Shown: in pieces, positions 1 to 64,000 of the stretch
Position numbering within the stretch: position 1 is the first letter of the stretch
How the letters are laid out: each line of letters begins with the position of its first letter
Assembly: GCF_027111315.2 (NCBI RefSeq)
Contig: NZ_CP114289.2
Location: 1,674,001-1,738,000 of the forward strand
Origin: Flavobacterium limnophilum
Lineage (GTDB): Bacteria; Bacteroidota; Bacteroidia; Flavobacteriales; Flavobacteriaceae
Reading direction: 5' to 3'
DNA: 64,000 nucleotides
Notes under the pieces: model-generated
Seen by the model: only the letters and a program-made list of their open reading frames with translations
Database searches by the model: none
Told to the model about the DNA's origin: nothing
Program-made: the position numbers and the translations under genes

Positions 1-39
1 CCCTGGGTGGGATTTATTGTGGGTATTGCATTAAACTAA
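1..39 (+). CDS. C-terminal end of an upstream gene (partial)
   Basis: Frame 1 reads PWVGFIVGIALN and then a TAA stop at 37-39. The peptide is hydrophobic and could be the last membrane segment of a protein that begins left of the window. A bidirectional terminator at 212-248 fits a plus-strand gene ending here. With only 12 residues no family can be named, and the frame may be chance. Confidence 0.3.
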   Translation, partial: PWVGFIVGIALN

Positions 40-211
40 TCAGGATTGCATAAAATCACACTGAACAACATAAAGTTGAATTGAGAAATATACTTGGTTT
101 TTTATTGTGTCTAAAAGCAAGAATTAATTCCGGCCACAAGCATGGTCTATGCATAGTAAGCCGGGCTAACAAGCAATGATTTCAATTCATCACAAAGATA
201 AATATAAAACA

Positions 212-248
212 AAACCTCCTTTAAATCAGTTTTAAAGGAGGTTTTTTT
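212..248. terminator. Bidirectional intrinsic terminator
   Basis: Inverted repeat with 14-bp arms (212-225 and 231-244) around a 5-nt loop. It has a T-run on the plus side (242-248) and an A-rich flank on the other side. It lies between the end of the left-edge frame and the stop of the minus-strand permease at 264, so it can serve both. Confidence 0.85.
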
Positions 249-263
249 GGATATATAAATCTC

Positions 264-1637
264 TTAAAGACTCGCTTGAACCTCTTCAGGATTGTGTTTG
301 TGTTTGAATAAAATAGCAAAAGCAACGGCAATTATCAAAGCATAAGTAGCAAAAGCCAACCAGATATCATGCCAATCTCTCATCATAATCACTTTATCAA
401 ACAAACCATCTGCATTTATTGCATTACCTTGAATCTTTACAAACTCAACCATTCTAGGATTCGTGCTTTCTGTTTGCAGAAAAGAAGCTAAATCAGTAGT
501 ATTACTAAATGATTTAGTAAAAAAACGTTCTATTGCCCATCCTGAAGTAAAACTTCCTAGTACAGCTCCTACTCCATTTGTCATCATCATAAACAATCCT
601 TGAGCCGAAGAACGATTTTTGGGATCAGTTTGTGTTTCAACAAATAAAGATCCTGATATGTTAAAGAAATCAAATGCCATTCCGTAAACGATACAAGACA
701 TAATAATCATCCACAATCCATCGACTGGATTTCCAAAGGAAAACAAACCAAAACGCAATACCCAAGCCAGCATACTCATTAACATAACTTGTTTGATCCC
801 AAAACGTTTCAAGAAAAAGGGAATAGCCAGAATAAATAAAGTCTCCGATATTTGAGAAATTGACATAATTATAGTTGAATATTTCACTACAAAGGAATCT
901 GCATAGATAGGAAAATGTTTGAATTCATCCAAGAACACATCGCCATAGGCATTGGTAAGTTGCAAAGCCGCACCTAAAAACATGGAAAAAATAAAGAACA
1001 ACGCCATTTTATAATTAGCAAACAATTTAAAAGCTTCCAATCCCAATGTCTCCGTCAATGAAGAATTCTCTTTGGTCAATCGCTGTGGCTCGCATTTTGG
1101 CAATGTATAAGAATAAATCCCCAAAGCAATAGCGGCAATCCCAGCTATATAAAATTGATAAGCTGTTGCTTTATTCCCTGTTAGATTTGTAATCCACATG
1201 GCGACAATAAACCCCACAGTGCCATAAACACGAATGGGAGGAAAACTCTTCACTACATCTAATCCACTTTTCTTCAAAGCATTATAAGAAATAGAATTAC
1301 TCAAAGAAATGGTTGGCATATAAAAACACATCGCCAAGAGCATAACGTATATAAAAGTTGTTGGAGTAGTAACTTCTGGTAAATAAAACAAAACCAACCC
1401 GTACAAAATATGAAGCGCACTATATAGTTTTTCAGCATTGACCCATCTGTCTGCAATAATTCCAGTTAGGGTTGGCATAAATAGAGAAGCAATCCCCATT
1501 GTGCTAAAAACTAAACCAAATTGAGTTCCTTCCCAATTTTTTGTTCCGAACCAATAGTTTGCAATAGTAATTAGCCAAGCTCCCCAAACAAAAAACTGGA
1601 GAAAGCTCATCAGCGTTAGACGATTCTTAATATTCAT
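264..1637 (-). CDS. Nucleoside:H+ symporter-type MFS permease
   Basis: This 457-residue polytopic inner-membrane protein has about 12 hydrophobic segments. The N-terminus MNIKNRLTLMSFLQFFVWGAW and the segment GIADRWVNAEKLYSALHI match the nucleoside:H+ symporter branch of the major facilitator superfamily (NupG/XapB type). Members import nucleosides using the proton gradient; the exact substrate cannot be read here. The start is the ATG at 1637. It appears to be a single-gene unit, with terminator 212-248 just after the stop. A separate hairpin terminator lies 110 bp upstream of the start, so transcription arriving from the RNA element at 1742-2024 would have to pass it. Family confident, substrate inferred. 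Confidence 0.82.
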   Translation of the reverse strand: MNIKNRLTLMSFLQFFVWGAWLITIANYWFGTKNWEGTQFGLVFSTMGIASLFMPTLTGIIADRWVNAEKLYSALHILYGLVLFYLPEVTTPTTFIYVMLLAMCFYMPTISLSNSISYNALKKSGLDVVKSFPPIRVYGTVGFIVAMWITNLTGNKATAYQFYIAGIAAIALGIYSYTLPKCEPQRLTKENSSLTETLGLEAFKLFANYKMALFFIFSMFLGAALQLTNAYGDVFLDEFKHFPIYADSFVVKYSTIIMSISQISETLFILAIPFFLKRFGIKQVMLMSMLAWVLRFGLFSFGNPVDGLWMIIMSCIVYGMAFDFFNISGSLFVETQTDPKNRSSAQGLFMMMTNGVGAVLGSFTSGWAIERFFTKSFSNTTDLASFLQTESTNPRMVEFVKIQGNAINADGLFDKVIMMRDWHDIWLAFATYALIIAVAFAILFKHKHNPEEVQASL

Positions 1638-1742
1638 AATAATGTAGGCTTAAAATTTAATGACAATTTATCTTGTGCGTAAATCTACCACTAAATTCAG
1701 ATATTCAAATTAAAATAAATAAAAAAATTCGCTCTAAATAAA

Positions 1743-1773
1743 AAAAAAACCATCCCGTTCTGCGGGATGGTTT
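1743..1773 (-). terminator. Intrinsic terminator of the candidate small RNA
   Basis: Perfect 11-bp arms (1747-1757 and 1763-1773), loop TTCTG. On the minus strand the stem is followed by an uninterrupted run of T (plus-strand A-run at 1741-1749), so the main direction is minus. Confidence 0.85.
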
Positions 1774-1828
1774 TTCTAACTAATTAACAAACTTAAAACT
1801 CTATATTCTTAAATCAGTAGGTTAAGTC

Positions 1829-1986
1829 TTAAAGCAGATTGTGGGGCAAACTCTTTAATTTCTTATTTTTTAATTTAACAGGTTAAGATTAAAGTAGATT
1901 GTGGGGCAAACTCTTTAAAATCTTCACAACATTTTTTTTAAATCAGATAAAATACAATAAAAGTAATTGTGGGGGCAATTCTTTAA
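1829..1986 (-). repeat. Three tandem hairpin repeats (A, B, C)
   Basis: Copies occupy 1829-1858, 1889-1918 and 1958-1986. On the plus strand each holds a G-run loop (TGGGG or TGGGGG) between inner arms agattg/caaact (A, B) or aattg/caatt (C), inside outer arms ttaaag/ctttaa (A, B) or taaaag/ctttaa (C, one mismatch). Copies A and B also share flanking GTTAAG. The 60-68 bp period and the preserved pairing point to RNA-level selection rather than a coding repeat. Confidence 0.7.
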
Positions 1987-2029
1987 AAATACTTGTTAAT
2001 TTATAGTAACGTTGTTTTTAATTCTTGAT

Positions 2030-2061
2030 CAAATATAACACTATTATCGATTAAAAACCAA
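2030..2061 (-). promoter_or_regulatory. Promoter-like element for the small RNA
   Basis: On the minus strand TTG (2059-2061) is followed after 21 bp by TATATTTG (2030-2037), matching the Bacteroidota TTG / TAnnTTTG pattern. Transcription would start near 2024. Confidence 0.55.
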
Positions 2062-2151
2062 ACAAAATCGACAAAATACACAAAAAAAACAATTAAATAA
2101 AAATTAACTTACAAATAAATCAAAACTTGCAAAAAAATAAAAATTGTGGAA

Positions 2152-2186
2152 TTGCAAAAAAAATCCCCGAAGCAAAACTTCGAGGT
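2152..2186 (-). terminator. Terminator downstream of pdxH
   Basis: On the minus strand the hairpin CCTCGAAG-TTTT-GCTTCGGGG (with G-T pairs) is followed by a run of eight T after one A. It lies about 30 bp beyond the pdxH stop and separates pdxH from the small RNA. Confidence 0.75.
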
Positions 2187-2214
2187 ATTAAACACCAATT
2201 TTCTAAACCACTTT

Positions 2215-2859
2215 TTATGGCGAAAGCCTGTCTATTTTCCATGAATAATCTTCCTGCAAATGATAGCGGATTCGGTCGTGCAATCTATTGGGTCTTCCTT
2301 GCCAAAATTCAACTTCCACAGGACGGATTAAATATCCACCCCAAAATTCAGGTCTAGGAATTTCTTTGCCTTCAAAGTCTTGTTCCAATTGTTTCAAACC
2401 CTCTTCCAAAACAGCCCTAGATGGAATAACCTCGCTTTGATTGGAAACAATCGCGCCCAACTTGCTTCCCGTAGGTCGTGATTCAAAATAGCCGTCGGAA
2501 ATATTCACCGAAGTTTTCTCGGCAATACCTTTGATAATGACTTGGCGTTCCAGCGAATGCCAAAAAAATGAAAGACAAATATTGGGATTATTGGCAATGG
2601 CCCTACCCTTTTCGGAATTGTAATTGGTGTAAAAAATAAATCCTTCATAAGTGAATTGTTTCAAAAGCACCACTCTCGATTTGGGAAAACCATCCAACCC
2701 AATGGTCGAAACCGTCATTGCATTGACTTCGTCCACACCGCCAAAATCCTCGACTTCGTAAAACCATCTGTTGAACAAGTTAATCGGGTCTTCCGGAATA
2801 TTCGTTTCCAGAAGCTCGCTTTTTTCGTAGGACTTTCTATAATTACCTATGTCTTTCAT
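2215..2859 (-). CDS. pdxH: Pyridoxamine 5'-phosphate oxidase
   Basis: This 214-residue FMN enzyme oxidises pyridoxine or pyridoxamine 5'-phosphate to pyridoxal 5'-phosphate in the cytosol. Length is typical. The N-terminal segment contains RVVLLK and FYTNYNSEKGRAI, which contribute to FMN and substrate binding. The C-terminus has the family ending, with EFWQGRPNRLHDR and the closing WKIDRLSP. The ATG start at 2859 matches the usual family N-terminus. The gene has its own terminator at 2152-2186. An inverted-repeat element lies about 80 bp upstream. Nothing unusual in the sequence. Confidence 0.95.
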   Translation of the reverse strand: MKDIGNYRKSYEKSELLETNIPEDPINLFNRWFYEVEDFGGVDEVNAMTVSTIGLDGFPKSRVVLLKQFTYEGFIFYTNYNSEKGRAIANNPNICLSFFWHSLERQVIIKGIAEKTSVNISDGYFESRPTGSKLGAIVSNQSEVIPSRAVLEEGLKQLEQDFEGKEIPRPEFWGGYLIRPVEVEFWQGRPNRLHDRIRYHLQEDYSWKIDRLSP

Positions 2860-2937
2860 TGTTTTATTTCTTTAATTGCAAAAATAAGCAAACTTATTCT
2901 CATAAAAGAGCTTACCACAAATGTATTATTCTTGTTA

Positions 2938-3005
2938 TTTGTCATGCTGAAAGCGTCTCTAAGCGAGATGGAGCAACATAATTTAGACGCTTCCAGCGTG
3001 ACAAA
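2938..3005. repeat. MITE-like imperfect inverted repeat
   Basis: Arms of 21 bp (2938-2958 and 2985-3005) match with two mismatches around a 26-bp centre and begin with TTTGTCA(T/C)GCTG. It resembles small palindromic intergenic repeats common in Bacteroidota genomes. There is no coding capacity. It lies between the starts of pdxH and the 3' end of rnz. Confidence 0.6.
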
Positions 3006-3081
3006 TGGAGTACACATTTGAACTCTTATTTATTCATAAAAATTGTCAAGGCATTCAATTGTAAAAAACCTTCAATAAAAA

Positions 3082-3987
3082 TCAAAACTCAAACGATTTT
3101 CCGTCATCGGCCAAAAGGATGTTCGGAAAAATGGTTTCGGCTTGCTCTTTAAAAAGTTCAATACTTGCATATCGCGTGGAATAATGTCCCAAAACCAATT
3201 GTTTGACATTCGCTTTCAAGGCTATGGTTGCGGCTTCTTTTGCCGTGGAGTGCATGGTTTTTCCCGCCAAAGTTTCCTCTGAATCCAAAAAAGTGGATTC
3301 GTGATACAAGACATCAACTTCATTAATAATGGGAATAATACTTTCGTTATACACTGTATCCGAACAAAAAGCATAACTCAATGGTGGAACGGGATCAAAT
3401 GTCAATTTGTGGTTTTCAATAACGCGACCGTCATCAAGCGTGATGTCTTTTCCGTTCTTGATATTCTGGTAATAACATCTGTCGATTTCGTAATCTTGAA
3501 CCGCTTTAAAGTCCAACTTTCGTTCTCTAATTTTTTCTTGGAACAGAAAGCCATTGGTATAAACCCTATGTTTTAAAGGAATGGTTTTCACGATTACCTT
3601 GTCGTCTTCAAAAACAACTTCACTTTCCTTGGACTCCAATTCGTGGAAAAACAAGCCATAACCAGGCCAAGAATTCGATAATTTCAATTGTAAATCAATG
3701 ATTTCCTTGATTCCTTTTGGCCCATAAATGTGCAAATCGGTAGTTCTGTTCAGCAGTGAAAAGGTCGAAACCAAACCCACCAAGCCAAAAAAGTGGTCAC
3801 CGTGCAAATGTGAAATAAAAATATGGTTGATTTTCGAAAAACGGATTTTGTTTTTGCGTAATTGCACCTGCGTACCTTCGCCACAATCAATTAGAAACAA
3901 TCGATTCCTGATTTCTAAAACCTGTGAAGTGGGATTGGTAAAAGTGCGTGGTGTGGCCGCATAACAGCCGAGGATGGTTAAATTCAA
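3082..3987 (-). CDS. rnz: Ribonuclease Z
   Basis: This 301-residue metallo-beta-lactamase-fold endonuclease trims the 3' end of tRNA precursors. The zinc motif SHLHGDHFFG lies near residue 60, an SDT-type aspartate in FCSDTVYNES, and the late histidine in LVLGHYSTRY. Length fits the family. The only plausible start is TTG at 3987, giving MNLTILGCYAATPRT, because an in-frame TAA lies two codons upstream; the protein alignment supports this non-ATG start. A short conserved companion gene lies 81 bp upstream on the same strand, and the pair may be cotranscribed. Confidence 0.93.
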   Translation of the reverse strand: MNLTILGCYAATPRTFTNPTSQVLEIRNRLFLIDCGEGTQVQLRKNKIRFSKINHIFISHLHGDHFFGLVGLVSTFSLLNRTTDLHIYGPKGIKEIIDLQLKLSNSWPGYGLFFHELESKESEVVFEDDKVIVKTIPLKHRVYTNGFLFQEKIRERKLDFKAVQDYEIDRCYYQNIKNGKDITLDDGRVIENHKLTFDPVPPLSYAFCSDTVYNESIIPIINEVDVLYHESTFLDSEETLAGKTMHSTAKEAATIALKANVKQLVLGHYSTRYASIELFKEQAETIFPNILLADDGKSFEF

Positions 3988-4068
3988 AGTTTATTCAGTT
4001 AATCGGTTATTTGGTTAATCGTTAAGGTCATTCGATTAAACAATTAAACGAATAAACAATTAACCAAT

Positions 4069-4401
4069 TTAAAAGCCCAAATCTCGTTCTATTTCCTCCA
4101 TTTCAATAATATCATGTGCTTCCTGTAATGATCTAACAACGGCTAGTTTGTCAGGAACGGCATTGTGGTCAATATCTGACGTGGCTATAATAAACGATTT
4201 TTTGGATTTTCGGTGCATTTTTGAAAGAGCCTTGAAACTATTGATTTCTTTTACCGAAAGGTTTTTATGCAATCTGATATCAATAATGATATTATGCTTT
4301 TGGAACGTTTTATATTCGTGAGTAATTTTCATCAAAAACGAAACCAAATCTCCTTTTGTGTCTTTTATACAAACAGTATGTCCTTTTTGATCTACTTTCA
4401 T
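4069..4401 (-). CDS. Small conserved protein next to RNase Z
   Basis: 110 residues, no signal peptide and no membrane segment. Alternating strands and helices (NIIIDIRLHKNLSVKEINSF, then KKSFIIATSDIDH) look like a STAS-type or similar small alpha/beta fold, but I cannot prove a family. The C-terminus is acidic (IIEMEEIERDLGF). Flavobacterial genomes often keep a gene of this kind beside rnz, so automatic pipelines sometimes name it after RNase Z; it has no metallo-hydrolase motif and should not be called a nuclease. ATG start at 4401, 72 bp after the pyrB stop. Confidence 0.75.
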   Translation of the reverse strand: MKVDQKGHTVCIKDTKGDLVSFLMKITHEYKTFQKHNIIIDIRLHKNLSVKEINSFKALSKMHRKSKKSFIIATSDIDHNAVPDKLAVVRSLQEAHDIIEMEEIERDLGF

Positions 4402-4473
4402 CTTGATAAAATTTATAGTATCGCTAATTTACAAAGAAAATTTGGGTTATGGCAATTTTAAATATCACAAAAT

Positions 4474-5400
4474 TTACTGAATTTTGGAAGCCAACAAATA
4501 GATTACCGCCATTCGAATCGCGACACCGTTTTCTACTTGGTTCAAAATCACCGACTGTTTCGAGTCGGCAACATCTGAGGTGATTTCGACTCCACGATTA
4601 ATTGGCCCTGGGTGCATAATCACGATTTCTTTATTTAGCGAATCGAGCAAGGTTTTATCCAATCCATATTGCTGTGCATATTCCCGGGTGGAAGGAAAGA
4701 AATTCACGTCCATTCGTTCGTTTTGAACACGAAGCATATTAGCCACGTCACACCATTCCAATGCTTTGCGCAAATTAGGTTCCACTTTTACTCCAAGTGA
4801 TTCTATATATCTCGGAATAAGTGTTTTTGGTCCGCAAACCTTAACTTCGGCACCTTGCATTTGCAAAGCGTATATGTTCGAAAGCGCTACCCTTGAATGC
4901 AGAATATCACCCACGATGACCACTTTTTTTCCGGCCACATCGCCCAGTTTTTCACGAATGGAATAACTGTCCAACAAAGCTTGTGTTGGGTGTTCGTGAG
5001 CGCCATCACCAGCATTTACAATACTTGCTTTCACGTTTTGTGACAAGAAATGAGCCGCTCCGGGACTGGAATGTCGCATCACCACCATATCCACTTTCAT
5101 CGAAAGAATGTTGTTTACGGTATCTATCAGGGTTTCTCCTTTTTTAACCGAGGATTGCGCTGCCGAAAAGCTAATTACGTCCGCAGACAAACGTTTCTGT
5201 GCCAATTCAAAGGACAACTTGGTTCTGGTACTGTTTTCGAAAAAGATGTTGGCAATGGTAATGTCTCTAAGTGAAGGCACTTTTTTGATGGGACGATTGA
5301 TAACTTCTTTAAAATGATCGGCGGTTTCAAAAATAAGGTCAATATCTTTCTTGTTGATATATTTAATTCCCAATAAATGATTTACACTTAACTCGCTCAT
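4474..5400 (-). CDS. pyrB: Aspartate carbamoyltransferase catalytic chain
   Basis: This 308-residue enzyme joins carbamoyl phosphate and aspartate, the committed step of pyrimidine synthesis. The carbamoyl-phosphate loop STRTK is at residues 57-61 after FFEN, HPTQALLD follows in the middle, and HPGPINRGVE lies near the C-terminus. All catalytic segments are present. It begins 6 bp after the pyrR stop, so pyrR-pyrB form one transcription unit. No regulatory-chain gene (pyrI) is nearby. Regulation by the adjacent PyrR is plausible but not demonstrated. Confidence 0.96.
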   Translation of the reverse strand: MSELSVNHLLGIKYINKKDIDLIFETADHFKEVINRPIKKVPSLRDITIANIFFENSTRTKLSFELAQKRLSADVISFSAAQSSVKKGETLIDTVNNILSMKVDMVVMRHSSPGAAHFLSQNVKASIVNAGDGAHEHPTQALLDSYSIREKLGDVAGKKVVIVGDILHSRVALSNIYALQMQGAEVKVCGPKTLIPRYIESLGVKVEPNLRKALEWCDVANMLRVQNERMDVNFFPSTREYAQQYGLDKTLLDSLNKEIVIMHPGPINRGVEITSDVADSKQSVILNQVENGVAIRMAVIYLLASKIQ

Positions 5401-5406
5401 TTTCTA

Positions 5407-5946
5407 TTATTTATTAATTAAATAAACGGCATCTTCCCCGTCTTGTTCTTTCCAACACACTTGCACTTTTTCGTCATTTATGGCATCCACCTGGCGACCG
5501 CGATAATCGGGTTGAATAGGCAAATGTCGGCTAAAACGACGATCAATAAGCACCAATAATTCAATTTCCGATGGTCTCCCAAAGGACTGAATGGCAGTCA
5601 ATGCCGACCGAATACTTCGACCGGTATATAAAACATCGTCTATAAAAACGACTTTTTTGTTTTCTACGATAAAATCGATTTTGGTTTTGTTGGCTTCCAA
5701 TGGCTTGTTGGTTCTTCGAAAATCATCCCTGAAGAAAGTAATGTCCAAATAGCCCAAAGCAATCTTTGAAATCTTATATTCTTTTTCCAACAAATTTTTT
5801 AATCGCTCCGCCAAAAATGTACCACGAGGCTGGATACCAACTAAAATGGTATCCGAAAAATCAAGATGTTTTTCGATTAACTGACAGGCCAAACGGTGCA
5901 GAATGATATTGACTTCCTTGGAAGTAAGCAATACTTTTTGACTCAT
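5407..5946 (-). CDS. pyrR: Bifunctional pyr operon regulator / uracil phosphoribosyltransferase
   Basis: About 179 residues from the ATG at 5946 (MSQKVLLTSKEVNIILHRL). A TTG at 5955 is in frame but directly follows a TAA and is less likely. The PRPP-binding loop VVFIDDVLYTGRSIRSAL is intact and IQPRGTFLAERL fits the family. PyrR proteins sense UMP and bind pyr mRNA, and many have weak uracil phosphoribosyltransferase activity. It is first in a pyrR-pyrB unit. About 100 nt lie between a promoter-like TATATTTG (6053-6060) and the start, and this leader contains a 27-codon open frame in the same phase. Confidence 0.93.
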   Translation of the reverse strand: MSQKVLLTSKEVNIILHRLACQLIEKHLDFSDTILVGIQPRGTFLAERLKNLLEKEYKISKIALGYLDITFFRDDFRRTNKPLEANKTKIDFIVENKKVVFIDDVLYTGRSIRSALTAIQSFGRPSEIELLVLIDRRFSRHLPIQPDYRGRQVDAINDEKVQVCWKEQDGEDAVYLINK

Positions 5947-5955
5947 AGGTTGCAA

Positions 5956-6039
5956 TTATTTGTTTTTAAAAAGATGTATGGAATTGTTAGTATTGTCTTT
6001 AAAATGTATCATTTTAATTATGTCAGTCATAACATCCAT
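5956..6039 (-). CDS. Possible 27-residue leader ORF of pyrR
   Basis: ATG at 6039 to TAA at 5956-5958, starting MDVMTDIIKMIHF. It lies between a TAnnTTTG box and pyrR, ends 9 nt before the pyrR ATG, and is in the same frame as pyrR. It could be a regulatory leader peptide, an old N-terminal extension now cut by a stop, or chance in AT-rich DNA. No recognisable motif. Confidence 0.25.
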   Translation of the reverse strand: MDVMTDIIKMIHFKDNTNNSIHLFKNK

Positions 6040-6052
6040 AGGTTTGGTAAAG

Positions 6053-6060
6053 CAAATATA
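6053..6060 (-). promoter_or_regulatory. -7 promoter box upstream of pyrR
   Basis: Minus-strand TATATTTG fits TAnnTTTG. No good -33 TTG is seen at normal distance, so this is a half match. The inferred transcript start near 6046 leaves a leader of about 100 nt. Confidence 0.35.
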
Positions 6061-6107
6061 CAAATTCCGATTTAGGATTTATCCATTGAATGCTTAGAAA
6101 AATTTAT

Positions 6108-7295
6108 TTATTGTTTTCCAAATGAAATCCAGGTCGCCTTATGCCAAATATATTCCAATGGCCCCTGTTTGTACTTTGCAAGCCACCATTTACAGAAAAA
6201 CAATTGCAAAATAAATAAACCAATTCCAATTAACAAAGAATAAGTTGCACCTGTATATTCAACAAGTCCCAAGCCATATCGGTAGTAAATAAAGCAACCC
6301 ACAATAGATTGCAAGATGTAATTGGTTAGACTCATTTTCCCAAAGGGAATGAGTTTTGAAAGAAGATTACACACAGATTCTTTTCGATACAACAATATAA
6401 AAGTAGACACAAGAACAATCATAAAAGCCAGATTTGACCAAGAGGTTACTATAACCGAAAGGCTGTTCATCAATGTTTTTCGCTCTATTAGTTCAGGCAA
6501 AAAAGTTTTGAAAGTGAATGACAGGATAAAAAAAACAATAGCATATTGCAACGCTTTTTTCCAAAATAAATTACTTTCAACCGATGCGATGAAAAGTTTC
6601 TTTCGTCCTAACAACAATCCAAACATAAATAAAGCTGGAGCCTGAAAAAAACGTCCGTTTTCCCAAGACCAAAAAATAGATGCCCATCTTCCAATGGTTA
6701 GATTTCCAACTGCATAATCCATAAAGGAATTGCTTTTTAAATAGTCGCCCATCATTCCAAAATAATGCTCCGATAAATTGGGCATTGGAACATAATCGGG
6801 ATGTAAAAGCATATAAAAATACTTTGACCATTCTAAAGGTTGCAACATCAAAATTAAGGCGGTAATAAAAACAGCTTTATCATTCCATTTGCAAACCAAA
6901 ATCAAAACAACACCCAAAACTGCATAAAGCACCAGAATATCACCTTCATAAAAGACTGTATTGAGAATACCAAATCCTAAAAGCAACAACAATCGCCAAA
7001 GAAATCGCAATCTAAAATCATTCCCTTTTTTCTCTTGATTGTCGTTTTGGATATAAAAACTGAAGCCAAACAACAAAGCAAAAATGGCATAGGATTTTCC
7101 GCCAAAAAGGAAAAACAAGATTTCCCAAATTATTTTATCCATCACTTTCATCCATTCTGGCAAGGCTTCAGGGAAATAATAGTAATCAAAATGTTCTATA
7201 TTGTGCAGAAACATAATGGACATTATGGCAAAACCTCTCAAGGCATCAACCACTTCAACTCTTGGCGTTTTTAGATTTAAAATACTGTTTGACAT
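6108..7295 (-). CDS. DUF418-family membrane protein
   Basis: 395 residues with about 9-10 hydrophobic segments. It opens with VEVVDALRGFAIMSIMFLHN, the conserved start of the DUF418/YeiB-like family, and the last third carries GKMSLTNYILQSIVGCFIYY and a final GPLEYIWHKATW, both typical. Members are inner-membrane proteins of unproven function distantly related to acyltransferase-3 proteins. ATG start at 7295. It stands alone: convergent or spaced neighbours, with terminator 7479-7507 of the ABC-F gene upstream. No sign of recent transfer. Confidence 0.85.
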   Translation of the reverse strand: MSNSILNLKTPRVEVVDALRGFAIMSIMFLHNIEHFDYYYFPEALPEWMKVMDKIIWEILFFLFGGKSYAIFALLFGFSFYIQNDNQEKKGNDFRLRFLWRLLLLLGFGILNTVFYEGDILVLYAVLGVVLILVCKWNDKAVFITALILMLQPLEWSKYFYMLLHPDYVPMPNLSEHYFGMMGDYLKSNSFMDYAVGNLTIGRWASIFWSWENGRFFQAPALFMFGLLLGRKKLFIASVESNLFWKKALQYAIVFFILSFTFKTFLPELIERKTLMNSLSVIVTSWSNLAFMIVLVSTFILLYRKESVCNLLSKLIPFGKMSLTNYILQSIVGCFIYYRYGLGLVEYTGATYSLLIGIGLFILQLFFCKWWLAKYKQGPLEYIWHKATWISFGKQ

Positions 7296-7478
7296 GGCTC
7301 TGTATAAAAAGGTTTTTCTTTCAAAAGTATTTTATTTTCCCATAATAAACTAAAAATCAATTTTTAAATTCTTTATAAATAATACCGATTATAGCAGAAC
7401 AATTTGCATTAAAATACAAAATCGTTTGGTATAACTAAAAAATCACGTTCTACAACAACATTATGCCAGGCAATTTCC

Positions 7479-7507
7479 AAAAAAAATCCCGCTGCATCGC
7501 AGCGGGA
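7479..7507 (-). terminator. Terminator of the ABC-F gene
   Basis: Perfect 9-bp arms (7487-7495 and 7499-7507), loop ATC, followed on the minus strand by a T-run (A-run at 7479-7486). Confidence 0.88.
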
Positions 7508-7544
7508 AATCTATTATCTATCTGTCTATTCTCTTTTATCTATT

Positions 7545-9161
7545 TTAAGAATACATTTTCGTTCTTAATTCCTGGACTCCTTCGTTATCCAAGTATTCAT
7601 CGAAAGTCATGTAACGGTCAATAGCTCCTTTTGGTGTTAATTCTACTACCCTGTTACCAACAGTTTGGGCAAACTCGTGATCATGTGTGGTGAAAATAAC
7701 GGAACCTTTATAGTTTTTCAACGAGTTGTTGAAAGCCGTGATCGACTCCAAATCCAAGTGGTTTGTTGGTTCGTCCAGCATCAAGACATTGGCTCTTTCC
7801 ATCATCATTCGAGACAACATGCAACGCACTTTTTCTCCTCCCGACAATACGTTACAAGTTTTCAAGGCTTCTTCCCCAGAGAAAATCATTTTACCCAAGA
7901 AACTACGAATGTTCACCTCGTCACGTTCTTCCTCAGTTTTTACCCATTGACGCAACCAATCCACCAAAGAATAATCATTTTCGAAAAACGAATGGTTATC
8001 ACCCGGTAAATAGGCTTGATTGGTAGTAACTCCCCAATCGTAAGTTCCTGAATCGGCAGTTTGATTTCCGTTTAATATTTCGTAGAATGCTGTTGTGGCA
8101 CGTGAATCTTTAGAGAAAAGAACGATTTTATCACCTTTGGCCATATTCAAATCAACGCCTTTAAACAAAAGTTCACCATCAACAGAAGCGCTTAAATCTT
8201 GCACGTTCAAAATCTGGTCACCGGCTTCACGTTCTTGGTCAAAAATAATGGCAGGATAACGACGGCTTGACGGTTTTATCTCGGAAATATTCAACTTGGA
8301 AATCATCTTTTTACGAGAAGTAGCTTGTTTGGATTTGGCCACATTCGCAGAAAAACGACGGATGAATTCTTCTAGTTCTTGTTTCTTTTCTTCGGCTTTC
8401 TTGTTTTGTTGTGCACGTTGTTTGGCCGCTAATTGACTGGATTCGTACCAGAAAGTATAGTTTCCTGAATAGTGGTTGATTTTGCTGAAATCAATATCGG
8501 AAATATGGGTGCAAACCGCATCCAAAAAGTGACGGTCGTGAGAAACCACGATAACCGTATTTTCATAATTGGCCAAGAAATTCTCCAACCACGCAATGGT
8601 TTCAAAATCCAAATCATTGGTAGGCTCATCCATAATCAACAAATCTGGATTTCCAAAAAGGGCTTGCGCCAAAAGTACTCGCACTTTCATTTTTCCTTCC
8701 AAATCAGCCATCATTGTATAATGATTGTCTTCGGTTATACCTAAATTGGACAACATTGAAGCTGCGTCAGAATCGGCATTCCAACCGTTCATTTCTTCGA
8801 ATTGTACTTGCAACTCTCCTATTCTGTCTGCATTTTCATCGGTGTAATCCAAATAGAGGGCGTCCATTTCGGTTTTTACTTTATACAAAACTTTGTTTCC
8901 CATAAGGACTGTTTCCAGAACCGTATGTTCGTCGAACATATTATGGTTTTGGTTCAAAACCGACATACGTTTTCCCGGCTCCAAATGAATATGTCCCGAA
9001 GTGGGATCCATTTCGCCAGCAATTATTTTAAGAAAAGTGGATTTTCCAGCTCCGTTGGCTCCAATAACGCCATAAATATTACCTTGTGTAAAGACCGTAT
9101 TTACTTCGTCAAACAAAATTCTTTTGCCAAACTGAACTGATAAATTATTGATTGATAACAT
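7545..9161 (-). CDS. ABC-F family ATPase (YbiT-like)
   Basis: Start taken as the ATG at 9161 (MLSINNLSVQFGKRILF); a longer frame to 9227 adds 22 residues that do not resemble the family. About 538 residues with two nucleotide-binding domains joined by a charged linker (AAKQRAQQNKKAEEKKQELE), and no membrane segment, so it is a soluble ribosome-associated type. NBD1 has a full Walker A (GANGAGKST) and LIMDEPTNDLD, but its signature is DLEGKMKVRV. NBD2 has a good LSGGEKVR signature and LMLDEPTNHLD, but its Walker A region reads FSKDSRATTAF with no P-loop lysine. One composite ATP site is therefore complete and the other degenerate; I recall similar substitutions in Bacteroidota relatives. Role in translation is inferred. 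Confidence 0.88.
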   Translation of the reverse strand: MLSINNLSVQFGKRILFDEVNTVFTQGNIYGVIGANGAGKSTFLKIIAGEMDPTSGHIHLEPGKRMSVLNQNHNMFDEHTVLETVLMGNKVLYKVKTEMDALYLDYTDENADRIGELQVQFEEMNGWNADSDAASMLSNLGITEDNHYTMMADLEGKMKVRVLLAQALFGNPDLLIMDEPTNDLDFETIAWLENFLANYENTVIVVSHDRHFLDAVCTHISDIDFSKINHYSGNYTFWYESSQLAAKQRAQQNKKAEEKKQELEEFIRRFSANVAKSKQATSRKKMISKLNISEIKPSSRRYPAIIFDQEREAGDQILNVQDLSASVDGELLFKGVDLNMAKGDKIVLFSKDSRATTAFYEILNGNQTADSGTYDWGVTTNQAYLPGDNHSFFENDYSLVDWLRQWVKTEEERDEVNIRSFLGKMIFSGEEALKTCNVLSGGEKVRCMLSRMMMERANVLMLDEPTNHLDLESITAFNNSLKNYKGSVIFTTHDHEFAQTVGNRVVELTPKGAIDRYMTFDEYLDNEGVQELRTKMYS

Positions 9162-9184
9162 AAATTGTTTTATAAAATTTTGTG

Positions 9185-9192
9185 CAAAAGTA
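9185..9192 (-). promoter_or_regulatory. -7 promoter box of the ABC-F gene
   Basis: Minus-strand TACTTTTG fits TAnnTTTG 23 bp before the ATG at 9161, which supports the shorter start. No well spaced -33 element is visible. Confidence 0.35.
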
Positions 9193-9285
9193 CAAAAAAA
9201 TGTCGCTTTTTTAAACTCCAAAAGCACAATTAGTTTATCTTCACGTATCTTTTAATCCCATCATAATAAAGTATCAAAAAAATAG

Positions 9286-10281
9286 ATGCAAGCACCTATA
9301 TTATTATATCAAACATCAGAAACGAACATCAATGTTGAAGTAACGTATTTGGACGAAAGTTTTTGGCTTTCACAAAAAGCGATGGCGCAATTGTTTGGCG
9401 TTGAATCTCATACTGTAACCTATCATTTAAAAGAAATTTTTAAATCCAATGAATTAGAAGAAAGTTCAAGTACTCGAAAAATTCGAGTAGTTCAAATGGA
9501 AGGGAAAAGAGAAGTCAGCAGAGAAATTGATTTCTATAATCTGGATGCCATTATTGCCGTTGGCTATAGAGTCAATTCCAATCAAGCCACTCAATTCAGG
9601 ATTTGGGCAACCAAAACACTCAAAGAATTCATCATAAAAGGATTTGTTTTGAATGACGAAATGCTGAAAAACGGTAAAGCATTTGGCAAAGATTATTTTG
9701 AAGAATTACTGGAACGCATTAGAGAAATTCGCTCTTCGGAAAGACGGTTTTATCAAAAAATAACTGATATTTATGCGCTTTCAGCAGATTATGAAAAAGA
9801 AAGCTCCACTACAAAAACGTTTTTTGCCATGGTACAAAACAAATTACATTGGGCAATAACCGGAAAAACGGCCGCAGAAATTATTTATACCGAAGCCGAT
9901 GCCAACAAACTTTATATGGGATTATCCACCTGGAAAGATGCGCCAAACGGCAAAATTCAAAAAACGGATGTGAGCATTGCCAAAAACTACTTGAACGATG
10001 CCCATCTTCAGGAATTAAACCGAATTGTTTCGGCTTACTTGGACTTGGCAGAAAACTATGCCAAAAGACAAATTGTTATGCAAATGGAAGACTGGACTTT
10101 GTTCCTAAATAACTTTCTGCAACTCTCCAATTATCCAATTCTAAACGACAAAGGAAAAATCACTCATCTGGAAGCTAAAATTAAAGCAGAAATGGAGTTT
10201 GATAAATTTAGAATTATTCAGGACAGGGAATACTTATCGGATTTTGACAAAGAAGTTCTGAAATTAAATAAAAATAAGTGA
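9286..10281 (+). CDS. RhuM-family protein
   Basis: 331 residues. The N-terminal part (VTYLDESFWLSQKAMAQLFG, then VQMEGKREVSREIDFYNLDA) and VGYRVNSNQATQFRIWATKT are hallmarks of the RhuM family, first named from a Salmonella pathogenicity island. The first 110 residues look like a Bro-N/KilA-N-like DNA-binding region; the rest is helical with no membrane segment. The biochemical role is unknown, and members often sit in mobile or defence-rich DNA. Here it is a lone plus-strand gene between an ABC-F gene and the GlcNAc locus, without an evident partner. ATG start at 9286. Confidence 0.85.
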   Translation: MQAPILLYQTSETNINVEVTYLDESFWLSQKAMAQLFGVESHTVTYHLKEIFKSNELEESSSTRKIRVVQMEGKREVSREIDFYNLDAIIAVGYRVNSNQATQFRIWATKTLKEFIIKGFVLNDEMLKNGKAFGKDYFEELLERIREIRSSERRFYQKITDIYALSADYEKESSTTKTFFAMVQNKLHWAITGKTAAEIIYTEADANKLYMGLSTWKDAPNGKIQKTDVSIAKNYLNDAHLQELNRIVSAYLDLAENYAKRQIVMQMEDWTLFLNNFLQLSNYPILNDKGKITHLEAKIKAEMEFDKFRIIQDREYLSDFDKEVLKLNKNK

Positions 10282-10291
10282 TTTTTTGAGA

Positions 10292-10318
10292 TAAAAAACC
10301 CGACAAAACTGCCGGGTT
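10292..10318 (-). terminator. Terminator of the GH20 gene
   Basis: AACCCG/CGGGTT arms (10297-10302 and 10313-10318) with partly paired centre; the minus-strand side continues into a T-run (A-run at 10293-10298). It may also weakly stop the plus-strand RhuM gene. Confidence 0.6.
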
Positions 10319-10405
10319 CTCTACATTATTTCCTTTTAAACCAAAACAAACTAAAAGCCTAAAGAAAACAACGCCACTCTAAACAAACTATTTATCAAAC
10401 TTGTT

Positions 10406-12439
10406 TTATGCTTGAATCAATTTTTTCAAGCTATTATAAACCGCCAACTCTACATCGGCGTGATTTTTTGAATTGCATTGTTCCAATAAATCCTTCAACA
10501 CTGATGGATTCACGGATTGTTTTTTGTCAATGAGCAACAAGAGTTGTCCCGATAAATCAGACAAACTTTTTGACAAGGGCAAAAGTGGTTGCACCAACGG
10601 AGCATTGGCGCTAAGCTCCATCAAATTGATATTTAAACCAATCCATTTTTTCAAGAAATCAGTAACCAAAACCTGATTCTCTGCATTCTTGTTTTTTAAA
10701 TATTGATTTACCGCAGCATCAAAATCTAAAGCATCGGAAGCGTCTGGTGTGCAAGCATCGGCAAAAAGAGTCAAAGGCGAATACATTTGATATTCAGTTC
10801 CGCCGATATTTCGGGAATAGATTTTTAACGGTTCACATATATTGGAGAAATCCTCCAAAGCCTCACTTTTCTGATTGTTGCTGATGTTTCGCAACAGAAC
10901 CGCTTTGTTTCTGATGTGTGTAATTCCCAATTCTTCCAATCGGAAAGAAACAGTTTTCAGTCTTTTGCGCAAACTGCCCAAATCCGTAATGTTTTCATTC
11001 GACCATAATCTTTCGGCTATGGCGCAAGTCCTTGGCCAAATTCTGGAATCTATCGTTGTTGGCGATGCCAATTCGCTCCACATCGTGGCTTCTCCACCCA
11101 AAATTCGTGCTTTTTCTTCGGCAGAAAGAAGGGTGTTTTTTGGCATTGGATCAGTCAAATAATGGCTTTCGACACCTTGCATTAAATCGATATAATAGCC
11201 GTTGGACAAAACCGTTTTGTAGCCGTTCTTCACAGCATTGACAAGTGAACTACCTGTTGCGACGCCTTCGTTTGTCCCTTTCCAGGAATGGATTATGGCA
11301 TCTTGGGACATATTTTTTGTCATTATTTCTTCCCAACCCATTAATTCCTTGTCGTGCTTTTTGAGCATTGGAATCAACTGCATCGTGAAATAAGTCTGCA
11401 ACTCGTGGTTGTTTTCCAACTTGTATTTCTTTTTGAATTCCTGTATTTTCGGATTGGAATCCCAGTCTTTTCCTTCGTTTTCATCGCCTCCAATGTGAAA
11501 ATATTTGCCCGGAAACAGCGGACAAACTTCGTCGAATATTTCGCTCAGCAATAGATAGGTTTTCGGATTGGATGGGTCTAATGTAGGCCTAAAAACTCCC
11601 GCATTTCTTTCGATGGAATAAGTCGTTTTATCGAAATTTATTTTGCTTCCAATTTCTGGATAAGCCGTGAGTATTGCCGTTCCGTGTCCCGGAACGTCTA
11701 TTTCCGGAACAACCAGAATTCCTCTTTCATCGGCATATTTTACGATATTCTTGATTTCTTCTTGGGTATAAAAATCACCATCCGAAGCCAATTGCGTCAG
11801 TTTGGGATGTTTATTCATTTCGATTCGCCAACCTTGGTCATCGACCAAATGCCAATGAAAAACATTCATTTTCATGGCCGCCATCGCATCGATATTTCTC
11901 TTGATGACATCCACGGGCAGAAAATGTCGGGCTGCATCAATCATCAAGCCTCTCCAGCTAAATCTTGGAAAATCTTCGATAACTGCAGTCGGAAAATAAT
12001 AGGAAGTGCTGCTGTTTTGCAACATCTGCAACAAGGTTTCCAAAGCATGCAGCGCCCCCAAATCGGAAGTGGCATTTATCGTTATTTTGCCGGAATTAAT
12101 TTCAAGTCGGTAACTTTCGTCTTCATGCAATCCAATTTTTCCATTTTGGGCACAATTGATTTGCAGTTTGGCATTGGGAACTTCGTTTAAACCTGTTACA
12201 AATCCTTGGTTAAAAAACAAGCCCGTTCTTCCGTCCAATCTTCTTAGAAACCGGGTCGCTCCAATGAATATTCTTGGATTGGGATTGCCTGTAATGTTGA
12301 GTTTAAAACCTTTGTCCAAGACAAAATTTCCGTCTGTCAAATTGATGCTTTGCGGCCAAGGCATCAGATTTAATTGCTCTGTTTTTATCTGGGCATTCGC
12401 CAGAAAACTTGAAATTAATATGATAAAAATGTATTTCAT
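10406..12439 (-). CDS. GH20 beta-N-acetylhexosaminidase
   Basis: Start taken as the ATG at 12439, giving a signal peptide (MKYIFIILISSFLANAQ); the frame is open 90 bp further but that stretch runs into the neighbouring gene. About 677 residues. An N-terminal GH20b-like domain (to about 150) precedes the catalytic barrel. HIGGDENEGKDW carries the catalytic Asp-Glu pair of substrate-assisted hydrolysis, and FHWHLVDDQGWRIE and AERLWSN are further family segments. A helical C-terminal region of about 170 residues follows. It likely cleaves terminal GlcNAc or GalNAc from chito-oligosaccharides or glycoproteins in the periplasm. The gene lies 43 bp after nagB on the same strand. Confidence 0.92.
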   Translation of the reverse strand: MKYIFIILISSFLANAQIKTEQLNLMPWPQSINLTDGNFVLDKGFKLNITGNPNPRIFIGATRFLRRLDGRTGLFFNQGFVTGLNEVPNAKLQINCAQNGKIGLHEDESYRLEINSGKITINATSDLGALHALETLLQMLQNSSTSYYFPTAVIEDFPRFSWRGLMIDAARHFLPVDVIKRNIDAMAAMKMNVFHWHLVDDQGWRIEMNKHPKLTQLASDGDFYTQEEIKNIVKYADERGILVVPEIDVPGHGTAILTAYPEIGSKINFDKTTYSIERNAGVFRPTLDPSNPKTYLLLSEIFDEVCPLFPGKYFHIGGDENEGKDWDSNPKIQEFKKKYKLENNHELQTYFTMQLIPMLKKHDKELMGWEEIMTKNMSQDAIIHSWKGTNEGVATGSSLVNAVKNGYKTVLSNGYYIDLMQGVESHYLTDPMPKNTLLSAEEKARILGGEATMWSELASPTTIDSRIWPRTCAIAERLWSNENITDLGSLRKRLKTVSFRLEELGITHIRNKAVLLRNISNNQKSEALEDFSNICEPLKIYSRNIGGTEYQMYSPLTLFADACTPDASDALDFDAAVNQYLKNKNAENQVLVTDFLKKWIGLNINLMELSANAPLVQPLLPLSKSLSDLSGQLLLLIDKKQSVNPSVLKDLLEQCNSKNHADVELAVYNSLKKLIQA

Positions 12440-12482
12440 GTCGTATTGGGTAGTTATCTTTTGGATAATAAATTTTGTGATT

Positions 12483-14420
12483 TTAATATTCAAAACGCTT
12501 GAAAGCTTCAATGGCTTCGTATTCGGCAAGGCCTAAATCATCGTATAATTTTGCGGTATGCTTATTGCGATCTTCGGCTCTAACCCAGAATTCTCGGGAA
12601 TCATTTCCTTGGAACATTACCCTGTCTTTTTGGGATTGATGGTACAAAATAGCGGCTCTTTTGAGCGTTACCTCATCTGGACTCAACGGCACGGCCATGT
12701 CAATTTCGTGGACATCCCATTCGTGCCAAGCACCACGGTACAACCACAACCAACAATCTTTCATGTAAGATTCTGGCTTCAGTTTTTTCAAGGCTGCATA
12801 AATGGCGTTGAGACAAACTTCATGGGTTCCGTGTGGATCGGCCAAATCACCTGCAGCAAAAATTTGGTGTGGTTTTATTTTGGCTATAATAGTTGCAACA
12901 AGGTTAATATCCTCCGTACCCATCGGGTTTTTCTTGATTTGACCCGTTTCGTAAAAAGGCATATCCAAGAAATGGGTGTTTTCGTCTTTCAATCCAATGT
13001 ATCTTACGGCTGCGTGGGATTCACGGCGTCTAATCAATCCTTTTAATTTTAGAACTTCCAAGGAATCGATTTGGTTTTCGGATTTGTTTTTCAAGAAATT
13101 GATGATGGCTTGAAAATCAACTTTACGCTCGTCATCACCGACAAAATCATTGCAAACTTCAGCAAATTTCAAGGCTTCATCGTCTGTAACGGCAATGTTT
13201 CCGGAGGTTTGATACACCACATGCACTTCGTGACCTTGTTTTATCAATTTCGAAAAAGTACCTCCCATGGAAATCACGTCATCGTCTGGATGTGGACTGA
13301 AAAGTATGACTCTTTTTTGGGCTGGATTGGCTCTTTCGGGTCTGTTGCTATCGTCCGTATTTGGCTTTCCGCCTGGCCAGCCCGTAATGGTGTGTTGTAA
13401 AACATTGAACATATTGATGTTCAAATCATAAGCTGAACCTCCTGCGGCAAGCAAATCCGACATTCCATTATTGTTGTAATCCCTGTCGGTCAATTTCAAT
13501 ATGGACTGATTGGTTTGTTGGCATAGCCAAACAATCGCCTTGCTTTTTAATTCCTGTGTCCAAATGCATTCTCCAACCAACCAAGGTGTTTTAAATCGGG
13601 TCAACTCTGAAGCGGCTGCTTGGTCTAAAACGAAGGTGGCATTGGCATGATTTTGCAAAAATGTGGCAGGAACTTCGGAAGTAATATCGCCTTGAATAGT
13701 TCTTTTGATGACATCGGCCTTATTTTGTCCCCAAGCCATCAACACGATTCTTTTGGAACGAAGAATGGTGGAAACGCCCATTGTGATTGCTCTTTTGGGA
13801 ACGTTGTCGATTCCGTTGAAATCAGACGAGGCATCGACTCTGGTAATGTGGTCCAAAGTAATGATTCGGGTTCCGGAATTGATGTGTGAACCTGGCTCAT
13901 TGAAACCAACGTGACCCGTTCGACCAATTCCCAACAATTGGAAATCAAGTCCGCCGGCATTTTTGATGTTTATTTCATAATCAATGCAATATTGATTCAA
14001 ATCTTCAAAAGCTACCGAACCATCAGGAATGTGAATGTTTTCGGGCTTTATGTCGATATGATTGAAAAGATGCTGGTGCATAAAATGGAAATAGCTCTGG
14101 TTGTTTTCCTTTGTCATTGGATAATATTCGTCCAAATTGAAAGTAATCACGTTTTTGAAACTAAGACCTTCTTCCTTGTGCATCCTTACCAATTCTTCAT
14201 ACACTTTTATGGGAGAAGAACCTGTAGCCAACCCAAGCACGCAAGGTTCATTTTTTTCTTGCTTGAATTTGATTAATTGTGCTATTTCTTTTGCAACAAT
14301 TAGGGAACCTTCCATCGAATTTTTAAAAATTTCGTTATGGATTTTTTCAAATCGGGTTTCTTCAAATTTACCAGGGCTTTTATAACTGATATCAGGTCTA
14401 ATTTCTAAAGCAGTTTTCAT
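12483..14420 (-). CDS. nagB: Glucosamine-6-phosphate deaminase fused to a PIG-L-type domain
   Basis: 645 residues, more than twice the length of a plain NagB. Residues 1 to about 290 are the deaminase, with GLATGSSPIKVYEEL and FNLDEYYPM and LLGIGRTGHVGFNEPG. After a linker, a second domain from about 370 begins ILFSPHPDDDVISMGGTF, the metal-binding HPDD motif of the LmbE/PIG-L deacetylase family. This two-domain form is known in Bacteroidota. The deaminase makes fructose-6-phosphate plus ammonia; the second domain may act on N-acetylglucosamine-6-phosphate or a related sugar, which is inference. It precedes the GH20 gene and faces a permease gene. Confidence 0.92.
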   Translation of the reverse strand: MKTALEIRPDISYKSPGKFEETRFEKIHNEIFKNSMEGSLIVAKEIAQLIKFKQEKNEPCVLGLATGSSPIKVYEELVRMHKEEGLSFKNVITFNLDEYYPMTKENNQSYFHFMHQHLFNHIDIKPENIHIPDGSVAFEDLNQYCIDYEINIKNAGGLDFQLLGIGRTGHVGFNEPGSHINSGTRIITLDHITRVDASSDFNGIDNVPKRAITMGVSTILRSKRIVLMAWGQNKADVIKRTIQGDITSEVPATFLQNHANATFVLDQAAASELTRFKTPWLVGECIWTQELKSKAIVWLCQQTNQSILKLTDRDYNNNGMSDLLAAGGSAYDLNINMFNVLQHTITGWPGGKPNTDDSNRPERANPAQKRVILFSPHPDDDVISMGGTFSKLIKQGHEVHVVYQTSGNIAVTDDEALKFAEVCNDFVGDDERKVDFQAIINFLKNKSENQIDSLEVLKLKGLIRRRESHAAVRYIGLKDENTHFLDMPFYETGQIKKNPMGTEDINLVATIIAKIKPHQIFAAGDLADPHGTHEVCLNAIYAALKKLKPESYMKDCWLWLYRGAWHEWDVHEIDMAVPLSPDEVTLKRAAILYHQSQKDRVMFQGNDSREFWVRAEDRNKHTAKLYDDLGLAEYEAIEAFKRFEY

Positions 14421-14451
14421 CTTGTTTTTTTTTACTAAATTACAGATACTA

Positions 14452-14494
14452 TTTTAAAAAATGGCATAAGTAAACGATTTACTTATACCATTTT
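14452..14494 (-). terminator. Strong terminator of a decayed gene
   Basis: Arms of 17 bp (14458-14474 and 14478-14494) with one mismatch and a 3-nt loop, followed on the minus strand by a T-run. No intact minus-strand gene ends here; the only candidate is the remnant whose stop is at 14507-14509. It separates that remnant from nagB. Confidence 0.8.
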
Positions 14495-14506
14495 ATACTA
14501 ATTATT

Positions 14507-14757
14507 TTAGAAATTGGCTCCATTTGTATCCCACCAAAATCTAGTTCCTCCGTTGTCACGACCAGTTTTTAATGAAACTATAAATCATCGACCGCTCTTG
14601 GAAAAAATGCCGATTGCTTTTTTTAATATATTTAAGTTCTAACTCGGCATCTGGATTATTTGGTAAAACCAATTCCTTTGCCTCGTTTCATCAAACCCAT
14701 TGTCCGTAATTACAGCAAAGACGCGAAGCTTAAAATTCTGGAATAAATCATTTTTCA
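14507..14757 (-). pseudogene. Decayed gene remnant upstream of nagB
   Basis: The last 22 codons before the TAA at 14507-14509 read SLKTGRDNGGTRFWWDTNGA-NF, a protein-like C-terminus. Upstream the reading continues only with frame changes: a segment near 14580-14670 reads ELVLPNNPDAELELKYIKK in another frame. The part around 14709-14732 resembles a common intergenic repeat (GCAAAGACGCGAAG) and may not be coding. The strong terminator just downstream suggests a real gene once ended here. The family is not recognised; position suggests a role in aminosugar use. Confidence 0.4.
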
Positions 14758-15141
14758 TCATCAAATGCAAAATTTAAACTTTATAAATTGTCGTTTCTTG
14801 AAACAATAATATTGTTTGTTTATAATTGGCAATTTTTATGCTGATTTACTTTTTTATACTATTCTTTAAGCATATATTTACCTTAATATTATGTATTTAG
14901 ACAACAAACACATCCAATCTTATTTATTTAAAATAGTTAATGTGTCTATAGTTTTGAATGCTGTGTCCATATTTTAAAGATTCATTATTAATATATTTAT
15001 AAAAAAATTAGCAGCTAATTTATTTCGCTTAAAAAGATATAAAATCGAATGATTCATTTCATTGGAAATATGTGTATTTGCTTTTCAAGTAAAATAAAAC
15101 AGCGCTAAACTAAAAACCAAACCTTTAACCAATTTTAAATT
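14758..15141. other. Gene-free AT-rich leader of the sugar permease
   Basis: No coding frame or RNA gene is visible. The stretch is AT-rich and presumably holds the plus-strand promoter for the permease; TGTATTTG at 15073-15080 is one mismatch from TAnnTTTG but lacks a well placed -33 element. Confidence 0.4.
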
Positions 15142-16578
15142 ATGAGTTCAGAAAATTCTAAAACCAAATGGGGACAATTTATTCCCCTAGTTACCGTATT
15201 CTTCTTTTGGGGATTTGTTGCAGCCAGCAACGATATTTTAATCCCCGTTTTTAAAAAAGCATTTGATTTAACCCAAGGTCAAAGCCAATTTGTATCCATC
15301 GCTTTTTACATTTCTTATACTGTGGGTTCCTTGATATACATGGGCATTTCCTTATTGATTGGAAAAGATTTAGTCAACAAAATTGGCTATAAAAATGGAT
15401 TGGCATTGGGATTGGTAATTTCCGCCCTTGGAACATTGTTGTTTTATCCTGCGGCAAATACCGGATCATATCCCTTAATGCTTGCCGGTTTATTTACTGT
15501 TGGGTTGGGATTTTCTTTGCAACAAACCGTTGCCAATCCGTTGGCGATTGCCTTGGGGCCAATAAAAACTGGTTCTCAGCGATTGACTTTGGCTGGAGGA
15601 ATCAACAATTTTGGAACCACTATTGGGCCACTAATCGTAAGTTTTGCCATTTTTGGAGCTGCCGCAACCGGAAATACTGATATGAGTATCGAAAGCGTTA
15701 AAATTCCTTATTTAATTCTGGGATTGGCATTTATAATTGTAGCCGTCTTGTTGAAATTTTCATCTTTGCCGGAATTTCCTGAAACAATCGTGGAAACTGT
15801 GGAAGATGCAGCTTCTTCCAAAAATACGGCTTTGCAATACCCACAACTTGTTATGGGAATGATAGCCATTTTCCTATATGTGGGTGTCGAAGTTTCTACG
15901 GCGGCTAATTTACCGGCTTATATGGAAAGTAAATTAGGTTTTGCCATTGGAGATATTGCGCCATACGTATCTTTATATTGGGCGAGTTTGATGATTGGTC
16001 GTTGGACAGGTGCTGTCGAAGCTTTTACCGATAATATGACGACTCAAAAAGTACTTCGTTTCTTGGCTCCTTATTTGGCATTTGGCGTTTTCTTGCTTGT
16101 AAATGCAATAGCTAAACACGATTTGACTCCTTTCTATGTTTACGGATTAATTATTTTGGTGTTGATTGCCGCCGATATGGCCAGTAAAGGTAATCCAGCC
16201 AGAATGTTGCTTATATTTTCTGCATTGGGAGCTGTGGCACTCTTTACAGGAATGGCCACCACAGGAATGGTGAGTGTTTATGCTTTTACCAGTGTTGGAT
16301 TGTTTTGTAGCACGCTTTGGCCTTGTATTTTTACTTTGGCAGTAAGCGGATTGGGAAAACACACAAGCCAAGGGAGCAGTTTCCTGATCATGATGATTAT
16401 GGGTGGTGGAATTGTAAGTTGGACACAAGGATTTGTTTCGGATAGCATTGGCATTCAAAACAGCTATATCGTTGGGGTTCTGTGTTTTGCTTATTTGGCA
16501 TTTTATGCCTGGAAAGTAAGCGGTATTCTAAGAAATCAAGGGATTGATTTTGACAAGAAAATTAGTGGAGGACACTAA
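15142..16578 (+). CDS. FucP/NagP-type sugar:H+ symporter
   Basis: 478 residues, about 12 membrane segments. The opening FIPLVTVFFFWGFVAASNDILIP and GLGFSLQQTVANPLAIALGP are typical of the fucose/glucose-galactose permease branch of the major facilitator superfamily. Members import hexoses or N-acetylglucosamine across the inner membrane with protons. Divergent placement from a NagB fusion and a GH20 hexosaminidase favours N-acetylglucosamine (NagP-like), which is inference from context. ATG start at 15142. A bidirectional terminator follows the stop. Confidence 0.85.
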   Translation: MSSENSKTKWGQFIPLVTVFFFWGFVAASNDILIPVFKKAFDLTQGQSQFVSIAFYISYTVGSLIYMGISLLIGKDLVNKIGYKNGLALGLVISALGTLLFYPAANTGSYPLMLAGLFTVGLGFSLQQTVANPLAIALGPIKTGSQRLTLAGGINNFGTTIGPLIVSFAIFGAAATGNTDMSIESVKIPYLILGLAFIIVAVLLKFSSLPEFPETIVETVEDAASSKNTALQYPQLVMGMIAIFLYVGVEVSTAANLPAYMESKLGFAIGDIAPYVSLYWASLMIGRWTGAVEAFTDNMTTQKVLRFLAPYLAFGVFLLVNAIAKHDLTPFYVYGLIILVLIAADMASKGNPARMLLIFSALGAVALFTGMATTGMVSVYAFTSVGLFCSTLWPCIFTLAVSGLGKHTSQGSSFLIMMIMGGGIVSWTQGFVSDSIGIQNSYIVGVLCFAYLAFYAWKVSGILRNQGIDFDKKISGGH

Positions 16579-16600
16579 TAATTAGTGATTTAAAAAAAAT

Positions 16601-16641
16601 AAAAAGAGGATGTTTCAAAATAAATGAAACATCCTCTTTTT
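16601..16641. terminator. Bidirectional terminator
   Basis: Perfect arms of 17 bp (16601-16617 and 16625-16641) around a 7-nt loop, with A and T runs on the outer edges. It serves the plus-strand permease and the minus-strand LytTR operon, which converge here. Confidence 0.92.
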
Positions 16642-16654
16642 TGTATATGAAACT

Positions 16655-17371
16655 TTACAAATTTATTTTACTAAAAAAAGCCGTTTTATAACTTTCGCTT
16701 ATGGGCAATCGCCTGTCCACAATTAACACTTTGTTTTTTTGGATGGATTTAATGTGGGCCAAATTGACAATATAGGAACGATGAATTCTGGAGAAACCTT
16801 TGTGGGACAAGGAATTTTCTAATTTTATCAAACTCATCAGCGTCAGGACATATTTTCCGTCGTTGGTGTAAATTTTCACGTAATCTTTCAAGCCTTCGAC
16901 AAACAAAATATCGGCATAATTGATTTTGACATTCTCGTATTCTGCCCTGACAAACATGAAATTGTTGGATTCGTCTGCGGCAATAATGGTAGCATTTGAA
17001 TTATGAACAACTTCTGGTGGTAAAAAAAGATGCTGGGCACGAACCACGGCTTTCAAAAATCGGTTAAACGGAATAGGTTTTACCAAATAATCGACGGCGC
17101 CAAAATCAAATCCTTCGACGGCATAATTGGAATAAGCGGTGGTGAAAATAATCAATGGCTTTTTATCGATGGCTTTTATAAAATCGATGCCCGTAAAATG
17201 GGGCATTTCGATGTCCAAAAAAATCAAGTCGACCTCCGTTTTGTTGATGGCGGAAATGGCATCAATTGCATTGTTGAAGGTGTTTACCAGCTCCAAGGAT
17301 TCCACTTTACTCACGAAATCTTTGAGCAAATCAACCGCCAAGGGTTCGTCATCAATAATTATACACTTCAT
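16655..17371 (-). CDS. LytTR-type response regulator
   Basis: 238 residues. The receiver domain (1 to about 120) has the acidic pair D7-D8, the phospho-acceptor D53 in LIFLDIEMPHFTG, and a TTAYSNYAVEGFDFGAVDYL segment. The C-terminal LytTR DNA-binding domain (about 140-235) includes DYVKIYTNDGKYV and FSRIHRSYIVNL. It would be phosphorylated by the kinase encoded 3 bp upstream and bind direct repeats in promoters. It is last in a five-gene minus-strand operon with three envelope proteins and the kinase, so the shared divergent promoter region at 20629-20855 is the obvious candidate target. Confidence 0.93.
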   Translation of the reverse strand: MKCIIIDDEPLAVDLLKDFVSKVESLELVNTFNNAIDAISAINKTEVDLIFLDIEMPHFTGIDFIKAIDKKPLIIFTTAYSNYAVEGFDFGAVDYLVKPIPFNRFLKAVVRAQHLFLPPEVVHNSNATIIAADESNNFMFVRAEYENVKINYADILFVEGLKDYVKIYTNDGKYVLTLMSLIKLENSLSHKGFSRIHRSYIVNLAHIKSIQKNKVLIVDRRLPISESYKTAFFSKINL

Positions 17372-17374
17372 ATT

Positions 17375-18463
17375 TTAATCAATTATGGTTTGAATTTGAT
17401 CTAATTTCAAGTTTAAATGTACCGAATAAATTTGGTCTTTTTCGACAATGGTCAGAATATGCGAATCGGGATACAACAATTTCAGTCGGCTCTTGATGTT
17501 GCTGATGCCTATACCGGAATTCTCGGCATCGGATTCGAATTTTTCGACCCTGTTTTCTACCCAAAAGTCCAAAACATTTCCTTCGATTTGGATTTTGATC
17601 TTCACGTGCGTGTTTCCCTTGTAATCCGTTCCGTATTTGAAGGCGTTTTCGATAAACGAAATCAGCAACAAGGGTTCGATGAATTTGTTTTTGGTATCGC
17701 CGTGAACGTTGACATAGATGTTTTCGATATTGTTCAAACGCAGTTTTTGCAACTCGATATAGTTCTGGATGTAATTGATTTCCTTTTCCAACAAAACCGT
17801 TTTATTGTCGGTTTCGTAAAGCATGTAGCGCATCAATTCCGACAAGGTGACAATGGCATCGGGAACCAAATCCGATTTTTTGTGTGCCAAAGAATAAATG
17901 CTGTTCAGGGTATTGAACAAGAAATGGGGATTGGTTTGTTTTCTCAAATAAATGAGTTCTGCCGTGGTTCTTTGCGACTCCACAAACATTTTGTGTTGCT
18001 GGTTACTGAAATATTCTGTCAGTATCCTGATGATAGTACTGATGGCAATAATCAACAAGTAGAAAACTGCCGGTGCAACTTTGAAAAACAACGGCTCCTT
18101 TTTTTTGAACATTCTATTTTCGATAATTTCTTTTCCAGCTGCATCAAAAATTTTGGGACGCACCATTTCCTTGAATTCAGGCATAAAATAGTATGTCCTA
18201 ACGACCATAAAAAGGGTTATCAAAACAATTAGAATTGCAAAATATTCCAAATGCTTTTTTTCCAAAAGCAGGTTAGGAACGAAATAAAAATAGTTTAAAT
18301 AAAAGAGTGCAATTCCCGTAGCCCATTGCACGAAAAAATCATTTCCAATCTTGAACGGACTTTCGTAAAACTGCATTAAGGAGGCGAGAATGAAAAAAAA
18401 CCAAATAAACAGGTGCAATATTATTTGGTTTCTTGAATTGTTTTTCAACGAGTTTACATTCAT
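17375..18463 (-). CDS. LytS-type sensor histidine kinase
   Basis: 362 residues. About four membrane segments fill residues 10 to 150, with an extra-membrane loop (MVRPKIFDAAGKEIIENRMF) between the third and fourth. The His_kinase domain follows, with the phospho-acceptor His in QTNPHFLFNTLNSIYSL, and a short ATPase domain with SFIENAFKYG and GIGISNIKSRL. There is no PAS or periplasmic sensor domain, so the signal may come through the membrane part or a partner protein. It abuts the DUF4907 gene with no spacer (stop 18464, start 18463) and is 3 bp from the regulator gene. ATG start. Confidence 0.92.
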   Translation of the reverse strand: MNVNSLKNNSRNQIILHLFIWFFFILASLMQFYESPFKIGNDFFVQWATGIALFYLNYFYFVPNLLLEKKHLEYFAILIVLITLFMVVRTYYFMPEFKEMVRPKIFDAAGKEIIENRMFKKKEPLFFKVAPAVFYLLIIAISTIIRILTEYFSNQQHKMFVESQRTTAELIYLRKQTNPHFLFNTLNSIYSLAHKKSDLVPDAIVTLSELMRYMLYETDNKTVLLEKEINYIQNYIELQKLRLNNIENIYVNVHGDTKNKFIEPLLLISFIENAFKYGTDYKGNTHVKIKIQIEGNVLDFWVENRVEKFESDAENSGIGISNIKSRLKLLYPDSHILTIVEKDQIYSVHLNLKLDQIQTIID

Positions 18464-18754
18464 TTAAAGCGATATTTCCAATAAAATTAAATCTTTTTTG
18501 GCAACAGTGGGAGATAAATTTTGTTTAATTCTTTCCAACACCCAATTTCCAACCTTCAATGCATCGGCTTCTGTTTTGAAACTCTTTCTGGATGAGACGG
18601 TTGGAATCACGGTTTGCTTGATAATTATCTTGTCATTTGTTTCTATGGTATACCCCCAACCGTCATTGAGCTTGAATGATTTTACTTCCAATTCGGCGTT
18701 GTTTTTACAGGATACAAGAAACAGGAAAACCAAAAGTAGCTTTATGAATTTCAT
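18464..18754 (-). CDS. DUF4907-family small lipoprotein
   Basis: Start taken as the ATG at 18754, giving 96 residues with a lipoprotein signal (MKFIKLLLVFLFLVSC, lipobox Cys at 16). The 11 extra residues of the longer frame would bury the signal. The mature part is one small domain with WGYTIETNDKIIIKQTVIP and FKTEADALKVGNWVLERI, which I recognise as the DUF4907 type; function unknown. It lies between a kelch lipoprotein (25 bp) and the kinase (0 bp), so it is cotranscribed with the sensor pair and could act as a periplasmic signalling partner (inference). Confidence 0.8.
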   Translation of the reverse strand: MKFIKLLLVFLFLVSCKNNAELEVKSFKLNDGWGYTIETNDKIIIKQTVIPTVSSRKSFKTEADALKVGNWVLERIKQNLSPTVAKKDLILLEISL

Positions 18755-18779
18755 TTTATTGGAATATCTATTTTCAAAA

Positions 18780-19778
18780 TTAATCATTGTCTACTTGCTC
18801 GTCATTGGGTTTAAATTCCAATAAATCGTCAAAATAGCTGGTTCCTGCTCGACCTAAAACAATATACCCCTTGTTGTTTGCCGCAAAACCAAAAGCATCA
18901 ATTCTGCCGGAAGCTTCCAGTGACGTTTTTTCTGTCCAAAAATCCGTTGTGGGATTGTACTGCCAAACCGTCGTCGAATTATCACCACAAACCAGATAGC
19001 CAAGGCCATTAAGCACAAAACTGCTTGCATTGGATCTTAAAAGCGCATAATCTTCATTATATTCGTCAGTATCCCCTCTGTTAATATCTCTTTTTTTGGT
19101 CCAAACTTCGGTAGTTCCATCAAATTCCCAAAAATCATATTGCAAAACGTTGTTGCTGATTCCTGTTCCAAAATAAGCCTTGTCATTTATTACAAAAACG
19201 GTGGCGTTTCTTCGCTTGTCGCCTCCAAATCCGGAAGACTGTGTCCAAGTATCGGTTGATGGATTGTATTGGTAAAAATCTTTTAGATAATTTCCATCAT
19301 ATCCCGTTCCAAAATAAGCTTTGCCGGCCACTTGAAAACCAACGGCTCCATAGCGTGCCGAACCCAAAAAGTCTGATTTCTTTGTCCAAACATTAGTCGA
19401 TGGATTGTACTCGTAAAAATCCTGGAGTCGGTTGGTGCCGTCATAACCCAATCCAACATATCCTTTGCCATTTAATTCAAACCCGGAAGCTGCACTACGT
19501 TTCACACCAATAAAATCGGCTTTTTGCTCCCAATAATCCCCGTCAGTATTATAAACCCACAAATCATTCAGGTATTCATCACCCGTGTATCCTGTTGTAA
19601 CGTAGGCATAATTTCCAATGACAAAACCCACTGCGCTTGATCTGGCAGGCCCGTCAAAAGAAGATTTTTCTATCCAGTTTCCAACCAACTCTTCTGTTGT
19701 GTCATCTTCAGAGCAACTTGCGAAAAAGAACGGAACAAGAATAATAGAAAATGCCAGTACCTTTTTTAATGTAATCAT
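18780..19778 (-). CDS. Kelch-repeat lipoprotein
   Basis: 332 residues. A lipoprotein signal (VLAFSIILVPFFFASCSEDD, Cys near 22) is followed by about six kelch repeats of about 48 residues. Repeats carry the G-Y motif and closing W, for example KGYVGLGYDGTNRLQDFYEY and KAYFGTGYDGNYLKDFYQY. They should form one beta-propeller, probably anchored in the outer membrane or periplasm. No enzyme residues are evident; galactose-oxidase labels from automatic pipelines are not supported. It is second in the minus operon, 10 bp after the beta-barrel gene. Ligand unknown; protein or glycan binding is plausible. Confidence 0.88.
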   Translation of the reverse strand: MITLKKVLAFSIILVPFFFASCSEDDTTEELVGNWIEKSSFDGPARSSAVGFVIGNYAYVTTGYTGDEYLNDLWVYNTDGDYWEQKADFIGVKRSAASGFELNGKGYVGLGYDGTNRLQDFYEYNPSTNVWTKKSDFLGSARYGAVGFQVAGKAYFGTGYDGNYLKDFYQYNPSTDTWTQSSGFGGDKRRNATVFVINDKAYFGTGISNNVLQYDFWEFDGTTEVWTKKRDINRGDTDEYNEDYALLRSNASSFVLNGLGYLVCGDNSTTVWQYNPTTDFWTEKTSLEASGRIDAFGFAANNKGYIVLGRAGTSYFDDLLEFKPNDEQVDND

Positions 19779-19788
19779 AATTATTGTT

Positions 19789-20628
19789 TTAATGTTTATA
19801 TTTAATTGTTAATCCGAATTGACAGCCGTCTTTGATGTCAAAATCGAAAGTCGTATTGTAATTGTTGTCTAAAAGCAGGTATTTTCGATTAAAATCGTAA
19901 CCCACTTTAAAATTAACATACCAATTACTATCCATATTTCTTTCATATTCCAATGATGTCGTTAGCTGCGAAAAGCTTGATTTTGTACTGTTCAAAGCCA
20001 ATGAATTAGAAGCATTTTCTAAATTGTACACACTTCCGTTGAAAGCGTTTTTCAGGGAAAAAACATTTCGGCTATTATTGGAATAATCCAATTTTGATTC
20101 TGGAAATCCAATGGATAGATTTAGCTTTTTGTTGTATTCATAATAAAAAGAGAACACGGGAAGCACCATCGTTTTTCCTAAAAAATTGTTCCTGCTTGCT
20201 CCTATTATCAGCTTTTTATTGGAATCCAAAATAAAATCTACATTCAATTCTCCCAACAAATCCAAATCCGAAATCTTTAAATCATTTTCGCTGGCGATAT
20301 AAGGTTCCAATTTGAAATGGAGCTGCATTTTGTCGCTTTTGAAATAACTGAAACCAAATTTATTGCTCACTTCACTATAAGTCGTCACGGAATTATACAA
20401 ATCATTGTTGGGGTAACTGATGTTTTTGGAATTGAATCTTAACTCGTTTTCTATCCTATATTTTGAATCAAATGTTTTGCCATAATCTACTCCAAAACTG
20501 GTTTCATTAATTTTTATGTTTTCTGTTGGCTGGGTGTTGATCGCAAATTCAGCCGAAAAATTATTTTGGGCATTAAGATGACAAACAAAACCTAAAAACA
20601 TCCATTTTACTGCTTTTCCTGTTTTCAT
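19789..20628 (-). CDS. Predicted outer-membrane beta-barrel protein (DUF6268-like)
   Basis: 279 residues. A signal-like start (MKTGKAVKWMFLGFVCHLNA) is followed by alternating amphipathic strands with many aromatic ends (SAEFAINTQP, KFGFSYFKSDKMQLHFKLEP, WYVNFKVGYDF) and a final strand CQFGLTIKYKH, as in 8-12 stranded barrels. I believe it is close to DUF6268, without certainty. It is the first gene of the five-gene minus operon that also encodes kelch, DUF4907, kinase and regulator. ATG at 20628, only about 10 nt downstream of the inferred transcript start. Confidence 0.75.
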   Translation of the reverse strand: MKTGKAVKWMFLGFVCHLNAQNNFSAEFAINTQPTENIKINETSFGVDYGKTFDSKYRIENELRFNSKNISYPNNDLYNSVTTYSEVSNKFGFSYFKSDKMQLHFKLEPYIASENDLKISDLDLLGELNVDFILDSNKKLIIGASRNNFLGKTMVLPVFSFYYEYNKKLNLSIGFPESKLDYSNNSRNVFSLKNAFNGSVYNLENASNSLALNSTKSSFSQLTTSLEYERNMDSNWYVNFKVGYDFNRKYLLLDNNYNTTFDFDIKDGCQFGLTIKYKH

Positions 20629-20644
20629 TATTTTAATATTGGAA

Positions 20645-20671
20645 CAAATCTATTCCGCTTTCTTGTCCAAA
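20645..20671 (-). promoter_or_regulatory. Promoter of the minus envelope operon
   Basis: Minus-strand TTTG (20668-20671) and TAGATTTG (20645-20652) are 15 bp apart, slightly short of the usual 17-23. The -7 box is identical to that of the opposite arm. The start point would be near 20638, leaving about 10 nt of leader. Confidence 0.45.
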
Positions 20672-20813
20672 AAAAAGAATATATATAGATACCCATTATT
20701 GATAGATGAATGGGCGCAAATAGTCGTTAAACAAATTAATGGAAGCTTTTTTGCCGTTGTCGTGGTTTATGACAAATTAGTAGAGCAAATCAGGCCGCTA
20801 GTATATATTATAG

Positions 20814-20843
20814 TTTGAAATCTAGGAACACAATATAGATTTG
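20814..20843 (+). promoter_or_regulatory. Promoter of the DUF4270 operon
   Basis: TTTG (20814-20817), 18-bp spacer, TAGATTTG (20836-20843), a very good Bacteroidota consensus match. The ATG at 20856 would be only about 6 nt from the start point, so the mRNA may be close to leaderless. Confidence 0.65.
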
Positions 20844-20855
20844 CGAAAAAAAATC

Positions 20856-22175
20856 ATGAAGTATATTTGGTTTCTCTTCCTTTTTATAAACCTGTTCACC
20901 TCTTGCCAAACCGACAATTTAGAAGGTGATTTTGTGGTGGGTTCTGATTATTTAAGCATCAACAACAAAGTCCTGCTGATTGACACCTTGACTGTTGACG
21001 TGTCCACCATCAATTTTGACTCCTTGGTAACCTCAAATCAAAGCAGAATTCTAATTGGCAATTACACGGATCCCATTTTGGGGGAAGTAAAATCGGAAAG
21101 CTATTTTGAATTAACGCCCACAACTTACACACTTGGAAGCAGTTCGGACACCCAAACCGTAAACTATGTTTTTGATTCCATCGCAATGATTTTAAAATAT
21201 GACCGCTACTATTATGGCGACACCACGAAAGTTCAAACCATCAATATTCATCAATTGACCCAAAAAGTAAAACCTGTGGTTGGCGACGATAATTTCTACA
21301 ATAATTCGGTTTTGAGCTATGACAGCAAAAGCATTGGCAGCAGAACTTTTTATCCAAAACCCATTGGAAAAGACTCCGTCAATATTCAAATGGATGCTAC
21401 TTTCGGGAAAAACTTGTTCAATAAATTAAAAAACAATGAGATTACCAGTTCCGATGAATTCAACGATTATTTCAAGGGAGTCGTGATTAAACCCTCGACT
21501 GCAAATTCCTCCAATGTGATTGGTTATACAACTGCCTGCGTGATGCGAATGTATTACAAACAAGCCAATTCCAATTCCGAAGACACCTATACCAAAGATT
21601 TTACAATTGCCGATGTGACCAAACAATTCAACAACATTTCGTTGGACAAAACGGGAACGATTCTCCAAAACTTGCCAGATTCCAGAAATAAATTGTCCAG
21701 CGAATTGACCAATAACAGTGCCTTCATCCAGTCGGGAACGGGCATTGCGTGTCGAGTAGATTTTCCTTTCATAAAGCAATTAAAATACATTTCAGAAAAA
21801 GGAGTAATCGTGGATGCCGAACTAATTATCAAGCCCATCAAGAATAGCGCTTCGGCTTTATATCCCATAAAAGATTCCCTGCAAGTATATGAATGCGATC
21901 ATTTAAACCGAATTTCCAAGATTTTGACCAATTCCGGTGGCTCGCAAATGTTGGCAAAGCTAAACACCACGCCGGATGAATTTAACGAAAACATTGGCTA
22001 TAAAATTAACATTGGTTCCTTTCTAAACCAAGAAATGCTGAAAACATCCGGTAGTAAATCGTCCTTGATTTTTACGTTTCCCAATATTGCCAAAGGGGTA
22101 AACCGAATTGTTTTGGGCAATCAAAAGAACACGGAAAATAAACTACAATTAAAAATTTATTATATCTCCTACTAG
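20856..22175 (+). CDS. DUF4270-family lipoprotein
   Basis: 439 residues from the ATG at 20856, which gives a clean lipoprotein signal (MKYIWFLFLFINLFTSCQTD, Cys near 17); the frame is open to a TTG at 20841 that lies inside the promoter box. The body contains conserved DUF4270 segments such as ILIGNYTDPILGEVKSESYF and a C-terminal VNRIVLGNQ region ending in LKIYYISY. Function unknown; members are predicted cell-surface or periplasmic lipoproteins, usually next to glgA/panC in Bacteroidota. This copy is instead first in a three-gene operon with an outer-membrane protein (1 bp) and an ATPase-like gene, opposite a LytS/LytTR operon. Confidence 0.87.
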   Translation: MKYIWFLFLFINLFTSCQTDNLEGDFVVGSDYLSINNKVLLIDTLTVDVSTINFDSLVTSNQSRILIGNYTDPILGEVKSESYFELTPTTYTLGSSSDTQTVNYVFDSIAMILKYDRYYYGDTTKVQTINIHQLTQKVKPVVGDDNFYNNSVLSYDSKSIGSRTFYPKPIGKDSVNIQMDATFGKNLFNKLKNNEITSSDEFNDYFKGVVIKPSTANSSNVIGYTTACVMRMYYKQANSNSEDTYTKDFTIADVTKQFNNISLDKTGTILQNLPDSRNKLSSELTNNSAFIQSGTGIACRVDFPFIKQLKYISEKGVIVDAELIIKPIKNSASALYPIKDSLQVYECDHLNRISKILTNSGGSQMLAKLNTTPDEFNENIGYKINIGSFLNQEMLKTSGSKSSLIFTFPNIAKGVNRIVLGNQKNTENKLQLKIYYISY

Positions 22176-22176
22176 A

Positions 22177-23412
22177 ATGAAAAACAAAATTTGGTTTATA
22201 TTATTTTTTGCCGTGCAATCTTTTTGCGTGTTTTCTCAAAGCGTTTCCACTTCACCCTATTCCGTTTATGGTTTGGGAAGCCTGTATGAATCCGATTTTG
22301 GCTCGATTCCTTCCATTGGTTCCTCGGGAATTGCCTTGCCATCCACATCGTTCATCAACAACAAAAACCCGGCTTCGTTGGGTCACATAGGCAAATACAG
22401 CTTCTTTTTTGACACTGGATTAAAAGGAATCCAGACCAATTATAACAGTCAATCAGCAAGCGAAAAAAGAAACAATTTCCAATTTTCGCACATTGCCGTT
22501 GCGTTTCCCATAACTTCAAAATCGGGAGTGAGCGCATCCTTGAAACCGTATTCGAGTGCCACTTATTTGATTTCAAATTATAAAATCCCCATCAGCAACA
22601 GCAATGAATTTTATTATTTAGACGCTGCCAGTTATGGAGGACTCAATAGTTTTGACCTTTCGTATGGTTATAAAGTTCAAAAAAGAATCTCGTTGGGACT
22701 AACGACTTCCTTCTATTTTGGCAATATCAACGATGTTAAAGATTTTACCATTGCCAATTCGATAACCAACATCAATAAAAAAAGTTTCTACAATGGAATC
22801 CGTTTTACTTTGGGGAATCAAATCAAAATTGACTCTACTTTCAACATTGGGTTAACGGTAAAAACACCAACAAAATTAGCCGCTTCAAAAACCCAATCGG
22901 TTACCACGGTAAACCTGACCGAAACCCAATATGTAGAAACGGCAGTAGATTCGGATGTAACGGATTATTATTTGCCCCTTGAATTTGGAGTAGGTTTCAG
23001 CAAAGCTTTCAAAAAAAATATCAGCCTCACTTTTGATTACGAAAAAAGCCTTTGGAACGGCACCAACCAAACCAATTTGTATGGCGAATTCAAAAACCAG
23101 GACAAATTTGCATTGGGATTATCCTATGTCAAAAAAGAACGCAGCATTTATTTTTCAGACCGAATCCATTATTTTTCAGGCATCAATTATGACACTGGTT
23201 TTCTTTCGATAAACAACAGAAACATCAACAATTTGGCCTTCAGTCTGGGAGTTGGAATCCCGATAGACAACACAAAATCCTTGTTGAACATCACTTACTC
23301 TTATGGTCAAAAAGGGAGTATCGGCAACGATTTAATAAAAGAAAACTATCACAAAATTGGAATAAATTTAAGTTTGGAAGGCATCTGGTTCGTAAAACGT
23401 AAATACGATTAA
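22177..23412 (+). CDS. Outer-membrane beta-barrel protein linked to DUF4270
   Basis: 411 residues. Signal peptide (MKNKIWFILFFAVQSFCVFS) and then STSPYSVYGLGSL, a start often seen in Bacteroidota barrels of the FadL/OmpP1-like shape. The remainder is alternating strands with KSGVSASLKPY, ISLGLTTSFYFGN and a last strand IGINLSLEGIWFVKRKY. Family identity beyond predicted barrel is uncertain. It starts 1 bp after the DUF4270 stop, indicating coupled translation and probably a complex or shared surface role. Confidence 0.78.
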   Translation: MKNKIWFILFFAVQSFCVFSQSVSTSPYSVYGLGSLYESDFGSIPSIGSSGIALPSTSFINNKNPASLGHIGKYSFFFDTGLKGIQTNYNSQSASEKRNNFQFSHIAVAFPITSKSGVSASLKPYSSATYLISNYKIPISNSNEFYYLDAASYGGLNSFDLSYGYKVQKRISLGLTTSFYFGNINDVKDFTIANSITNINKKSFYNGIRFTLGNQIKIDSTFNIGLTVKTPTKLAASKTQSVTTVNLTETQYVETAVDSDVTDYYLPLEFGVGFSKAFKKNISLTFDYEKSLWNGTNQTNLYGEFKNQDKFALGLSYVKKERSIYFSDRIHYFSGINYDTGFLSINNRNINNLAFSLGVGIPIDNTKSLLNITYSYGQKGSIGNDLIKENYHKIGINLSLEGIWFVKRKYD

Positions 23413-23431
23413 AAACATAAAAATCATAAAA

Positions 23432-24112
23432 ATGGTAGCTAAATTTGAAAACATCAACAAGACTTTCTGCACCAGTGCCGGAACGTACAATTGGAATGAA
23501 GAAACCAGTATCAACCTCAATAAAGGTGAAATTTTATTGATTACCGGAAAATCCGAATATTCGAAAAAAACATTGCTCACCTTAATGGGATGCCTCATCA
23601 ATCCGAATGAGGGAATTCTTGAAATCAACGGAAAAAATATCAATCTTTCGTGTTACGAAGAAATGGCGCTGATTCAATCACAAACCATTGGATTTGTTTT
23701 TCATCAACACAATTTATTGGAGTCCATAAATACCGAAGAAAACGTGGCGTTTCCGCTAAAGGTTCAAAATTTAAAATCGGATGAAATCAGGCAAAAAACT
23801 ACCGAAGCCCTGAAAATGGTCGATATGTACGAACATCGAAAAAAAATGCCCAAACAACTTTCGAAATTGGAAAAACAGCAAATCCTAATCGCCAGGGCTT
23901 TGGCCAACAATCCCCAAATTATGGTTTGTGACAAGCCAACCGCTTTTTTGGATAGACAAAGCGGCGTGTTCATTATGGAAAAACTGAAAGCATTGGCAAA
24001 ATCAGGCAAAACAATCGTGATTTTAAATCACGACCCAAGATATAATGAATATGCCAATCGCGCCGTTGAAGTAAAAAACGGAATCGTGAATGAACTCATT
24101 TTGGTGCAATAA
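23432..24112 (+). CDS. ABC ATPase-like protein with degenerate catalytic motifs
   Basis: 226 residues, the full length of a LolD/MacB-type ATP-binding subunit. The catalytic motifs are changed. Walker A (39-47) reads GKSEYSKKT, keeping K45 but losing two glycines and the following Ser/Thr. The Q-loop is FVFHQHNLL. The signature (143-150) is LSKLEKQQ instead of LSGGEQQR. Walker B (163-170) is IMVCDKPT, with the catalytic Glu replaced by Lys168. H200 of the H-loop is retained. The frame is intact with no stop, so this looks like a conserved pseudo-ATPase rather than a pseudogene. No permease gene is adjacent. It ends the DUF4270 operon, 19 bp after the barrel gene. Confidence 0.8.
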   Translation: MVAKFENINKTFCTSAGTYNWNEETSINLNKGEILLITGKSEYSKKTLLTLMGCLINPNEGILEINGKNINLSCYEEMALIQSQTIGFVFHQHNLLESINTEENVAFPLKVQNLKSDEIRQKTTEALKMVDMYEHRKKMPKQLSKLEKQQILIARALANNPQIMVCDKPTAFLDRQSGVFIMEKLKALAKSGKTIVILNHDPRYNEYANRAVEVKNGIVNELILVQ

Positions 24113-24126
24113 CTAAACAATTGGCC

Positions 24127-24279
24127 CACAGATGACACGGATTTAGCCGATTCAAACGGATTTAAAATGCGTTTAAGCTGTAACTTTTAAATTATTGTTT
24201 GTATAAATTTCAAAAAAATCAGCGATAAACTGCTACCCGAGTGATAGCAAAGAAGCGAAGCAAGTCCGTGTCATCTGTG
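24127..24279. repeat. Element with 15-bp inverted ends
   Basis: CACAGATGACACGGA (24127-24141) is repeated inverted at 24265-24279, enclosing 123 bp with no coding frame. The ends resemble a dispersed repeat seen in flavobacterial genomes. It lies between the convergent ATPase-like gene and GH95 and may be a small non-autonomous element. Confidence 0.55.
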
Positions 24280-24300
24280 TCTCATTCAATCAACAAATCA

Positions 24301-26718
24301 TTACCAATTTATTTCCATTTTCTGTCCTTTTTTCAAAGTGATTGTCTTGTTTTTGTCGCCGCTAATAAGGATTGTTTTTCCTCCATTTTTAGAAAAAATG
24401 GTCACTTTTTTTAGAATTTTGGTGTTCCATTCCATTGCAATTTCAAATCCTCCTCGGGCACAAATTCCTTTTACGAAACCGCTTTCCCAAGCATCGGGCA
24501 AAGCGGGAAGCAACCTGATTTCGGTTTCGTTGGACTGAACCAACATTTCGGCAACGGCAGCTGCTCCTCCAAAATTTCCGTCGATTTGAAACGGCGGATG
24601 CGCATCGAACAAGTTGGGATACGTCCCTCCTCCTCTTCTTGGTTTTTCCGTTTTCTTTCCGTCTGGATCAACATAACGAAGGAGTTCACGAAACATTTTA
24701 TAAGAACGATTGCCGTCCCAAAGTCTAGCCCAAAGATTGATGCGCCAGCCTTTGGACCAACCCGTGGTTTCATCCCCTTTTATCTCCAAAGTTTGTCTAG
24801 AAGCATTGGCCAATTCAGGTGTTTTCAATGGCGTGATATGGTCACCCGGAAAAAGTCCAAACAACTGCGATTGATGGCGGTGTTTGGGGTCTTTGTCATT
24901 CCAATCGAAATACCATTCTTGCAAATTTCCTTTTTTCCCAATTTGGTACGGATGCAATTTGGAAAGTGCAGTTTCCAATTTTGTTCTAAATTCCGCATCC
25001 ACGTTCAATACTTTCGAAGCCTTGATGGTTTTGTCGAAACATTCTCGAATCATTGCCAAATCTGCTGTTCCACCGTAAATCGTGGCGCCAATGAAACCGT
25101 CGGGAGTTATATATTGATTTTCGGGAGAAGTTGACGGCGAAGTGATTAAATTGCCGTTTTTGTCTTCCACCAACCATTTCAAACAAAACTGTGAAGCGCC
25201 TTTCATAATTTCGTAACCCTCGTTTTTGAGGTAATTCTTGTCTTGGGTAAACACATAATGTTCCCAAATATGGGTGCTCAACCAGGCTCCCGCCATATTC
25301 CAACACGCCCACATCGGTTCTTCTTTTCCGAATTGCCCAACAGGATTGGTCATCGCCCAAATATCTGAATTATGTGCTGCTGCCCAGCCTTCATTCACTC
25401 CGTAAAAAGTCTTGGCGGTCACTTTTCCCGTCACTGAAAGATTTTTGATGAAACTCAAAAGAGGTGCGTGCATTTCCGAAAGATTGGTGTTTTCGGCCAA
25501 CCAATAATTCTCTTCCAAATTGATGTTCATCGTGTAATTGCTGCTCCAAGGCGGATTGAGATACGGATTCCATAGTCCTTGTAAATTGGCTGGAACCCCC
25601 AAAGTTCTAGAACTGCTGATGAGCAAATAACGACCGTATTGGAAATATAAAATCTCCAGATTCTTGTCTTCTTTTCCTTCTGAATAGCGCAACAAACGTT
25701 CATCAGTTGGCAAATTAAGAGCTGTTGTTTTTCCTAAATTCAATTCCACTCGGTTATAGAATTTTTGATAATCTGTAATATGTGATAGTTTCAATTTATC
25801 GAATGATTTTGAAAAAGCTTTGTTTAAATTATCCAAGGCAATGGCTTTGTTATTCAAACCCTCGGTAGCAGGATTTTTGTCGAAACCATTAAAACTGGTG
25901 GCAATAGAAACATAAATCAAGGCTTCCGTTCCATTTTTTAATCCTAAACTTGAACCAGAACTTGTGATTGTTCCATCTATGTTTTTAATTTTTATAGACG
26001 ATGTGAATCGTGTACCAGAACCATTTTCCTTTATATCTGCTATTTGCTGTTGTGAAAGATAAGCTGCATTACCCTTATAACCTGGGTTTTCGTGAGTGGG
26101 TGCCACACCATTCATAGAAAGTACATTTTCTTTAACTTCGGTTTTAAATTTCAATAAACTACTGGAATTAATGTCAAAATTCAAGGCTCCTTCCTTGCTA
26201 CTGGTCAACCTGATTACCATAATTTTATCAGGTGCAGAAACAAAGTATTCGCGGGTAAATTTGACTCCATCAATTTCATAACTTATTTTCGAAATGGCTT
26301 TCGAAATGTCCAGTTCCCGATAATAATTGGTCGCTTTTCCTGTGTGATGATTATCAATATTCAGTGTTCCCAAAGGCGCAAAAGATTCCGAGTTTTTACC
26401 TTGAATCTTTTTATTTAATTCTTCGGCGAGTTTATAATTTTCATTTTTCAATGCTTCGCGAATGGCAGGCAAATTCTTGTAAGCCTCGGGATTCATATTC
26501 GCATTTACGGGTTGGCCAGACCAAAGCGTGATGTCATTCAAATAAATCTTCTCTGAATTGACACCTCCAAAAACGGTTGCTCCTTGTTTTCCGTTACCTA
26601 AAACCAGACTTTCCTCAAAATAATCAGCTGGCTGATTGTACCACAGAATATGGTCTGATTGGGCTGCCACTTTTCCATATAAAATGGAAATAATCAAAAC
26701 GATATATAATTTTCTCAT
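24301..26718 (-). CDS. GH95 alpha-L-fucosidase (or L-galactosidase)
   Basis: 805 residues with signal peptide (MRKLYIVLIISILYGKVAA). The N-terminal domain starts LWYNQPADYFEESLVLGNGK, typical of the family. In the (alpha/alpha)6 barrel, YTMNINLEENYW holds the paired Asn residues, SPSTSPENQY the general acid Glu, and HPPFQIDGNFGG the assisting Asp. GH95 enzymes invert and remove alpha-1,2-linked L-fucose; some prefer L-galactose. In this locus the substrate would be the Fuc-alpha-1,2-Gal tip of xyloglucan. It is the last gene of the locus, separated from the esterase gene by a RAYT and REP repeats. Confidence 0.92.
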   Translation of the reverse strand: MRKLYIVLIISILYGKVAAQSDHILWYNQPADYFEESLVLGNGKQGATVFGGVNSEKIYLNDITLWSGQPVNANMNPEAYKNLPAIREALKNENYKLAEELNKKIQGKNSESFAPLGTLNIDNHHTGKATNYYRELDISKAISKISYEIDGVKFTREYFVSAPDKIMVIRLTSSKEGALNFDINSSSLLKFKTEVKENVLSMNGVAPTHENPGYKGNAAYLSQQQIADIKENGSGTRFTSSIKIKNIDGTITSSGSSLGLKNGTEALIYVSIATSFNGFDKNPATEGLNNKAIALDNLNKAFSKSFDKLKLSHITDYQKFYNRVELNLGKTTALNLPTDERLLRYSEGKEDKNLEILYFQYGRYLLISSSRTLGVPANLQGLWNPYLNPPWSSNYTMNINLEENYWLAENTNLSEMHAPLLSFIKNLSVTGKVTAKTFYGVNEGWAAAHNSDIWAMTNPVGQFGKEEPMWACWNMAGAWLSTHIWEHYVFTQDKNYLKNEGYEIMKGASQFCLKWLVEDKNGNLITSPSTSPENQYITPDGFIGATIYGGTADLAMIRECFDKTIKASKVLNVDAEFRTKLETALSKLHPYQIGKKGNLQEWYFDWNDKDPKHRHQSQLFGLFPGDHITPLKTPELANASRQTLEIKGDETTGWSKGWRINLWARLWDGNRSYKMFRELLRYVDPDGKKTEKPRRGGGTYPNLFDAHPPFQIDGNFGGAAAVAEMLVQSNETEIRLLPALPDAWESGFVKGICARGGFEIAMEWNTKILKKVTIFSKNGGKTILISGDKNKTITLKKGQKMEINW

Positions 26719-26765
26719 AATTATGATTTATTCAAAATTTATTTTCCATACAGATTGGATCGGTA

Positions 26766-26794
26766 GTACAGACGGGTTTAAAACCCGTCTCTAC
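26766..26794. repeat. REP palindrome, family 1
   Basis: AGACGGGTTT (26770-26779) and AAACCCGTCT (26781-26790) pair across a single A, extended by GTA/TAC outside a C-C mismatch. It overlaps the 3' end of the RAYT gene, supplying its last codon and stop. Two more copies occur at 27065-27093 and 27430-27458. Confidence 0.85.
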
Positions 26795-27411
26795 GTGTCG
26801 CCACTGAAAAAACAATCCTTATCCCAATTTTTGGGATTGTTTATGATATAATTTTTAATTCTATTGTATTCTGCTTCATTCCTAATTATGTGATCGTGAA
26901 ATCGTTCTTGCCAATTTGACACTCCTTTTGAATTTCTTTTTTCATTAATCTTTCGGGATGAAAATGATTTTAATGCTCGCATAAATTCAAATACACCGTG
27001 AATTTTATCATCGGAATTTGCATTCGTGATATCATTCGTGGTATCATTCGTGATATCATTCGTAGTACAGACGGGTTTCAAACCCGTCTCTACGCTATCG
27101 GGATTGGAATCGGGATTAATTATTTTTGAATTATCAACGCCCACGATACAATGAATATGATTGGGCATTATCTGAAATTCATCCAATACAATATTTTTAT
27201 AATGATTGGGCAAATCAAACCAACAATCGGATACAATTTGGCCATATTCATTTAATATCATTTTTTCATCCTTTACATATCCGAATAAATGCTCTCGATT
27301 TTTGGTGCAAATTGTAATAAAATAATCTCCCTCATTAGAATAATCCCACCATTTGGCTCTAGCTGTTTCTATGCGGTATTTTCCTTGGAATTGTTGCATG
27401 ATCGATTTCAT
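26791..27411 (-). CDS. REP-associated tyrosine transposase (RAYT), family 1
   Basis: 206 residues of the Y1_Tnp (IS200-like, HUH) type. The metal-binding motif is MPNHIHCIV, and the catalytic Tyr lies in NRIKNYIINNPKNW. The opening YRIETARAKWWDYSNEGDYF and NWQERFHDHIIRNEAEY are typical of Bacteroidota RAYTs. Such proteins process REP palindromes as single-stranded DNA. A segment of about 30 residues in the middle is unusual: it is encoded by a REP palindrome plus a 12-bp tandem repeat (27022-27093) that stays in frame. The gene lies between two REPs and splits the esterase and GH95 genes. ATG at 27411; 27399 is an alternative. Confidence 0.88.
   Translation of the reverse strand: MKSIMQQFQGKYRIETARAKWWDYSNEGDYFITICTKNREHLFGYVKDEKMILNEYGQIVSDCWFDLPNHYKNIVLDEFQIMPNHIHCIVGVDNSKIINPDSNPDSVETGLKPVCTTNDITNDTTNDITNANSDDKIHGVFEFMRALKSFSSRKINEKRNSKGVSNWQERFHDHIIRNEAEYNRIKNYIINNPKNWDKDCFFSGDT
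27022..27093. repeat. 12-bp tandem repeat plus REP inside the RAYT gene
   Basis: Units ATTCGTGATATC, ATTCGTGGTATC and ATTCGTGATATC (27022-27057) run into a partial fourth copy and then a complete family-1 REP (27065-27093). On the coding strand the tandem part encodes ITND/TTND steps. The total length keeps the frame open. Confidence 0.85.
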
Positions 27412-27429
27412 TTTATACAGACGGATTCT

Positions 27430-27458
27430 GTACAGACGGGTTTAAAACCCGTCTCTAC
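27430..27458. repeat. REP palindrome, family 1
   Basis: AGACGGGTTT (27434-27443) and AAACCCGTCT (27445-27454) with GTA/TAC outer pairs, 1 bp from the stop codon of the esterase gene. A half copy (TACAGACGGATTCTG) precedes it at about 27416. It may protect or terminate the esterase mRNA. Confidence 0.85.
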
Positions 27459-27459
27459 C

Positions 27460-29412
27460 CTACCTATTTACCTTATATTTTTCATTGGCGGTAATCATTT
27501 CCCAATTGTCGGTTCTGAAAGGCGATGCGGGAAAATTTTCTTTGTTGAAAAGATTGATTTCCGTGTCGTCATCCGCCCAACCATAATGAACAGCGACAGG
27601 ATTTGGCACATTTTCGCTGGAAACCATTACTTTATTGTTTTGAATAATCGCTTTGGCGGAATAAAAAACTTTGTCTGCTCCAGCAATTTCAAATCCTTTT
27701 AAAATTCCATTTGAATCCGAGGTTGACAATCCGCTGCCAAGGTTGTCAAAAGTAAGAATTATTTGATTTCCTTTGATTTCTTGAGATAAAAAAGTAGGTC
27801 CAGAATAAACCATTTTTTTGTTATAAACATTGTTCAAGGCAATGGCTGCCAATCGTTTTCCAACATCCTGTTTGTTCGTTGGATGAATGTCTTTTGCATT
27901 ACCAATATCTGTCGTTACCACCATTCCCGTCTTGGGCAATTTTAGGGTTTCGCTTTGTGCTTCGCGAAGTTCAGCCCATTTGCTGCCCTTTTTGCTATTG
28001 CCGCCATATTCGTCAAAAGTGGATAATTGCACAAAATAAAAAGGGAAATCGCCTTGATTCCATTTTGTTCTCCAATCTGTTATCATCAAAGGAAAGGCAA
28101 TTTTGTATTGTTCCGCTCTACCTACGTTGGCTTCGCCTTGATACCACAAAACACCTTGAAAGGCGTAGGGAATCAATGGATTGACCATTGCATTGTACAA
28201 TAATGAAGGATAACTATTGGGAGAAATGGCTATTTTTACCTGTACCACATTAAATTTCCAAAGCCCTTCGAGGGATACATTCGAATCATTGAAATCGATA
28301 TTCAAATCGGCTGGATCGCCATATATTCCGCCACCGCCGGTATAATCAGCAATTCGAACCGCGATGACATTCATACCTTCTTTCAAAACGCCAGCTGGAA
28401 TTTTATAGACCCTTTTCGTATCCCAAATTTTGTTGGTTCCCACTTCAATTCCGTTGACATAAGTATGATCTTCATCATCTACTTTTGACAAATGTAAAAC
28501 GGCTTCTTTTTGAGCTTGCTCGGCGGTCAAAACAATGGTTTTTCGCATCCAGACTATCCCATCAATATTGCCTATTTGTTGGTTTTCCCACAAAGAGGGC
28601 ACTTTTATTTCTGGCCAATTTTTATCCTCAAAATTCGGGTTTTTAAACTGGTTTTCATTGGTCATTGTCACCTCAAAACCTTGTACTTTTTTGAGATTAT
28701 CCAAAACTGATTTTTTGTATGTTTCAAAAACCGCATCCATATCCAACTGGGGAACTTCGGCTATCATATCTTTAAATTCGGAACTATTTTCGAATGCTTC
28801 ACGGCTGGTCCAAGTCTCCACACAAGTTCCGCCCCAAGAGGTGTTGATAATTCCGATGGGGATTTTTAATTCGGCGTATATTTTTTTGGCAAAAAAGTAA
28901 CCCACGGCGGTAAAATCACCCACATTTTCTTTATTGGAAACTACCCATTTTCCAGCTTTTAAATCCTCTTTTGGCGAACCACTCAAGTCTTGGGCAACCC
29001 CAAAATGACGGATCATCGGGTTATTGGCTTGTTCTTTCTGGGTTTCAAAATCGGGTAATTTATACATTTGAAATTCCATATTCGATTGTCCGCTGCAAAT
29101 CCAGACTTCGCCCACCAAAACATCTTTGATGGCAATTTTGTTTTTACCAATAATGGTCAATTCAAAAGGCCCACCGGCTTTTTCGGCATCGAGTTTTAGC
29201 ATCCATTTCCCTTTGGAATCGGCCGTGATGGTTTTGATTTGTTTGTTGAAACGGACTTCGATTTTTTCATTGGCATCCGCCCAACCCCAAACCGGAATGG
29301 GTTTGTTGCGTTGCAAAACCATTCCATCGGAAAACAACAACGGCATTCGGACATTGCCATTAGAACAAAAACTAAAAGCTAAAAACAGAATTGCAAGATA
29401 TTTTTTCATCAT
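27460..29412 (-). CDS. SASA-family acetylesterase, likely xyloglucan acetylesterase (CE20-like)
   Basis: About 650 residues. ATG codons at 29412 and 29409 are both possible, and both give a signal peptide ending near FSFCSNG. The nucleophile Ser is in ICSGQSNMEFQ near residue 110, and the catalytic Asp-x-His in AKDIHPTNKQDVGKRL near 540. A beta-rich insert (about 250-390, with HLSKVDDEDHTYVNG) splits the SGNH hydrolase domain, as in CE20 enzymes described from Xanthomonas xyloglucan loci. Annotated relatives are called sialate O-acetylesterase, but no sialic acid genes are near. Removal of acetyl groups from xyloglucan galactose is inferred from context. Confidence 0.86.
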   Translation of the reverse strand: MMKKYLAILFLAFSFCSNGNVRMPLLFSDGMVLQRNKPIPVWGWADANEKIEVRFNKQIKTITADSKGKWMLKLDAEKAGGPFELTIIGKNKIAIKDVLVGEVWICSGQSNMEFQMYKLPDFETQKEQANNPMIRHFGVAQDLSGSPKEDLKAGKWVVSNKENVGDFTAVGYFFAKKIYAELKIPIGIINTSWGGTCVETWTSREAFENSSEFKDMIAEVPQLDMDAVFETYKKSVLDNLKKVQGFEVTMTNENQFKNPNFEDKNWPEIKVPSLWENQQIGNIDGIVWMRKTIVLTAEQAQKEAVLHLSKVDDEDHTYVNGIEVGTNKIWDTKRVYKIPAGVLKEGMNVIAVRIADYTGGGGIYGDPADLNIDFNDSNVSLEGLWKFNVVQVKIAISPNSYPSLLYNAMVNPLIPYAFQGVLWYQGEANVGRAEQYKIAFPLMITDWRTKWNQGDFPFYFVQLSTFDEYGGNSKKGSKWAELREAQSETLKLPKTGMVVTTDIGNAKDIHPTNKQDVGKRLAAIALNNVYNKKMVYSGPTFLSQEIKGNQIILTFDNLGSGLSTSDSNGILKGFEIAGADKVFYSAKAIIQNNKVMVSSENVPNPVAVHYGWADDDTEINLFNKENFPASPFRTDNWEMITANEKYKVNR

Positions 29413-29454
29413 CAAAAATTATTATAATTTATATTTTATACTTGTCCATAAAAC

Positions 29455-29514
29455 TGACACAGATTTTACAAATTTTCAACATTACAAAGGGTTCAATTTG
29501 TGAAATCTGTGTCA
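29455..29514. repeat. Intergenic inverted repeat
   Basis: Arms of 20 bp (29455-29474 and 29495-29514) match with one mismatch, starting TGACACAGAT, around a 20-bp centre. No T-run follows, so it is more likely a dispersed small repeat than a terminator. It lies between the GH42 and esterase genes. Confidence 0.5.
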
Positions 29515-29579
29515 ATAAAACATTTTTTAGAATCAATACGGACAATCATATTAAATTTAACCACTGATTTCAATCTAGA

Positions 29580-31655
29580 TTAGTTTTTCCAAACCGTGAC
29601 TCCTGCAGGTTTTAAAGTGGCGTTGCCAACAAGAACCTCCGCTTTGGCAGGAATTTCTAATTGATAGTCTGTTGAGGAATAATTTACGGCTACCCAAAAA
29701 CCATCACGCCATTGGACATAAACTCCTTCGGGATAATTTTCGGTGGTAGCTCCTGCTTCTTCGTACACTTTTTTCAAAACATCTCGTTCTAATTTAGCAT
29801 CGTCAGTATCTACACCAATATAAGTTACAGTTCCTTTTCCGATTTTATTAATTACCACTGCCGATTTTCCTGCATAAAATTGATCAGAATATTTCGCCCA
29901 ACTATTTTCTTTTTTATTGGGTGTAACCAAATCTCCCCAATTGTCCCAAATATACTCTTTATCAAAAGCCTTGATAGTTCCTTTTGTGTTTACCAATTGA
30001 TCAAAATCATCAATTTTGGAATCTATTAATGGATAAAGAGTTGCTCCCCAAAGTGAGCTAAATAAATGTCCGTTTCTGTCTTTTACCCCTGTTCGAACAG
30101 TTAAAACCAAATTTCCTCCTTGTTTTACATAGTTTTCCCATTTGGAAACAAGTATGGCATCAACTAATTCATAAGCGGGTGCAATGACAACTTTATAATC
30201 ATTCAAATTATCGTTTTCGGATAAAATATCTGTTGGTGCTCCAAAAGATTTTACAATTTCAAGATACTTCTGAAAAAAGCCAATAGCATTCCACTGGTTT
30301 GTTTGTGGTTGACGATTCATACTCCAGATATTATCACAATTATATAATAAACCTGTCTTGCGAACCTGTAGTGCTTTTGGAATCTTGGCATTTGGATTAT
30401 AGGCTTTTCGCAAAATTTTCATTTCAGAAATGGCTTGTTTATAATCTTTCCCTCCTTGCGAAAGTGTTACTCCATCCAATTTCATAATACCTCCATGATA
30501 TTGTTCCGAACTATAATTAATCTGACGATACCTATAAGAACAAGCAAATGACAAGTCTCCTCCAAAACAATGAAACAACCACATCCGCAAAGTACCAGGC
30601 AAAAGCAATGGATTTACACTTCCCCAATTAACATAACCAGGTTGCAATTCCATAATTCCCGCCACATTATTGGGCTGTTTGTAATAACTTAATGCAAAAG
30701 AAAGTTCTTTAGGGTCTCCTAAACGAAAGCCTTTGTCTCCAAGATTGGAATTGCCTTTATTGGGATACGAAGTAAAAGAATTAAAGTCTAAATTTTTTGT
30801 TTTTCTGGGATCGGCAGCAGTTATTGCAGTATAATTTGTGGTAACATATTGATTATTGGCAATATACTTCCGAAGAATAGCAGCTTGAAAATCTAAAAAA
30901 TTCGTCTGTATTTCAGCTGTATAACGCTTAAAATCCAATAAGGCATGTGGGTTTGTTCCCCACCATCCCACTAGATTCGCATTATAAATTTTAACTTGAG
31001 AAAAATCGATATAGGTTTGACTCCAAAAGGCGGTTCCCCATGCGTGATTTAATGCTGCAATAGTTTGGTACTTATTTTTTAACCATAGCTGAAACGCATC
31101 CTGAGACGAAGGACTGTAATCCTCTCGAGCTTCGGGTTCATTATCCAATTGCCAACCTATGACATTTGGATTCTTGCCGTAGCGTTGCGCCATTTGAGTT
31201 ACAATTTTACTCGTAAAATCTTTCCAAACCGTGTTGGACAATGATTGTACGGCTCTGGTTCCGTGTTCCGCTCTTTGATAGTTCGAATTCATTACATAAA
31301 TCTCGGGATATTTTATTCCCATCCAAACAGGTGCAATGGCGGTAGGTGTGCCTAAAATTACTTTTAGTTTGTATTTTGCTGCTAAATTAATTACCTCATC
31401 AAGCCATTGAAAATCGTAAACTCCTTCCGAAGGCTCAAAATTGATCCAGGCAAATTCTGCAATATGAATAAATTCAAACCCTATTTCGGAAATGTTTTTG
31501 ATATCCCGTTCCCATTCCTTTTTATCCCAATGCTCAGGATAATAATAAATCCCGAAAGTCATTAAATCTTTTTTGGGAAAGAAACGAGAATTCTCTTGCG
31601 CCTTAAGATTATTAAAAAAGAATAAAATAAATACAATCGAAAATAATTTTTTCAT
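29580..31655 (-). CDS. GH42 beta-galactosidase
   Basis: 691 residues with signal peptide (MKKLFSIVFILFFFNNLKA). The TIM barrel begins FGIYYYPEHWDKKEWERDI. WQLDNEPEARED carries the acid/base Glu, and IMELQPGYVNWG the nucleophile Glu. A trimerisation-like domain (about 410-620) and a beta C-terminal domain follow, giving the usual GH42 length. It would remove beta-linked galactose from xyloglucan side chains in the periplasm after fucose and acetyl removal. A terminator-like hairpin upstream (31674-31714) suggests it is transcribed apart from the GH5 cluster. Confidence 0.92.
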   Translation of the reverse strand: MKKLFSIVFILFFFNNLKAQENSRFFPKKDLMTFGIYYYPEHWDKKEWERDIKNISEIGFEFIHIAEFAWINFEPSEGVYDFQWLDEVINLAAKYKLKVILGTPTAIAPVWMGIKYPEIYVMNSNYQRAEHGTRAVQSLSNTVWKDFTSKIVTQMAQRYGKNPNVIGWQLDNEPEAREDYSPSSQDAFQLWLKNKYQTIAALNHAWGTAFWSQTYIDFSQVKIYNANLVGWWGTNPHALLDFKRYTAEIQTNFLDFQAAILRKYIANNQYVTTNYTAITAADPRKTKNLDFNSFTSYPNKGNSNLGDKGFRLGDPKELSFALSYYKQPNNVAGIMELQPGYVNWGSVNPLLLPGTLRMWLFHCFGGDLSFACSYRYRQINYSSEQYHGGIMKLDGVTLSQGGKDYKQAISEMKILRKAYNPNAKIPKALQVRKTGLLYNCDNIWSMNRQPQTNQWNAIGFFQKYLEIVKSFGAPTDILSENDNLNDYKVVIAPAYELVDAILVSKWENYVKQGGNLVLTVRTGVKDRNGHLFSSLWGATLYPLIDSKIDDFDQLVNTKGTIKAFDKEYIWDNWGDLVTPNKKENSWAKYSDQFYAGKSAVVINKIGKGTVTYIGVDTDDAKLERDVLKKVYEEAGATTENYPEGVYVQWRDGFWVAVNYSSTDYQLEIPAKAEVLVGNATLKPAGVTVWKN

Positions 31656-31673
31656 TTTTTAGATTATTAAAAA

Positions 31674-31714
31674 ATTGGTAATTCGACCAGAATCAATCCA
31701 GTCAAATTACCAAT
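31674..31714 (-). terminator. Terminator downstream of GH5
   Basis: Arms of 14 bp (31674-31687 and 31701-31714) with one mismatch; the minus strand then continues with a T-run. It lies 9 bp after the GH5 stop and would end or attenuate the GH97-to-GH5 transcript. Confidence 0.75.
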
Positions 31715-31722
31715 AAAACCCA

Positions 31723-33228
31723 TTATTTTAATCCATCCTGCAAGGCAGTTAGAGCTTGTGTATCAAATACTGTATTGTCACTTCTTTTAAAGATTCCAAA
31801 GCCTTTATCTCCGATACTTCCTTCATCCCAGTAAAAAGGGATTAATCCATTTGCCTTAGCTTGTTTGACTACATATTTCAAATAATATGCTCTTGAATTT
31901 AAGTGTAATGTTAAATCATTACCTGTTAAGGTAGTTCTTCGAATAGCACCAAATTCGCCCAAAACAACAGGAATTCCTTTGTCGACAAATTGGGTTTTCA
32001 TGGATTTGAAAAGTTTGTCCAAGTCGGCTTCTTCTCCCAAAGTCGCATTGTGTGCAGTATCGGTTGTGGAGTGATAATTGGCACCCCAATAATAGAACAT
32101 TTTGCCCCAAGTTTCGTCTTTTTCCATTCCGCAAAAATTCCAAGGCGTGTAATAATGGATCTCAACCATCATTCGATTGGCAACTTTATCGGTTGGTAAA
32201 GTCAGCATCAATTTGTTGGTTTTGTCAATATCTGTCGATGGGCCTTGAACTACCAATGTACGATAGGAATTCTTGCCTCCAGTGGAGCGAACCGCATCAA
32301 TAAATGTTTGGTGATACGAGTTTAAAACTGCCATTTGGGTTGCGTTTTCCACGTTGGGTTCATTGGCACTGGCAAAAAGTAAATGTTCATCAAAATCTCT
32401 TAAATTGGTTGCAATTTGCTCCCAAAAAGCTTTCTGTTTGGCGTTGTTGGCTGCTTTTTGGACTTCGGTGCAATTATCTTCAAGCCATCCGCCATCCCAA
32501 TGTATGTTGACAATGACATACATATTGTTGTCCGTACAATATTTCACTACTTCTTTCACTCTGGCAAGCCAATCTGCTTTGATTTGCGCTGTGGTGGCAT
32601 TGGCCATATTTTGATTCCAAGAACAAGGAATTCGAATGGCGTTGAAACCATTGGCTTTAACTAAATCAATCAAGGCTTTGGCAACTTTTGGATTGCCCCA
32701 AGCGGTTTCTCCACCAATTGCTTCCAGTGAATTGCCAATATTCCAACCCAGCTTTATGTTTGCAGAAAGTTGGGCAGCAGTACTGCTCATTCCTGTGGCA
32801 TCGGCGGCAATCGGATTGGTGTTGTAACTTGGATATAAATCGGTCACCGGAGGAACAACGGCAGCGGGAGGCTGTGTTACCGTAATTTGCACAGAAGGCG
32901 CTTGATTTGAACTTACGGTTATAGTGGCAGAACGAACCGTAGTACCTGTGTTGGCCAATGACGTTATGCTTACCAATGACGAACCCAAATTTCCCGACGA
33001 TTTGCTCAACTGAATCCAACTGGTATCAGAACTGCTGATTGTCCAAGTATCGGCAGTGCTTGTCACGGTTACGCTGACACTATTTCCTGTACTTAGAAAT
33101 TCGATTGAATTTGGATCAACAGTAAGTGTTTTTGATGTTGGTTTTCCTTCTGGAGTTGCACCATCGGAACTGCAAGACCAAATGACCATAAATACCAAAC
33201 ATAAAATGGCAACGAATATTTTTTTCAT
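31723..33228 (-). CDS. GH5 endo-glucanase lipoprotein with BACON domain (subfamily 4-like)
   Basis: 501 residues. Lipoprotein signal with lipobox Cys near 19 (VFMVIWSCSSDG), so probably at the cell surface. A BACON domain (about 35-120) ends with IQITVTQPP-type sequence. The GH5 barrel starts KLGWNIGNSLEAIGGETAWG; FASANEPNVENA has the acid/base Glu and IPVVLGEFGAI the nucleophile. The opening motif is that of subfamily 4, which includes most Bacteroidota xyloglucanases. It is therefore the best candidate for the backbone-cutting enzyme that feeds SusC/SusD. It starts 8 bp after the GH3 stop. Confidence 0.9.
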   Translation of the reverse strand: MKKIFVAILCLVFMVIWSCSSDGATPEGKPTSKTLTVDPNSIEFLSTGNSVSVTVTSTADTWTISSSDTSWIQLSKSSGNLGSSLVSITSLANTGTTVRSATITVSSNQAPSVQITVTQPPAAVVPPVTDLYPSYNTNPIAADATGMSSTAAQLSANIKLGWNIGNSLEAIGGETAWGNPKVAKALIDLVKANGFNAIRIPCSWNQNMANATTAQIKADWLARVKEVVKYCTDNNMYVIVNIHWDGGWLEDNCTEVQKAANNAKQKAFWEQIATNLRDFDEHLLFASANEPNVENATQMAVLNSYHQTFIDAVRSTGGKNSYRTLVVQGPSTDIDKTNKLMLTLPTDKVANRMMVEIHYYTPWNFCGMEKDETWGKMFYYWGANYHSTTDTAHNATLGEEADLDKLFKSMKTQFVDKGIPVVLGEFGAIRRTTLTGNDLTLHLNSRAYYLKYVVKQAKANGLIPFYWDEGSIGDKGFGIFKRSDNTVFDTQALTALQDGLK

Positions 33229-33236
33229 TCTTGGTT

Positions 33237-35474
33237 TTATTTAATGGTTACGACAACTTCTTTTTTAATATCTCTGGAAGAACTTCCTAATTTCATGGTA
33301 TAATTGCCTGGTTCAACCGTCCATTTTTTAGTTTCCACATTGTAATAGGCTAATTCTTTTACCGGAACTTGAATTGTTATAATTTCGGATTTTCCGGCAG
33401 AAACCAATACTTTTTGGAACCCTTTCAACTCTTGTGCGGCACGGGTAATTTTCGAATCGGATTTGGAAGAATACAATTGTACCACTTCTTGACCATCCAC
33501 TTTTCCGGAGTTTTTAACGGTAACTGAAACCGCAATTGTTTCGTTGGCATTGTATGATTTCTTGTCCGTTTTAGCATTTTCGAAAGCGAAACTGGTGTAC
33601 GACAATCCGTAGCCAAATGGATAAAGCGGCTCGATTTTTTTGGTGTCAAACCAACGGTAGCCTACCAAAATTCCTTCGGCATAATTTACCGTTTTGTCCC
33701 CTGGAAAACTGTTGGTGGCGTGAGCTGGTGAATCTTCAATCTTTTTGGGCATTGTCCAAGGCAATTTACCGGATGGATTTATTTTTCCAAGCAATACGTC
33801 TGCCAAAGCATTTCCTCCTTCGGAACCATTGAACCAACTCCAAACCAAGGTTGGCGATTTCTGGCTCAAATCGACAATATCAAAAGGAGCTCCGGCAATA
33901 ATGACAACTATTGTATTTGGATTTACGGCTCTCACTTTGTTAATCAATTCTTCTTGTGCAAAAGGGAGATTCAAATTTCTTCTGTCGGAAGCTTCGGTTT
34001 CGTAATCACGGTTGGAACCCGCAAAAACGATGGCCATATCCGAATTTTTGGCAGCATCAATGGCTTCCTGTAATTTGGCTGGATCCAATTGGTCGATGGT
34101 TACAGGGCCGTTCAAGGTAATATCGCCCAATTTCCCCTTGTTTTTTAAATCATAACGCTCCAAATACCCTTCGGCGTAATTGATTTTGATGGAAGCCGGC
34201 AATCTGTTTTGCAAACCTTCCAAAGGTGTAATTTCTCTTTTGGTTTTCACTCCTGCGCCAAATCCGCCCAAGGCATTTTTCTTGGTCGCATTGTTCCCGA
34301 TTACGGCAATGGATTGTATTCCATCCAATTTTAATGGCAAAACATTTTTGTCGTTTTTCAACAAAACCACAGCTTCCGATGCTATTTTGTAGGCATCTTG
34401 GTAATGCGCTTCGGTGGCAATGCTTCCTTTTACTCTGTTTTTTTGTTCGGTTCCCATAGCTTTTACTTGGAACAAAACATTTAAAATTCTTTTAACGTGT
34501 TTGTCAATTTCTACTTCCGAGATTTCTCCTGCTTTTGCAGCCGCAATTAACTTGTCGGCCAAGAAAAATTCGTTGAACGGTTTTGGAGTTCCCATTTCGA
34601 TATCCAAACCGTTTTTCAAGGTTTTAACGGTCGAATGCACCGCCGCCCAATCCGAAACGACAACACCTTTGAAACCCCATTCGTCACGCAAAATGGTGTT
34701 CAGCATATAATCGTTCTCACATAAATAGTCTCCTCTAAACTTGTTGTAAGCGCCCATAATGCTATAGGCTTTGGCTTCTTTAACAGCAGCTTCAAATGCC
34801 GGCAAATATATTTCTCTCAAGGTACGTTCGTCCATTTGAACATCATAAATGTCCCGATTGGTTTCCTGGTTATTGGCGGCGAAATGTTTGACGCAAGCCA
34901 TAACATCATTGTCCTGTAAACCTACAATCAACGGCACGGCCATTCTTTTGTTCAAGAAAGGGTCTTCTGTCGAATATTCATAAGTCCTTCCTCCCAATGG
35001 AGTCCTGACAATATTGATGGCCGGAGAAAGCAACATGTCCTTGTCTCTGGCACGCATTTCCTGACCAACACTGTTCCCGAAAGTGTAGGCCATCTTGGTA
35101 TTCCAAGTTGCAGCCAAAGCTCCAGAAGCTGGATAATATGTGGCAAAATCATTTGTCCAACCAGCTGCAGACCAGTTGTCACGAGAAATTTCTTCACGAA
35201 CTCCCAAAGGCCCATCGGCCATTTTCAATTCAGGAATACCCAAGCGTTTTACTCCGCCAGTAGAAAACATGCTGTTGCCGTGCAGCATTCCTATTTTTTC
35301 TTCGAGCGTCATTTGAGAAATGAGCTTGTTAATTTCGGCATCGAAACTTGTGTCTAAAGATTTTACAGGTTTCGTATTTAATAGATTCATAGTATTAGCA
35401 GTTTGGGAATTTGCCACATTTCCCGTAAACAGTAACATTGAGAATAGAGATAAAGTGATTATTTTATTTTTCAT
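33237..35474 (-). CDS. GH3 beta-glucosidase (first copy)
   Basis: 745 residues with signal peptide (MKNKIITLSLFSMLLFTGNVANS). GH3 N domain with nucleophile Asp in GVVVSDWAAVHST, a GH3 C domain with VIAGAPFDIVDLSQ, and a fibronectin-III-like domain at the end (VTVKNSGKVDGQEVVQLYSS). Length and order are standard. It probably releases glucose from deprotected xyloglucan oligosaccharides. It lies 31 bp after the GH39 stop and 8 bp before GH5. The window has a second GH3 only 37% or so as similar by eye, so the two are not recent duplicates. Confidence 0.92.
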   Translation of the reverse strand: MKNKIITLSLFSMLLFTGNVANSQTANTMNLLNTKPVKSLDTSFDAEINKLISQMTLEEKIGMLHGNSMFSTGGVKRLGIPELKMADGPLGVREEISRDNWSAAGWTNDFATYYPASGALAATWNTKMAYTFGNSVGQEMRARDKDMLLSPAINIVRTPLGGRTYEYSTEDPFLNKRMAVPLIVGLQDNDVMACVKHFAANNQETNRDIYDVQMDERTLREIYLPAFEAAVKEAKAYSIMGAYNKFRGDYLCENDYMLNTILRDEWGFKGVVVSDWAAVHSTVKTLKNGLDIEMGTPKPFNEFFLADKLIAAAKAGEISEVEIDKHVKRILNVLFQVKAMGTEQKNRVKGSIATEAHYQDAYKIASEAVVLLKNDKNVLPLKLDGIQSIAVIGNNATKKNALGGFGAGVKTKREITPLEGLQNRLPASIKINYAEGYLERYDLKNKGKLGDITLNGPVTIDQLDPAKLQEAIDAAKNSDMAIVFAGSNRDYETEASDRRNLNLPFAQEELINKVRAVNPNTIVVIIAGAPFDIVDLSQKSPTLVWSWFNGSEGGNALADVLLGKINPSGKLPWTMPKKIEDSPAHATNSFPGDKTVNYAEGILVGYRWFDTKKIEPLYPFGYGLSYTSFAFENAKTDKKSYNANETIAVSVTVKNSGKVDGQEVVQLYSSKSDSKITRAAQELKGFQKVLVSAGKSEIITIQVPVKELAYYNVETKKWTVEPGNYTMKLGSSSRDIKKEVVVTIK

Positions 35475-35505
35475 AAGTAGTTATTTTGACTTGGTTTTTT
35501 TTAAA

Positions 35506-37098
35506 CTATTGCTTTACAAAATTCAGCAACAGCACATCGTTTTCATTAATCTTGAAATCCTTTTTATAAATTCCGTTGGCATCAATTGTCACTGTTTCCG
35601 TGGCAATTGGCGCACCATTATTTTTTTCTTTCAGCGTGTTTACTTGTTGTTTGGTCAACTGGTTCGGTTTATTCATCCCCAAATAATCGGTAAAAACATC
35701 ATTCACTTTGTAACCCACTTTGAAGATTTCTAAAGTATAGCTGCCTTTTTGGAGTCCTGCCACTTCAATCTTTACGGTTCCTTTTGGTTTGGATGGTAAA
35801 TCTTTTACATAATATTGTTGATTGTTTGTGGCATCTGGCAAAGTATAGGTAAAATCCCAAAACAAAACCTGCACATCACCTTTTGTGTTTTTAGCCGCCC
35901 AAGAAGAAGTGTCGGTATTTTGAAGTTCTGTTTCTCCCAATTTGTTCAAAAAGGAATACGAAAAATAGGCCGGTTTCTTGATTCCTTGCGTATTCAACAA
36001 CCCGAAACCACCGTGAAAAGGCGTAAATCTTGGCCCTGGTTCTTCAAAAATATCGGTAAAAACCCAATACGACATTGAGTTTGCAGCATTCCCCACTTGT
36101 TTCAATTTTTGAAGAATATAAGCCGCCGAATGGTAACTGTCGTGAATGGGATCGGCTGGTGTATAAGAGGAACTCCATTCGGTGTAATGCAATTCGAGAT
36201 TGGGTTTTGTTGATGTTGCAATTTCTTTTCTTGATTGCAACACATCGCCACTTACTGCCTCATTATCTTTGCTTAATACAGTTCCGCTTTGTCCAAATTC
36301 ATCCAAAAAACCTTGTCCAACACCATAGGAATGTGTACTGATAAAATCAATTGGCACCTTGTTTTTTTCACAAAAATCAATCATCTCGCTTTCCCAAGCA
36401 GCTCCCGCAGTACCTGGCCCACCTACTTTATAGTCTGGATTTACACTTTTTATGGCGCGAGTGCTATAATCATATAATTTAAAATATTCTTCTTGTGTTC
36501 CCGTCCAAAAACCTGGAGTTAAATTGGGTTCATTCCAAACTTCGAAATACCAAGACTTCACCTCATCGGCTCCGTAACGTTCGGTAAAATGTTGTGCTAA
36601 GTTGCGGATTAAATCTTCCCATTTTTTATAATCTTTAGGTGGTGTCACATTGCCTTTCCACCAAAAAATGGTTTGCTTTCCACTCGCCAAAGCCGATGGC
36701 ATAAACCCTAATTCGACAAAAGGTTTCATATTGATACTCAAAATATAATCAAATAAAACATCGACATATTGGTAATTGTATTCTGGATTCCCTTTGTTGT
36801 CTTCACGATAAACCGCCATATCGTCGGTCAATAAACCGTGCATCCTAATGTATTTGAAATCGCATTCTTTTTTTATCAAAGCCAATTGTTGTTGCCAATC
36901 GGCGCGCAATCCTTCGTTGGCTCGTCCCGCTCCGATACACTCTTTGTACATCGTGTTCATTTGTCCAGCCGATTTATTGTAATCGACTTTTATAATTCGA
37001 TCCACAGAAGCTGTTTTCTTGGTATTCAAATTTTGTCCAAACAATGCAACATTGGTCAGTAATAATAGAATAATTGGTAGTACTAAATGTTTTTTCAT
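35506..37098 (-). CDS. GH39 glycosidase (beta-xylosidase-like)
   Basis: 530 residues with signal peptide (MKKHLVLPIILLLLTNVALFG). The barrel has YIRMHGLLTDDMAVY, the acid/base Glu in WYFEVWNEPNLTPGF and the nucleophile Glu in ELHYTEWSSSYTP, matching GH39. Characterised members include beta-xylosidases and alpha-L-iduronidases. A GH39 is not part of the standard xyloglucan set; here it may act on beta-xylosyl or alpha-L-arabinosyl side groups. It is tightly packed in the operon (5 bp to the upstream GH3). Confidence 0.88.
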   Translation of the reverse strand: MKKHLVLPIILLLLTNVALFGQNLNTKKTASVDRIIKVDYNKSAGQMNTMYKECIGAGRANEGLRADWQQQLALIKKECDFKYIRMHGLLTDDMAVYREDNKGNPEYNYQYVDVLFDYILSINMKPFVELGFMPSALASGKQTIFWWKGNVTPPKDYKKWEDLIRNLAQHFTERYGADEVKSWYFEVWNEPNLTPGFWTGTQEEYFKLYDYSTRAIKSVNPDYKVGGPGTAGAAWESEMIDFCEKNKVPIDFISTHSYGVGQGFLDEFGQSGTVLSKDNEAVSGDVLQSRKEIATSTKPNLELHYTEWSSSYTPADPIHDSYHSAAYILQKLKQVGNAANSMSYWVFTDIFEEPGPRFTPFHGGFGLLNTQGIKKPAYFSYSFLNKLGETELQNTDTSSWAAKNTKGDVQVLFWDFTYTLPDATNNQQYYVKDLPSKPKGTVKIEVAGLQKGSYTLEIFKVGYKVNDVFTDYLGMNKPNQLTKQQVNTLKEKNNGAPIATETVTIDANGIYKKDFKINENDVLLLNFVKQ

Positions 37099-37103
37099 TT
37101 TAA

Positions 37104-39269
37104 TTATTTCACGGTTATTTTTTTGGTCAATAGTATTGCATCAGAAGCTCCGCCTACTTGTATTTCAATTTGTCCTTTTTCGAGTTCAAATTGTTGTTTG
37201 GTTGTATTCCAATATTCTAAATTTTCAGCTTTTAAAGTCAGGGCTACTGTTTTGGTTTCTCCTGCTTTCAAAAATATTCTTTGAAAAGATTTCAATGCTT
37301 TTATTGGTTGCTGAATAGCCGAATCGATTGATTTTACATACAATTGAACGACTTCTTCACCATCCCTTTTTCCAGTATTGGTTATCGAAACCGAAACTGT
37401 TAGGTCTTTATCCTTTTCTAAAGTATCCCTGTTTGTCTTTATGGAATTATACGCAAAACTCGTATAACTCAATCCGTGACCGAAAGCATACAAGGGTTTT
37501 CCTTGAAAATACATGTAGGTTCTTCCGTTGCGAATGTTGTAATCCAATAAATCAGGCAAATCGGTGATATCTTTTACCCAAGTTTGCGTCAATCTTCCAG
37601 CTGGATTGTAATCACCAAATAATACGTCGGCCAAAGCGGTTCCTAATTCTTGGCTGTTTTGCGTCAGATGTACAATTGCAGGAATGTGTTCTTGTGTCCA
37701 ATTGATGGCATACGGAAAACTGCTGATGAGCGCCACGACAGTTTTGGGATTGGCTTGATACGCAATTTTGATTAAATCTTCCTGTTCCAATGTCAAAGAT
37801 TGTCTATCAACAGCTTCTTTTCCTTCGCTCGGCAAGGGACAATCATTCCAACCCGCATTGCAAACCGGATGATTCCCGACAATTACAATAACAACATCTG
37901 CTTTTTTGGCAATTGTGGCTGCTTTCCCATCGGCATTGTTTTTGGCGTATAAAATTTCAACATTCGAACCCAATTTATTTTTAATTCCCTGCAAAGGTGT
38001 TATCATATAGGGAGGAGTTCCGCTGTACCAATCCAAAAGCACTTGGTCGGCACGAAGACCGATTACGGCAATAGTTTTTAGTCTTTCTTTTTGCAAAGGC
38101 AATAATTGTTTAACCGGATCATTTTTCAATAAAACAATGGATTTCAAGGTCGCTTCCAATGCCAGTTTTTTGTGGGCATCCGATTTCCAAGGATCAATCG
38201 TGTCTTTTCCGATACCAATTTTAGCATACGGATTTTCGTCTGGAGCATCTAACATTCCCAGTTTGATCATTACCCGAAAATTTCCCCTGATGACTTCGTC
38301 TATGTCTTTTTCAGTTAAATATCCTTTTGCAATGGCACCGTCAACTCCTTCTTTATAATCGTCCAAAAATTGATTGATTCCCGATTTTACTACGGCTGCC
38401 GCTCCCAAATAGGAATCGGCATAATATTTATGATCCGAAAGCAGCAACTTGAAAGCACCGCCATCGGTACAGATGATTCCATTTTGTCCCCATTCTTTTT
38501 GAGTGATGTCTTTCAACATCGGATGCACAGTAGCCGGGATTCCGTTTACTTTATTGTAAGAAGCCATATAGGCTCGCGAACCGCCTTCAATAATCCCCAT
38601 TCGGAAAGGAACGGAATAATATTCTCTCCAAAGCCTTTCATCAAAATCGGATGATGTGTAAGTTCTGCCATCTTCGTTGCTGTTGGCCAAAAAGTGTTTC
38701 ATCAACGAAGCCGATTGCCAATATTTGGGATGATTTCCCTGAAGCCCTTTTACAAAAGCAACAGTCATCGTTCCGTTAAAAAAAGCATCTTCGCCATAGC
38801 TTTCTTCGGTGCGTCCCCAACGTGGGTCTCTGGCGATATCGGCATTTGGAGCCCGAATCACCAAACCGCCCCGATGGTATTTCTGGAAAGCATAACGTGC
38901 TTCATAGCCTTCAACCTGCGCCACTTTTTGGATCAAATCGACATCCCAAGTTTCGCCCAAACCATAAGCCTGAGGAAAAGTGGTGGTGGGAATCGGTACT
39001 TTGCCTTTTCCTCCCCATTCGCCTGGTCCTCCTAAAGCCAATCCGTGTAATCCTTCGATATGACCTGTACCCACAACTCCCAATCTTGGAACGGAGGGAT
39101 TGGTACTTAAAACCGCAACTTTTTCCTCCAAAGTCATCAATGACAACAGATTGTCAATACGCTTTTCTGTCTCCAAATTTGGATTTTGAAAAGGATATTG
39201 CTGTTGTTTTTGCGCCAAAACCACGTTTATGCACAAAAGAAAAACAATGGAAAAAAGGAGGTTTTTCAT
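37104..39269 (-). CDS. GH3 beta-glucosidase/xylosidase (second copy)
   Basis: 721 residues with signal peptide (MKNLLFSIVFLLCINVVLA). The GH3 N domain has RDPRWGRTEESYGEDAFF and the nucleophile Asp in NGIICTDGGAFKLLL; the C domain has VVIVGNHPVCN and an FnIII-like end (SITNTGKRDGEEVVQLYV). The motif SYGEDAFF and the Gly-Gly after the nucleophile resemble the beta-xylosidase-like branch, so xyloside or glucoside hydrolysis are both open. It lies 45 bp after GH97. Confidence 0.9.
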   Translation of the reverse strand: MKNLLFSIVFLLCINVVLAQKQQQYPFQNPNLETEKRIDNLLSLMTLEEKVAVLSTNPSVPRLGVVGTGHIEGLHGLALGGPGEWGGKGKVPIPTTTFPQAYGLGETWDVDLIQKVAQVEGYEARYAFQKYHRGGLVIRAPNADIARDPRWGRTEESYGEDAFFNGTMTVAFVKGLQGNHPKYWQSASLMKHFLANSNEDGRTYTSSDFDERLWREYYSVPFRMGIIEGGSRAYMASYNKVNGIPATVHPMLKDITQKEWGQNGIICTDGGAFKLLLSDHKYYADSYLGAAAVVKSGINQFLDDYKEGVDGAIAKGYLTEKDIDEVIRGNFRVMIKLGMLDAPDENPYAKIGIGKDTIDPWKSDAHKKLALEATLKSIVLLKNDPVKQLLPLQKERLKTIAVIGLRADQVLLDWYSGTPPYMITPLQGIKNKLGSNVEILYAKNNADGKAATIAKKADVVIVIVGNHPVCNAGWNDCPLPSEGKEAVDRQSLTLEQEDLIKIAYQANPKTVVALISSFPYAINWTQEHIPAIVHLTQNSQELGTALADVLFGDYNPAGRLTQTWVKDITDLPDLLDYNIRNGRTYMYFQGKPLYAFGHGLSYTSFAYNSIKTNRDTLEKDKDLTVSVSITNTGKRDGEEVVQLYVKSIDSAIQQPIKALKSFQRIFLKAGETKTVALTLKAENLEYWNTTKQQFELEKGQIEIQVGGASDAILLTKKITVK

Positions 39270-39314
39270 TTTTAAGAAATCGGAATTAATTAAACCAGTT
39301 GGGTTGTCTTGAAA

Positions 39315-41321
39315 TTATAATTTCTTGAATCGAATGGCTGTTCCTCCTGCTCCACCCAAATGCAATTTCAACACATCCGAAGCTTTAACCGTTTTCTTGG
39401 AAATGGCAACTGCTGATGGATTGTGGGTTTCGTCTGTTCCTTCGGCATCGGCATAAATTTGGGCTTCATAAGTGGCGTTGGCATCCAAAAATGATAATGA
39501 AATTTCCAAATCTCTAGCTTTCTCGTTCGTAATGCTTCCCAAATACCAATCGGCACTGTTTTCATCTTTACGAACCGTGGTAATGTATTCCCCAATTTCA
39601 GCGTTCAATACTTTGGTATCTTGCCAATCCGTTGGAACGTCTTTCAAGAATTGGAAAGAAGGATTTCCTGCGTAATTTTCAGGAAGATCGGCTAACATTT
39701 GTATTGGTGAATAAAAAACTACGTATAAAGCCAATTGTTGTGCCGTGGTTCCGTGAATTCTTTTTCCTGGATAACCTTGTTTGATTTCAACATCCAAGAC
39801 TCCCGGAGTATAATCCATTGGCCCTGACAACAATCTGGTGAAAGGCAAAATAGTCACGTGATTGGGCGGATTTCCTTCACTCCAAGCATTGTATTCTTGT
39901 CCTCTGGCAGCTTCCCGAGCCAACATATTGGGATACGTTCTGCGTTCTCCCGTGTCTTTTATTGGTTCGTGATAGAAAACGGCCAAATCATATTCGGCAG
40001 CTTTTTTCAGGACGTATCGGAAATAATTCACTCCAAATTGTCCGTGATGCCATTCTTTCATGTTCAATTTAGAACCCACGTGTCCTATTTTCACGGTGTG
40101 AATACCCAAACGTTTATACATTGCAAATCCTTCGTCTATTTCTTTAAGATAATTAATCAAGTTCGAACCCGTTTCATGGTACCCGATAAGCTCCACTCCT
40201 TTTTGTTTTCCATATTCCACAACTTTGTCGATGTCAAAATTATCGGCACATTTTGTAAAACTGAACATGTGCATGTGGTTCTCGTACCAAGCTGGAGTCC
40301 AACCTTTGTTCCAGCCTTCAATAAGCATGTGATGAAATCCTTCTTTGGCAGTAAAATCGAGGTATTCAAAAGCATTTTTGGTAGTGGCTCCTTGTTTGTC
40401 ACTTTCCCAAAAAGTATATTTTCCGATGTGCATTCCCCACCAAATTCCCAAATATTTATAAGGTTTGAAATAATCAATTTTGCCCAATTTGTTGGGTTCG
40501 TTTAGATTTAAAATCAAATACGAATCGACTAAATCTCCTGATTTTTCACCTATTTGAATGGTTCTCCAAGAGGAAGTAAAACTGTCTTTCACGCGTACTT
40601 TCACTCCATCTGCCCAAGGCACCAAGTCAGTTTTCAATTGTGTCCCGGTATTGTTTACCAATGTCGTGCTGGCATAATCGATTAGGTTGGCTTCGTGAAA
40701 ACTCAATTTTAAACCGCTCTTGCTTTCGATAGTCAATGGCGTATGTACCGTGTCAATGGCATTAATGGTCGAATTTTGATACAAATATTCATAACGATTT
40801 TCTCGGTAAGCAGGAATCCACCACGCTTTTCCTTCTTCTTTCAGGTTGAAAGTCGTTTTTTCGTCCATAATGAAAATACTGTCTTTCGTACCTTGTCTTG
40901 GATACACATATCGAAAGGCAATTCCGTCATCGAAAGCGCGAAACTGGATTTCGAGTTGACGTTTCTCCTTGTTTTTTTGTTGCAGTTTCACCACCATTTG
41001 GTTGTAGTGGTTTCGGATTTTCTTCTTTTCGCCCCAAACCTGTTCCCAAGTTTCGTCGAAAGTGGAGTTTTCTACTTTAACTATTTCAAAATTGGAGCTG
41101 AAATCGTCATTGTTTTTCAACAAAAACCCCATATCCGATGGTGTAATTACCACTGTTTTTCCGTGAGAAACGGTGTATTTTGGTGAGCTATTTACCAATT
41201 CGAATTGAATTTTGTTTTTACCTTCGGGTGAAGCCAATTCGTAGGATTTTGATTTTTTGCCTTGGGCATTGACCATACTCAGGGAAAGTAATAAAGCGGG
41301 AAGTATCAGTTTTTTTATCAT
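39315..41321 (-). CDS. GH97 alpha-glycosidase
   Basis: Start taken as the ATG at 41321 (MIKKLILPALLLSLSMVNA, signal peptide); a longer frame to 41357 enters the terminator of GH31. About 668 residues. An N-terminal beta-sandwich (ELASPEGKNKIQFELV) is followed by the barrel and a C-terminal domain. AVFYHEPIKDTGERRTYPNM and AREAARGQEYNAW carry the acidic residues of the calcium-dependent, inverting SusB-like type, and TRLLSGPMDYTPG is conserved. Members are alpha-glucosidases or alpha-galactosidases. Its substrate within xyloglucan is not obvious. Confidence 0.88.
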   Translation of the reverse strand: MIKKLILPALLLSLSMVNAQGKKSKSYELASPEGKNKIQFELVNSSPKYTVSHGKTVVITPSDMGFLLKNNDDFSSNFEIVKVENSTFDETWEQVWGEKKKIRNHYNQMVVKLQQKNKEKRQLEIQFRAFDDGIAFRYVYPRQGTKDSIFIMDEKTTFNLKEEGKAWWIPAYRENRYEYLYQNSTINAIDTVHTPLTIESKSGLKLSFHEANLIDYASTTLVNNTGTQLKTDLVPWADGVKVRVKDSFTSSWRTIQIGEKSGDLVDSYLILNLNEPNKLGKIDYFKPYKYLGIWWGMHIGKYTFWESDKQGATTKNAFEYLDFTAKEGFHHMLIEGWNKGWTPAWYENHMHMFSFTKCADNFDIDKVVEYGKQKGVELIGYHETGSNLINYLKEIDEGFAMYKRLGIHTVKIGHVGSKLNMKEWHHGQFGVNYFRYVLKKAAEYDLAVFYHEPIKDTGERRTYPNMLAREAARGQEYNAWSEGNPPNHVTILPFTRLLSGPMDYTPGVLDVEIKQGYPGKRIHGTTAQQLALYVVFYSPIQMLADLPENYAGNPSFQFLKDVPTDWQDTKVLNAEIGEYITTVRKDENSADWYLGSITNEKARDLEISLSFLDANATYEAQIYADAEGTDETHNPSAVAISKKTVKASDVLKLHLGGAGGTAIRFKKL

Positions 41322-41339
41322 TGTACTATTTATTTTTTT

Positions 41340-41380
41340 TATAAAAAATCGGGGCATAGACTAACTCATTACCCCGATTT
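41340..41380 (-). terminator. Terminator downstream of GH31
   Basis: AAATCGGGG (41346-41354) and CCCCGATTT (41372-41380) pair perfectly; the minus strand then has a T-run. It lies 19 bp past the GH31 stop, just before the GH97 start. Confidence 0.82.
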
Positions 41381-41398
41381 CACAACTAACCAAAACAA

Positions 41399-43798
41399 TT
41401 ATTTTATCCATTCAATTTTGAATGTGGTCTTGTTGCTTATTGGATTCTCATTTGCTTCGAAACCAGTTCCTTTTTTGGAAAGAGAGATGGTTTTTACTCC
41501 ATCGCCTTCTGGAAGGAAAACTTTTGCTGTTGCCGTATTTGTTCCTTCAGCGGCATATACTTTGAGGGTCAATTTGCTCCAATCCATGTCTTTGGTGGAT
41601 TGTGCCAATTTGATGTGTGGAATTGCCGAACCGTTTCGAACCAATACGATAATCGGCACTTCGCCGGCCTCAATTTTATGCCAACCGCCTTGATATACTT
41701 TTTTGGTTTGGTAATCAATCCAAGTACCTTCCGGAAGATAAACATCCCTGCCGGTAACCTCTTCAAATAAAGGCGCTACCAACATACTGGAACCAAAAAG
41801 ATATTCATTGTCCACCAACCAAGAACCCGGATCATTAGAATATTCTATGAACAAGGCGCGCATCATCGGTAATCCTTTTTGGGAACTTTCTTTGGCTTGG
41901 GCGTAGATGTAAGGCATTAATTCGTAACGCATATTATCGGCATTTCTGAAAGTTTCCAAAAGGTCTTTGCTGTACAACCAAGGTTCGCGTGGAGGCTCGC
42001 CATGGCTTCTTACGTGGGATGTGAACATCCCGAAAGGAGCCCAACGACGATACAAGTTTTCGGGAGATTTGGTCACAAATCCACCCACGTCATGACTCCA
42101 GAAACTGAAACCACACAATCCCAAGGAAAGTCCCCCTCTTAATTCGGCCGACATGGCGCCGTTTGTTGTTTCGGCATCGCCACCCCAATGCAAAGGATAA
42201 CGTTGGCTTCCTGCCCAGGTGCTTCTTGCCCAGATTAAGGTGTATCCTTTTTCTTTTTGGGTGATTTCGGCAACGGCTTTGTTGTAACGCAATGGGTATA
42301 AATTATGCTCATAGAAACCAGTTCGTCCATTGGAATAAATGCCGTCCGCTGGTGCGGCTTCTCCAAAATCCACTTTGAAAACGCTCACTCCTTGATCGAA
42401 TAAACTTTTCAATTTGGCTTGGTACCAAGTCACGGTGGCCGGGTTCGTAAAATCCAAAACGGCATCTTCGTAAGGAAGGTTTCCTTTACGGTCTTTCACG
42501 GTCAAGTTTTTGTCCACAATTTCGTTGAACAAAGTGTTTTTTGGCGAAAAATAAGGTAGTTGCCATAAACAAACGTGGAAACCATCGTCTTTCAAATCCG
42601 ACATCATTTTAACTGGATCTTCGAAACGTTTTTTTGCAAATTCGTAATTGTTGCGCCAATCCACGTCAAACCAGCCCGTGTCATAATGAATCACGTCGGT
42701 CGGGATTTTGTAAGCCCGTAGATTCTTGGCAACTTCACGACCTTCTTTTTCAGAAAAATAAGTAATTCGGCTCATCCAAAATCCGAAGGACCAAAGTGGC
42801 GGCATGGCGGCTTTTCCTGTAAGGTTCGTGTATTCGTCCAAAATATCTTTGGGTTCACCAATGAAGAAAAACAAATCGGCTTCGTCGTCGCCAATATACA
42901 TTTCGTTGGCACTGCCATAATATTTTCCAAAATCAACAGTAATCGGTGTCGAATGGTGCATAAAAACCCCGTAACCACGGCTGCTCATGTAAAACGGAAC
43001 CGGTTTATACATCGTTTCATTCTGTATTCCGTTAGCATCATCCGTCCACAAAACTACTTTTTGACCGCGTTTGTTGAACTGCGTAAAGGATTCGCCGCAA
43101 CCAAATATTTTCTCGTCGGGTTCCAAGCTGAAAGCCGCTCCCATACTTCGGGAATAATCGCTGTTTCTGCGCACATACGAAAATGGAAGTGTTGGCGTGT
43201 AGGTATTTGCAAAATCAGAATTATGAAGTGTTCCAGTCAGCAATTTTCCTTTTTCATCATATATTTTTACGTGCCAAGGTTTGGTCTGGATCTCTACCGA
43301 ACCGTGTTTGCTGGTAAATTTATGTCCGCCTTCGATTTTGGCATATTTCCATAATTCGGGATGGTTGGGCGCTACTCCATCCACCAACATCAAGGATTCT
43401 TTTTCAGGATGAAATTGTGGTCCCGAAGTCATTTTGATTCTCAAGGTTCTGTCCGAAACGAACTGTATTTGGAAAGGCAATACCGGCGAAGCTTCATATT
43501 CCGTGGTGGGAAATTCGTTAGCCACAACTGGGCTGGGTTTCATTTCAATATTGTTGAAAGCCTGGCGGGTTTGGTAGGTATGTCTCAAATATTTTACCGT
43601 TCCTTTTCCGGATTGTGGATCGAAACCCGCCAATTCGTCGGCAAAATAAAAAGTGTTCAGGTAATTCTCGAAATCTTTGCTAATGTCGATGGGTGCATTG
43701 AGAACATCGGCATTTTGTATTTGGGCTGTGGCTTTTGGCGTGATTAAAAGACCAAAAAAAACAGCTGAAAATAGTATTCCTATTTGTGATTTTTTCAT
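41399..43798 (-). CDS. GH31 alpha-xylosidase (YicI-like)
   Basis: Start taken as the ATG at 43798 (MKKSQIGILFSAVFFGLLIT, signal peptide); the frame is open 78 bp further but that part is not protein-like. About 799 residues. The nucleophile motif is FKVDFGEAAPADG, the KxDFGE form of YicI-type alpha-xylosidases. HWGGDAETTNGAM carries the acid/base Asp, and FWSHDVGGF follows. Such enzymes remove the non-reducing alpha-1,6-xylose of xyloglucan oligosaccharides, which is the strongest marker for the substrate of this locus. It is the first gene after the 783-bp gap and is followed by its own terminator. Confidence 0.93.
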   Translation of the reverse strand: MKKSQIGILFSAVFFGLLITPKATAQIQNADVLNAPIDISKDFENYLNTFYFADELAGFDPQSGKGTVKYLRHTYQTRQAFNNIEMKPSPVVANEFPTTEYEASPVLPFQIQFVSDRTLRIKMTSGPQFHPEKESLMLVDGVAPNHPELWKYAKIEGGHKFTSKHGSVEIQTKPWHVKIYDEKGKLLTGTLHNSDFANTYTPTLPFSYVRRNSDYSRSMGAAFSLEPDEKIFGCGESFTQFNKRGQKVVLWTDDANGIQNETMYKPVPFYMSSRGYGVFMHHSTPITVDFGKYYGSANEMYIGDDEADLFFFIGEPKDILDEYTNLTGKAAMPPLWSFGFWMSRITYFSEKEGREVAKNLRAYKIPTDVIHYDTGWFDVDWRNNYEFAKKRFEDPVKMMSDLKDDGFHVCLWQLPYFSPKNTLFNEIVDKNLTVKDRKGNLPYEDAVLDFTNPATVTWYQAKLKSLFDQGVSVFKVDFGEAAPADGIYSNGRTGFYEHNLYPLRYNKAVAEITQKEKGYTLIWARSTWAGSQRYPLHWGGDAETTNGAMSAELRGGLSLGLCGFSFWSHDVGGFVTKSPENLYRRWAPFGMFTSHVRSHGEPPREPWLYSKDLLETFRNADNMRYELMPYIYAQAKESSQKGLPMMRALFIEYSNDPGSWLVDNEYLFGSSMLVAPLFEEVTGRDVYLPEGTWIDYQTKKVYQGGWHKIEAGEVPIIVLVRNGSAIPHIKLAQSTKDMDWSKLTLKVYAAEGTNTATAKVFLPEGDGVKTISLSKKGTGFEANENPISNKTTFKIEWIK

Positions 43799-44130
43799 TG
43801 TGGTGCAATTTGTGTTATAGAGTTCATTAAATATTTTAAATTTTATTAATATGAAAATCAAAACCACATTAACCAATATGCCATGTCATTAAAAAACATT
43901 AGGTCAAATAGATTTAAAATCTTGCTTTACAGCATTAAATAGAATAAAAAAACTTCAATTTTTGTAACATTAACAATAATACGAACAGGATTCGGTCATT
44001 ATTAATAATTGTAACGGAAGTTCTAATAGGCTGTTCCCTTATTTTAAAAAAGCTGGTAAAAAAAATTTAACAACAATTATTTTAGCCATAAAATATTAAT
44101 TTGAAAATTAATCTTAATATTATTGAACTT

Positions 44131-44160
44131 ATAGTACTATTTTAACAAAATACTATAGTA
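44131..44160. promoter_or_regulatory. Twin 10-bp palindromes
   Basis: ATAGTACTAT (44131-44140) and TACTATAGTA (44151-44160) are each perfect palindromes, with centres 20 bp (about two helix turns) apart. This would suit side-by-side binding of a dimeric regulator upstream of GH31. Confidence 0.4.
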
Positions 44161-44418
44161 TATCAACCTAAACAATTAGTTTAAATCCATTTAATAATCA
44201 ACAAGAAACTCTTGCCTTTTGGAGATATTGATTGTTACAAATTCTACTAAAAATAGTAATGCTCGAAAAAAATAAAGATTTGCAATTTTTGGAAAAAGAG
44301 TCAAAATAATTGTAATGCTATTCTAACCAATGAACCGTTTACCAAAATAATGTCCCGGGTGTTTTTGAAAATATTGATTTGTTTATACATTTTAATGAAA
44401 TCAATTTGGAATTTATAA

Positions 44419-44449
44419 CTGCCGATAAGCGCAATCGGCATATCGGCAG
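44419..44449. promoter_or_regulatory. Mutually exclusive hairpins
   Basis: CTGCCGATA (44419-44427) pairs perfectly with TATCGGCAG (44441-44449). GCCGAT (44421-44426) can instead pair with ATCGGC (44434-44439). It is GC-rich against an AT-rich background. Confidence 0.45.
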
Positions 44450-44521
44450 CATAAATTATTTTAAACTTTTTTGAATGATGTCACTCAAAAAAGGATGCTT
44501 TTTTATATATAAATTTAAAAT

Positions 44522-44569
44522 AAAGCATTGGGATTAGATACTGTTTAAGCAAACTTTTCCCAATACTTT
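44522..44569 (-). terminator. Hairpin after the SusCD-SGBP unit
   Basis: Arms of 12 bp (44522-44533 and 44558-44569) with one G-T pair and a 24-nt loop, 12 bp past the lipoprotein stop; the minus strand then reads ATTTTAAATTT. It is a weak terminator or 3' stabilising hairpin. Confidence 0.5.
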
Positions 44570-44581
44570 TCTGTGTTTTTT

Positions 44582-45454
44582 TTAAGACTTTGGTATTAAA
44601 TGATAAATAAGCACTTGACCATCAGCCCTAACAGCTGCATAGCTCAAGGTAGTGGCGGTAAGTTCGTATAATCTCACATTCGAAAAGGTGAAAGAAGTAC
44701 TGTAATCTCCGTTCATGTGCAACATTTCCAAATTACCGTTGAAAATAATTCGATCATCAGTAAATTTAGGCGTTTGGCTATAACTGTAAGTCCCTGTTTT
44801 GGTAGTTTGCGCCGTGCTTCCAGTAGTTGTGGAAGTTTGTTTTATGGTCACATTGTAACCGCCATTCAAATCGAAAGTGATTTCTCCCCATTCTTTATTT
44901 TCAAAACCAGCCCATGAAATGTCTGAAAAATTGGGATACCAGTTCCAATCACCCGAACCCGGTACTGCGCCATAAATAGCGTCCATTGCCGAGCTATGCA
45001 CATTGGTTCCCACGAACTCGATTGGCGCAACCATGTTGAGTTTCCAAGTTTTTCCTGCCACGCCATTGGTAAGCATGGCCCATCTAGGATCGCTAAACAA
45101 ACTGTTGTCGTTTTGCAAAACCTTGACAACCACGCTGGATGATACTGAACCTCCTCTTGCAAATGCCGTGAAATTAACGGTATATGTTCCTGCAAAAGGC
45201 ATTGAAATAGTGGTTTCATTCAGGTTGGAATGTCCTAACTCATTGCCTTTCGAATCAGAATAGCTCCAATACGGGATAACCTCCGGAGTCATATTTTTTA
45301 GCACCAATTTATTACCTGTTACAACTGCCGAATATTTAAGATCTGAAGACGTAAGCGTCATCGAAGGAAGGCTATAACGGTCTTCAACTGGTTCGCATGA
45401 AAACAAGGAACCAAGTGCAAGTATAATTATTAATTTTAAAAATATATTTTTCAT
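44582..45454 (-). CDS. Surface glycan-binding lipoprotein (SusE-position, PKD-like)
   Basis: About 290 residues; ATG at 45454 chosen, with 45460 two codons earlier as an alternative. Lipoprotein signal with LGSLFSCEP (Cys near 20). A PKD/Ig-like domain (about 35-115, with YWSYSDSKGNELGHS and GTYTVNFTAFARGG) is followed by a beta domain rich in Trp and Tyr (KTWKLNMVAP, GDWNWYPNFSDISWAG). It has no hydrolase motif. It directly follows susD, where surface glycan-binding proteins are encoded. Xyloglucan binding is inferred. Confidence 0.82.
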   Translation of the reverse strand: MKNIFLKLIIILALGSLFSCEPVEDRYSLPSMTLTSSDLKYSAVVTGNKLVLKNMTPEVIPYWSYSDSKGNELGHSNLNETTISMPFAGTYTVNFTAFARGGSVSSSVVVKVLQNDNSLFSDPRWAMLTNGVAGKTWKLNMVAPIEFVGTNVHSSAMDAIYGAVPGSGDWNWYPNFSDISWAGFENKEWGEITFDLNGGYNVTIKQTSTTTGSTAQTTKTGTYSYSQTPKFTDDRIIFNGNLEMLHMNGDYSTSFTFSNVRLYELTATTLSYAAVRADGQVLIYHLIPKS

Positions 45455-45475
45455 AATCATTAGTTTTTTAGTTAA

Positions 45476-47053
45476 TTACCAACCCGGGTTTTGTGACATC
45501 GCTCCATTAGAAAGTACGATTTGAGATTGTGGCAATGGAAACCAGCCCAATGTTTCTGTCCTGAAAGTGACGTTAAATTGAGAATCGCTACCCACATTGT
45601 CAATTGCAGCTTTGGCAACGGCCGTACCTTGTCTGATTAAATCGAAATAACGGTTTCCTTCTAAAGCCAATTCCAAACGACGCTCATTCATGATTGCCGT
45701 TTTGGAAACTGCCACGCGGTTGATTACACTTTGATAAGCCCTGTCACGCACTCTATCCAGACAAGTTTGGGCAAACCCAGCATTGGTACCTAAATTAAGC
45801 TCGGCAGCCATCAAGAGCACATCCGAAAAACGAATTACGGCAACATCTTGGTAGTTGTCTATTTGGAAATTTCCTCCATTGGCTTCGACAATGGCTTTTC
45901 CGGCAGCATCGGTAATTGGACAATATTTTTTCCAGGCATAACCAGTATATTGACGTTGGTCTCTGGCTTGAGGATCAAAATTCAATCCTTCACCCGCAAA
46001 ATTGATTATTGTGGCATCTCTACGAGTATCACCTGCCTCATAAGCGGCATACAATTTTGGGTTAACCGTGGCGCCACCCCATCCTGTACCATAACGACCT
46101 ATGTTTCCTCCACGTGGTGCAATCAGCACTTGAAAACGGTTTCCTTCGTGCAAATTCCAGTCTCCTTTACCCGAACCATTCAATCGAATGGACCAAACCA
46201 TTTCGGTATTGTCTTCACCGGCAAAATTCTCAAGAGAAGCGGCCAGCCATAAGCGAGAATAATTAGAAACCAATCCGTGTCCACTGTTATTAACGGCATC
46301 ATTTACGTAGGTTACCGCTTGCGCTTTGGTAACAACACCTGCTAAATCTGCTTTTTTATAATAATCTGTGTAGAACAAGAATGTTCTGGCGATATAAGCC
46401 TCGGCAGCCCATTTGGTGATACGTCCAAAATTGGCGTTTCCAGGTTTGGAGTAATTATCGGTTCCCAAATTATCTGCAGCAAATTTTAAATCGTTGGCAA
46501 TTAAAGCATAAGTAACTTCTGGAGCAACTCTTGGAGCATACAATTCATCAGCACTAACAGGATGATCCAATGCCACGATATCGCCAAACATTTTAGCCAA
46601 TTGAAAGTGGAAATGGGCTCTCAAGAAACGGGCTTCGGCTTCATATCTTGTTTTAAGTGCCGTATCGGTCCCCCAGTTTACTTTGTCAAGGTTTGCCAAT
46701 AAAATATTGGCTCTGTAAATTCCTTGGTAAGGCGTTTTCCAAGCAGGGCTGTTCATGTCTTTATTGGAAACATACAAGAAACGATCCCATTCTATATCCA
46801 CTTGGGCATCAGCCGTTCCGTAACCTCCAAAACAATTGTCGGAAGCTTGTTCGCTTACCAATAAAGGACAGCCATACTCGTCACGTTGCAATATGTCATA
46901 CACTGCAATAAGTCCTTCGTAGGCATCAGTTGGTGTTTTATAAAAATTCTCGGCCACTTTTTCAGTATAAGGTTCTTTCTCCAAAAAATCGGCAGAACAT
47001 GCCCCTAATACAAATAGACTCGAAACAGCAAATAGTTTTATATATTTTTTCAT
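45476..47053 (-). CDS. SusD/RagB-family glycan-binding lipoprotein
   Basis: About 525 residues from the ATG at 47053 (a second in-frame ATG is at 47062). Lipoprotein signal (MKKYIKLFAVSSLFVLGACS). The N-terminal part (FLEKEPYTEKVAENFYKTPTDA) and TPR-like helices, then RFSDVLLMAAELNLG, the NERRLELALEGNRYFDLIRQG motif and the ending WFPLPQSQIVLSNG...NPGW, are diagnostic. It forms the lid over the SusC transporter encoded 12 bp upstream and captures oligosaccharides. Confidence 0.95.
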   Translation of the reverse strand: MKKYIKLFAVSSLFVLGACSADFLEKEPYTEKVAENFYKTPTDAYEGLIAVYDILQRDEYGCPLLVSEQASDNCFGGYGTADAQVDIEWDRFLYVSNKDMNSPAWKTPYQGIYRANILLANLDKVNWGTDTALKTRYEAEARFLRAHFHFQLAKMFGDIVALDHPVSADELYAPRVAPEVTYALIANDLKFAADNLGTDNYSKPGNANFGRITKWAAEAYIARTFLFYTDYYKKADLAGVVTKAQAVTYVNDAVNNSGHGLVSNYSRLWLAASLENFAGEDNTEMVWSIRLNGSGKGDWNLHEGNRFQVLIAPRGGNIGRYGTGWGGATVNPKLYAAYEAGDTRRDATIINFAGEGLNFDPQARDQRQYTGYAWKKYCPITDAAGKAIVEANGGNFQIDNYQDVAVIRFSDVLLMAAELNLGTNAGFAQTCLDRVRDRAYQSVINRVAVSKTAIMNERRLELALEGNRYFDLIRQGTAVAKAAIDNVGSDSQFNVTFRTETLGWFPLPQSQIVLSNGAMSQNPGW

Positions 47054-47065
47054 TGGTATCATTTT

Positions 47066-50000
47066 TTAAAAGTTAACATTTAGACCTAACATATATGTCC
47101 TAGGCTGTGGATAGTATCCCACATCGATGCCTTTGGCCCATGATTGGTTTACGTTTCCGAATCCAATTTCAGGATCCATTCCCTGGTAGTTGGTAAATGT
47201 GAATAAATTGTTGGCCGCCACATACAATCTAAATTTGCTGAAGAAGCTAAGACTAGTGGTTAATTTTGTGATGTCACAACCCAAAGTAATCGACTTGATT
47301 CTAAAGAAATCTGCATTTTGAACATACAAATCAGAGAATTTGGTATAATTTCCATTGGCATCTGTACCATAGGTAACTCTTGGAATGCTGTTTGAAGTTC
47401 CTTCCGTCGTCCATCTGTTCAAGATACTTGTAGTGTAATTATTGTAAGGACGGGTATAATCATGTACTCCAAAAACATTTTGGCTTCCTGCCACACCATA
47501 AGTGTACATGGAGAAATCAAACGCTTTATAAGTCACTTCCATATTAAATCCATAAGTAAAATCTGGATTGGGATCACCAATTTTAGTTTTGTCGTTGGCA
47601 TCAATTTTACCATTCCCGTCTAAGTCCACGAAACGAACGTCTCCAGGCACGGCATTCGGTTGAACAGAAGTAAGCTCTGATGCATTTTGAAAAATTCCGT
47701 CCGTTTTTAATCCGTAGAAATAACCTATTGGTTGTCCTACTTCTACCCTGTTTAACTCATCTATCCCTTGAAACAACAAGTTGGTCTCTCCATGAATAAT
47801 TCCTTCTGAATTGGCAATTTTAATTACTTCATTATCGTTGAAAGAAGCGTTACCATTTACAGAGAAAGTCCAATCATTGCCAAAATTGGTTCTGTAACCC
47901 AAAGCAAATTCCAATCCTTTGTTTCTAATGTCTCCACCGTTGATGTATGGCGCGGCAGCTCCAGCAATATCGGGCACTGCGGCTTGTACCAACCAATCTT
48001 TGGTGGTTTTGTTGTAGTAGTCAAAAGTAAAAGTCAATGAAGACAACAAAGTAAGATCGAAACCTAAATCCAATTGTTCTGAAGCTTCCCATTTCAAATC
48101 TGGATTGGCGATGGCATCTGGACTGGATCCTACTTGCAATGTTTCATCGGTTGTACCAAAATGATACGATTTATCATAAGAGCTTATGGTTGACATATAA
48201 GCAAATTGTCTAATTTGATCATTTCCGTTTTGTCCCCAACTACCTCTAATTTTAAGATTGGTTACCACTTTATTTTCTGGAAAAAAGTCTTCTTTTTCCA
48301 CATTCCAACCGGCAGAAAATGCAGGAAAAATAGCATATTTGTTGTTCGGTCCAAAATTGGAAGAACCGTCTCTACGAATCGTGGCCGAGAACAAATATTT
48401 GTTGTTGTAATCGTATAATATACGTCCAAAATAAGACTGCATGGCATAATCACTGCGACCTCCATAAACCGTGTTTGAAGTTTGGTCTGTGGCATTGCTC
48501 AAATAAGCGTGTGCAAAATCATCAAAATTCAAATCTTTGCCGGTGGCTCCCATATATTCGGATTTGTTTTCTTTGGCCGAAGTACCTACCAACACATCAA
48601 AGTGATGGGTATCATTGATAGACGCTTTGTATTGCAAGGTGTTTTCAAACAACCAACCCAATCCTTTACCCGAAGCTTGGGTAACGCTTGAAACAGTGGT
48701 GTTGTTATTGGAAGAAAGATTATATACAGGCGTAAATCTACGTTCAGCACTATCATTAATATCAACCCCAAAACTGGTCCTGAATGTAAAGTTTTTCAAG
48801 AATTTTGCTTCCGCAAAAATATTGCCCACATAACGATCGTATTTGTTTTCGTTGAAATTGTTGTAATACATTGATCCAAGTGGGTTGCTAATATCGGCAG
48901 CGATAGTGGAATGGGCAAAATCCCCATTGGCATCATAAGCTGGGTCAATTGGTGCTGCATTCAAAAATCCCCTGATGCTGTTGCTGTAAATTCCATCATC
49001 GGAAACACCGCTGCCTTCAATATTGGCAAAAGTAAAATTTTCTCCAATTTTCAAATGATCTTTGATAATTTCGGAAGTTGAATTCACCGTAAAAGTGACA
49101 CGACCATATTTAGACTGGTTTGTATTGCTTCCAATAAGTCCGTCTTGACCATAATAAGACAATCCCGTGGCAATAGTCGATTTTTCACTTCCTCCTGTAA
49201 TCAATAAAGAGTGATTTTGTTTCATGGCACCTTCATTAAACAAATCGTCTTGCCAATTATGATCCGGAAAAGCCGCTATTTGCGCTGGAGTGTACAATGG
49301 AGTATAACCTGAATTCACGCGTGATTCATTGATGATTGTGGTGTACTCTTTTGTGTTCAATAAATCCAATCTTTTGGCTACTTCTTGAAATCCGGTGTAA
49401 GAGCTCAACGATATGTTCATTTTGCCTTCTTTTCCTTTTTTGGTCGTAACCAATACAACACCATTGGCTGCCCTGGCTCCATAAATAGAAGAGGCGGCGG
49501 CATCTTTCAAAATATCAACTCTATCGATTGAGGAAGGATCCAAATAACCAATTCCATTGTCAACTACAACACCATCTACCACATAGAGTGGCGAATTGTT
49601 TCCTGCCGTACCCACACCACGAATGTTGATTACCATGCCTGCTCCCGGTTGTCCCGAAGTGGAAGTAACACTCACACCCGAACTTTGTCCTTGCAACGCA
49701 TTCACTACGTCACCGCTGGCTACAGCCTGCAAATCCTTGGCAGAAACCACTGAGGTAGCCGCCGTGGAAACTTTCTTTTTCTGGGAACCATACCCTATCA
49801 CGACAACTTCTTTAAGATCGGCCGTTTCCATTTCCAACACCACATTGATTGAAGTTCGGCCTTTTACAGGAATAAGCTGGGTAGTGTAACCCACATAACT
49901 GATTTTCAATACTGCCTGCGAATCTGCAGTGATTTGGAATTTACCTTCAAAATCTGTTTTTGTGCTTTTAGTAGTTCCATCTACCGTAACACTGGCTCCT

Positions 50001-50479
50001 GAAATAGGCATTCCATCGCTGCTCGATACTATTTTTCCGTTTACCGTAATATCGCCCACTACATTTTCAACTAGGTCATTTGGAACTTCTGCTTCTGTAA
50101 ATCCCACTTTTTTGATGCTTTCTTTTTGCAGAACAATTTGGTTGCTTACTTCGGTAAAACCAATATTTAATGGTTTCAAGATTCGAGTAAGAACAATGGA
50201 CAGGGATTCATTATTGGCAACTATGCTCACTTTTTCGTTTAATTGCGTCATTCTTGAATTATACGAGAACTTGACATGCGCCGTCTCCTCGAGTTTGGAT
50301 AATGCATTGTCTAAGTTCATGTTGGTAACTTTTATCGTCACTTTTGTACTCAATTTCCCTTGTGCTTTCACGCCATTGGCCATGGTAACAGTTGAAAATA
50401 CAAATGCTAAGACAAATTGGAATAATGTTATTTTCATAATTCGAATGAGTAATCGTTGTTTAACAACAGGTTTTTTCAT
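47066..50479 (-). CDS. SusC/RagA TonB-dependent transporter with STN signalling domain
   Basis: 1137 residues. After the signal peptide there is a secretin/TonB short N-terminal (STN) domain (about 45-120: LDNALSKLEETAHVKFSYNS). A carboxypeptidase-regulatory-like domain (about 145-225: VNGKIVSSSDGMPISGASVT) follows, then the plug (GDVVNALQGQSSGVSV, NIRGVGTAGNNSPLYVVDGV) and the beta-barrel ending YMLGLNVNF. The STN domain marks a transporter that signals to a FecR anti-sigma factor, which is encoded upstream. It should import xyloglucan oligosaccharides across the outer membrane. It starts the susC-susD-lipoprotein unit. Confidence 0.95.
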   Translation of the reverse strand: MKKPVVKQRLLIRIMKITLFQFVLAFVFSTVTMANGVKAQGKLSTKVTIKVTNMNLDNALSKLEETAHVKFSYNSRMTQLNEKVSIVANNESLSIVLTRILKPLNIGFTEVSNQIVLQKESIKKVGFTEAEVPNDLVENVVGDITVNGKIVSSSDGMPISGASVTVDGTTKSTKTDFEGKFQITADSQAVLKISYVGYTTQLIPVKGRTSINVVLEMETADLKEVVVIGYGSQKKKVSTAATSVVSAKDLQAVASGDVVNALQGQSSGVSVTSTSGQPGAGMVINIRGVGTAGNNSPLYVVDGVVVDNGIGYLDPSSIDRVDILKDAAASSIYGARAANGVVLVTTKKGKEGKMNISLSSYTGFQEVAKRLDLLNTKEYTTIINESRVNSGYTPLYTPAQIAAFPDHNWQDDLFNEGAMKQNHSLLITGGSEKSTIATGLSYYGQDGLIGSNTNQSKYGRVTFTVNSTSEIIKDHLKIGENFTFANIEGSGVSDDGIYSNSIRGFLNAAPIDPAYDANGDFAHSTIAADISNPLGSMYYNNFNENKYDRYVGNIFAEAKFLKNFTFRTSFGVDINDSAERRFTPVYNLSSNNNTTVSSVTQASGKGLGWLFENTLQYKASINDTHHFDVLVGTSAKENKSEYMGATGKDLNFDDFAHAYLSNATDQTSNTVYGGRSDYAMQSYFGRILYDYNNKYLFSATIRRDGSSNFGPNNKYAIFPAFSAGWNVEKEDFFPENKVVTNLKIRGSWGQNGNDQIRQFAYMSTISSYDKSYHFGTTDETLQVGSSPDAIANPDLKWEASEQLDLGFDLTLLSSLTFTFDYYNKTTKDWLVQAAVPDIAGAAAPYINGGDIRNKGLEFALGYRTNFGNDWTFSVNGNASFNDNEVIKIANSEGIIHGETNLLFQGIDELNRVEVGQPIGYFYGLKTDGIFQNASELTSVQPNAVPGDVRFVDLDGNGKIDANDKTKIGDPNPDFTYGFNMEVTYKAFDFSMYTYGVAGSQNVFGVHDYTRPYNNYTTSILNRWTTEGTSNSIPRVTYGTDANGNYTKFSDLYVQNADFFRIKSITLGCDITKLTTSLSFFSKFRLYVAANNLFTFTNYQGMDPEIGFGNVNQSWAKGIDVGYYPQPRTYMLGLNVNF

Positions 50480-50530
50480 AATTTTGGTTTGTTTTGATTA
50501 ATACTATTAGTTGGGTATTCTGGAAACAAC

Positions 50531-50605
50531 ACAAATCACTCTTTACAGAGAGTAATTTGATTTCTTTAGGCGTCGAATATGTTACAGCATTTCGACGCTT
50601 TTTTT
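50531..50605. other. Hairpin pair between fecR and susC
   Basis: An 8-bp perfect hairpin, GCGTCGAA/TTCGACGC (50570-50577, 50591-50598), is followed on the plus strand by seven T. A second, imperfect one lies near 50532-50556 (AAATCACTCT/AGAGAGTAATTT). The genes are on the minus strand, so the T-run faces the wrong way for a normal terminator. Confidence 0.55.
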
Positions 50606-50636
50606 ATGCATTTAATTTCACATAGGCAAACAAGGT

Positions 50637-51755
50637 TTAGTTACATCCATTGGACAAGATTATAATTTGGTTACCGTTCATTATATAACTGGAATCATTT
50701 CCTATAGATTTACAGATGATTTTAAGTTTTTCTGGAAGAGGTTGGTCGCTCAAGGAGGTTGTTAGATGACAATCTTTCAATTTATCTTTTGGAAAATCAA
50801 TATCAACCAAATAGGCTTGCTCAATGGTCTTGAAGATTTGTTCCAAAGGAATGTCCGTAAATTCAAAACTCAATTGCTCAATAGTGCTGCTTACCATACG
50901 AGACAAGGATTCGTCTTGGGTAATGTCGGTGATTTTCTTGAAACTAAGATTTTCTCGGGTGAATCGCAAGGCCTGATTGGGCAATAAAGCCACTTCCTCG
51001 TCTTTTATGCTTCTAATCAATTGGTTGGATCTCACTTTCACCACTCCGGTTCTAACGAGTACCTCAATGCTTGGCTCATTGGCATAAGCCTTTATCCTGA
51101 AACTGGTTCCCACGACTTTGGTAACAATTTCGTTGGCAAATACATAAAATGGTTTCTCGGGATTCTTGCTGATTTCAAAAAAACCTTCCCCCGATAGATA
51201 TACTTTTCTGTCATTGCCGTTGAAAATTTTGGGATAACTCAATTTAGACTTGGGCTGAAGCAAAACGGAACTGCCATCAGACAAGGTTATGATTTGTGGC
51301 TTGCTTGAATTATTGGTTTGTTCGACAAGGCCTCCATCATTGCCGTCAATAAGCGTTGCATAATTTACGGAAGCGTGACCAGATACAAAGTAATTAGTGT
51401 ACATCAAACCTGAAATCAAGCCAAAAAGAAAAACAGCGGCAACTCCCCTAAACCACGAATTTTGCCATAGTTTTACCACGGATTTTTTAGCCGATTTCTC
51501 GCCGGCAATTTTCTGGTCGATTTTCAACCAAGTGGATTGCAGGGCCAATTCAATGTCTGTCGGCGTTAAACTGTCTTGGGGAACTTTCATGGCCAATAGC
51601 CACAAACGGGCTTCCTCTACCAGTTTGGCTCTTTGGGGATTTTCCAGAGTCCATTCTTCCCAACCTTGTTGATCGTCTTTCGTACGCACCCAGATTTGGA
51701 ACGAAGGGTCGTCTAAAAAATCTTCTATCTCTGTATAATTGTTACGTTGTCGCAT
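50637..51755 (-). CDS. FecR-type anti-sigma factor
   Basis: 372 residues. The N-terminal cytoplasmic part (about 1-95) would bind the sigma factor. One membrane segment (FRGVAAVFLFGLISGLMYTN) follows near 98-118. The periplasmic FecR domain has ITLSDGSSVLLQPKSKLSYP and GEGFFEISKNPEKPFYVFAN, and the C-terminal DUF4974-like domain has LEQIFKTIEQAYLVDIDF. It receives the signal from the STN domain of SusC and controls the sigma factor encoded 78 bp upstream. ATG start at 51755. Confidence 0.94.
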   Translation of the reverse strand: MRQRNNYTEIEDFLDDPSFQIWVRTKDDQQGWEEWTLENPQRAKLVEEARLWLLAMKVPQDSLTPTDIELALQSTWLKIDQKIAGEKSAKKSVVKLWQNSWFRGVAAVFLFGLISGLMYTNYFVSGHASVNYATLIDGNDGGLVEQTNNSSKPQIITLSDGSSVLLQPKSKLSYPKIFNGNDRKVYLSGEGFFEISKNPEKPFYVFANEIVTKVVGTSFRIKAYANEPSIEVLVRTGVVKVRSNQLIRSIKDEEVALLPNQALRFTRENLSFKKITDITQDESLSRMVSSTIEQLSFEFTDIPLEQIFKTIEQAYLVDIDFPKDKLKDCHLTTSLSDQPLPEKLKIICKSIGNDSSYIMNGNQIIILSNGCN

Positions 51756-51833
51756 TAAAAAAAGGATTACTCTTATATAGAGGCCACTTTTTTTATTGCA
51801 TACTCACTAAAATGCAATTATTTTTTTATTATG

Positions 51834-52451
51834 CTAAAAAAAATGAATTAAAAACAGCGATAATGATATATCCAGCGGGATATTACCTTTCCATTCTTTG
51901 CGAAGATGCAACAAAGCGCGATGTAGTAAATTGTTGGCCGATTGGTAATTAACGTTCAATATCTCGGCAATTTGCTCCACGGAAAGTCCTTGATGGTAGC
52001 GAAGATATAATGCTTCTTTTTGTCGTCCGGGCAAGTCGTTCAACAATTTGTTAAGAAAAGCTACTTTGGAAGCCAATGCCTCATCTAAAATAAGCTGGTG
52101 CTCGACGGAATAATCAAATAAAAATTTAACGGAATCCATCGAAGTGGTTTGACGAAAAATATGATCCCGCTCCTGAAGTCTTGCAATACGCTTGCGAACA
52201 CAGGACAACAAATAGGCTTTCACCACGACAACATCATTTAACGATTGTCTATAAACCCAAATATCGGTAAAGACGTCTTGCACGCAATCTTGCACTATTT
52301 CGCAATTAGGAGAAAGTGAATTTCCATATTGAACCAAATTCCCGTAATATTTTTTGAAAAGTATTGAAAAAGCCCTTTCGTCACCCATTTTAAGATCGTT
52401 CCAAAGTGTGGAATCGTCAATCCTGTCGGTATGCAATGTGGAGTTTTTCAA
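51834..52451 (-). CDS. ECF sigma factor (FecI-like)
   Basis: 205 residues with region 2 (GDERAFSILFKKYYGNLVQY, VQDCVQDVFTDIWVYRQS) and region 4 (LPGRQKEALYLRYHQGLSVEQIAEILN, then VNYQSANNLLHRALLHLRK). The frame with the full region 2 starts at a TTG (52451); an ATG at 52388 (MGDERAFS) would cut the usual leading helix. An in-frame stop lies upstream with no ATG between. It would direct RNA polymerase to the SusCD promoter when released by FecR. No good housekeeping promoter match was found upstream. Confidence 0.93.
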   Translation of the reverse strand: MKNSTLHTDRIDDSTLWNDLKMGDERAFSILFKKYYGNLVQYGNSLSPNCEIVQDCVQDVFTDIWVYRQSLNDVVVVKAYLLSCVRKRIARLQERDHIFRQTTSMDSVKFLFDYSVEHQLILDEALASKVAFLNKLLNDLPGRQKEALYLRYHQGLSVEQIAEILNVNYQSANNLLHRALLHLRKEWKGNIPLDISLSLFLIHFF

Positions 52452-52845
52452 GTTTAATGGATTAAAATTACATTATTTTTACAGTACAAAAACATCTGGG
52501 ATTAGGACACTATTTTATGGCATAATCATGGCTTTACAACTAAGCCTCCAAACCAAATACCTCACAATAATAAACTTTATATTTTGAATTAACAAAATTT
52601 TAAGGATAAAAAATTAACAATCTACAATTAATATCTATTTTTTTTACGCATTAGCACAAAATAAAGCAACTTCGCTACATAAAACATTTTTTGTTGATTT
52701 CAAGAAAAAAAAAGAAGTAAATACCTTTTAAGGGCTTGTCTGTTCTGGATTCTAAAACAAAAAATTCAAAAAACTGCCTTTCAAAAAACTTTTGGGCAAA
52801 AAAAAGGACCCGTTTTCACGAATCCTTTTTTATTGGAGAATCAAT
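52452..52845. other. Gene-free AT-rich stretch upstream of the sigma factor gene
   Basis: I see no protein-like frame. It must hold the minus-strand promoter of the sigma factor gene, although no clear TAnnTTTG was found, and it ends with the terminator of the small membrane protein gene at 52797-52830. Confidence 0.5.
52797..52830 (-). terminator. Terminator of the small membrane protein gene
   Basis: AAAAAGGA/TCCTTTTT arms around a 14-nt partly paired loop, with A and T runs at both ends, 16 bp beyond the stop at 52846. Confidence 0.65.
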
Positions 52846-53010
52846 CTAAACTGATTCTTTCTTTTTTGCTCTCTTTTCTTTATATGCTTCCCAAGTTGCT
52901 CCACCTACCCAATAGGATACGAAACCAACCAAGAAAAACATCAACCAGAATCCTATGGTAAGGACGGTCAAGAAAAGTAAAAAGCCTAAGTACTGTTGAA
53001 ATTCAAACAT
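52846..53010 (-). CDS. Small single-pass or hairpin membrane protein
   Basis: 54 residues from the ATG at 53010 (MFEFQQYLGFLLFLTVLTIG); a longer frame to 53040 adds ten residues. A hydrophobic stretch covers about residues 8-38 (one long or two short membrane segments), then WEAYKEKRAKKKESV gives a positively charged tail that should stay in the cytoplasm. It has its own terminator and faces away from fumC. Family unknown to me; it looks like a conserved flavobacterial small protein. Confidence 0.7.
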   Translation of the reverse strand: MFEFQQYLGFLLFLTVLTIGFWLMFFLVGFVSYWVGGATWEAYKEKRAKKKESV

Positions 53011-53153
53011 GTTTTCCGGAATTTTTGAATGTAGCGACAAATGTATGTTTAAAATTTTTTCTTACCAATAAAATAACGGATAAAATTTTTTAAAAACAGA
53101 AGTAATTTGTAATTTTAGAAACATTTGAATTCCAATTCTTTAGCGATTACCAT

Positions 53154-53161
53154 TAAATTTG
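53154..53161 (+). promoter_or_regulatory. -7 promoter box of fumC
   Basis: TAAATTTG fits TAnnTTTG. The nearest upstream TTG is 26 bp away, which is long. The inferred start near 53168 would exclude the TTG frame start at 53125 and supports the ATG at 53203. Confidence 0.35.
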
Positions 53162-53202
53162 TTAAAAAACAAATGCCGACAAAACTCAAAACCAATCCAA
53201 AA

Positions 53203-54588
53203 ATGAAATACCGAATAGAAAAAGACACGATGGGCGAAGTGAAAGTCCCTGCCGACAAATATTGGGGCGCACAAACGGAACGTTCTCGAAACAACTTCAA
53301 AATTGGTCCATCGGCCTCAATGCCAAAAGAAATTATAGAAGGTTTTGCTTATCTGAAAAAAGCGGCAGCTTACGCCAATTGCGACTTAGGAGTTCTCCCT
53401 ACCGAAAAAAGGGATGCCATTGCCGAAGTATGCAACGAAATATTGGAAGGAAAATTAGCTGACGAATTTCCGTTGGTGATTTGGCAAACAGGCTCCGGAA
53501 CACAAAGCAATATGAATGTGAATGAAGTAATTGCCAATCGAGCACAAGTTTTAAAAGGATTCAACATTGGCGAAGGCGAACAATTCATTAAAGCCAATGA
53601 CGACGTGAACAAATCGCAATCTTCCAACGACACTTTCCCGACGGGAATGCACATCGCTGCCTACAAAGCTGTCGTGGAAACTACCATTCCGGCCGTTGAA
53701 AAATTAAGAGACACGCTTCAATCCAAGGCATTGGAATTTAAAAATGTCGTAAAAATAGGTCGCACCCATTTAATGGATGCCACGCCATTGACCTTGGGAC
53801 AAGAAATCTCGGGTTATGCCGCCCAATTGAGTTATGGATTGAAAGCAGTAAAAAATACCTTGGCGCATTTGTCGGAAGTGGCTTTGGGAGGAACAGCCGT
53901 TGGAACCGGACTGAACACGCCTAAAGGTTACGACTTGAAAGTCGCCGAATATATAGCGAAATTCACAGGACATCCATTTGTAACTGCTCCCAACAAATTC
54001 GAAGCTTTGGCTGCCCACGATGCCATTGTCGAAACCCACGGTGCTTTGAAACAATTAGCAGTTTCTTTAAACAAAATTGCAAATGATATTCGGATGCTGG
54101 CTTCTGGACCACGCTCTGGAATAGGCGAAATCATCATTCCGGAAAACGAACCAGGATCTTCTATTATGCCGGGAAAAGTAAATCCAACCCAATGCGAAGC
54201 CTTGACTATGGTTTGTGCCCAAGTGATGGGAAATGACGTGGCCATTTCCGTTGGAGGAATGCAAGGCCATTATGAATTAAACGTTTTTAAACCCTTGATG
54301 GCGTCCAACTTCCTGCAAACGGCAAGATTGCTGGGTGATGCTTGCTTGTCTTTTGAAGAACATTGCGCCAGCGGAATCGAACCGAATTACAAACGCATCG
54401 AAGAATTGGTAAACAATTCCTTGATGCTCGTCACGGCTTTGAATACCAAAATTGGTTATTATAAATCGGCTGAAATTGCACAAACCGCCCACAAAAACGG
54501 AACCACTTTAAGAGAAGAAGCCATTCGCTTGGGCTACGTTTCTCCAGAAGATTTTGATGCTTGGGTAAAACCGGAAGATATGGTTTGA
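53203..54588 (+). CDS. fumC: Class II fumarate hydratase
   Basis: 461 residues from the ATG at 53203 ([20 protein letters not shown]), the usual start; the frame extends to a TTG at 53125 but those residues are not conserved in type. It hydrates fumarate to malate in the citric acid cycle. The N-terminal [15 protein letters not shown], the substrate segment [14 protein letters not shown], and the superfamily signature [15 protein letters not shown] (mobile SS loop) are intact. Single gene, with a bidirectional terminator shared with ackA. Confidence 0.95.
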
Positions 54589-54610
54589 ATTTCCATGAGT
54601 TGCATGTATA

Positions 54611-54646
54611 AAAAAAGCCTGCAATTTTGAATTTGCAGGCTTTTTT
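54611..54646. terminator. Bidirectional terminator between fumC and ackA
   Basis: Perfect 14-bp arms (54611-54624 and 54633-54646) with an 8-nt loop, A-run and T-run on the outsides. Confidence 0.93.
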
Positions 54647-54673
54647 GTGGATAACTATTTTCTCAAAAAAATA

Positions 54674-55870
54674 TTAACTCAAAATCAAATGATGTACTTG
54701 ATTGGCGATTTCAATTTCTTCATTGGTAGGAATAACCAAAATTTTGGCTTTCGATTGTGGCACATTGATTTCACGGATTTCTTTCGAACGGATTTCATTT
54801 ACCGCCTCGTCCAATTCAAGTCCAAAATACTCCATATCGGTACAAACCAATTTACGCATAAAAGAAGAATTCTCTCCAATTCCTGCGGTGAAAACAATCG
54901 CGTCCAATCCGTTTAAAGCCGATGCATAAGAACCAATATATTTCTTGATTCGGTAGGCATTCATCTCTAAAGCCAATTGGCATTCTTTGTTTCCTTCTGC
55001 AGCATTCGATTCAATATCCCTCAAATCGCTGAAACCGGTAAGCCCAAGCATTCCGCTTTGTTTTTGCAATAACGCACTAACTTCATCGATGGTATAATTC
55101 AATACTTTCATCATGTAAAACAGTACCGATGGATCGATATCGCCACTTCTAGTTCCCATGATCAAACCACTAATTGGCGTAAAGCCCATGGAAGTTTCGA
55201 TACACTTTCCATCTTTTACGGCAGTGATGCTGCAACCGTTACCCAAATGTATCGTGATGATGTTTTGGTGCGGTTTATTGGCCGCTTCCAAATATTCAAT
55301 TGCTTTTTCAGAAACATATTTATGGGATGTTCCGTGAAAACCATAAGATCTAATTTTATTCTCTTTCAAGAAGTAATTAGGAATGGCGTATTTATAGGCA
55401 ACTGCTGGCATTGTTTGGTGAAAAGCCGTATCAAAAACAGCTACTTGTTTGGCATCGGAAAAAATTTCTTCGGCCACGATGATGCCTTCCAAATGCGCAG
55501 GATTGTGCAATGGAGCCAAATCACATAATTTTCTGATTTCTTCCTTTACTTCTTTGGTAATCAATGTGGTGTCAGAAAAGACACTTCCTCCATGTACCAC
55601 ACGGTGACCGACGGCTTCTATCTCTTTGGTACTTTTGATTACTCCTTTTTCATCATCCATCAACAACTGGGCAATTTTGTTGAGACCTATTTTATGGTTG
55701 GCAATAGGCAAGGTTTCCTCCACTTTGACCTTATTGGTCACATAACTAAAATTAGAAGTTTCCAATCCAATTCTGTCAATCATTCCAGAACAAATGACAT
55801 CGCCGGCAGGCATTTCTATGAGTTGGTATTTTATGGAAGAACTTCCCGAGTTTATTATTACTATTTTCAT
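54674..55870 (-). CDS. ackA: Acetate kinase
   Basis: 398 residues. It interconverts acetyl phosphate plus ADP with acetate plus ATP. The N-terminal INSGSSSIKYQLIE phosphate loop, the middle SYGFHGTSHKYVSEKAIEYL and the nucleotide-site HLGNGCSITAVKDGK and FTAGIGENSSFMR segments are intact. It follows pta on the same strand with a gap of 105 bp that contains a short dispersed-repeat fragment (GCCACGAAG...CACTAAG) near 55899-55925. The two genes form the acetate overflow pathway. Confidence 0.96.
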   Translation of the reverse strand: MKIVIINSGSSSIKYQLIEMPAGDVICSGMIDRIGLETSNFSYVTNKVKVEETLPIANHKIGLNKIAQLLMDDEKGVIKSTKEIEAVGHRVVHGGSVFSDTTLITKEVKEEIRKLCDLAPLHNPAHLEGIIVAEEIFSDAKQVAVFDTAFHQTMPAVAYKYAIPNYFLKENKIRSYGFHGTSHKYVSEKAIEYLEAANKPHQNIITIHLGNGCSITAVKDGKCIETSMGFTPISGLIMGTRSGDIDPSVLFYMMKVLNYTIDEVSALLQKQSGMLGLTGFSDLRDIESNAAEGNKECQLALEMNAYRIKKYIGSYASALNGLDAIVFTAGIGENSSFMRKLVCTDMEYFGLELDEAVNEIRSKEIREINVPQSKAKILVIPTNEEIEIANQVHHLILS

Positions 55871-55975
55871 TTTATTTCTTTTAAATCAATCATTTTTTGC
55901 CACGAAGACACTAAGTCGCAAAGTTCTTTTATTAATAAGGATTAATACTAATTTTTATTCAAAAATTTTATTTTT

Positions 55976-58069
55976 TTACATTTCTTGTGCCTGGATGGCT
56001 GTAATCACTACCGTGTTGATAATATCGTCAACGGTGCAACCCCTGCTCAAATCGTTAACCGGTTTGTTCAATCCTTGCAACATTGGACCGATTGCCAATG
56101 CTCCTGTTTCTCTTTGAACGGCTTTGTAGGTGTTGTTTCCGGTGTTCAAATCAGGGAAAATCAAGACGCTGGCGTGACCTGCCACTTCAGAATTTGGCAT
56201 TTTGCTTTGCCCTACTTCTGGATCAACGGCGGCGTCGTATTGAATTGGCCCTTCAATTTTCAAGTCAGGACGTTTTTCTTTTACTATTTCTGTTGCTTTT
56301 CTCACTTTGTCCACTTCATCCCCTTTTCCAGATGAACCGGATGAATAAGACAACATTGCTATTTTTGGTTCAATTCCGAAAGCTAAACTAGATTCAGCTG
56401 ATGAAATGGCGATTTCTGCCAATTGTTCTGCCGTAGGATTTGGATTGATAGCACAGTCTCCAAAAACAGAAACTCTATCCTCCAAACACATGAAAAATAC
56501 AGAAGAAACTATCGAACAATTCGGTTTGGTTTTAATAAACTGCAAAGCTGGCAAAATGGTGTGTTGGGTAGTATGTGCCGCTCCGGAAACCATTCCGTCA
56601 GCATGTCCTTTATACACCATCATTGTACCAAAATAAGCGCCGTCTTCCATTAAATCTCGGGCAATTTCCAACGTCATTTTCTTGGCTTTTCGCAACTCGT
56701 AATAGGTATTCACGTAATCATCATAATGTTCGTTCTCTCTTGGATTGATGATGTTGACTTTGGAGAAATCGAATGCCAAACCTAATTCGGCCACCTTGTT
56801 TTCGATTTGTTTTTTGTCGCCAATAATGGTAATGTCAACCACGTCCATCGCCAATAATCGTGAAGCGGCAATAATAATCCTGTCGTCGTTTCCTTCGGGC
56901 AAGACAATGTGTTTTCTGTGTTTTTTGGCTCTTTTCACCATGTTGTATTGAAACATTTTTGGCGTCATTCCTTCAGCTTCAAACTTGATGAATTTCTCGG
57001 TCAAATTGTCTAAATCCACATAATTTTCGAAAGTGTTTATGGAAGTTAGAATCTTCTGCTTGTTGTTGGCATAAATTTTAGGTTTTATCGAACCTATTTT
57101 ATTGGTAATACTATAAGTTCCGCCTTCTACCGCAATGATGGGCACAATAGTGGAAAGCCCTTCAATTAATTTCAAGATACTGTCTTCCGGCACAATATTA
57201 CCGGTCAAAACAATTCCCGAAATGGTTGGATAATTCACGGATTCGTTGGCTTGCAAAGCTCCCAGAATGATGTCGGCCCTGTCGCCTGGCGTGATTACCA
57301 AACCGTTTTCTTTCAGGTTCAACAAATAGTTTCGAAGTTGCATCGCTCCTACGCTGAAACTTCCAATTTGATTGTTCATGAAAGCCGCACCAAACAAAAC
57401 TTTGGCATTCAACTCTTTCACGATTTCCTGAATGGTTGGATTATTCAAACTTGGAATTACGGGAATCGAATTGACCATTACACCTTCAGGCAAACTGCTT
57501 TTCAAACGCTCGGTTACCAATTCTAGATTTTCAGGTTGCACTTTATTGGCAATCAGGGCCAACACTTCCACCTCTTTCGTTTTGAAGGAATCATACGCCA
57601 GATAAAGGCTGTCCACAAATTCGTCCAAAGTTCTTCCTTCTCCCGTTCCCACAATAATGGTTGGAATCCCCAAGTTTTTGGCAATAAGAACGTTCATGTC
57701 CATTTCGATAACGGTTCCTTCGCCCATAAAACTCGTTCCTTCTACCAAGACAAAATCGAATCGCTCTTCCAGACGTTTGTATTTTTCGATAATCAAGTCG
57801 ATCACCTCTCCAATTTTCCCTTTGTTTTTCTTCTTGATCAACTTGCTTTTGGTGATGGCGTAAGCGTCTTGAAAAGAAATGTCCAGTCCGAAATGATTGA
57901 TGACCGTTTCGATGTGATTGTCCATTGTTCCTTCTTCAAAATCTTCAACAATGGGTCTAAAATAACCTACTTTGGCAGTTTTGCCAATAAGCATGCTCAT
58001 CAATCCCAAGGTAATAATCGATTTACCACTACTCTCTTCACTAGTAGCTATGTAGATAGCTTTGTTCAT
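55976..58069 (-). CDS. pta: Phosphate acetyltransferase (long form)
   Basis: 697 residues. The N-terminal part (1 to about 220) is the P-loop, BioD-like domain starting KAIYIATSEESSGKSIITLG. A DRTGG-type middle domain (about 220-330) follows, and the catalytic PTA domain (about 370-697) has KHIVLPEGNDDRIIIAASRL, VSGAAHTTQHTILPALQ and the closing GPMLQGLNKPVNDLSRG. This is the long regulated form. It makes acetyl phosphate from acetyl-CoA and is followed by ackA. ATG start at 58069. Confidence 0.96.
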   Translation of the reverse strand: MNKAIYIATSEESSGKSIITLGLMSMLIGKTAKVGYFRPIVEDFEEGTMDNHIETVINHFGLDISFQDAYAITKSKLIKKKNKGKIGEVIDLIIEKYKRLEERFDFVLVEGTSFMGEGTVIEMDMNVLIAKNLGIPTIIVGTGEGRTLDEFVDSLYLAYDSFKTKEVEVLALIANKVQPENLELVTERLKSSLPEGVMVNSIPVIPSLNNPTIQEIVKELNAKVLFGAAFMNNQIGSFSVGAMQLRNYLLNLKENGLVITPGDRADIILGALQANESVNYPTISGIVLTGNIVPEDSILKLIEGLSTIVPIIAVEGGTYSITNKIGSIKPKIYANNKQKILTSINTFENYVDLDNLTEKFIKFEAEGMTPKMFQYNMVKRAKKHRKHIVLPEGNDDRIIIAASRLLAMDVVDITIIGDKKQIENKVAELGLAFDFSKVNIINPRENEHYDDYVNTYYELRKAKKMTLEIARDLMEDGAYFGTMMVYKGHADGMVSGAAHTTQHTILPALQFIKTKPNCSIVSSVFFMCLEDRVSVFGDCAINPNPTAEQLAEIAISSAESSLAFGIEPKIAMLSYSSGSSGKGDEVDKVRKATEIVKEKRPDLKIEGPIQYDAAVDPEVGQSKMPNSEVAGHASVLIFPDLNTGNNTYKAVQRETGALAIGPMLQGLNKPVNDLSRGCTVDDIINTVVITAIQAQEM

Positions 58070-58139
58070 TTTTTTAATTTTTAAATTTATTTCAATGGAA
58101 TTTGGTTGAATTCCTTATGTTTATTTTTGTGTTTCTCAA

Positions 58140-59210
58140 TCAAAACCAATGCCTTCTTTTAAAATAATAAATCATTCCAAAAACAATGAGAACCATAATT
58201 CCCACGACAGTATAATATCCGTATGCGTATTCCAATTCCGGCATGTATTTAAAATTCATTCCGTAAACGCCCACAATAAAAGTAAGCGGAATAAAAATGG
58301 CCGAAACGATGGTCAGCGTTTTCATGATTTCGTTCATCTTGTGCGTCTGGGCCGAAAAGAAGAAATTGGAAGCACTTTCTAACGAACTCATATCCGATTC
58401 TATTTGCTCTAAAAGCTCTAAACTTTTTTGATGTAATCTGGCAAAAAAAGTAAAATTTTCGGCTTCAATCACATTAAATACATTATCGTCCTTGATACTC
58501 TTTATATTATACAAAGAATCTCGTAGCGGAACAATAGAACGTTTCAAAAAATTGAAATTATCCCTGAGTTGCTCTATTCTCTCTAGAATGATTGGATCGG
58601 CACTTTTTTTGGTCGAATCAATTATATCCTCGATTTTATCCTCTTCATTTTCTATGGTGATATAGAAATTTTCCATAATGGCATCCAGGAGAATGTACAG
58701 CAAATAATCCGCCTTTTTAGTTCTCACGATTCCGGAATGGGTTCTAATTCGCTCCCTGATATGGGTAAAAAAATCAGAACGTTTTTCTTGGAAAGAAATC
58801 AGGATTCCGTCTTTTATCAAAAAACTGATTTGTTCCGCTTTAATGCCATCCGAATCTTCCATGGGCAACAATGATTTGATGTTGAAAAACAAAATATCGT
58901 GTTGCTCCTCGATTTTGGTTCTTCGGGTGGTATTCAAGATATCGGCAAGCATAAAGTTGTCTATCTTGAAATGACCACTGATGGTTTTCAACAAATCGAG
59001 GTCATTTAGACCGTGAATGTTGAGCCAATTTGTTTTTTGGACATCAATACATTTTTCTAAATCAGAAACATTGAAATCAGCATATTCAAAGACCTTGGCA
59101 TCATCATAAACAAACAGCTGCATTTCTGAATCGGTTTTTTTATGAATTCCGGTATATTCCAGATTATAAGGTTGGAGTTTTCTCCCTTTCTTATATTTAA
59201 TCTTTCTCAT
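58140..59210 (-). CDS. corA: CorA-type magnesium/cobalt channel
   Basis: 356 residues. The long cytoplasmic N-terminal domain (WLNIHGLNDLDLLKTISGHF) and stalk helix are followed by two membrane segments at the C-terminus, with the selectivity motif GMN in VGVYGMNFKYMPELEYAYG. The end YYFKRRHWF is typical of the family. Forms pentamers in the inner membrane. Single gene, ATG at 59210; 70 bp after its stop is the pta start region. Confidence 0.94.
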   Translation of the reverse strand: MRKIKYKKGRKLQPYNLEYTGIHKKTDSEMQLFVYDDAKVFEYADFNVSDLEKCIDVQKTNWLNIHGLNDLDLLKTISGHFKIDNFMLADILNTTRRTKIEEQHDILFFNIKSLLPMEDSDGIKAEQISFLIKDGILISFQEKRSDFFTHIRERIRTHSGIVRTKKADYLLYILLDAIMENFYITIENEEDKIEDIIDSTKKSADPIILERIEQLRDNFNFLKRSIVPLRDSLYNIKSIKDDNVFNVIEAENFTFFARLHQKSLELLEQIESDMSSLESASNFFFSAQTHKMNEIMKTLTIVSAIFIPLTFIVGVYGMNFKYMPELEYAYGYYTVVGIMVLIVFGMIYYFKRRHWF

Positions 59211-59584
59211 CTAAATCGTTTTATGTAGTAATATTACGAAAATCTTTTAAAACGATTACTCCTTTTATAGCTTTTGATTTCCTTCAAACAAAAACGATTT
59301 CGTATATTTATTACACAGCGCAAAGATATTTATAAATATTCGATACTTTTATGAGATTAATCATTTGATTATTATAAATAAAATTATTATAAAAAGAGCC
59401 AATACCCCCAGCAAACAGTACTGTTTTTCTGAAAATGAAGAAATAGCGACAGCCGAAGTATTTATTGCGATAAGTAAAAAAAAGGGCTCTAAAAAAAACG
59501 AATCCAACAAGTTTTAAAGAATTATTGACTTAGTGGAAATTGAACTAAAAAATAGTTTTTTTTTGGAATTTTCAATTAATACAA

Positions 59585-59615
59585 ACCCGACAGGTTTTTG
59601 AAACCTGTCGGGTTA
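59585..59615. repeat. REP palindrome, family 2 (copy 1)
   Basis: Perfect 14-bp arms AACCCGACAGGTTT / AAACCTGTCGGGTT with loop TTG. Confidence 0.9.
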
Positions 59616-59710
59616 ATAATGCTTAATAATTAAAAACCTGACAACAAGCAATTTTAAATCCAATTCGGTATTATACATATTAAAAAAAATTTACTATTTT
59701 TAACCTAACA

Positions 59711-59740
59711 AACCCGACAGGTTTCAAAAACCTGTCGGGT
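59711..59740. repeat. REP palindrome, family 2 (copy 2, inverted)
   Basis: The same arms as copy 1 but loop CAA, so it is in the opposite orientation, as in BIME pairs. It lies directly before the start-less RAYT frame. Confidence 0.9.
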
Positions 59741-59753
59741 CTAATAAAATTAA

Positions 59754-60359
59754 ACTACGCAACTAATTGAACCACTAGAATTCGGAAAATACTACCACAT
59801 TTACAATAGAGGCATCAATAGCGAGAATCTTTTCAAAGAAAATAGAAATCACGAGCATTTTTTAACACTTTACAATAAACACATTGATTCAATTGCCGAA
59901 ACGTTTGCTTGGTGCTTATTGAAAAACCATTTTCATTTGTTGGTTAGAATTAAAACCTTTGAAGAAATTTTGCAAACTCACGAAGAGTATGAAATTAAAA
60001 AAATTATTCCTCCACATCAATCATTTGGAAACCTATTTAATGCCTATACCAAATCAATCAACAAGAGTTTTAATAGACACGGAGCACTATTTGAAAGACC
60101 ATTTAAAAGAAAACATATCGACAATGATGCTTATCTGCAAAACGTTATAAAATACATTCATTACAACCCCGTAAATCATGGTTTTTGCCAACATCCAATT
60201 GAATATCCGTGGAGTTCTTATTTGACTTGTATTTCAGAAAAACCAACTAAACTAAAACGTGAAAAAGTAATTTCATTATTTGGAAACATCGATGATTTAA
60301 TACAATCGCATAATCAAAATGAAAAATTTAATGATTTAGAAAAATATTTGAATTTGTAA
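59754..60359 (+). pseudogene. RAYT transposase lacking its start (family 2)
   Basis: The open frame runs from a stop at 59751-59753 to TAA at 60357-60359. It contains a nearly complete Y1_Tnp protein: IEPLEFGKYYHIYNRGINSE, the HUH motif in LLKNHFHLLVRI, FERPFKRKHIDND and the Tyr segment KYIHYNPVNHG. No ATG, GTG or TTG precedes the conserved start; the first TTG is at 59919, inside the HUH motif region. The initiation codon seems to have been lost at the junction with REP copy 2. The catalytic residues are intact, so loss is recent, or an ATT start is used. Confidence 0.75.
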
Positions 60360-60367
60360 ACAACAAC

Positions 60368-60400
60368 AAACCCGACAGGTTTTTGAAACCTGTCGGGTTT
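60368..60400. repeat. REP palindrome, family 2 (copy 3)
   Basis: Perfect 15-bp arms with loop TTG, same orientation as copy 1, 8 bp after the RAYT stop. Confidence 0.9.
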
Positions 60401-60417
60401 ATTATTTAAAATTATCA

Positions 60418-60450
60418 AACAAAAAAACCGAGCCATTCCTGACTCGGTTT
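60418..60450 (-). terminator. Terminator of dnaK
   Basis: AAACCGAG (60425-60432) and CTCGGTTT (60443-60450) pair perfectly; on the minus strand a T-run follows. It is about 100 bp beyond the dnaK stop, after the short repeat block. Confidence 0.78.
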
Positions 60451-60462
60451 CAATCTTATCTC

Positions 60463-60549
60463 TAAAATCTCAATACTAAATATGAAAGTCTTAATACTTA
60501 AATCTTAATACTAAAAAAGTCTTAATACTTAATACTAAAATCTTAATAC
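60463..60549. repeat. Degenerate tandem repeat (CTTAATACTAAA-like)
   Basis: Six or so imperfect copies of TCTTAATACT with variable A-rich spacers fill the gap after the dnaK stop. No coding or structural role is evident; slipped-strand expansion is likely. Confidence 0.7.
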
Positions 60550-62436
60550 TTATTTAACCTCTTCGAATTCAACGTCTTCAACATTGTCTCCTTGAGTTTG
60601 TTCTCCTTGTGGTTGAGCACCACCTTGAGCTTGTTCTCCTTGAGCATACATTGCTTCAGTAGCTTTTTTCCAAGCTGCGTTGATGTTGTCCAAAGCAGTT
60701 TGAATGGCAGGAATGTCTTGAGATTGGTGAGCCATTCTCAATTCAGTCAAGGCATATTCTACAGCTACTTTGTTTTCGTCTGTCAATTTATCTCCAAGTT
60801 CTTTCAATTGAGACTCAGTTTGGAAGATCATTCCGTCAGCTTCGTTCAATTTCTCGGCTCTTTCTCTTGCAATTTTGTCAGCATCAGCATTGGCTTCAGC
60901 GTCTTTTTTCATTCTTTCGATTTCTTCGGCAGTTAATCCAGAAGAAGCTTCGATACGAATATCGTGAGATTTTCCAGTTCCTTTGTCAGTTGCCGAAACT
61001 TTGATGATACCATTGGCATCGATGTCAAAAGTTACTTCAATTTGAGGAACTCCTCTTGGTGCTGGTGGAATACCGTCCAAGTGGAAACGACCGATAGTTT
61101 TGTTGTCGGCAGCCATTGCTCTAGCTCCTTGCAATACGTGGATTTCAACAGTTGGTTGAGAATCAGCGGCAGTAGAGAATACTTGAGATTTTTTGGTTGG
61201 GATAGTTGTGTTAGACTCAATTAAAGTAGTCATGACACCACCCATAGTTTCGATACCTAAAGATAAAGGTGTAACGTCAAGTAACAATACATCTTTTACA
61301 TCTCCAGAAAGAACTCCACCTTGAATAGCTGCTCCAATGGCAACAACCTCATCAGGGTTAACTCCTTTAGACGCTTTTTTACCGAAGAATTTTTCAACTT
61401 CTTCAACAATTCTTGGGATACGAGTAGAACCTCCTACCAAGATCACTTCGTCAATATCAGAAACGCTTAAGTTGGCATTTTTCAACGCTTTAGCTACTGG
61501 AGCCATAGAACGTTTTACCAACGAATCAGTTAATTGTTCGAATTTAGCTCTAGTTAATTTTTTAACTAAGTGTTTTGGTCCTGAAGCCGTAGCAGTTACG
61601 TATGGCAAGTTGATTTCAGTTTCGGCAGAAGAGGACAATTCAATTTTTGCTTTCTCTGCAGCTTCTTTGATACGTTGCAATGACATTGGATCCAAACGCA
61701 AATCAATTCCTTCTTCAGCTTTAAATTCGTCAGCCAACCAGTCAATAATTTCGTGGTCAAAATCGTCTCCACCTAAGTGAGTGTCTCCATCTGTTGACAA
61801 TACTTCGAAAACTCCGTCTCCTAATTCAAGAACAGAGATATCAAAAGTACCTCCACCTAAATCGTAAACAGCAATTTTTTGATCTTTACCTTTTTTATCC
61901 AAACCATAAGCCAATGCAGCTGCAGTTGGTTCATTGATGATACGCATTACTTTAAGACCTGCAATTTCACCAGCTTCTTTTGTAGCTTGACGTTGTGCAT
62001 CGTTAAAGTAAGCAGGAACGGTGATAACCGCTTCAGTAACTGTTTGACCTAAATAGTCTTCAGCAGTTTTTTTCATTTTTTGAAGTGTCATTGCCGACAA
62101 TTCTTGTGCAGTGTACAAACGACCGTCAATATCCACACGTGGCGTATTGTTGTCTCCTTTTACTACAGAATAAGGAACTCTTTTTGCTTCTTCAGTGATT
62201 TCAGCAAAAGAATGTCCCATAAAACGTTTGATAGAAGCAATAGTCTTAGTTGGATTAGTTACTGCTTGTCTTTTCGCAGGATCACCCACTTTAATTTCTC
62301 CACCTTCAACAAAAGCGATGATAGATGGTGTTGTTCTTTTTCCTTCAGCGTTAGGAATAACAACTGCTTCGCTACCTTCCATTACAGAAACACAAGAGTT
62401 CGTAGTACCTAAATCAATTCCGATTATTTTACCCAT
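60550..62436 (-). CDS. dnaK: Chaperone DnaK (Hsp70)
   Basis: 628 residues. ATPase domain with [37 protein letters not shown] and [16 protein letters not shown]; substrate domain from about 385 ([17 protein letters not shown]); C-terminal Gln/Gly-rich linker and the acidic end [10 protein letters not shown]. It folds and protects cytosolic proteins with DnaJ and GrpE, neither of which is in this window. ATG at 62436. A sigma-54-like promoter motif and repeated TGTCA/TGACA half-sites lie upstream. Confidence 0.97.
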
Positions 62437-62491
62437 TTTTAATATATTTAATTTTTATTATATACTCGTTTTAATAACTCGAGTTGCAATA

Positions 62492-62508
62492 GTCAATCAT
62501 TGTGCCAA
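62492..62508 (-). promoter_or_regulatory. Sigma-54-like promoter of dnaK
   Basis: On the minus strand TTGGCAC (62502-62508), 5 bp, TTGAC (62492-62496). The -24 element is perfect and the -12 element has GA in place of GC. The start point would be near 62480, about 45 nt before the ATG. Upstream are TGTCAG at about 62515 and 62531 and TGACA at about 62563 and 62571, possible activator half-sites. Confidence 0.5.
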
Positions 62509-62581
62509 GACAATGTCAGCCTTTAAATTGTCAGTTTATGTTAAAATTGGCGGAAAAAGATATGACAAGATGACATTTTAA

Positions 62582-63247
62582 TTAGGATTTAGGACTGGCG
62601 TTTTGAAGTTTTGAAGTGTAATAAATCCCTATTTGAACCAATGTAAAAGCGTAATAACCCAATTTGATTTGTTTGTAGGTTTCGAAAAGAGAATCGAAAA
62701 ACAGAATACAAATTAGCGTAATTACTATTAAAGATAGATTTGCTATGGATAATTTGTAAACCCATTTCACTTTTTTTAATAATGATAAAATTAAAATAGA
62801 AAAGGACATTAATACTATAAATACAAAGGAAAAAGATCTAATAAATAATGATAGACCATCGTATTTATGCTTCTTAAAATCTTTGATCAATTCCTCCTTA
62901 AACTCTGCAAAAGAACCTTCAAAATATACTCTTGACATATTAGCTAATTCAAAAGCATTTTCATTATTATCATCATCAATAAATTCATATGCTTTTACAT
63001 AAAAAGGGATTTCATTTTTTTTAATTACAGCAATAGAGTCTTTATTAATAATTGGTTCTTTTGCTACTAAAACTGGAGCATTATTTTTAACCAAAGGTGT
63101 TTCGACTGCTGTAGTATCTGGAATTGGAGATTCAGTTGCTGGCTCAGATTTTTTCATTCCGTGACCATTACACTGGTCATAAAAAGGAGCTACCAACAAC
63201 AAAAATCCCAATAAACTTAACAATCGAAGAGCGGGAATTGATTTCAT
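62582..63247 (-). CDS. Hypothetical membrane protein
   Basis: 221 residues, not recognised. An N-terminal signal or membrane segment (LRLLSLLGFLLLVAPFYDQC) is followed by a Pro/Thr/Val-rich linker (about 33-80). A folded region (about 85-130) follows, with AYEFIDDDNNENAFELANMS and SRVYFEGSFAEFKEELIKDF. Then come three membrane segments: SFSFVFIVLMSFSILILSLL, LSIANLSLIVITLICILFF and a third near YYAFTLVQIGIYY. ATG at 63247. It is upstream of dnaK on the same strand with 145 bp between; its stop lies beside the half-sites of the dnaK promoter. No function can be proposed. Confidence 0.7.
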   Translation of the reverse strand: MKSIPALRLLSLLGFLLLVAPFYDQCNGHGMKKSEPATESPIPDTTAVETPLVKNNAPVLVAKEPIINKDSIAVIKKNEIPFYVKAYEFIDDDNNENAFELANMSRVYFEGSFAEFKEELIKDFKKHKYDGLSLFIRSFSFVFIVLMSFSILILSLLKKVKWVYKLSIANLSLIVITLICILFFDSLFETYKQIKLGYYAFTLVQIGIYYTSKLQNASPKS

Positions 63248-63567
63248 GGTAAAAAAAGTATAAATGGCTTACAATTAATTATTCAAAAGCCGTTTCAAAA
63301 AGACTATATAAAATTACAAATTTTTGTGAAAAAATCTTACTTTTTTAATTTTTTTAGCGCTTTGTTTTGAAAGTCTAGATTTTAAAACTAAAATGATAAA
63401 AAACTTACATTCAAAATAAGAAAATTTGTAAGAAAAAATGAATATATTTGAAGAAATTATAAATAGAAACAAACCTACTCCAATCTACCCGATTTTGGGT
63501 GGATATTCAAAGGTTTATTTCTAACATATACAAATTACCGGCAAGCTTTAACCAAAAAAAACAAACT
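63248..63567. other. Gene-free stretch before the right-edge gene
   Basis: AT-rich. TATATTTG at 63443-63450 fits the -7 box, with TTTG at 63425-63428 only 14 bp upstream. An open frame of 28 codons starts at 63438 (MNIFEEIINRNKPTPIYP) and overlaps that box, so the two readings exclude each other. No other structure seen. Confidence 0.4.
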
Positions 63568-64000
63568 ATGTTTCCAATAGTATATCCAAATAATAGAAAT
63601 GCTGATTCAGATAATCTCAGAGATTACATAATGAAAGTTTGTCAAATTCATAAAGCAGAAAACAGGGCTTTAGCGTTTGCATTTATCGTAGCTGATTTAC
63701 ACAATCCGCACGTTAATAAAATTTTACACGACCACAATTACATAAATGCTCTCCATGAAATTTCAGGAAAAACATTAACCGTTTTCTTTTTGATGGACGA
63801 CTATGTAAACCGAACAATAATCGATAGCTCAAATTCAAATAGAATTTTGCTCGAGTTAGGAATTCAGCCTTTAAGTGCTCCACCATCTTTAATGCCAAAA
63901 CAATTAGCGAAAATATTAATTGAAGAGGAAATTTTACATACACCTTGTATTCTTTTCTTCCAAGTGGAAGACTATAATGTAACAGACTTTTTTATCACCA
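63568..64000 (+). CDS. Unrecognised protein, truncated by the window edge
   Basis: Open from the ATG at 63568 to the last base without a stop, giving 144 residues so far. It starts MFPIVYPNNRNADSDNLRDY and is soluble in character. The stretch AFAFIVADLHNPHVNKILHD and then TLTVFFLMDDYVNRTIIDSS suggest an alpha/beta fold, and IEEEILHTPCILFFQVEDYN a further strand, somewhat like proteins that report on stress or bind nucleotides. I do not recognise the family. Codon use looks like the neighbours. The remainder lies outside the window. Confidence 0.7.
   Translation, partial: MFPIVYPNNRNADSDNLRDYIMKVCQIHKAENRALAFAFIVADLHNPHVNKILHDHNYINALHEISGKTLTVFFLMDDYVNRTIIDSSNSNRILLELGIQPLSAPPSLMPKQLAKILIEEEILHTPCILFFQVEDYNVTDFFIT

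Follow-up and report, generated by a model that had tools for sequence, protein, structure and literature searches.

A short intergenic element on the minus strand of the Flavobacterium limnophilum genome probably encodes a sponge RNA, i.e., a decoy or target mimic, for a small RNA (sRNA) encoded next to sodA elsewhere in this genome, and this sponge would be derived from a gene for a CAP-domain lipoprotein, namely from its 5' leader. The element lies in the window, the stretch of 64,000 nucleotides (64 kb) that was analysed as a whole, and is arranged together with its neighbours as follows:

264..1637, minus strand: gene for a nucleoside:H+ symporter-type permease (PF03825), downstream neighbour and not part of the RNA
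1680..1709, minus strand: separate promoter-like sequence of the permease, TTTGAATATCTGAATTTAGTGGTAGATTTA, seen here and in five orthologs
1744..2025, minus strand: predicted non-coding sponge RNA of about 280 nt (282 nt folded); orthologs have the promoter repeat, the sites and the terminator, too
1745..1775, minus strand: intrinsic terminator with 13-bp perfect arms (1745-1757/1763-1775)
1812..1858, minus strand: site 3, hairpin followed by GACUUAACCUACU; no place in the 64 kb scores better with the sRNA (-46.5 kcal/mol)
1879..1918, minus strand: site 2, hairpin containing UUUGCCCCACAAUCUAC and, after it, CUUAACCUG; scores -40.1 kcal/mol against the sRNA core
1957..1986, minus strand: site 1, CCCCC hairpin, poor sRNA match (-18 to -19 kcal/mol)
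2030..2061, minus strand: core promoter TTG-21-TATATTTG (TAnnTTTG box), predicted from sequence, with TTG at 2059-2061, a 21-nt spacer and TATATTTG at 2030-2037
2046..2075, minus strand: activator-type direct repeat TTTGTCGAT-12-TTAATCGAT, common to the CAP lipoprotein promoter
2215..2859, minus strand: pdxH (PF10590, PF01243), upstream neighbour

The promoter, the three hairpins with CCCC loops and the terminator had been described in an earlier note on this DNA, and that description is accurate. Its statement that no protein explains the stretch also holds: the minus strand carries no open reading frame (ORF) of at least 60 amino acids within 1742-2061, and the longest ATG-initiated ORF of the predicted transcript encodes 4 amino acids, with a range from 0 to 26 over 18 orthologous loci. 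Transcription is predicted to start near position 2025; a study on F. psychrophilum places the TAnnTTTG box at -12 to -5 (PMC9723704). The hairpins belong to a family of 36-nt repeats with three copies (1957-1992, 1889-1924 and 1829-1864, minus strand) that are spaced by 60 and 68 nt, two of them being 61% and 92% identical to the reference copy. Hairpin 1, with its CCCCC loop and its arms AAUUG/CAAUU, is the odd one out.

The 282-nt RNA folds more stably than all of 200 shuffled sequences (z -4.5), while the same RNA without its terminator reaches a z of -2.5, with 3 of 200 shuffles equally good. Taken singly and with CCCC constrained to be unpaired, the hairpins are weak (-4.3, -6.4, and -5.4 kcal/mol), and when the whole RNA is folded together with its terminator, repeat 2 pairs with repeat 3 instead of each forming its own hairpin. 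Swapping the arms among 77 distinct sites weakened the mean from -4.38 to -3.90 (sd 0.11) and none of 300 swaps was as good, which supports a weak site hairpin; RNAalifold, in contrast, returned no consensus pairs from 23 sites aligned with MAFFT, which is probably due to a register shift of the left arm. In the cell the hairpin probably serves to expose CCCC for a first contact.

The candidate partner was first met as antisense matches to the site when the element was compared by blastn with 60 relatives. In the genome of the window (G000) the sRNA lies outside the window, at G000:C1:4065659-4065749 (about 1458-1548 of locus L065), flanked on one side by sodA and on the other by a gene that we take to be purF, for which Pfam gives a sub-threshold GATase_7 match on a truncated ORF. 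It is built from an ACCATAA/TTATGGT hairpin with the loop UUAGUAGGUUAAG, followed by AGAUUUGGGGCAAAA and a terminator, and contains GGGG. The sRNA genes are short, often arranged in tandem, and each has its own promoter and terminator. A blastn search with the sRNA gave a match in 127 of 150 genomes of the genus (E <=0.01), often in several copies and weak in 6 of the 127. An exact pattern of 33-34 nt occurs in at least 120 stretches, listed from Flavobacterium, Winogradskyella, Algibacter, Lacinutrix, Salegentibacter and others, including a few metagenome bins labelled otherwise, and 113 of the 120 listed have a SodA or PurF match no more than 1.5 kb away. The core is almost invariant across copies. 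No Rfam family reached the gathering threshold for the sRNA in the loci L065, L076, and L087. The sRNA is highly conserved in Flavobacteriaceae and has no Rfam family at threshold. A scan of four loci, chosen to cover the sRNA and a CAP gene, gave weaker matches that coincide with the terminator of an sRNA, for instance STnc40 (32.7 bits against a threshold of 45); the sole Rfam family at threshold there was a Flavo-1 RNA (76.6 bits) elsewhere in L065 (2425-2502, minus strand), upstream of sodA and near the sRNA locus.

Complementarity between the CAP leader and the sRNA extends over about 37 nt with small interruptions. When the sRNA core was scored against both strands of the 64 kb in 12,792 overlapping windows, the top distinct places were site 3 (-46.5) and site 2 (-40.1), followed by a next-best place at -27.8 kcal/mol, with a mean of -12.9 and an sd of 3.5. 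Shuffle controls with 300 trials each averaged about -20 kcal/mol and had minima of -29.4 (shuffled sRNA) and -28.5 (shuffled window RNA). The exact 13-mer TTTGCCCCACAAT occurs three times in the whole genome, namely in the CAP leader, in site 2 and in site 3. A sponge or decoy is expected to match, over a long complementary stretch, the region through which an sRNA encoded in its own genome pairs; sites 2 and 3 do so, and site 1 does so weakly. Since the sRNA core hardly varies and leaves no covariation between the partners to score, we infer the duplex from these comparisons. The earlier note had proposed multivalent binding by the C-rich loops, either to G-rich mRNA or as a protein sponge. 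The non-coding, probably multivalent base-pairing RNA, a kind of sponge, stands; the G-rich partner is most likely the conserved sRNA and not an mRNA or a protein, and binding by the loops is incomplete as a description because the complementarity runs well past the loop.

The source of the repeats, which the earlier note had missed, is most likely the CAP lipoprotein leader. The blastn comparison with the 60 relatives gave matches in 21, and in a wider search 119 of 398 genomes of the genus had a match at 1e-6, with loci taken from the best 30 of these 119, which brought orthologs of the window element. In the loci inspected, most of the matches within the genus turned out to be 5' leaders of small genes for CAP-domain lipoproteins; Pfam confirmed PF00188 for both CAP genes of the window's genome, the second of which has lost CCCC from its leader. 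The site, TTTGCCCCACAATCTAC...CTTAAACTACTA, begins 33-43 nt before the ATG of 65 genes that were classed as CAP by sequence motif. Overall, 88 site clusters, drawn from the best-match loci up to L177 and from L298 to L326 and not a random sample, comprise these 65, one before an ORF that starts like a CAP lipoprotein, and 22 without an ORF; of these 22, two belong to CAP transcripts, in their 3' part, and another two abut contig ends, so that 18 genomes remain with one ORF-less locus each. In many other species a CAP gene with one or two sites in its leader occupies the slot after pdxH, and a pdxH pattern lies upstream of 45 of the 65 CAP leaders. For this reason the sponge most likely arose from a CAP gene whose ORF was lost and whose leader, to judge from the sequences compared, multiplied in part of the clade. 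In G003 a single-site ORF-less RNA is followed by an intact CAP gene. In L025 and L027, a second, perfectly complementary site, TTTGCCCCAAATCTAT, lies 3' of the CAP stop codon just before the terminator.

The ORF-less loci carry, diverged sites included, six sites in G251, three in G000, G315, G320, G191, G348, and G085, two in G249 and G292, and one in nine genomes. By pattern, pdxH lies upstream in 17 of the 18 (the remaining locus starts at a contig end) and the symporter downstream in 12 of the 18. With the sRNA of their own genome 33 of the 37 sites reach -30 kcal/mol or better, and the four weaker ones are the CCCCC sites of G000, G315, G320, and G251. In an alignment of G000, G315, and G320, 67 of 71 columns are conserved within sites versus 107 of 154 elsewhere (Fisher 1.2e-5). 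Among 16 aligned orthologous terminators (G003, whose terminator differs, and G292, in which none was seen, were left out) 94% of the cells pair, five of eight stem pairs changed on both sides, and the covariation score is 0.530 compared to 0.230 after shuffling (0/500 as high); two of the five measures fall within the shuffles, namely pairs changed on both sides (133/500) and further pair types (281/500). All 18 genomes with an ORF-less locus also contain the sRNA.

The CAP and sponge promoters share the direct repeat TTNANCGAT at a spacing of 21 nt. With up to three mismatches it occurs at 24 places in the genome, compared to 10 for a reversed control pattern, and the two best of the 24 are the CAP promoter (no mismatch) and the window promoter (one mismatch); the second CAP gene has three. 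The repeat precedes 29 of 42 ORF-less sites, a count that repeats multi-site loci and includes two-site CAP leaders and contig ends, versus 0 of 840 base shuffles. A looser form at 20-21 nt is found at 161 of 198 sRNA promoters versus 32 of 3960 base shuffles. Paired direct repeats of 9 bp, separated by about two helical turns, are reminiscent of LytTR-type regulators. A similar direct repeat with 20-nt spacing lies upstream of a lipoprotein gene at L357 (G000:C1:2905109-2905137), presumably gldK (gliding, type IX secretion), recognised by eye.

The circuit that we propose would work as follows. The sRNA would pair, via its single-stranded GGGGC and the hairpin loop UUAGUAGGUUAAG, with the 5' leader of the CAP mRNA just upstream of the AUG and would most likely block CAP translation; repression is the likeliest outcome because the duplex would lie over the stretch that directly precedes the start codon, and the opposite sign, activation of CAP by opening of the leader hairpin, is less likely. 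The window RNA would offer two strong copies of the leader site (2 and 3) and a weak one (1) without an ORF. When a shared regulator is switched on, sponge and CAP target would rise together, and titration of the sRNA by the sponge would relieve the repression of CAP and thus sharpen or permit its expression. A further proposal, which we hold at even odds, is that the sponge was born from a duplicated target leader, that its number of docking sites, 1 to 6 between species, evolves as a titration dial, and that it controls an sRNA conserved in Flavobacteriaceae.

Among the points against a sponge are the very poor pairing of site 1, whose variant is nevertheless present in four species, and the lone site in 9 of the 18 ORF-less loci, which would also fit a relic leader. 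Such a relic, the functionless remains (promoter, leader and terminator) of a CAP gene that has decayed, is improbable, albeit the strongest of the alternatives; the frequent occupation of the post-pdxH slot by CAP genes and the little pairing left in site 1 would also suit it. A functionless relic does not readily account for the multiplication of sites to six in G251, for sites that are better conserved than their spacers, for terminators that covary, or for the retained promoter repeat.

Slightly less probable still is an independent regulatory RNA, whose C-rich loops would act on other G-rich mRNAs or on a protein and whose match to the sRNA would reflect common origin only. Repetition of the loops is in line with it, as is the recurrence of the CCCCC variant of site 1 in G315, G251, and G320 besides the window's genome despite its poor fit to the sRNA. 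When the genome was searched by pattern for another partner of site 1, two places with 2 mismatches came up besides site 1 itself, and nothing better. In sites 2 and 3 the pairing spans the whole leader including a second segment, CUUAACCUACU, which lies outside the hairpin and far past the loop motif, and this argues for the sRNA as the partner.

The alternative kept by the earlier note, an attenuating leader of the permease, is very unlikely, and so is a riboswitch-like leader of this nucleoside symporter: the RNA shares the strand of the permease gene and its terminator precedes that gene, but a separate conserved promoter-like sequence (1680-1709) follows 3' of this strong terminator, here and in five orthologs, so that the terminator probably does not stand between the gene and its only promoter, and the repeats also occur before CAP genes. 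The Rfam search that the note had suggested, run with 4227 families, gave no match at the gathering threshold in the window and 31 sub-threshold matches around the element. A DNA-level repeat element (REP-like or a set of protein-binding sites) deserves just as little credence, because the units, short and repeated as they are, stand in one orientation with a promoter before and a terminator after them and in other loci in register with the AUG.

The sRNA itself appears, from the distribution of matches, more widespread than the putative CAP-sponge circuit. Matches to a model of the leader better than 5e-6, a cut-off that was set after the sRNA's own antisense matches had scored about 7e-6 and worse, were found in 76 of 121 clearly sRNA-positive genomes, in 0 of 6 with a weak sRNA match and in 0 of 23 negative ones, a count that ignores kinship and in which the matches were inspected in part. 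A match at leader level was absent in the other 45 of the 121. Of 16 genomes from other genera, the 12 with positions listed have their best match to the leader model at the sRNA itself. Together with one plausible other target among the inspected matches of other genera, these 45 genomes suggest that the sRNA must have other roles. This possible target is a short ORF (MNIATNLPELP...) of Algibacter luteus (L347), preceded by the same kind of promoter repeat and a site, TTGCCCCAAATCTACC.

Several known decoys resemble a real target and titrate its sRNA, such as the chbBC mRNA for ChiX, SroC for GcvB, and the 3'ETS-leuZ; whereas these are parts of mRNA or tRNA precursors, the window element looks like a stand-alone gene. 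Sponges of the CsrB/RsmZ type likewise consist of repeated hairpins with identical loops and act by multivalent titration, but they bind a protein via GGA loops, while the predicted partner here is an sRNA and the loops are CCCC. A sponge for a CsrA/RsmA protein was considered and rejected for the element, as it needs GGA loop motifs and the loops are CCCCA or CCCCCA. Nearest in logic, by analogy, is QrrX of Vibrio cholerae, a sponge RNA directed at the conserved region through which the Qrr1-4 sRNAs pair; it is described as a separate intergenic RNA that has a terminator and a regulated promoter of its own (PMC9732341). Promoter and terminator are predicted for the window element, too, and where QrrX is described there with one base-pairing region (PMC9732341), the window family has 1-6 tandem sites copied from a target leader. 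A flavobacterial sRNA conserved in its genus is Rfp18 of F. psychrophilum, whose predicted targets are metalloprotease and adhesin mRNAs and whose deletion lowers the mRNA of two metalloproteases (PMC9723704).

As far as titles and abstract openings show, the open-licence papers listed describe neither an element of this kind nor a sponge for an sRNA of flavobacteria, nor a natural sRNA sponge with tandem sites; sponge RNAs are known as a kind, and an ORF-less flavobacterial sponge with tandem copies of a target leader was not found there. To our knowledge, few sRNA circuits have been worked out in Flavobacteriaceae, and the relation of sponge valency to the threshold of an sRNA has, as far as we know, been approached mostly with engineered sponges. 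If the sponge reading is true, a complete predicted circuit of Flavobacteriaceae is at hand that consists of a conserved sRNA, a lipoprotein target, a dedicated sponge and related promoter repeats, and related species that differ in site number would offer a way to ask how sponge valency sets the sRNA threshold. It would also suggest a route for the birth of a sponge, in which a target gene loses its reading frame and its leader multiplies.

An inverted repeat at 2940-3004 of the window, starting near TGTCATGCTGAAAGCGTC and lying 3' of the gene on the hydrolase side, was noticed by eye and is perhaps an intergenic repeat.
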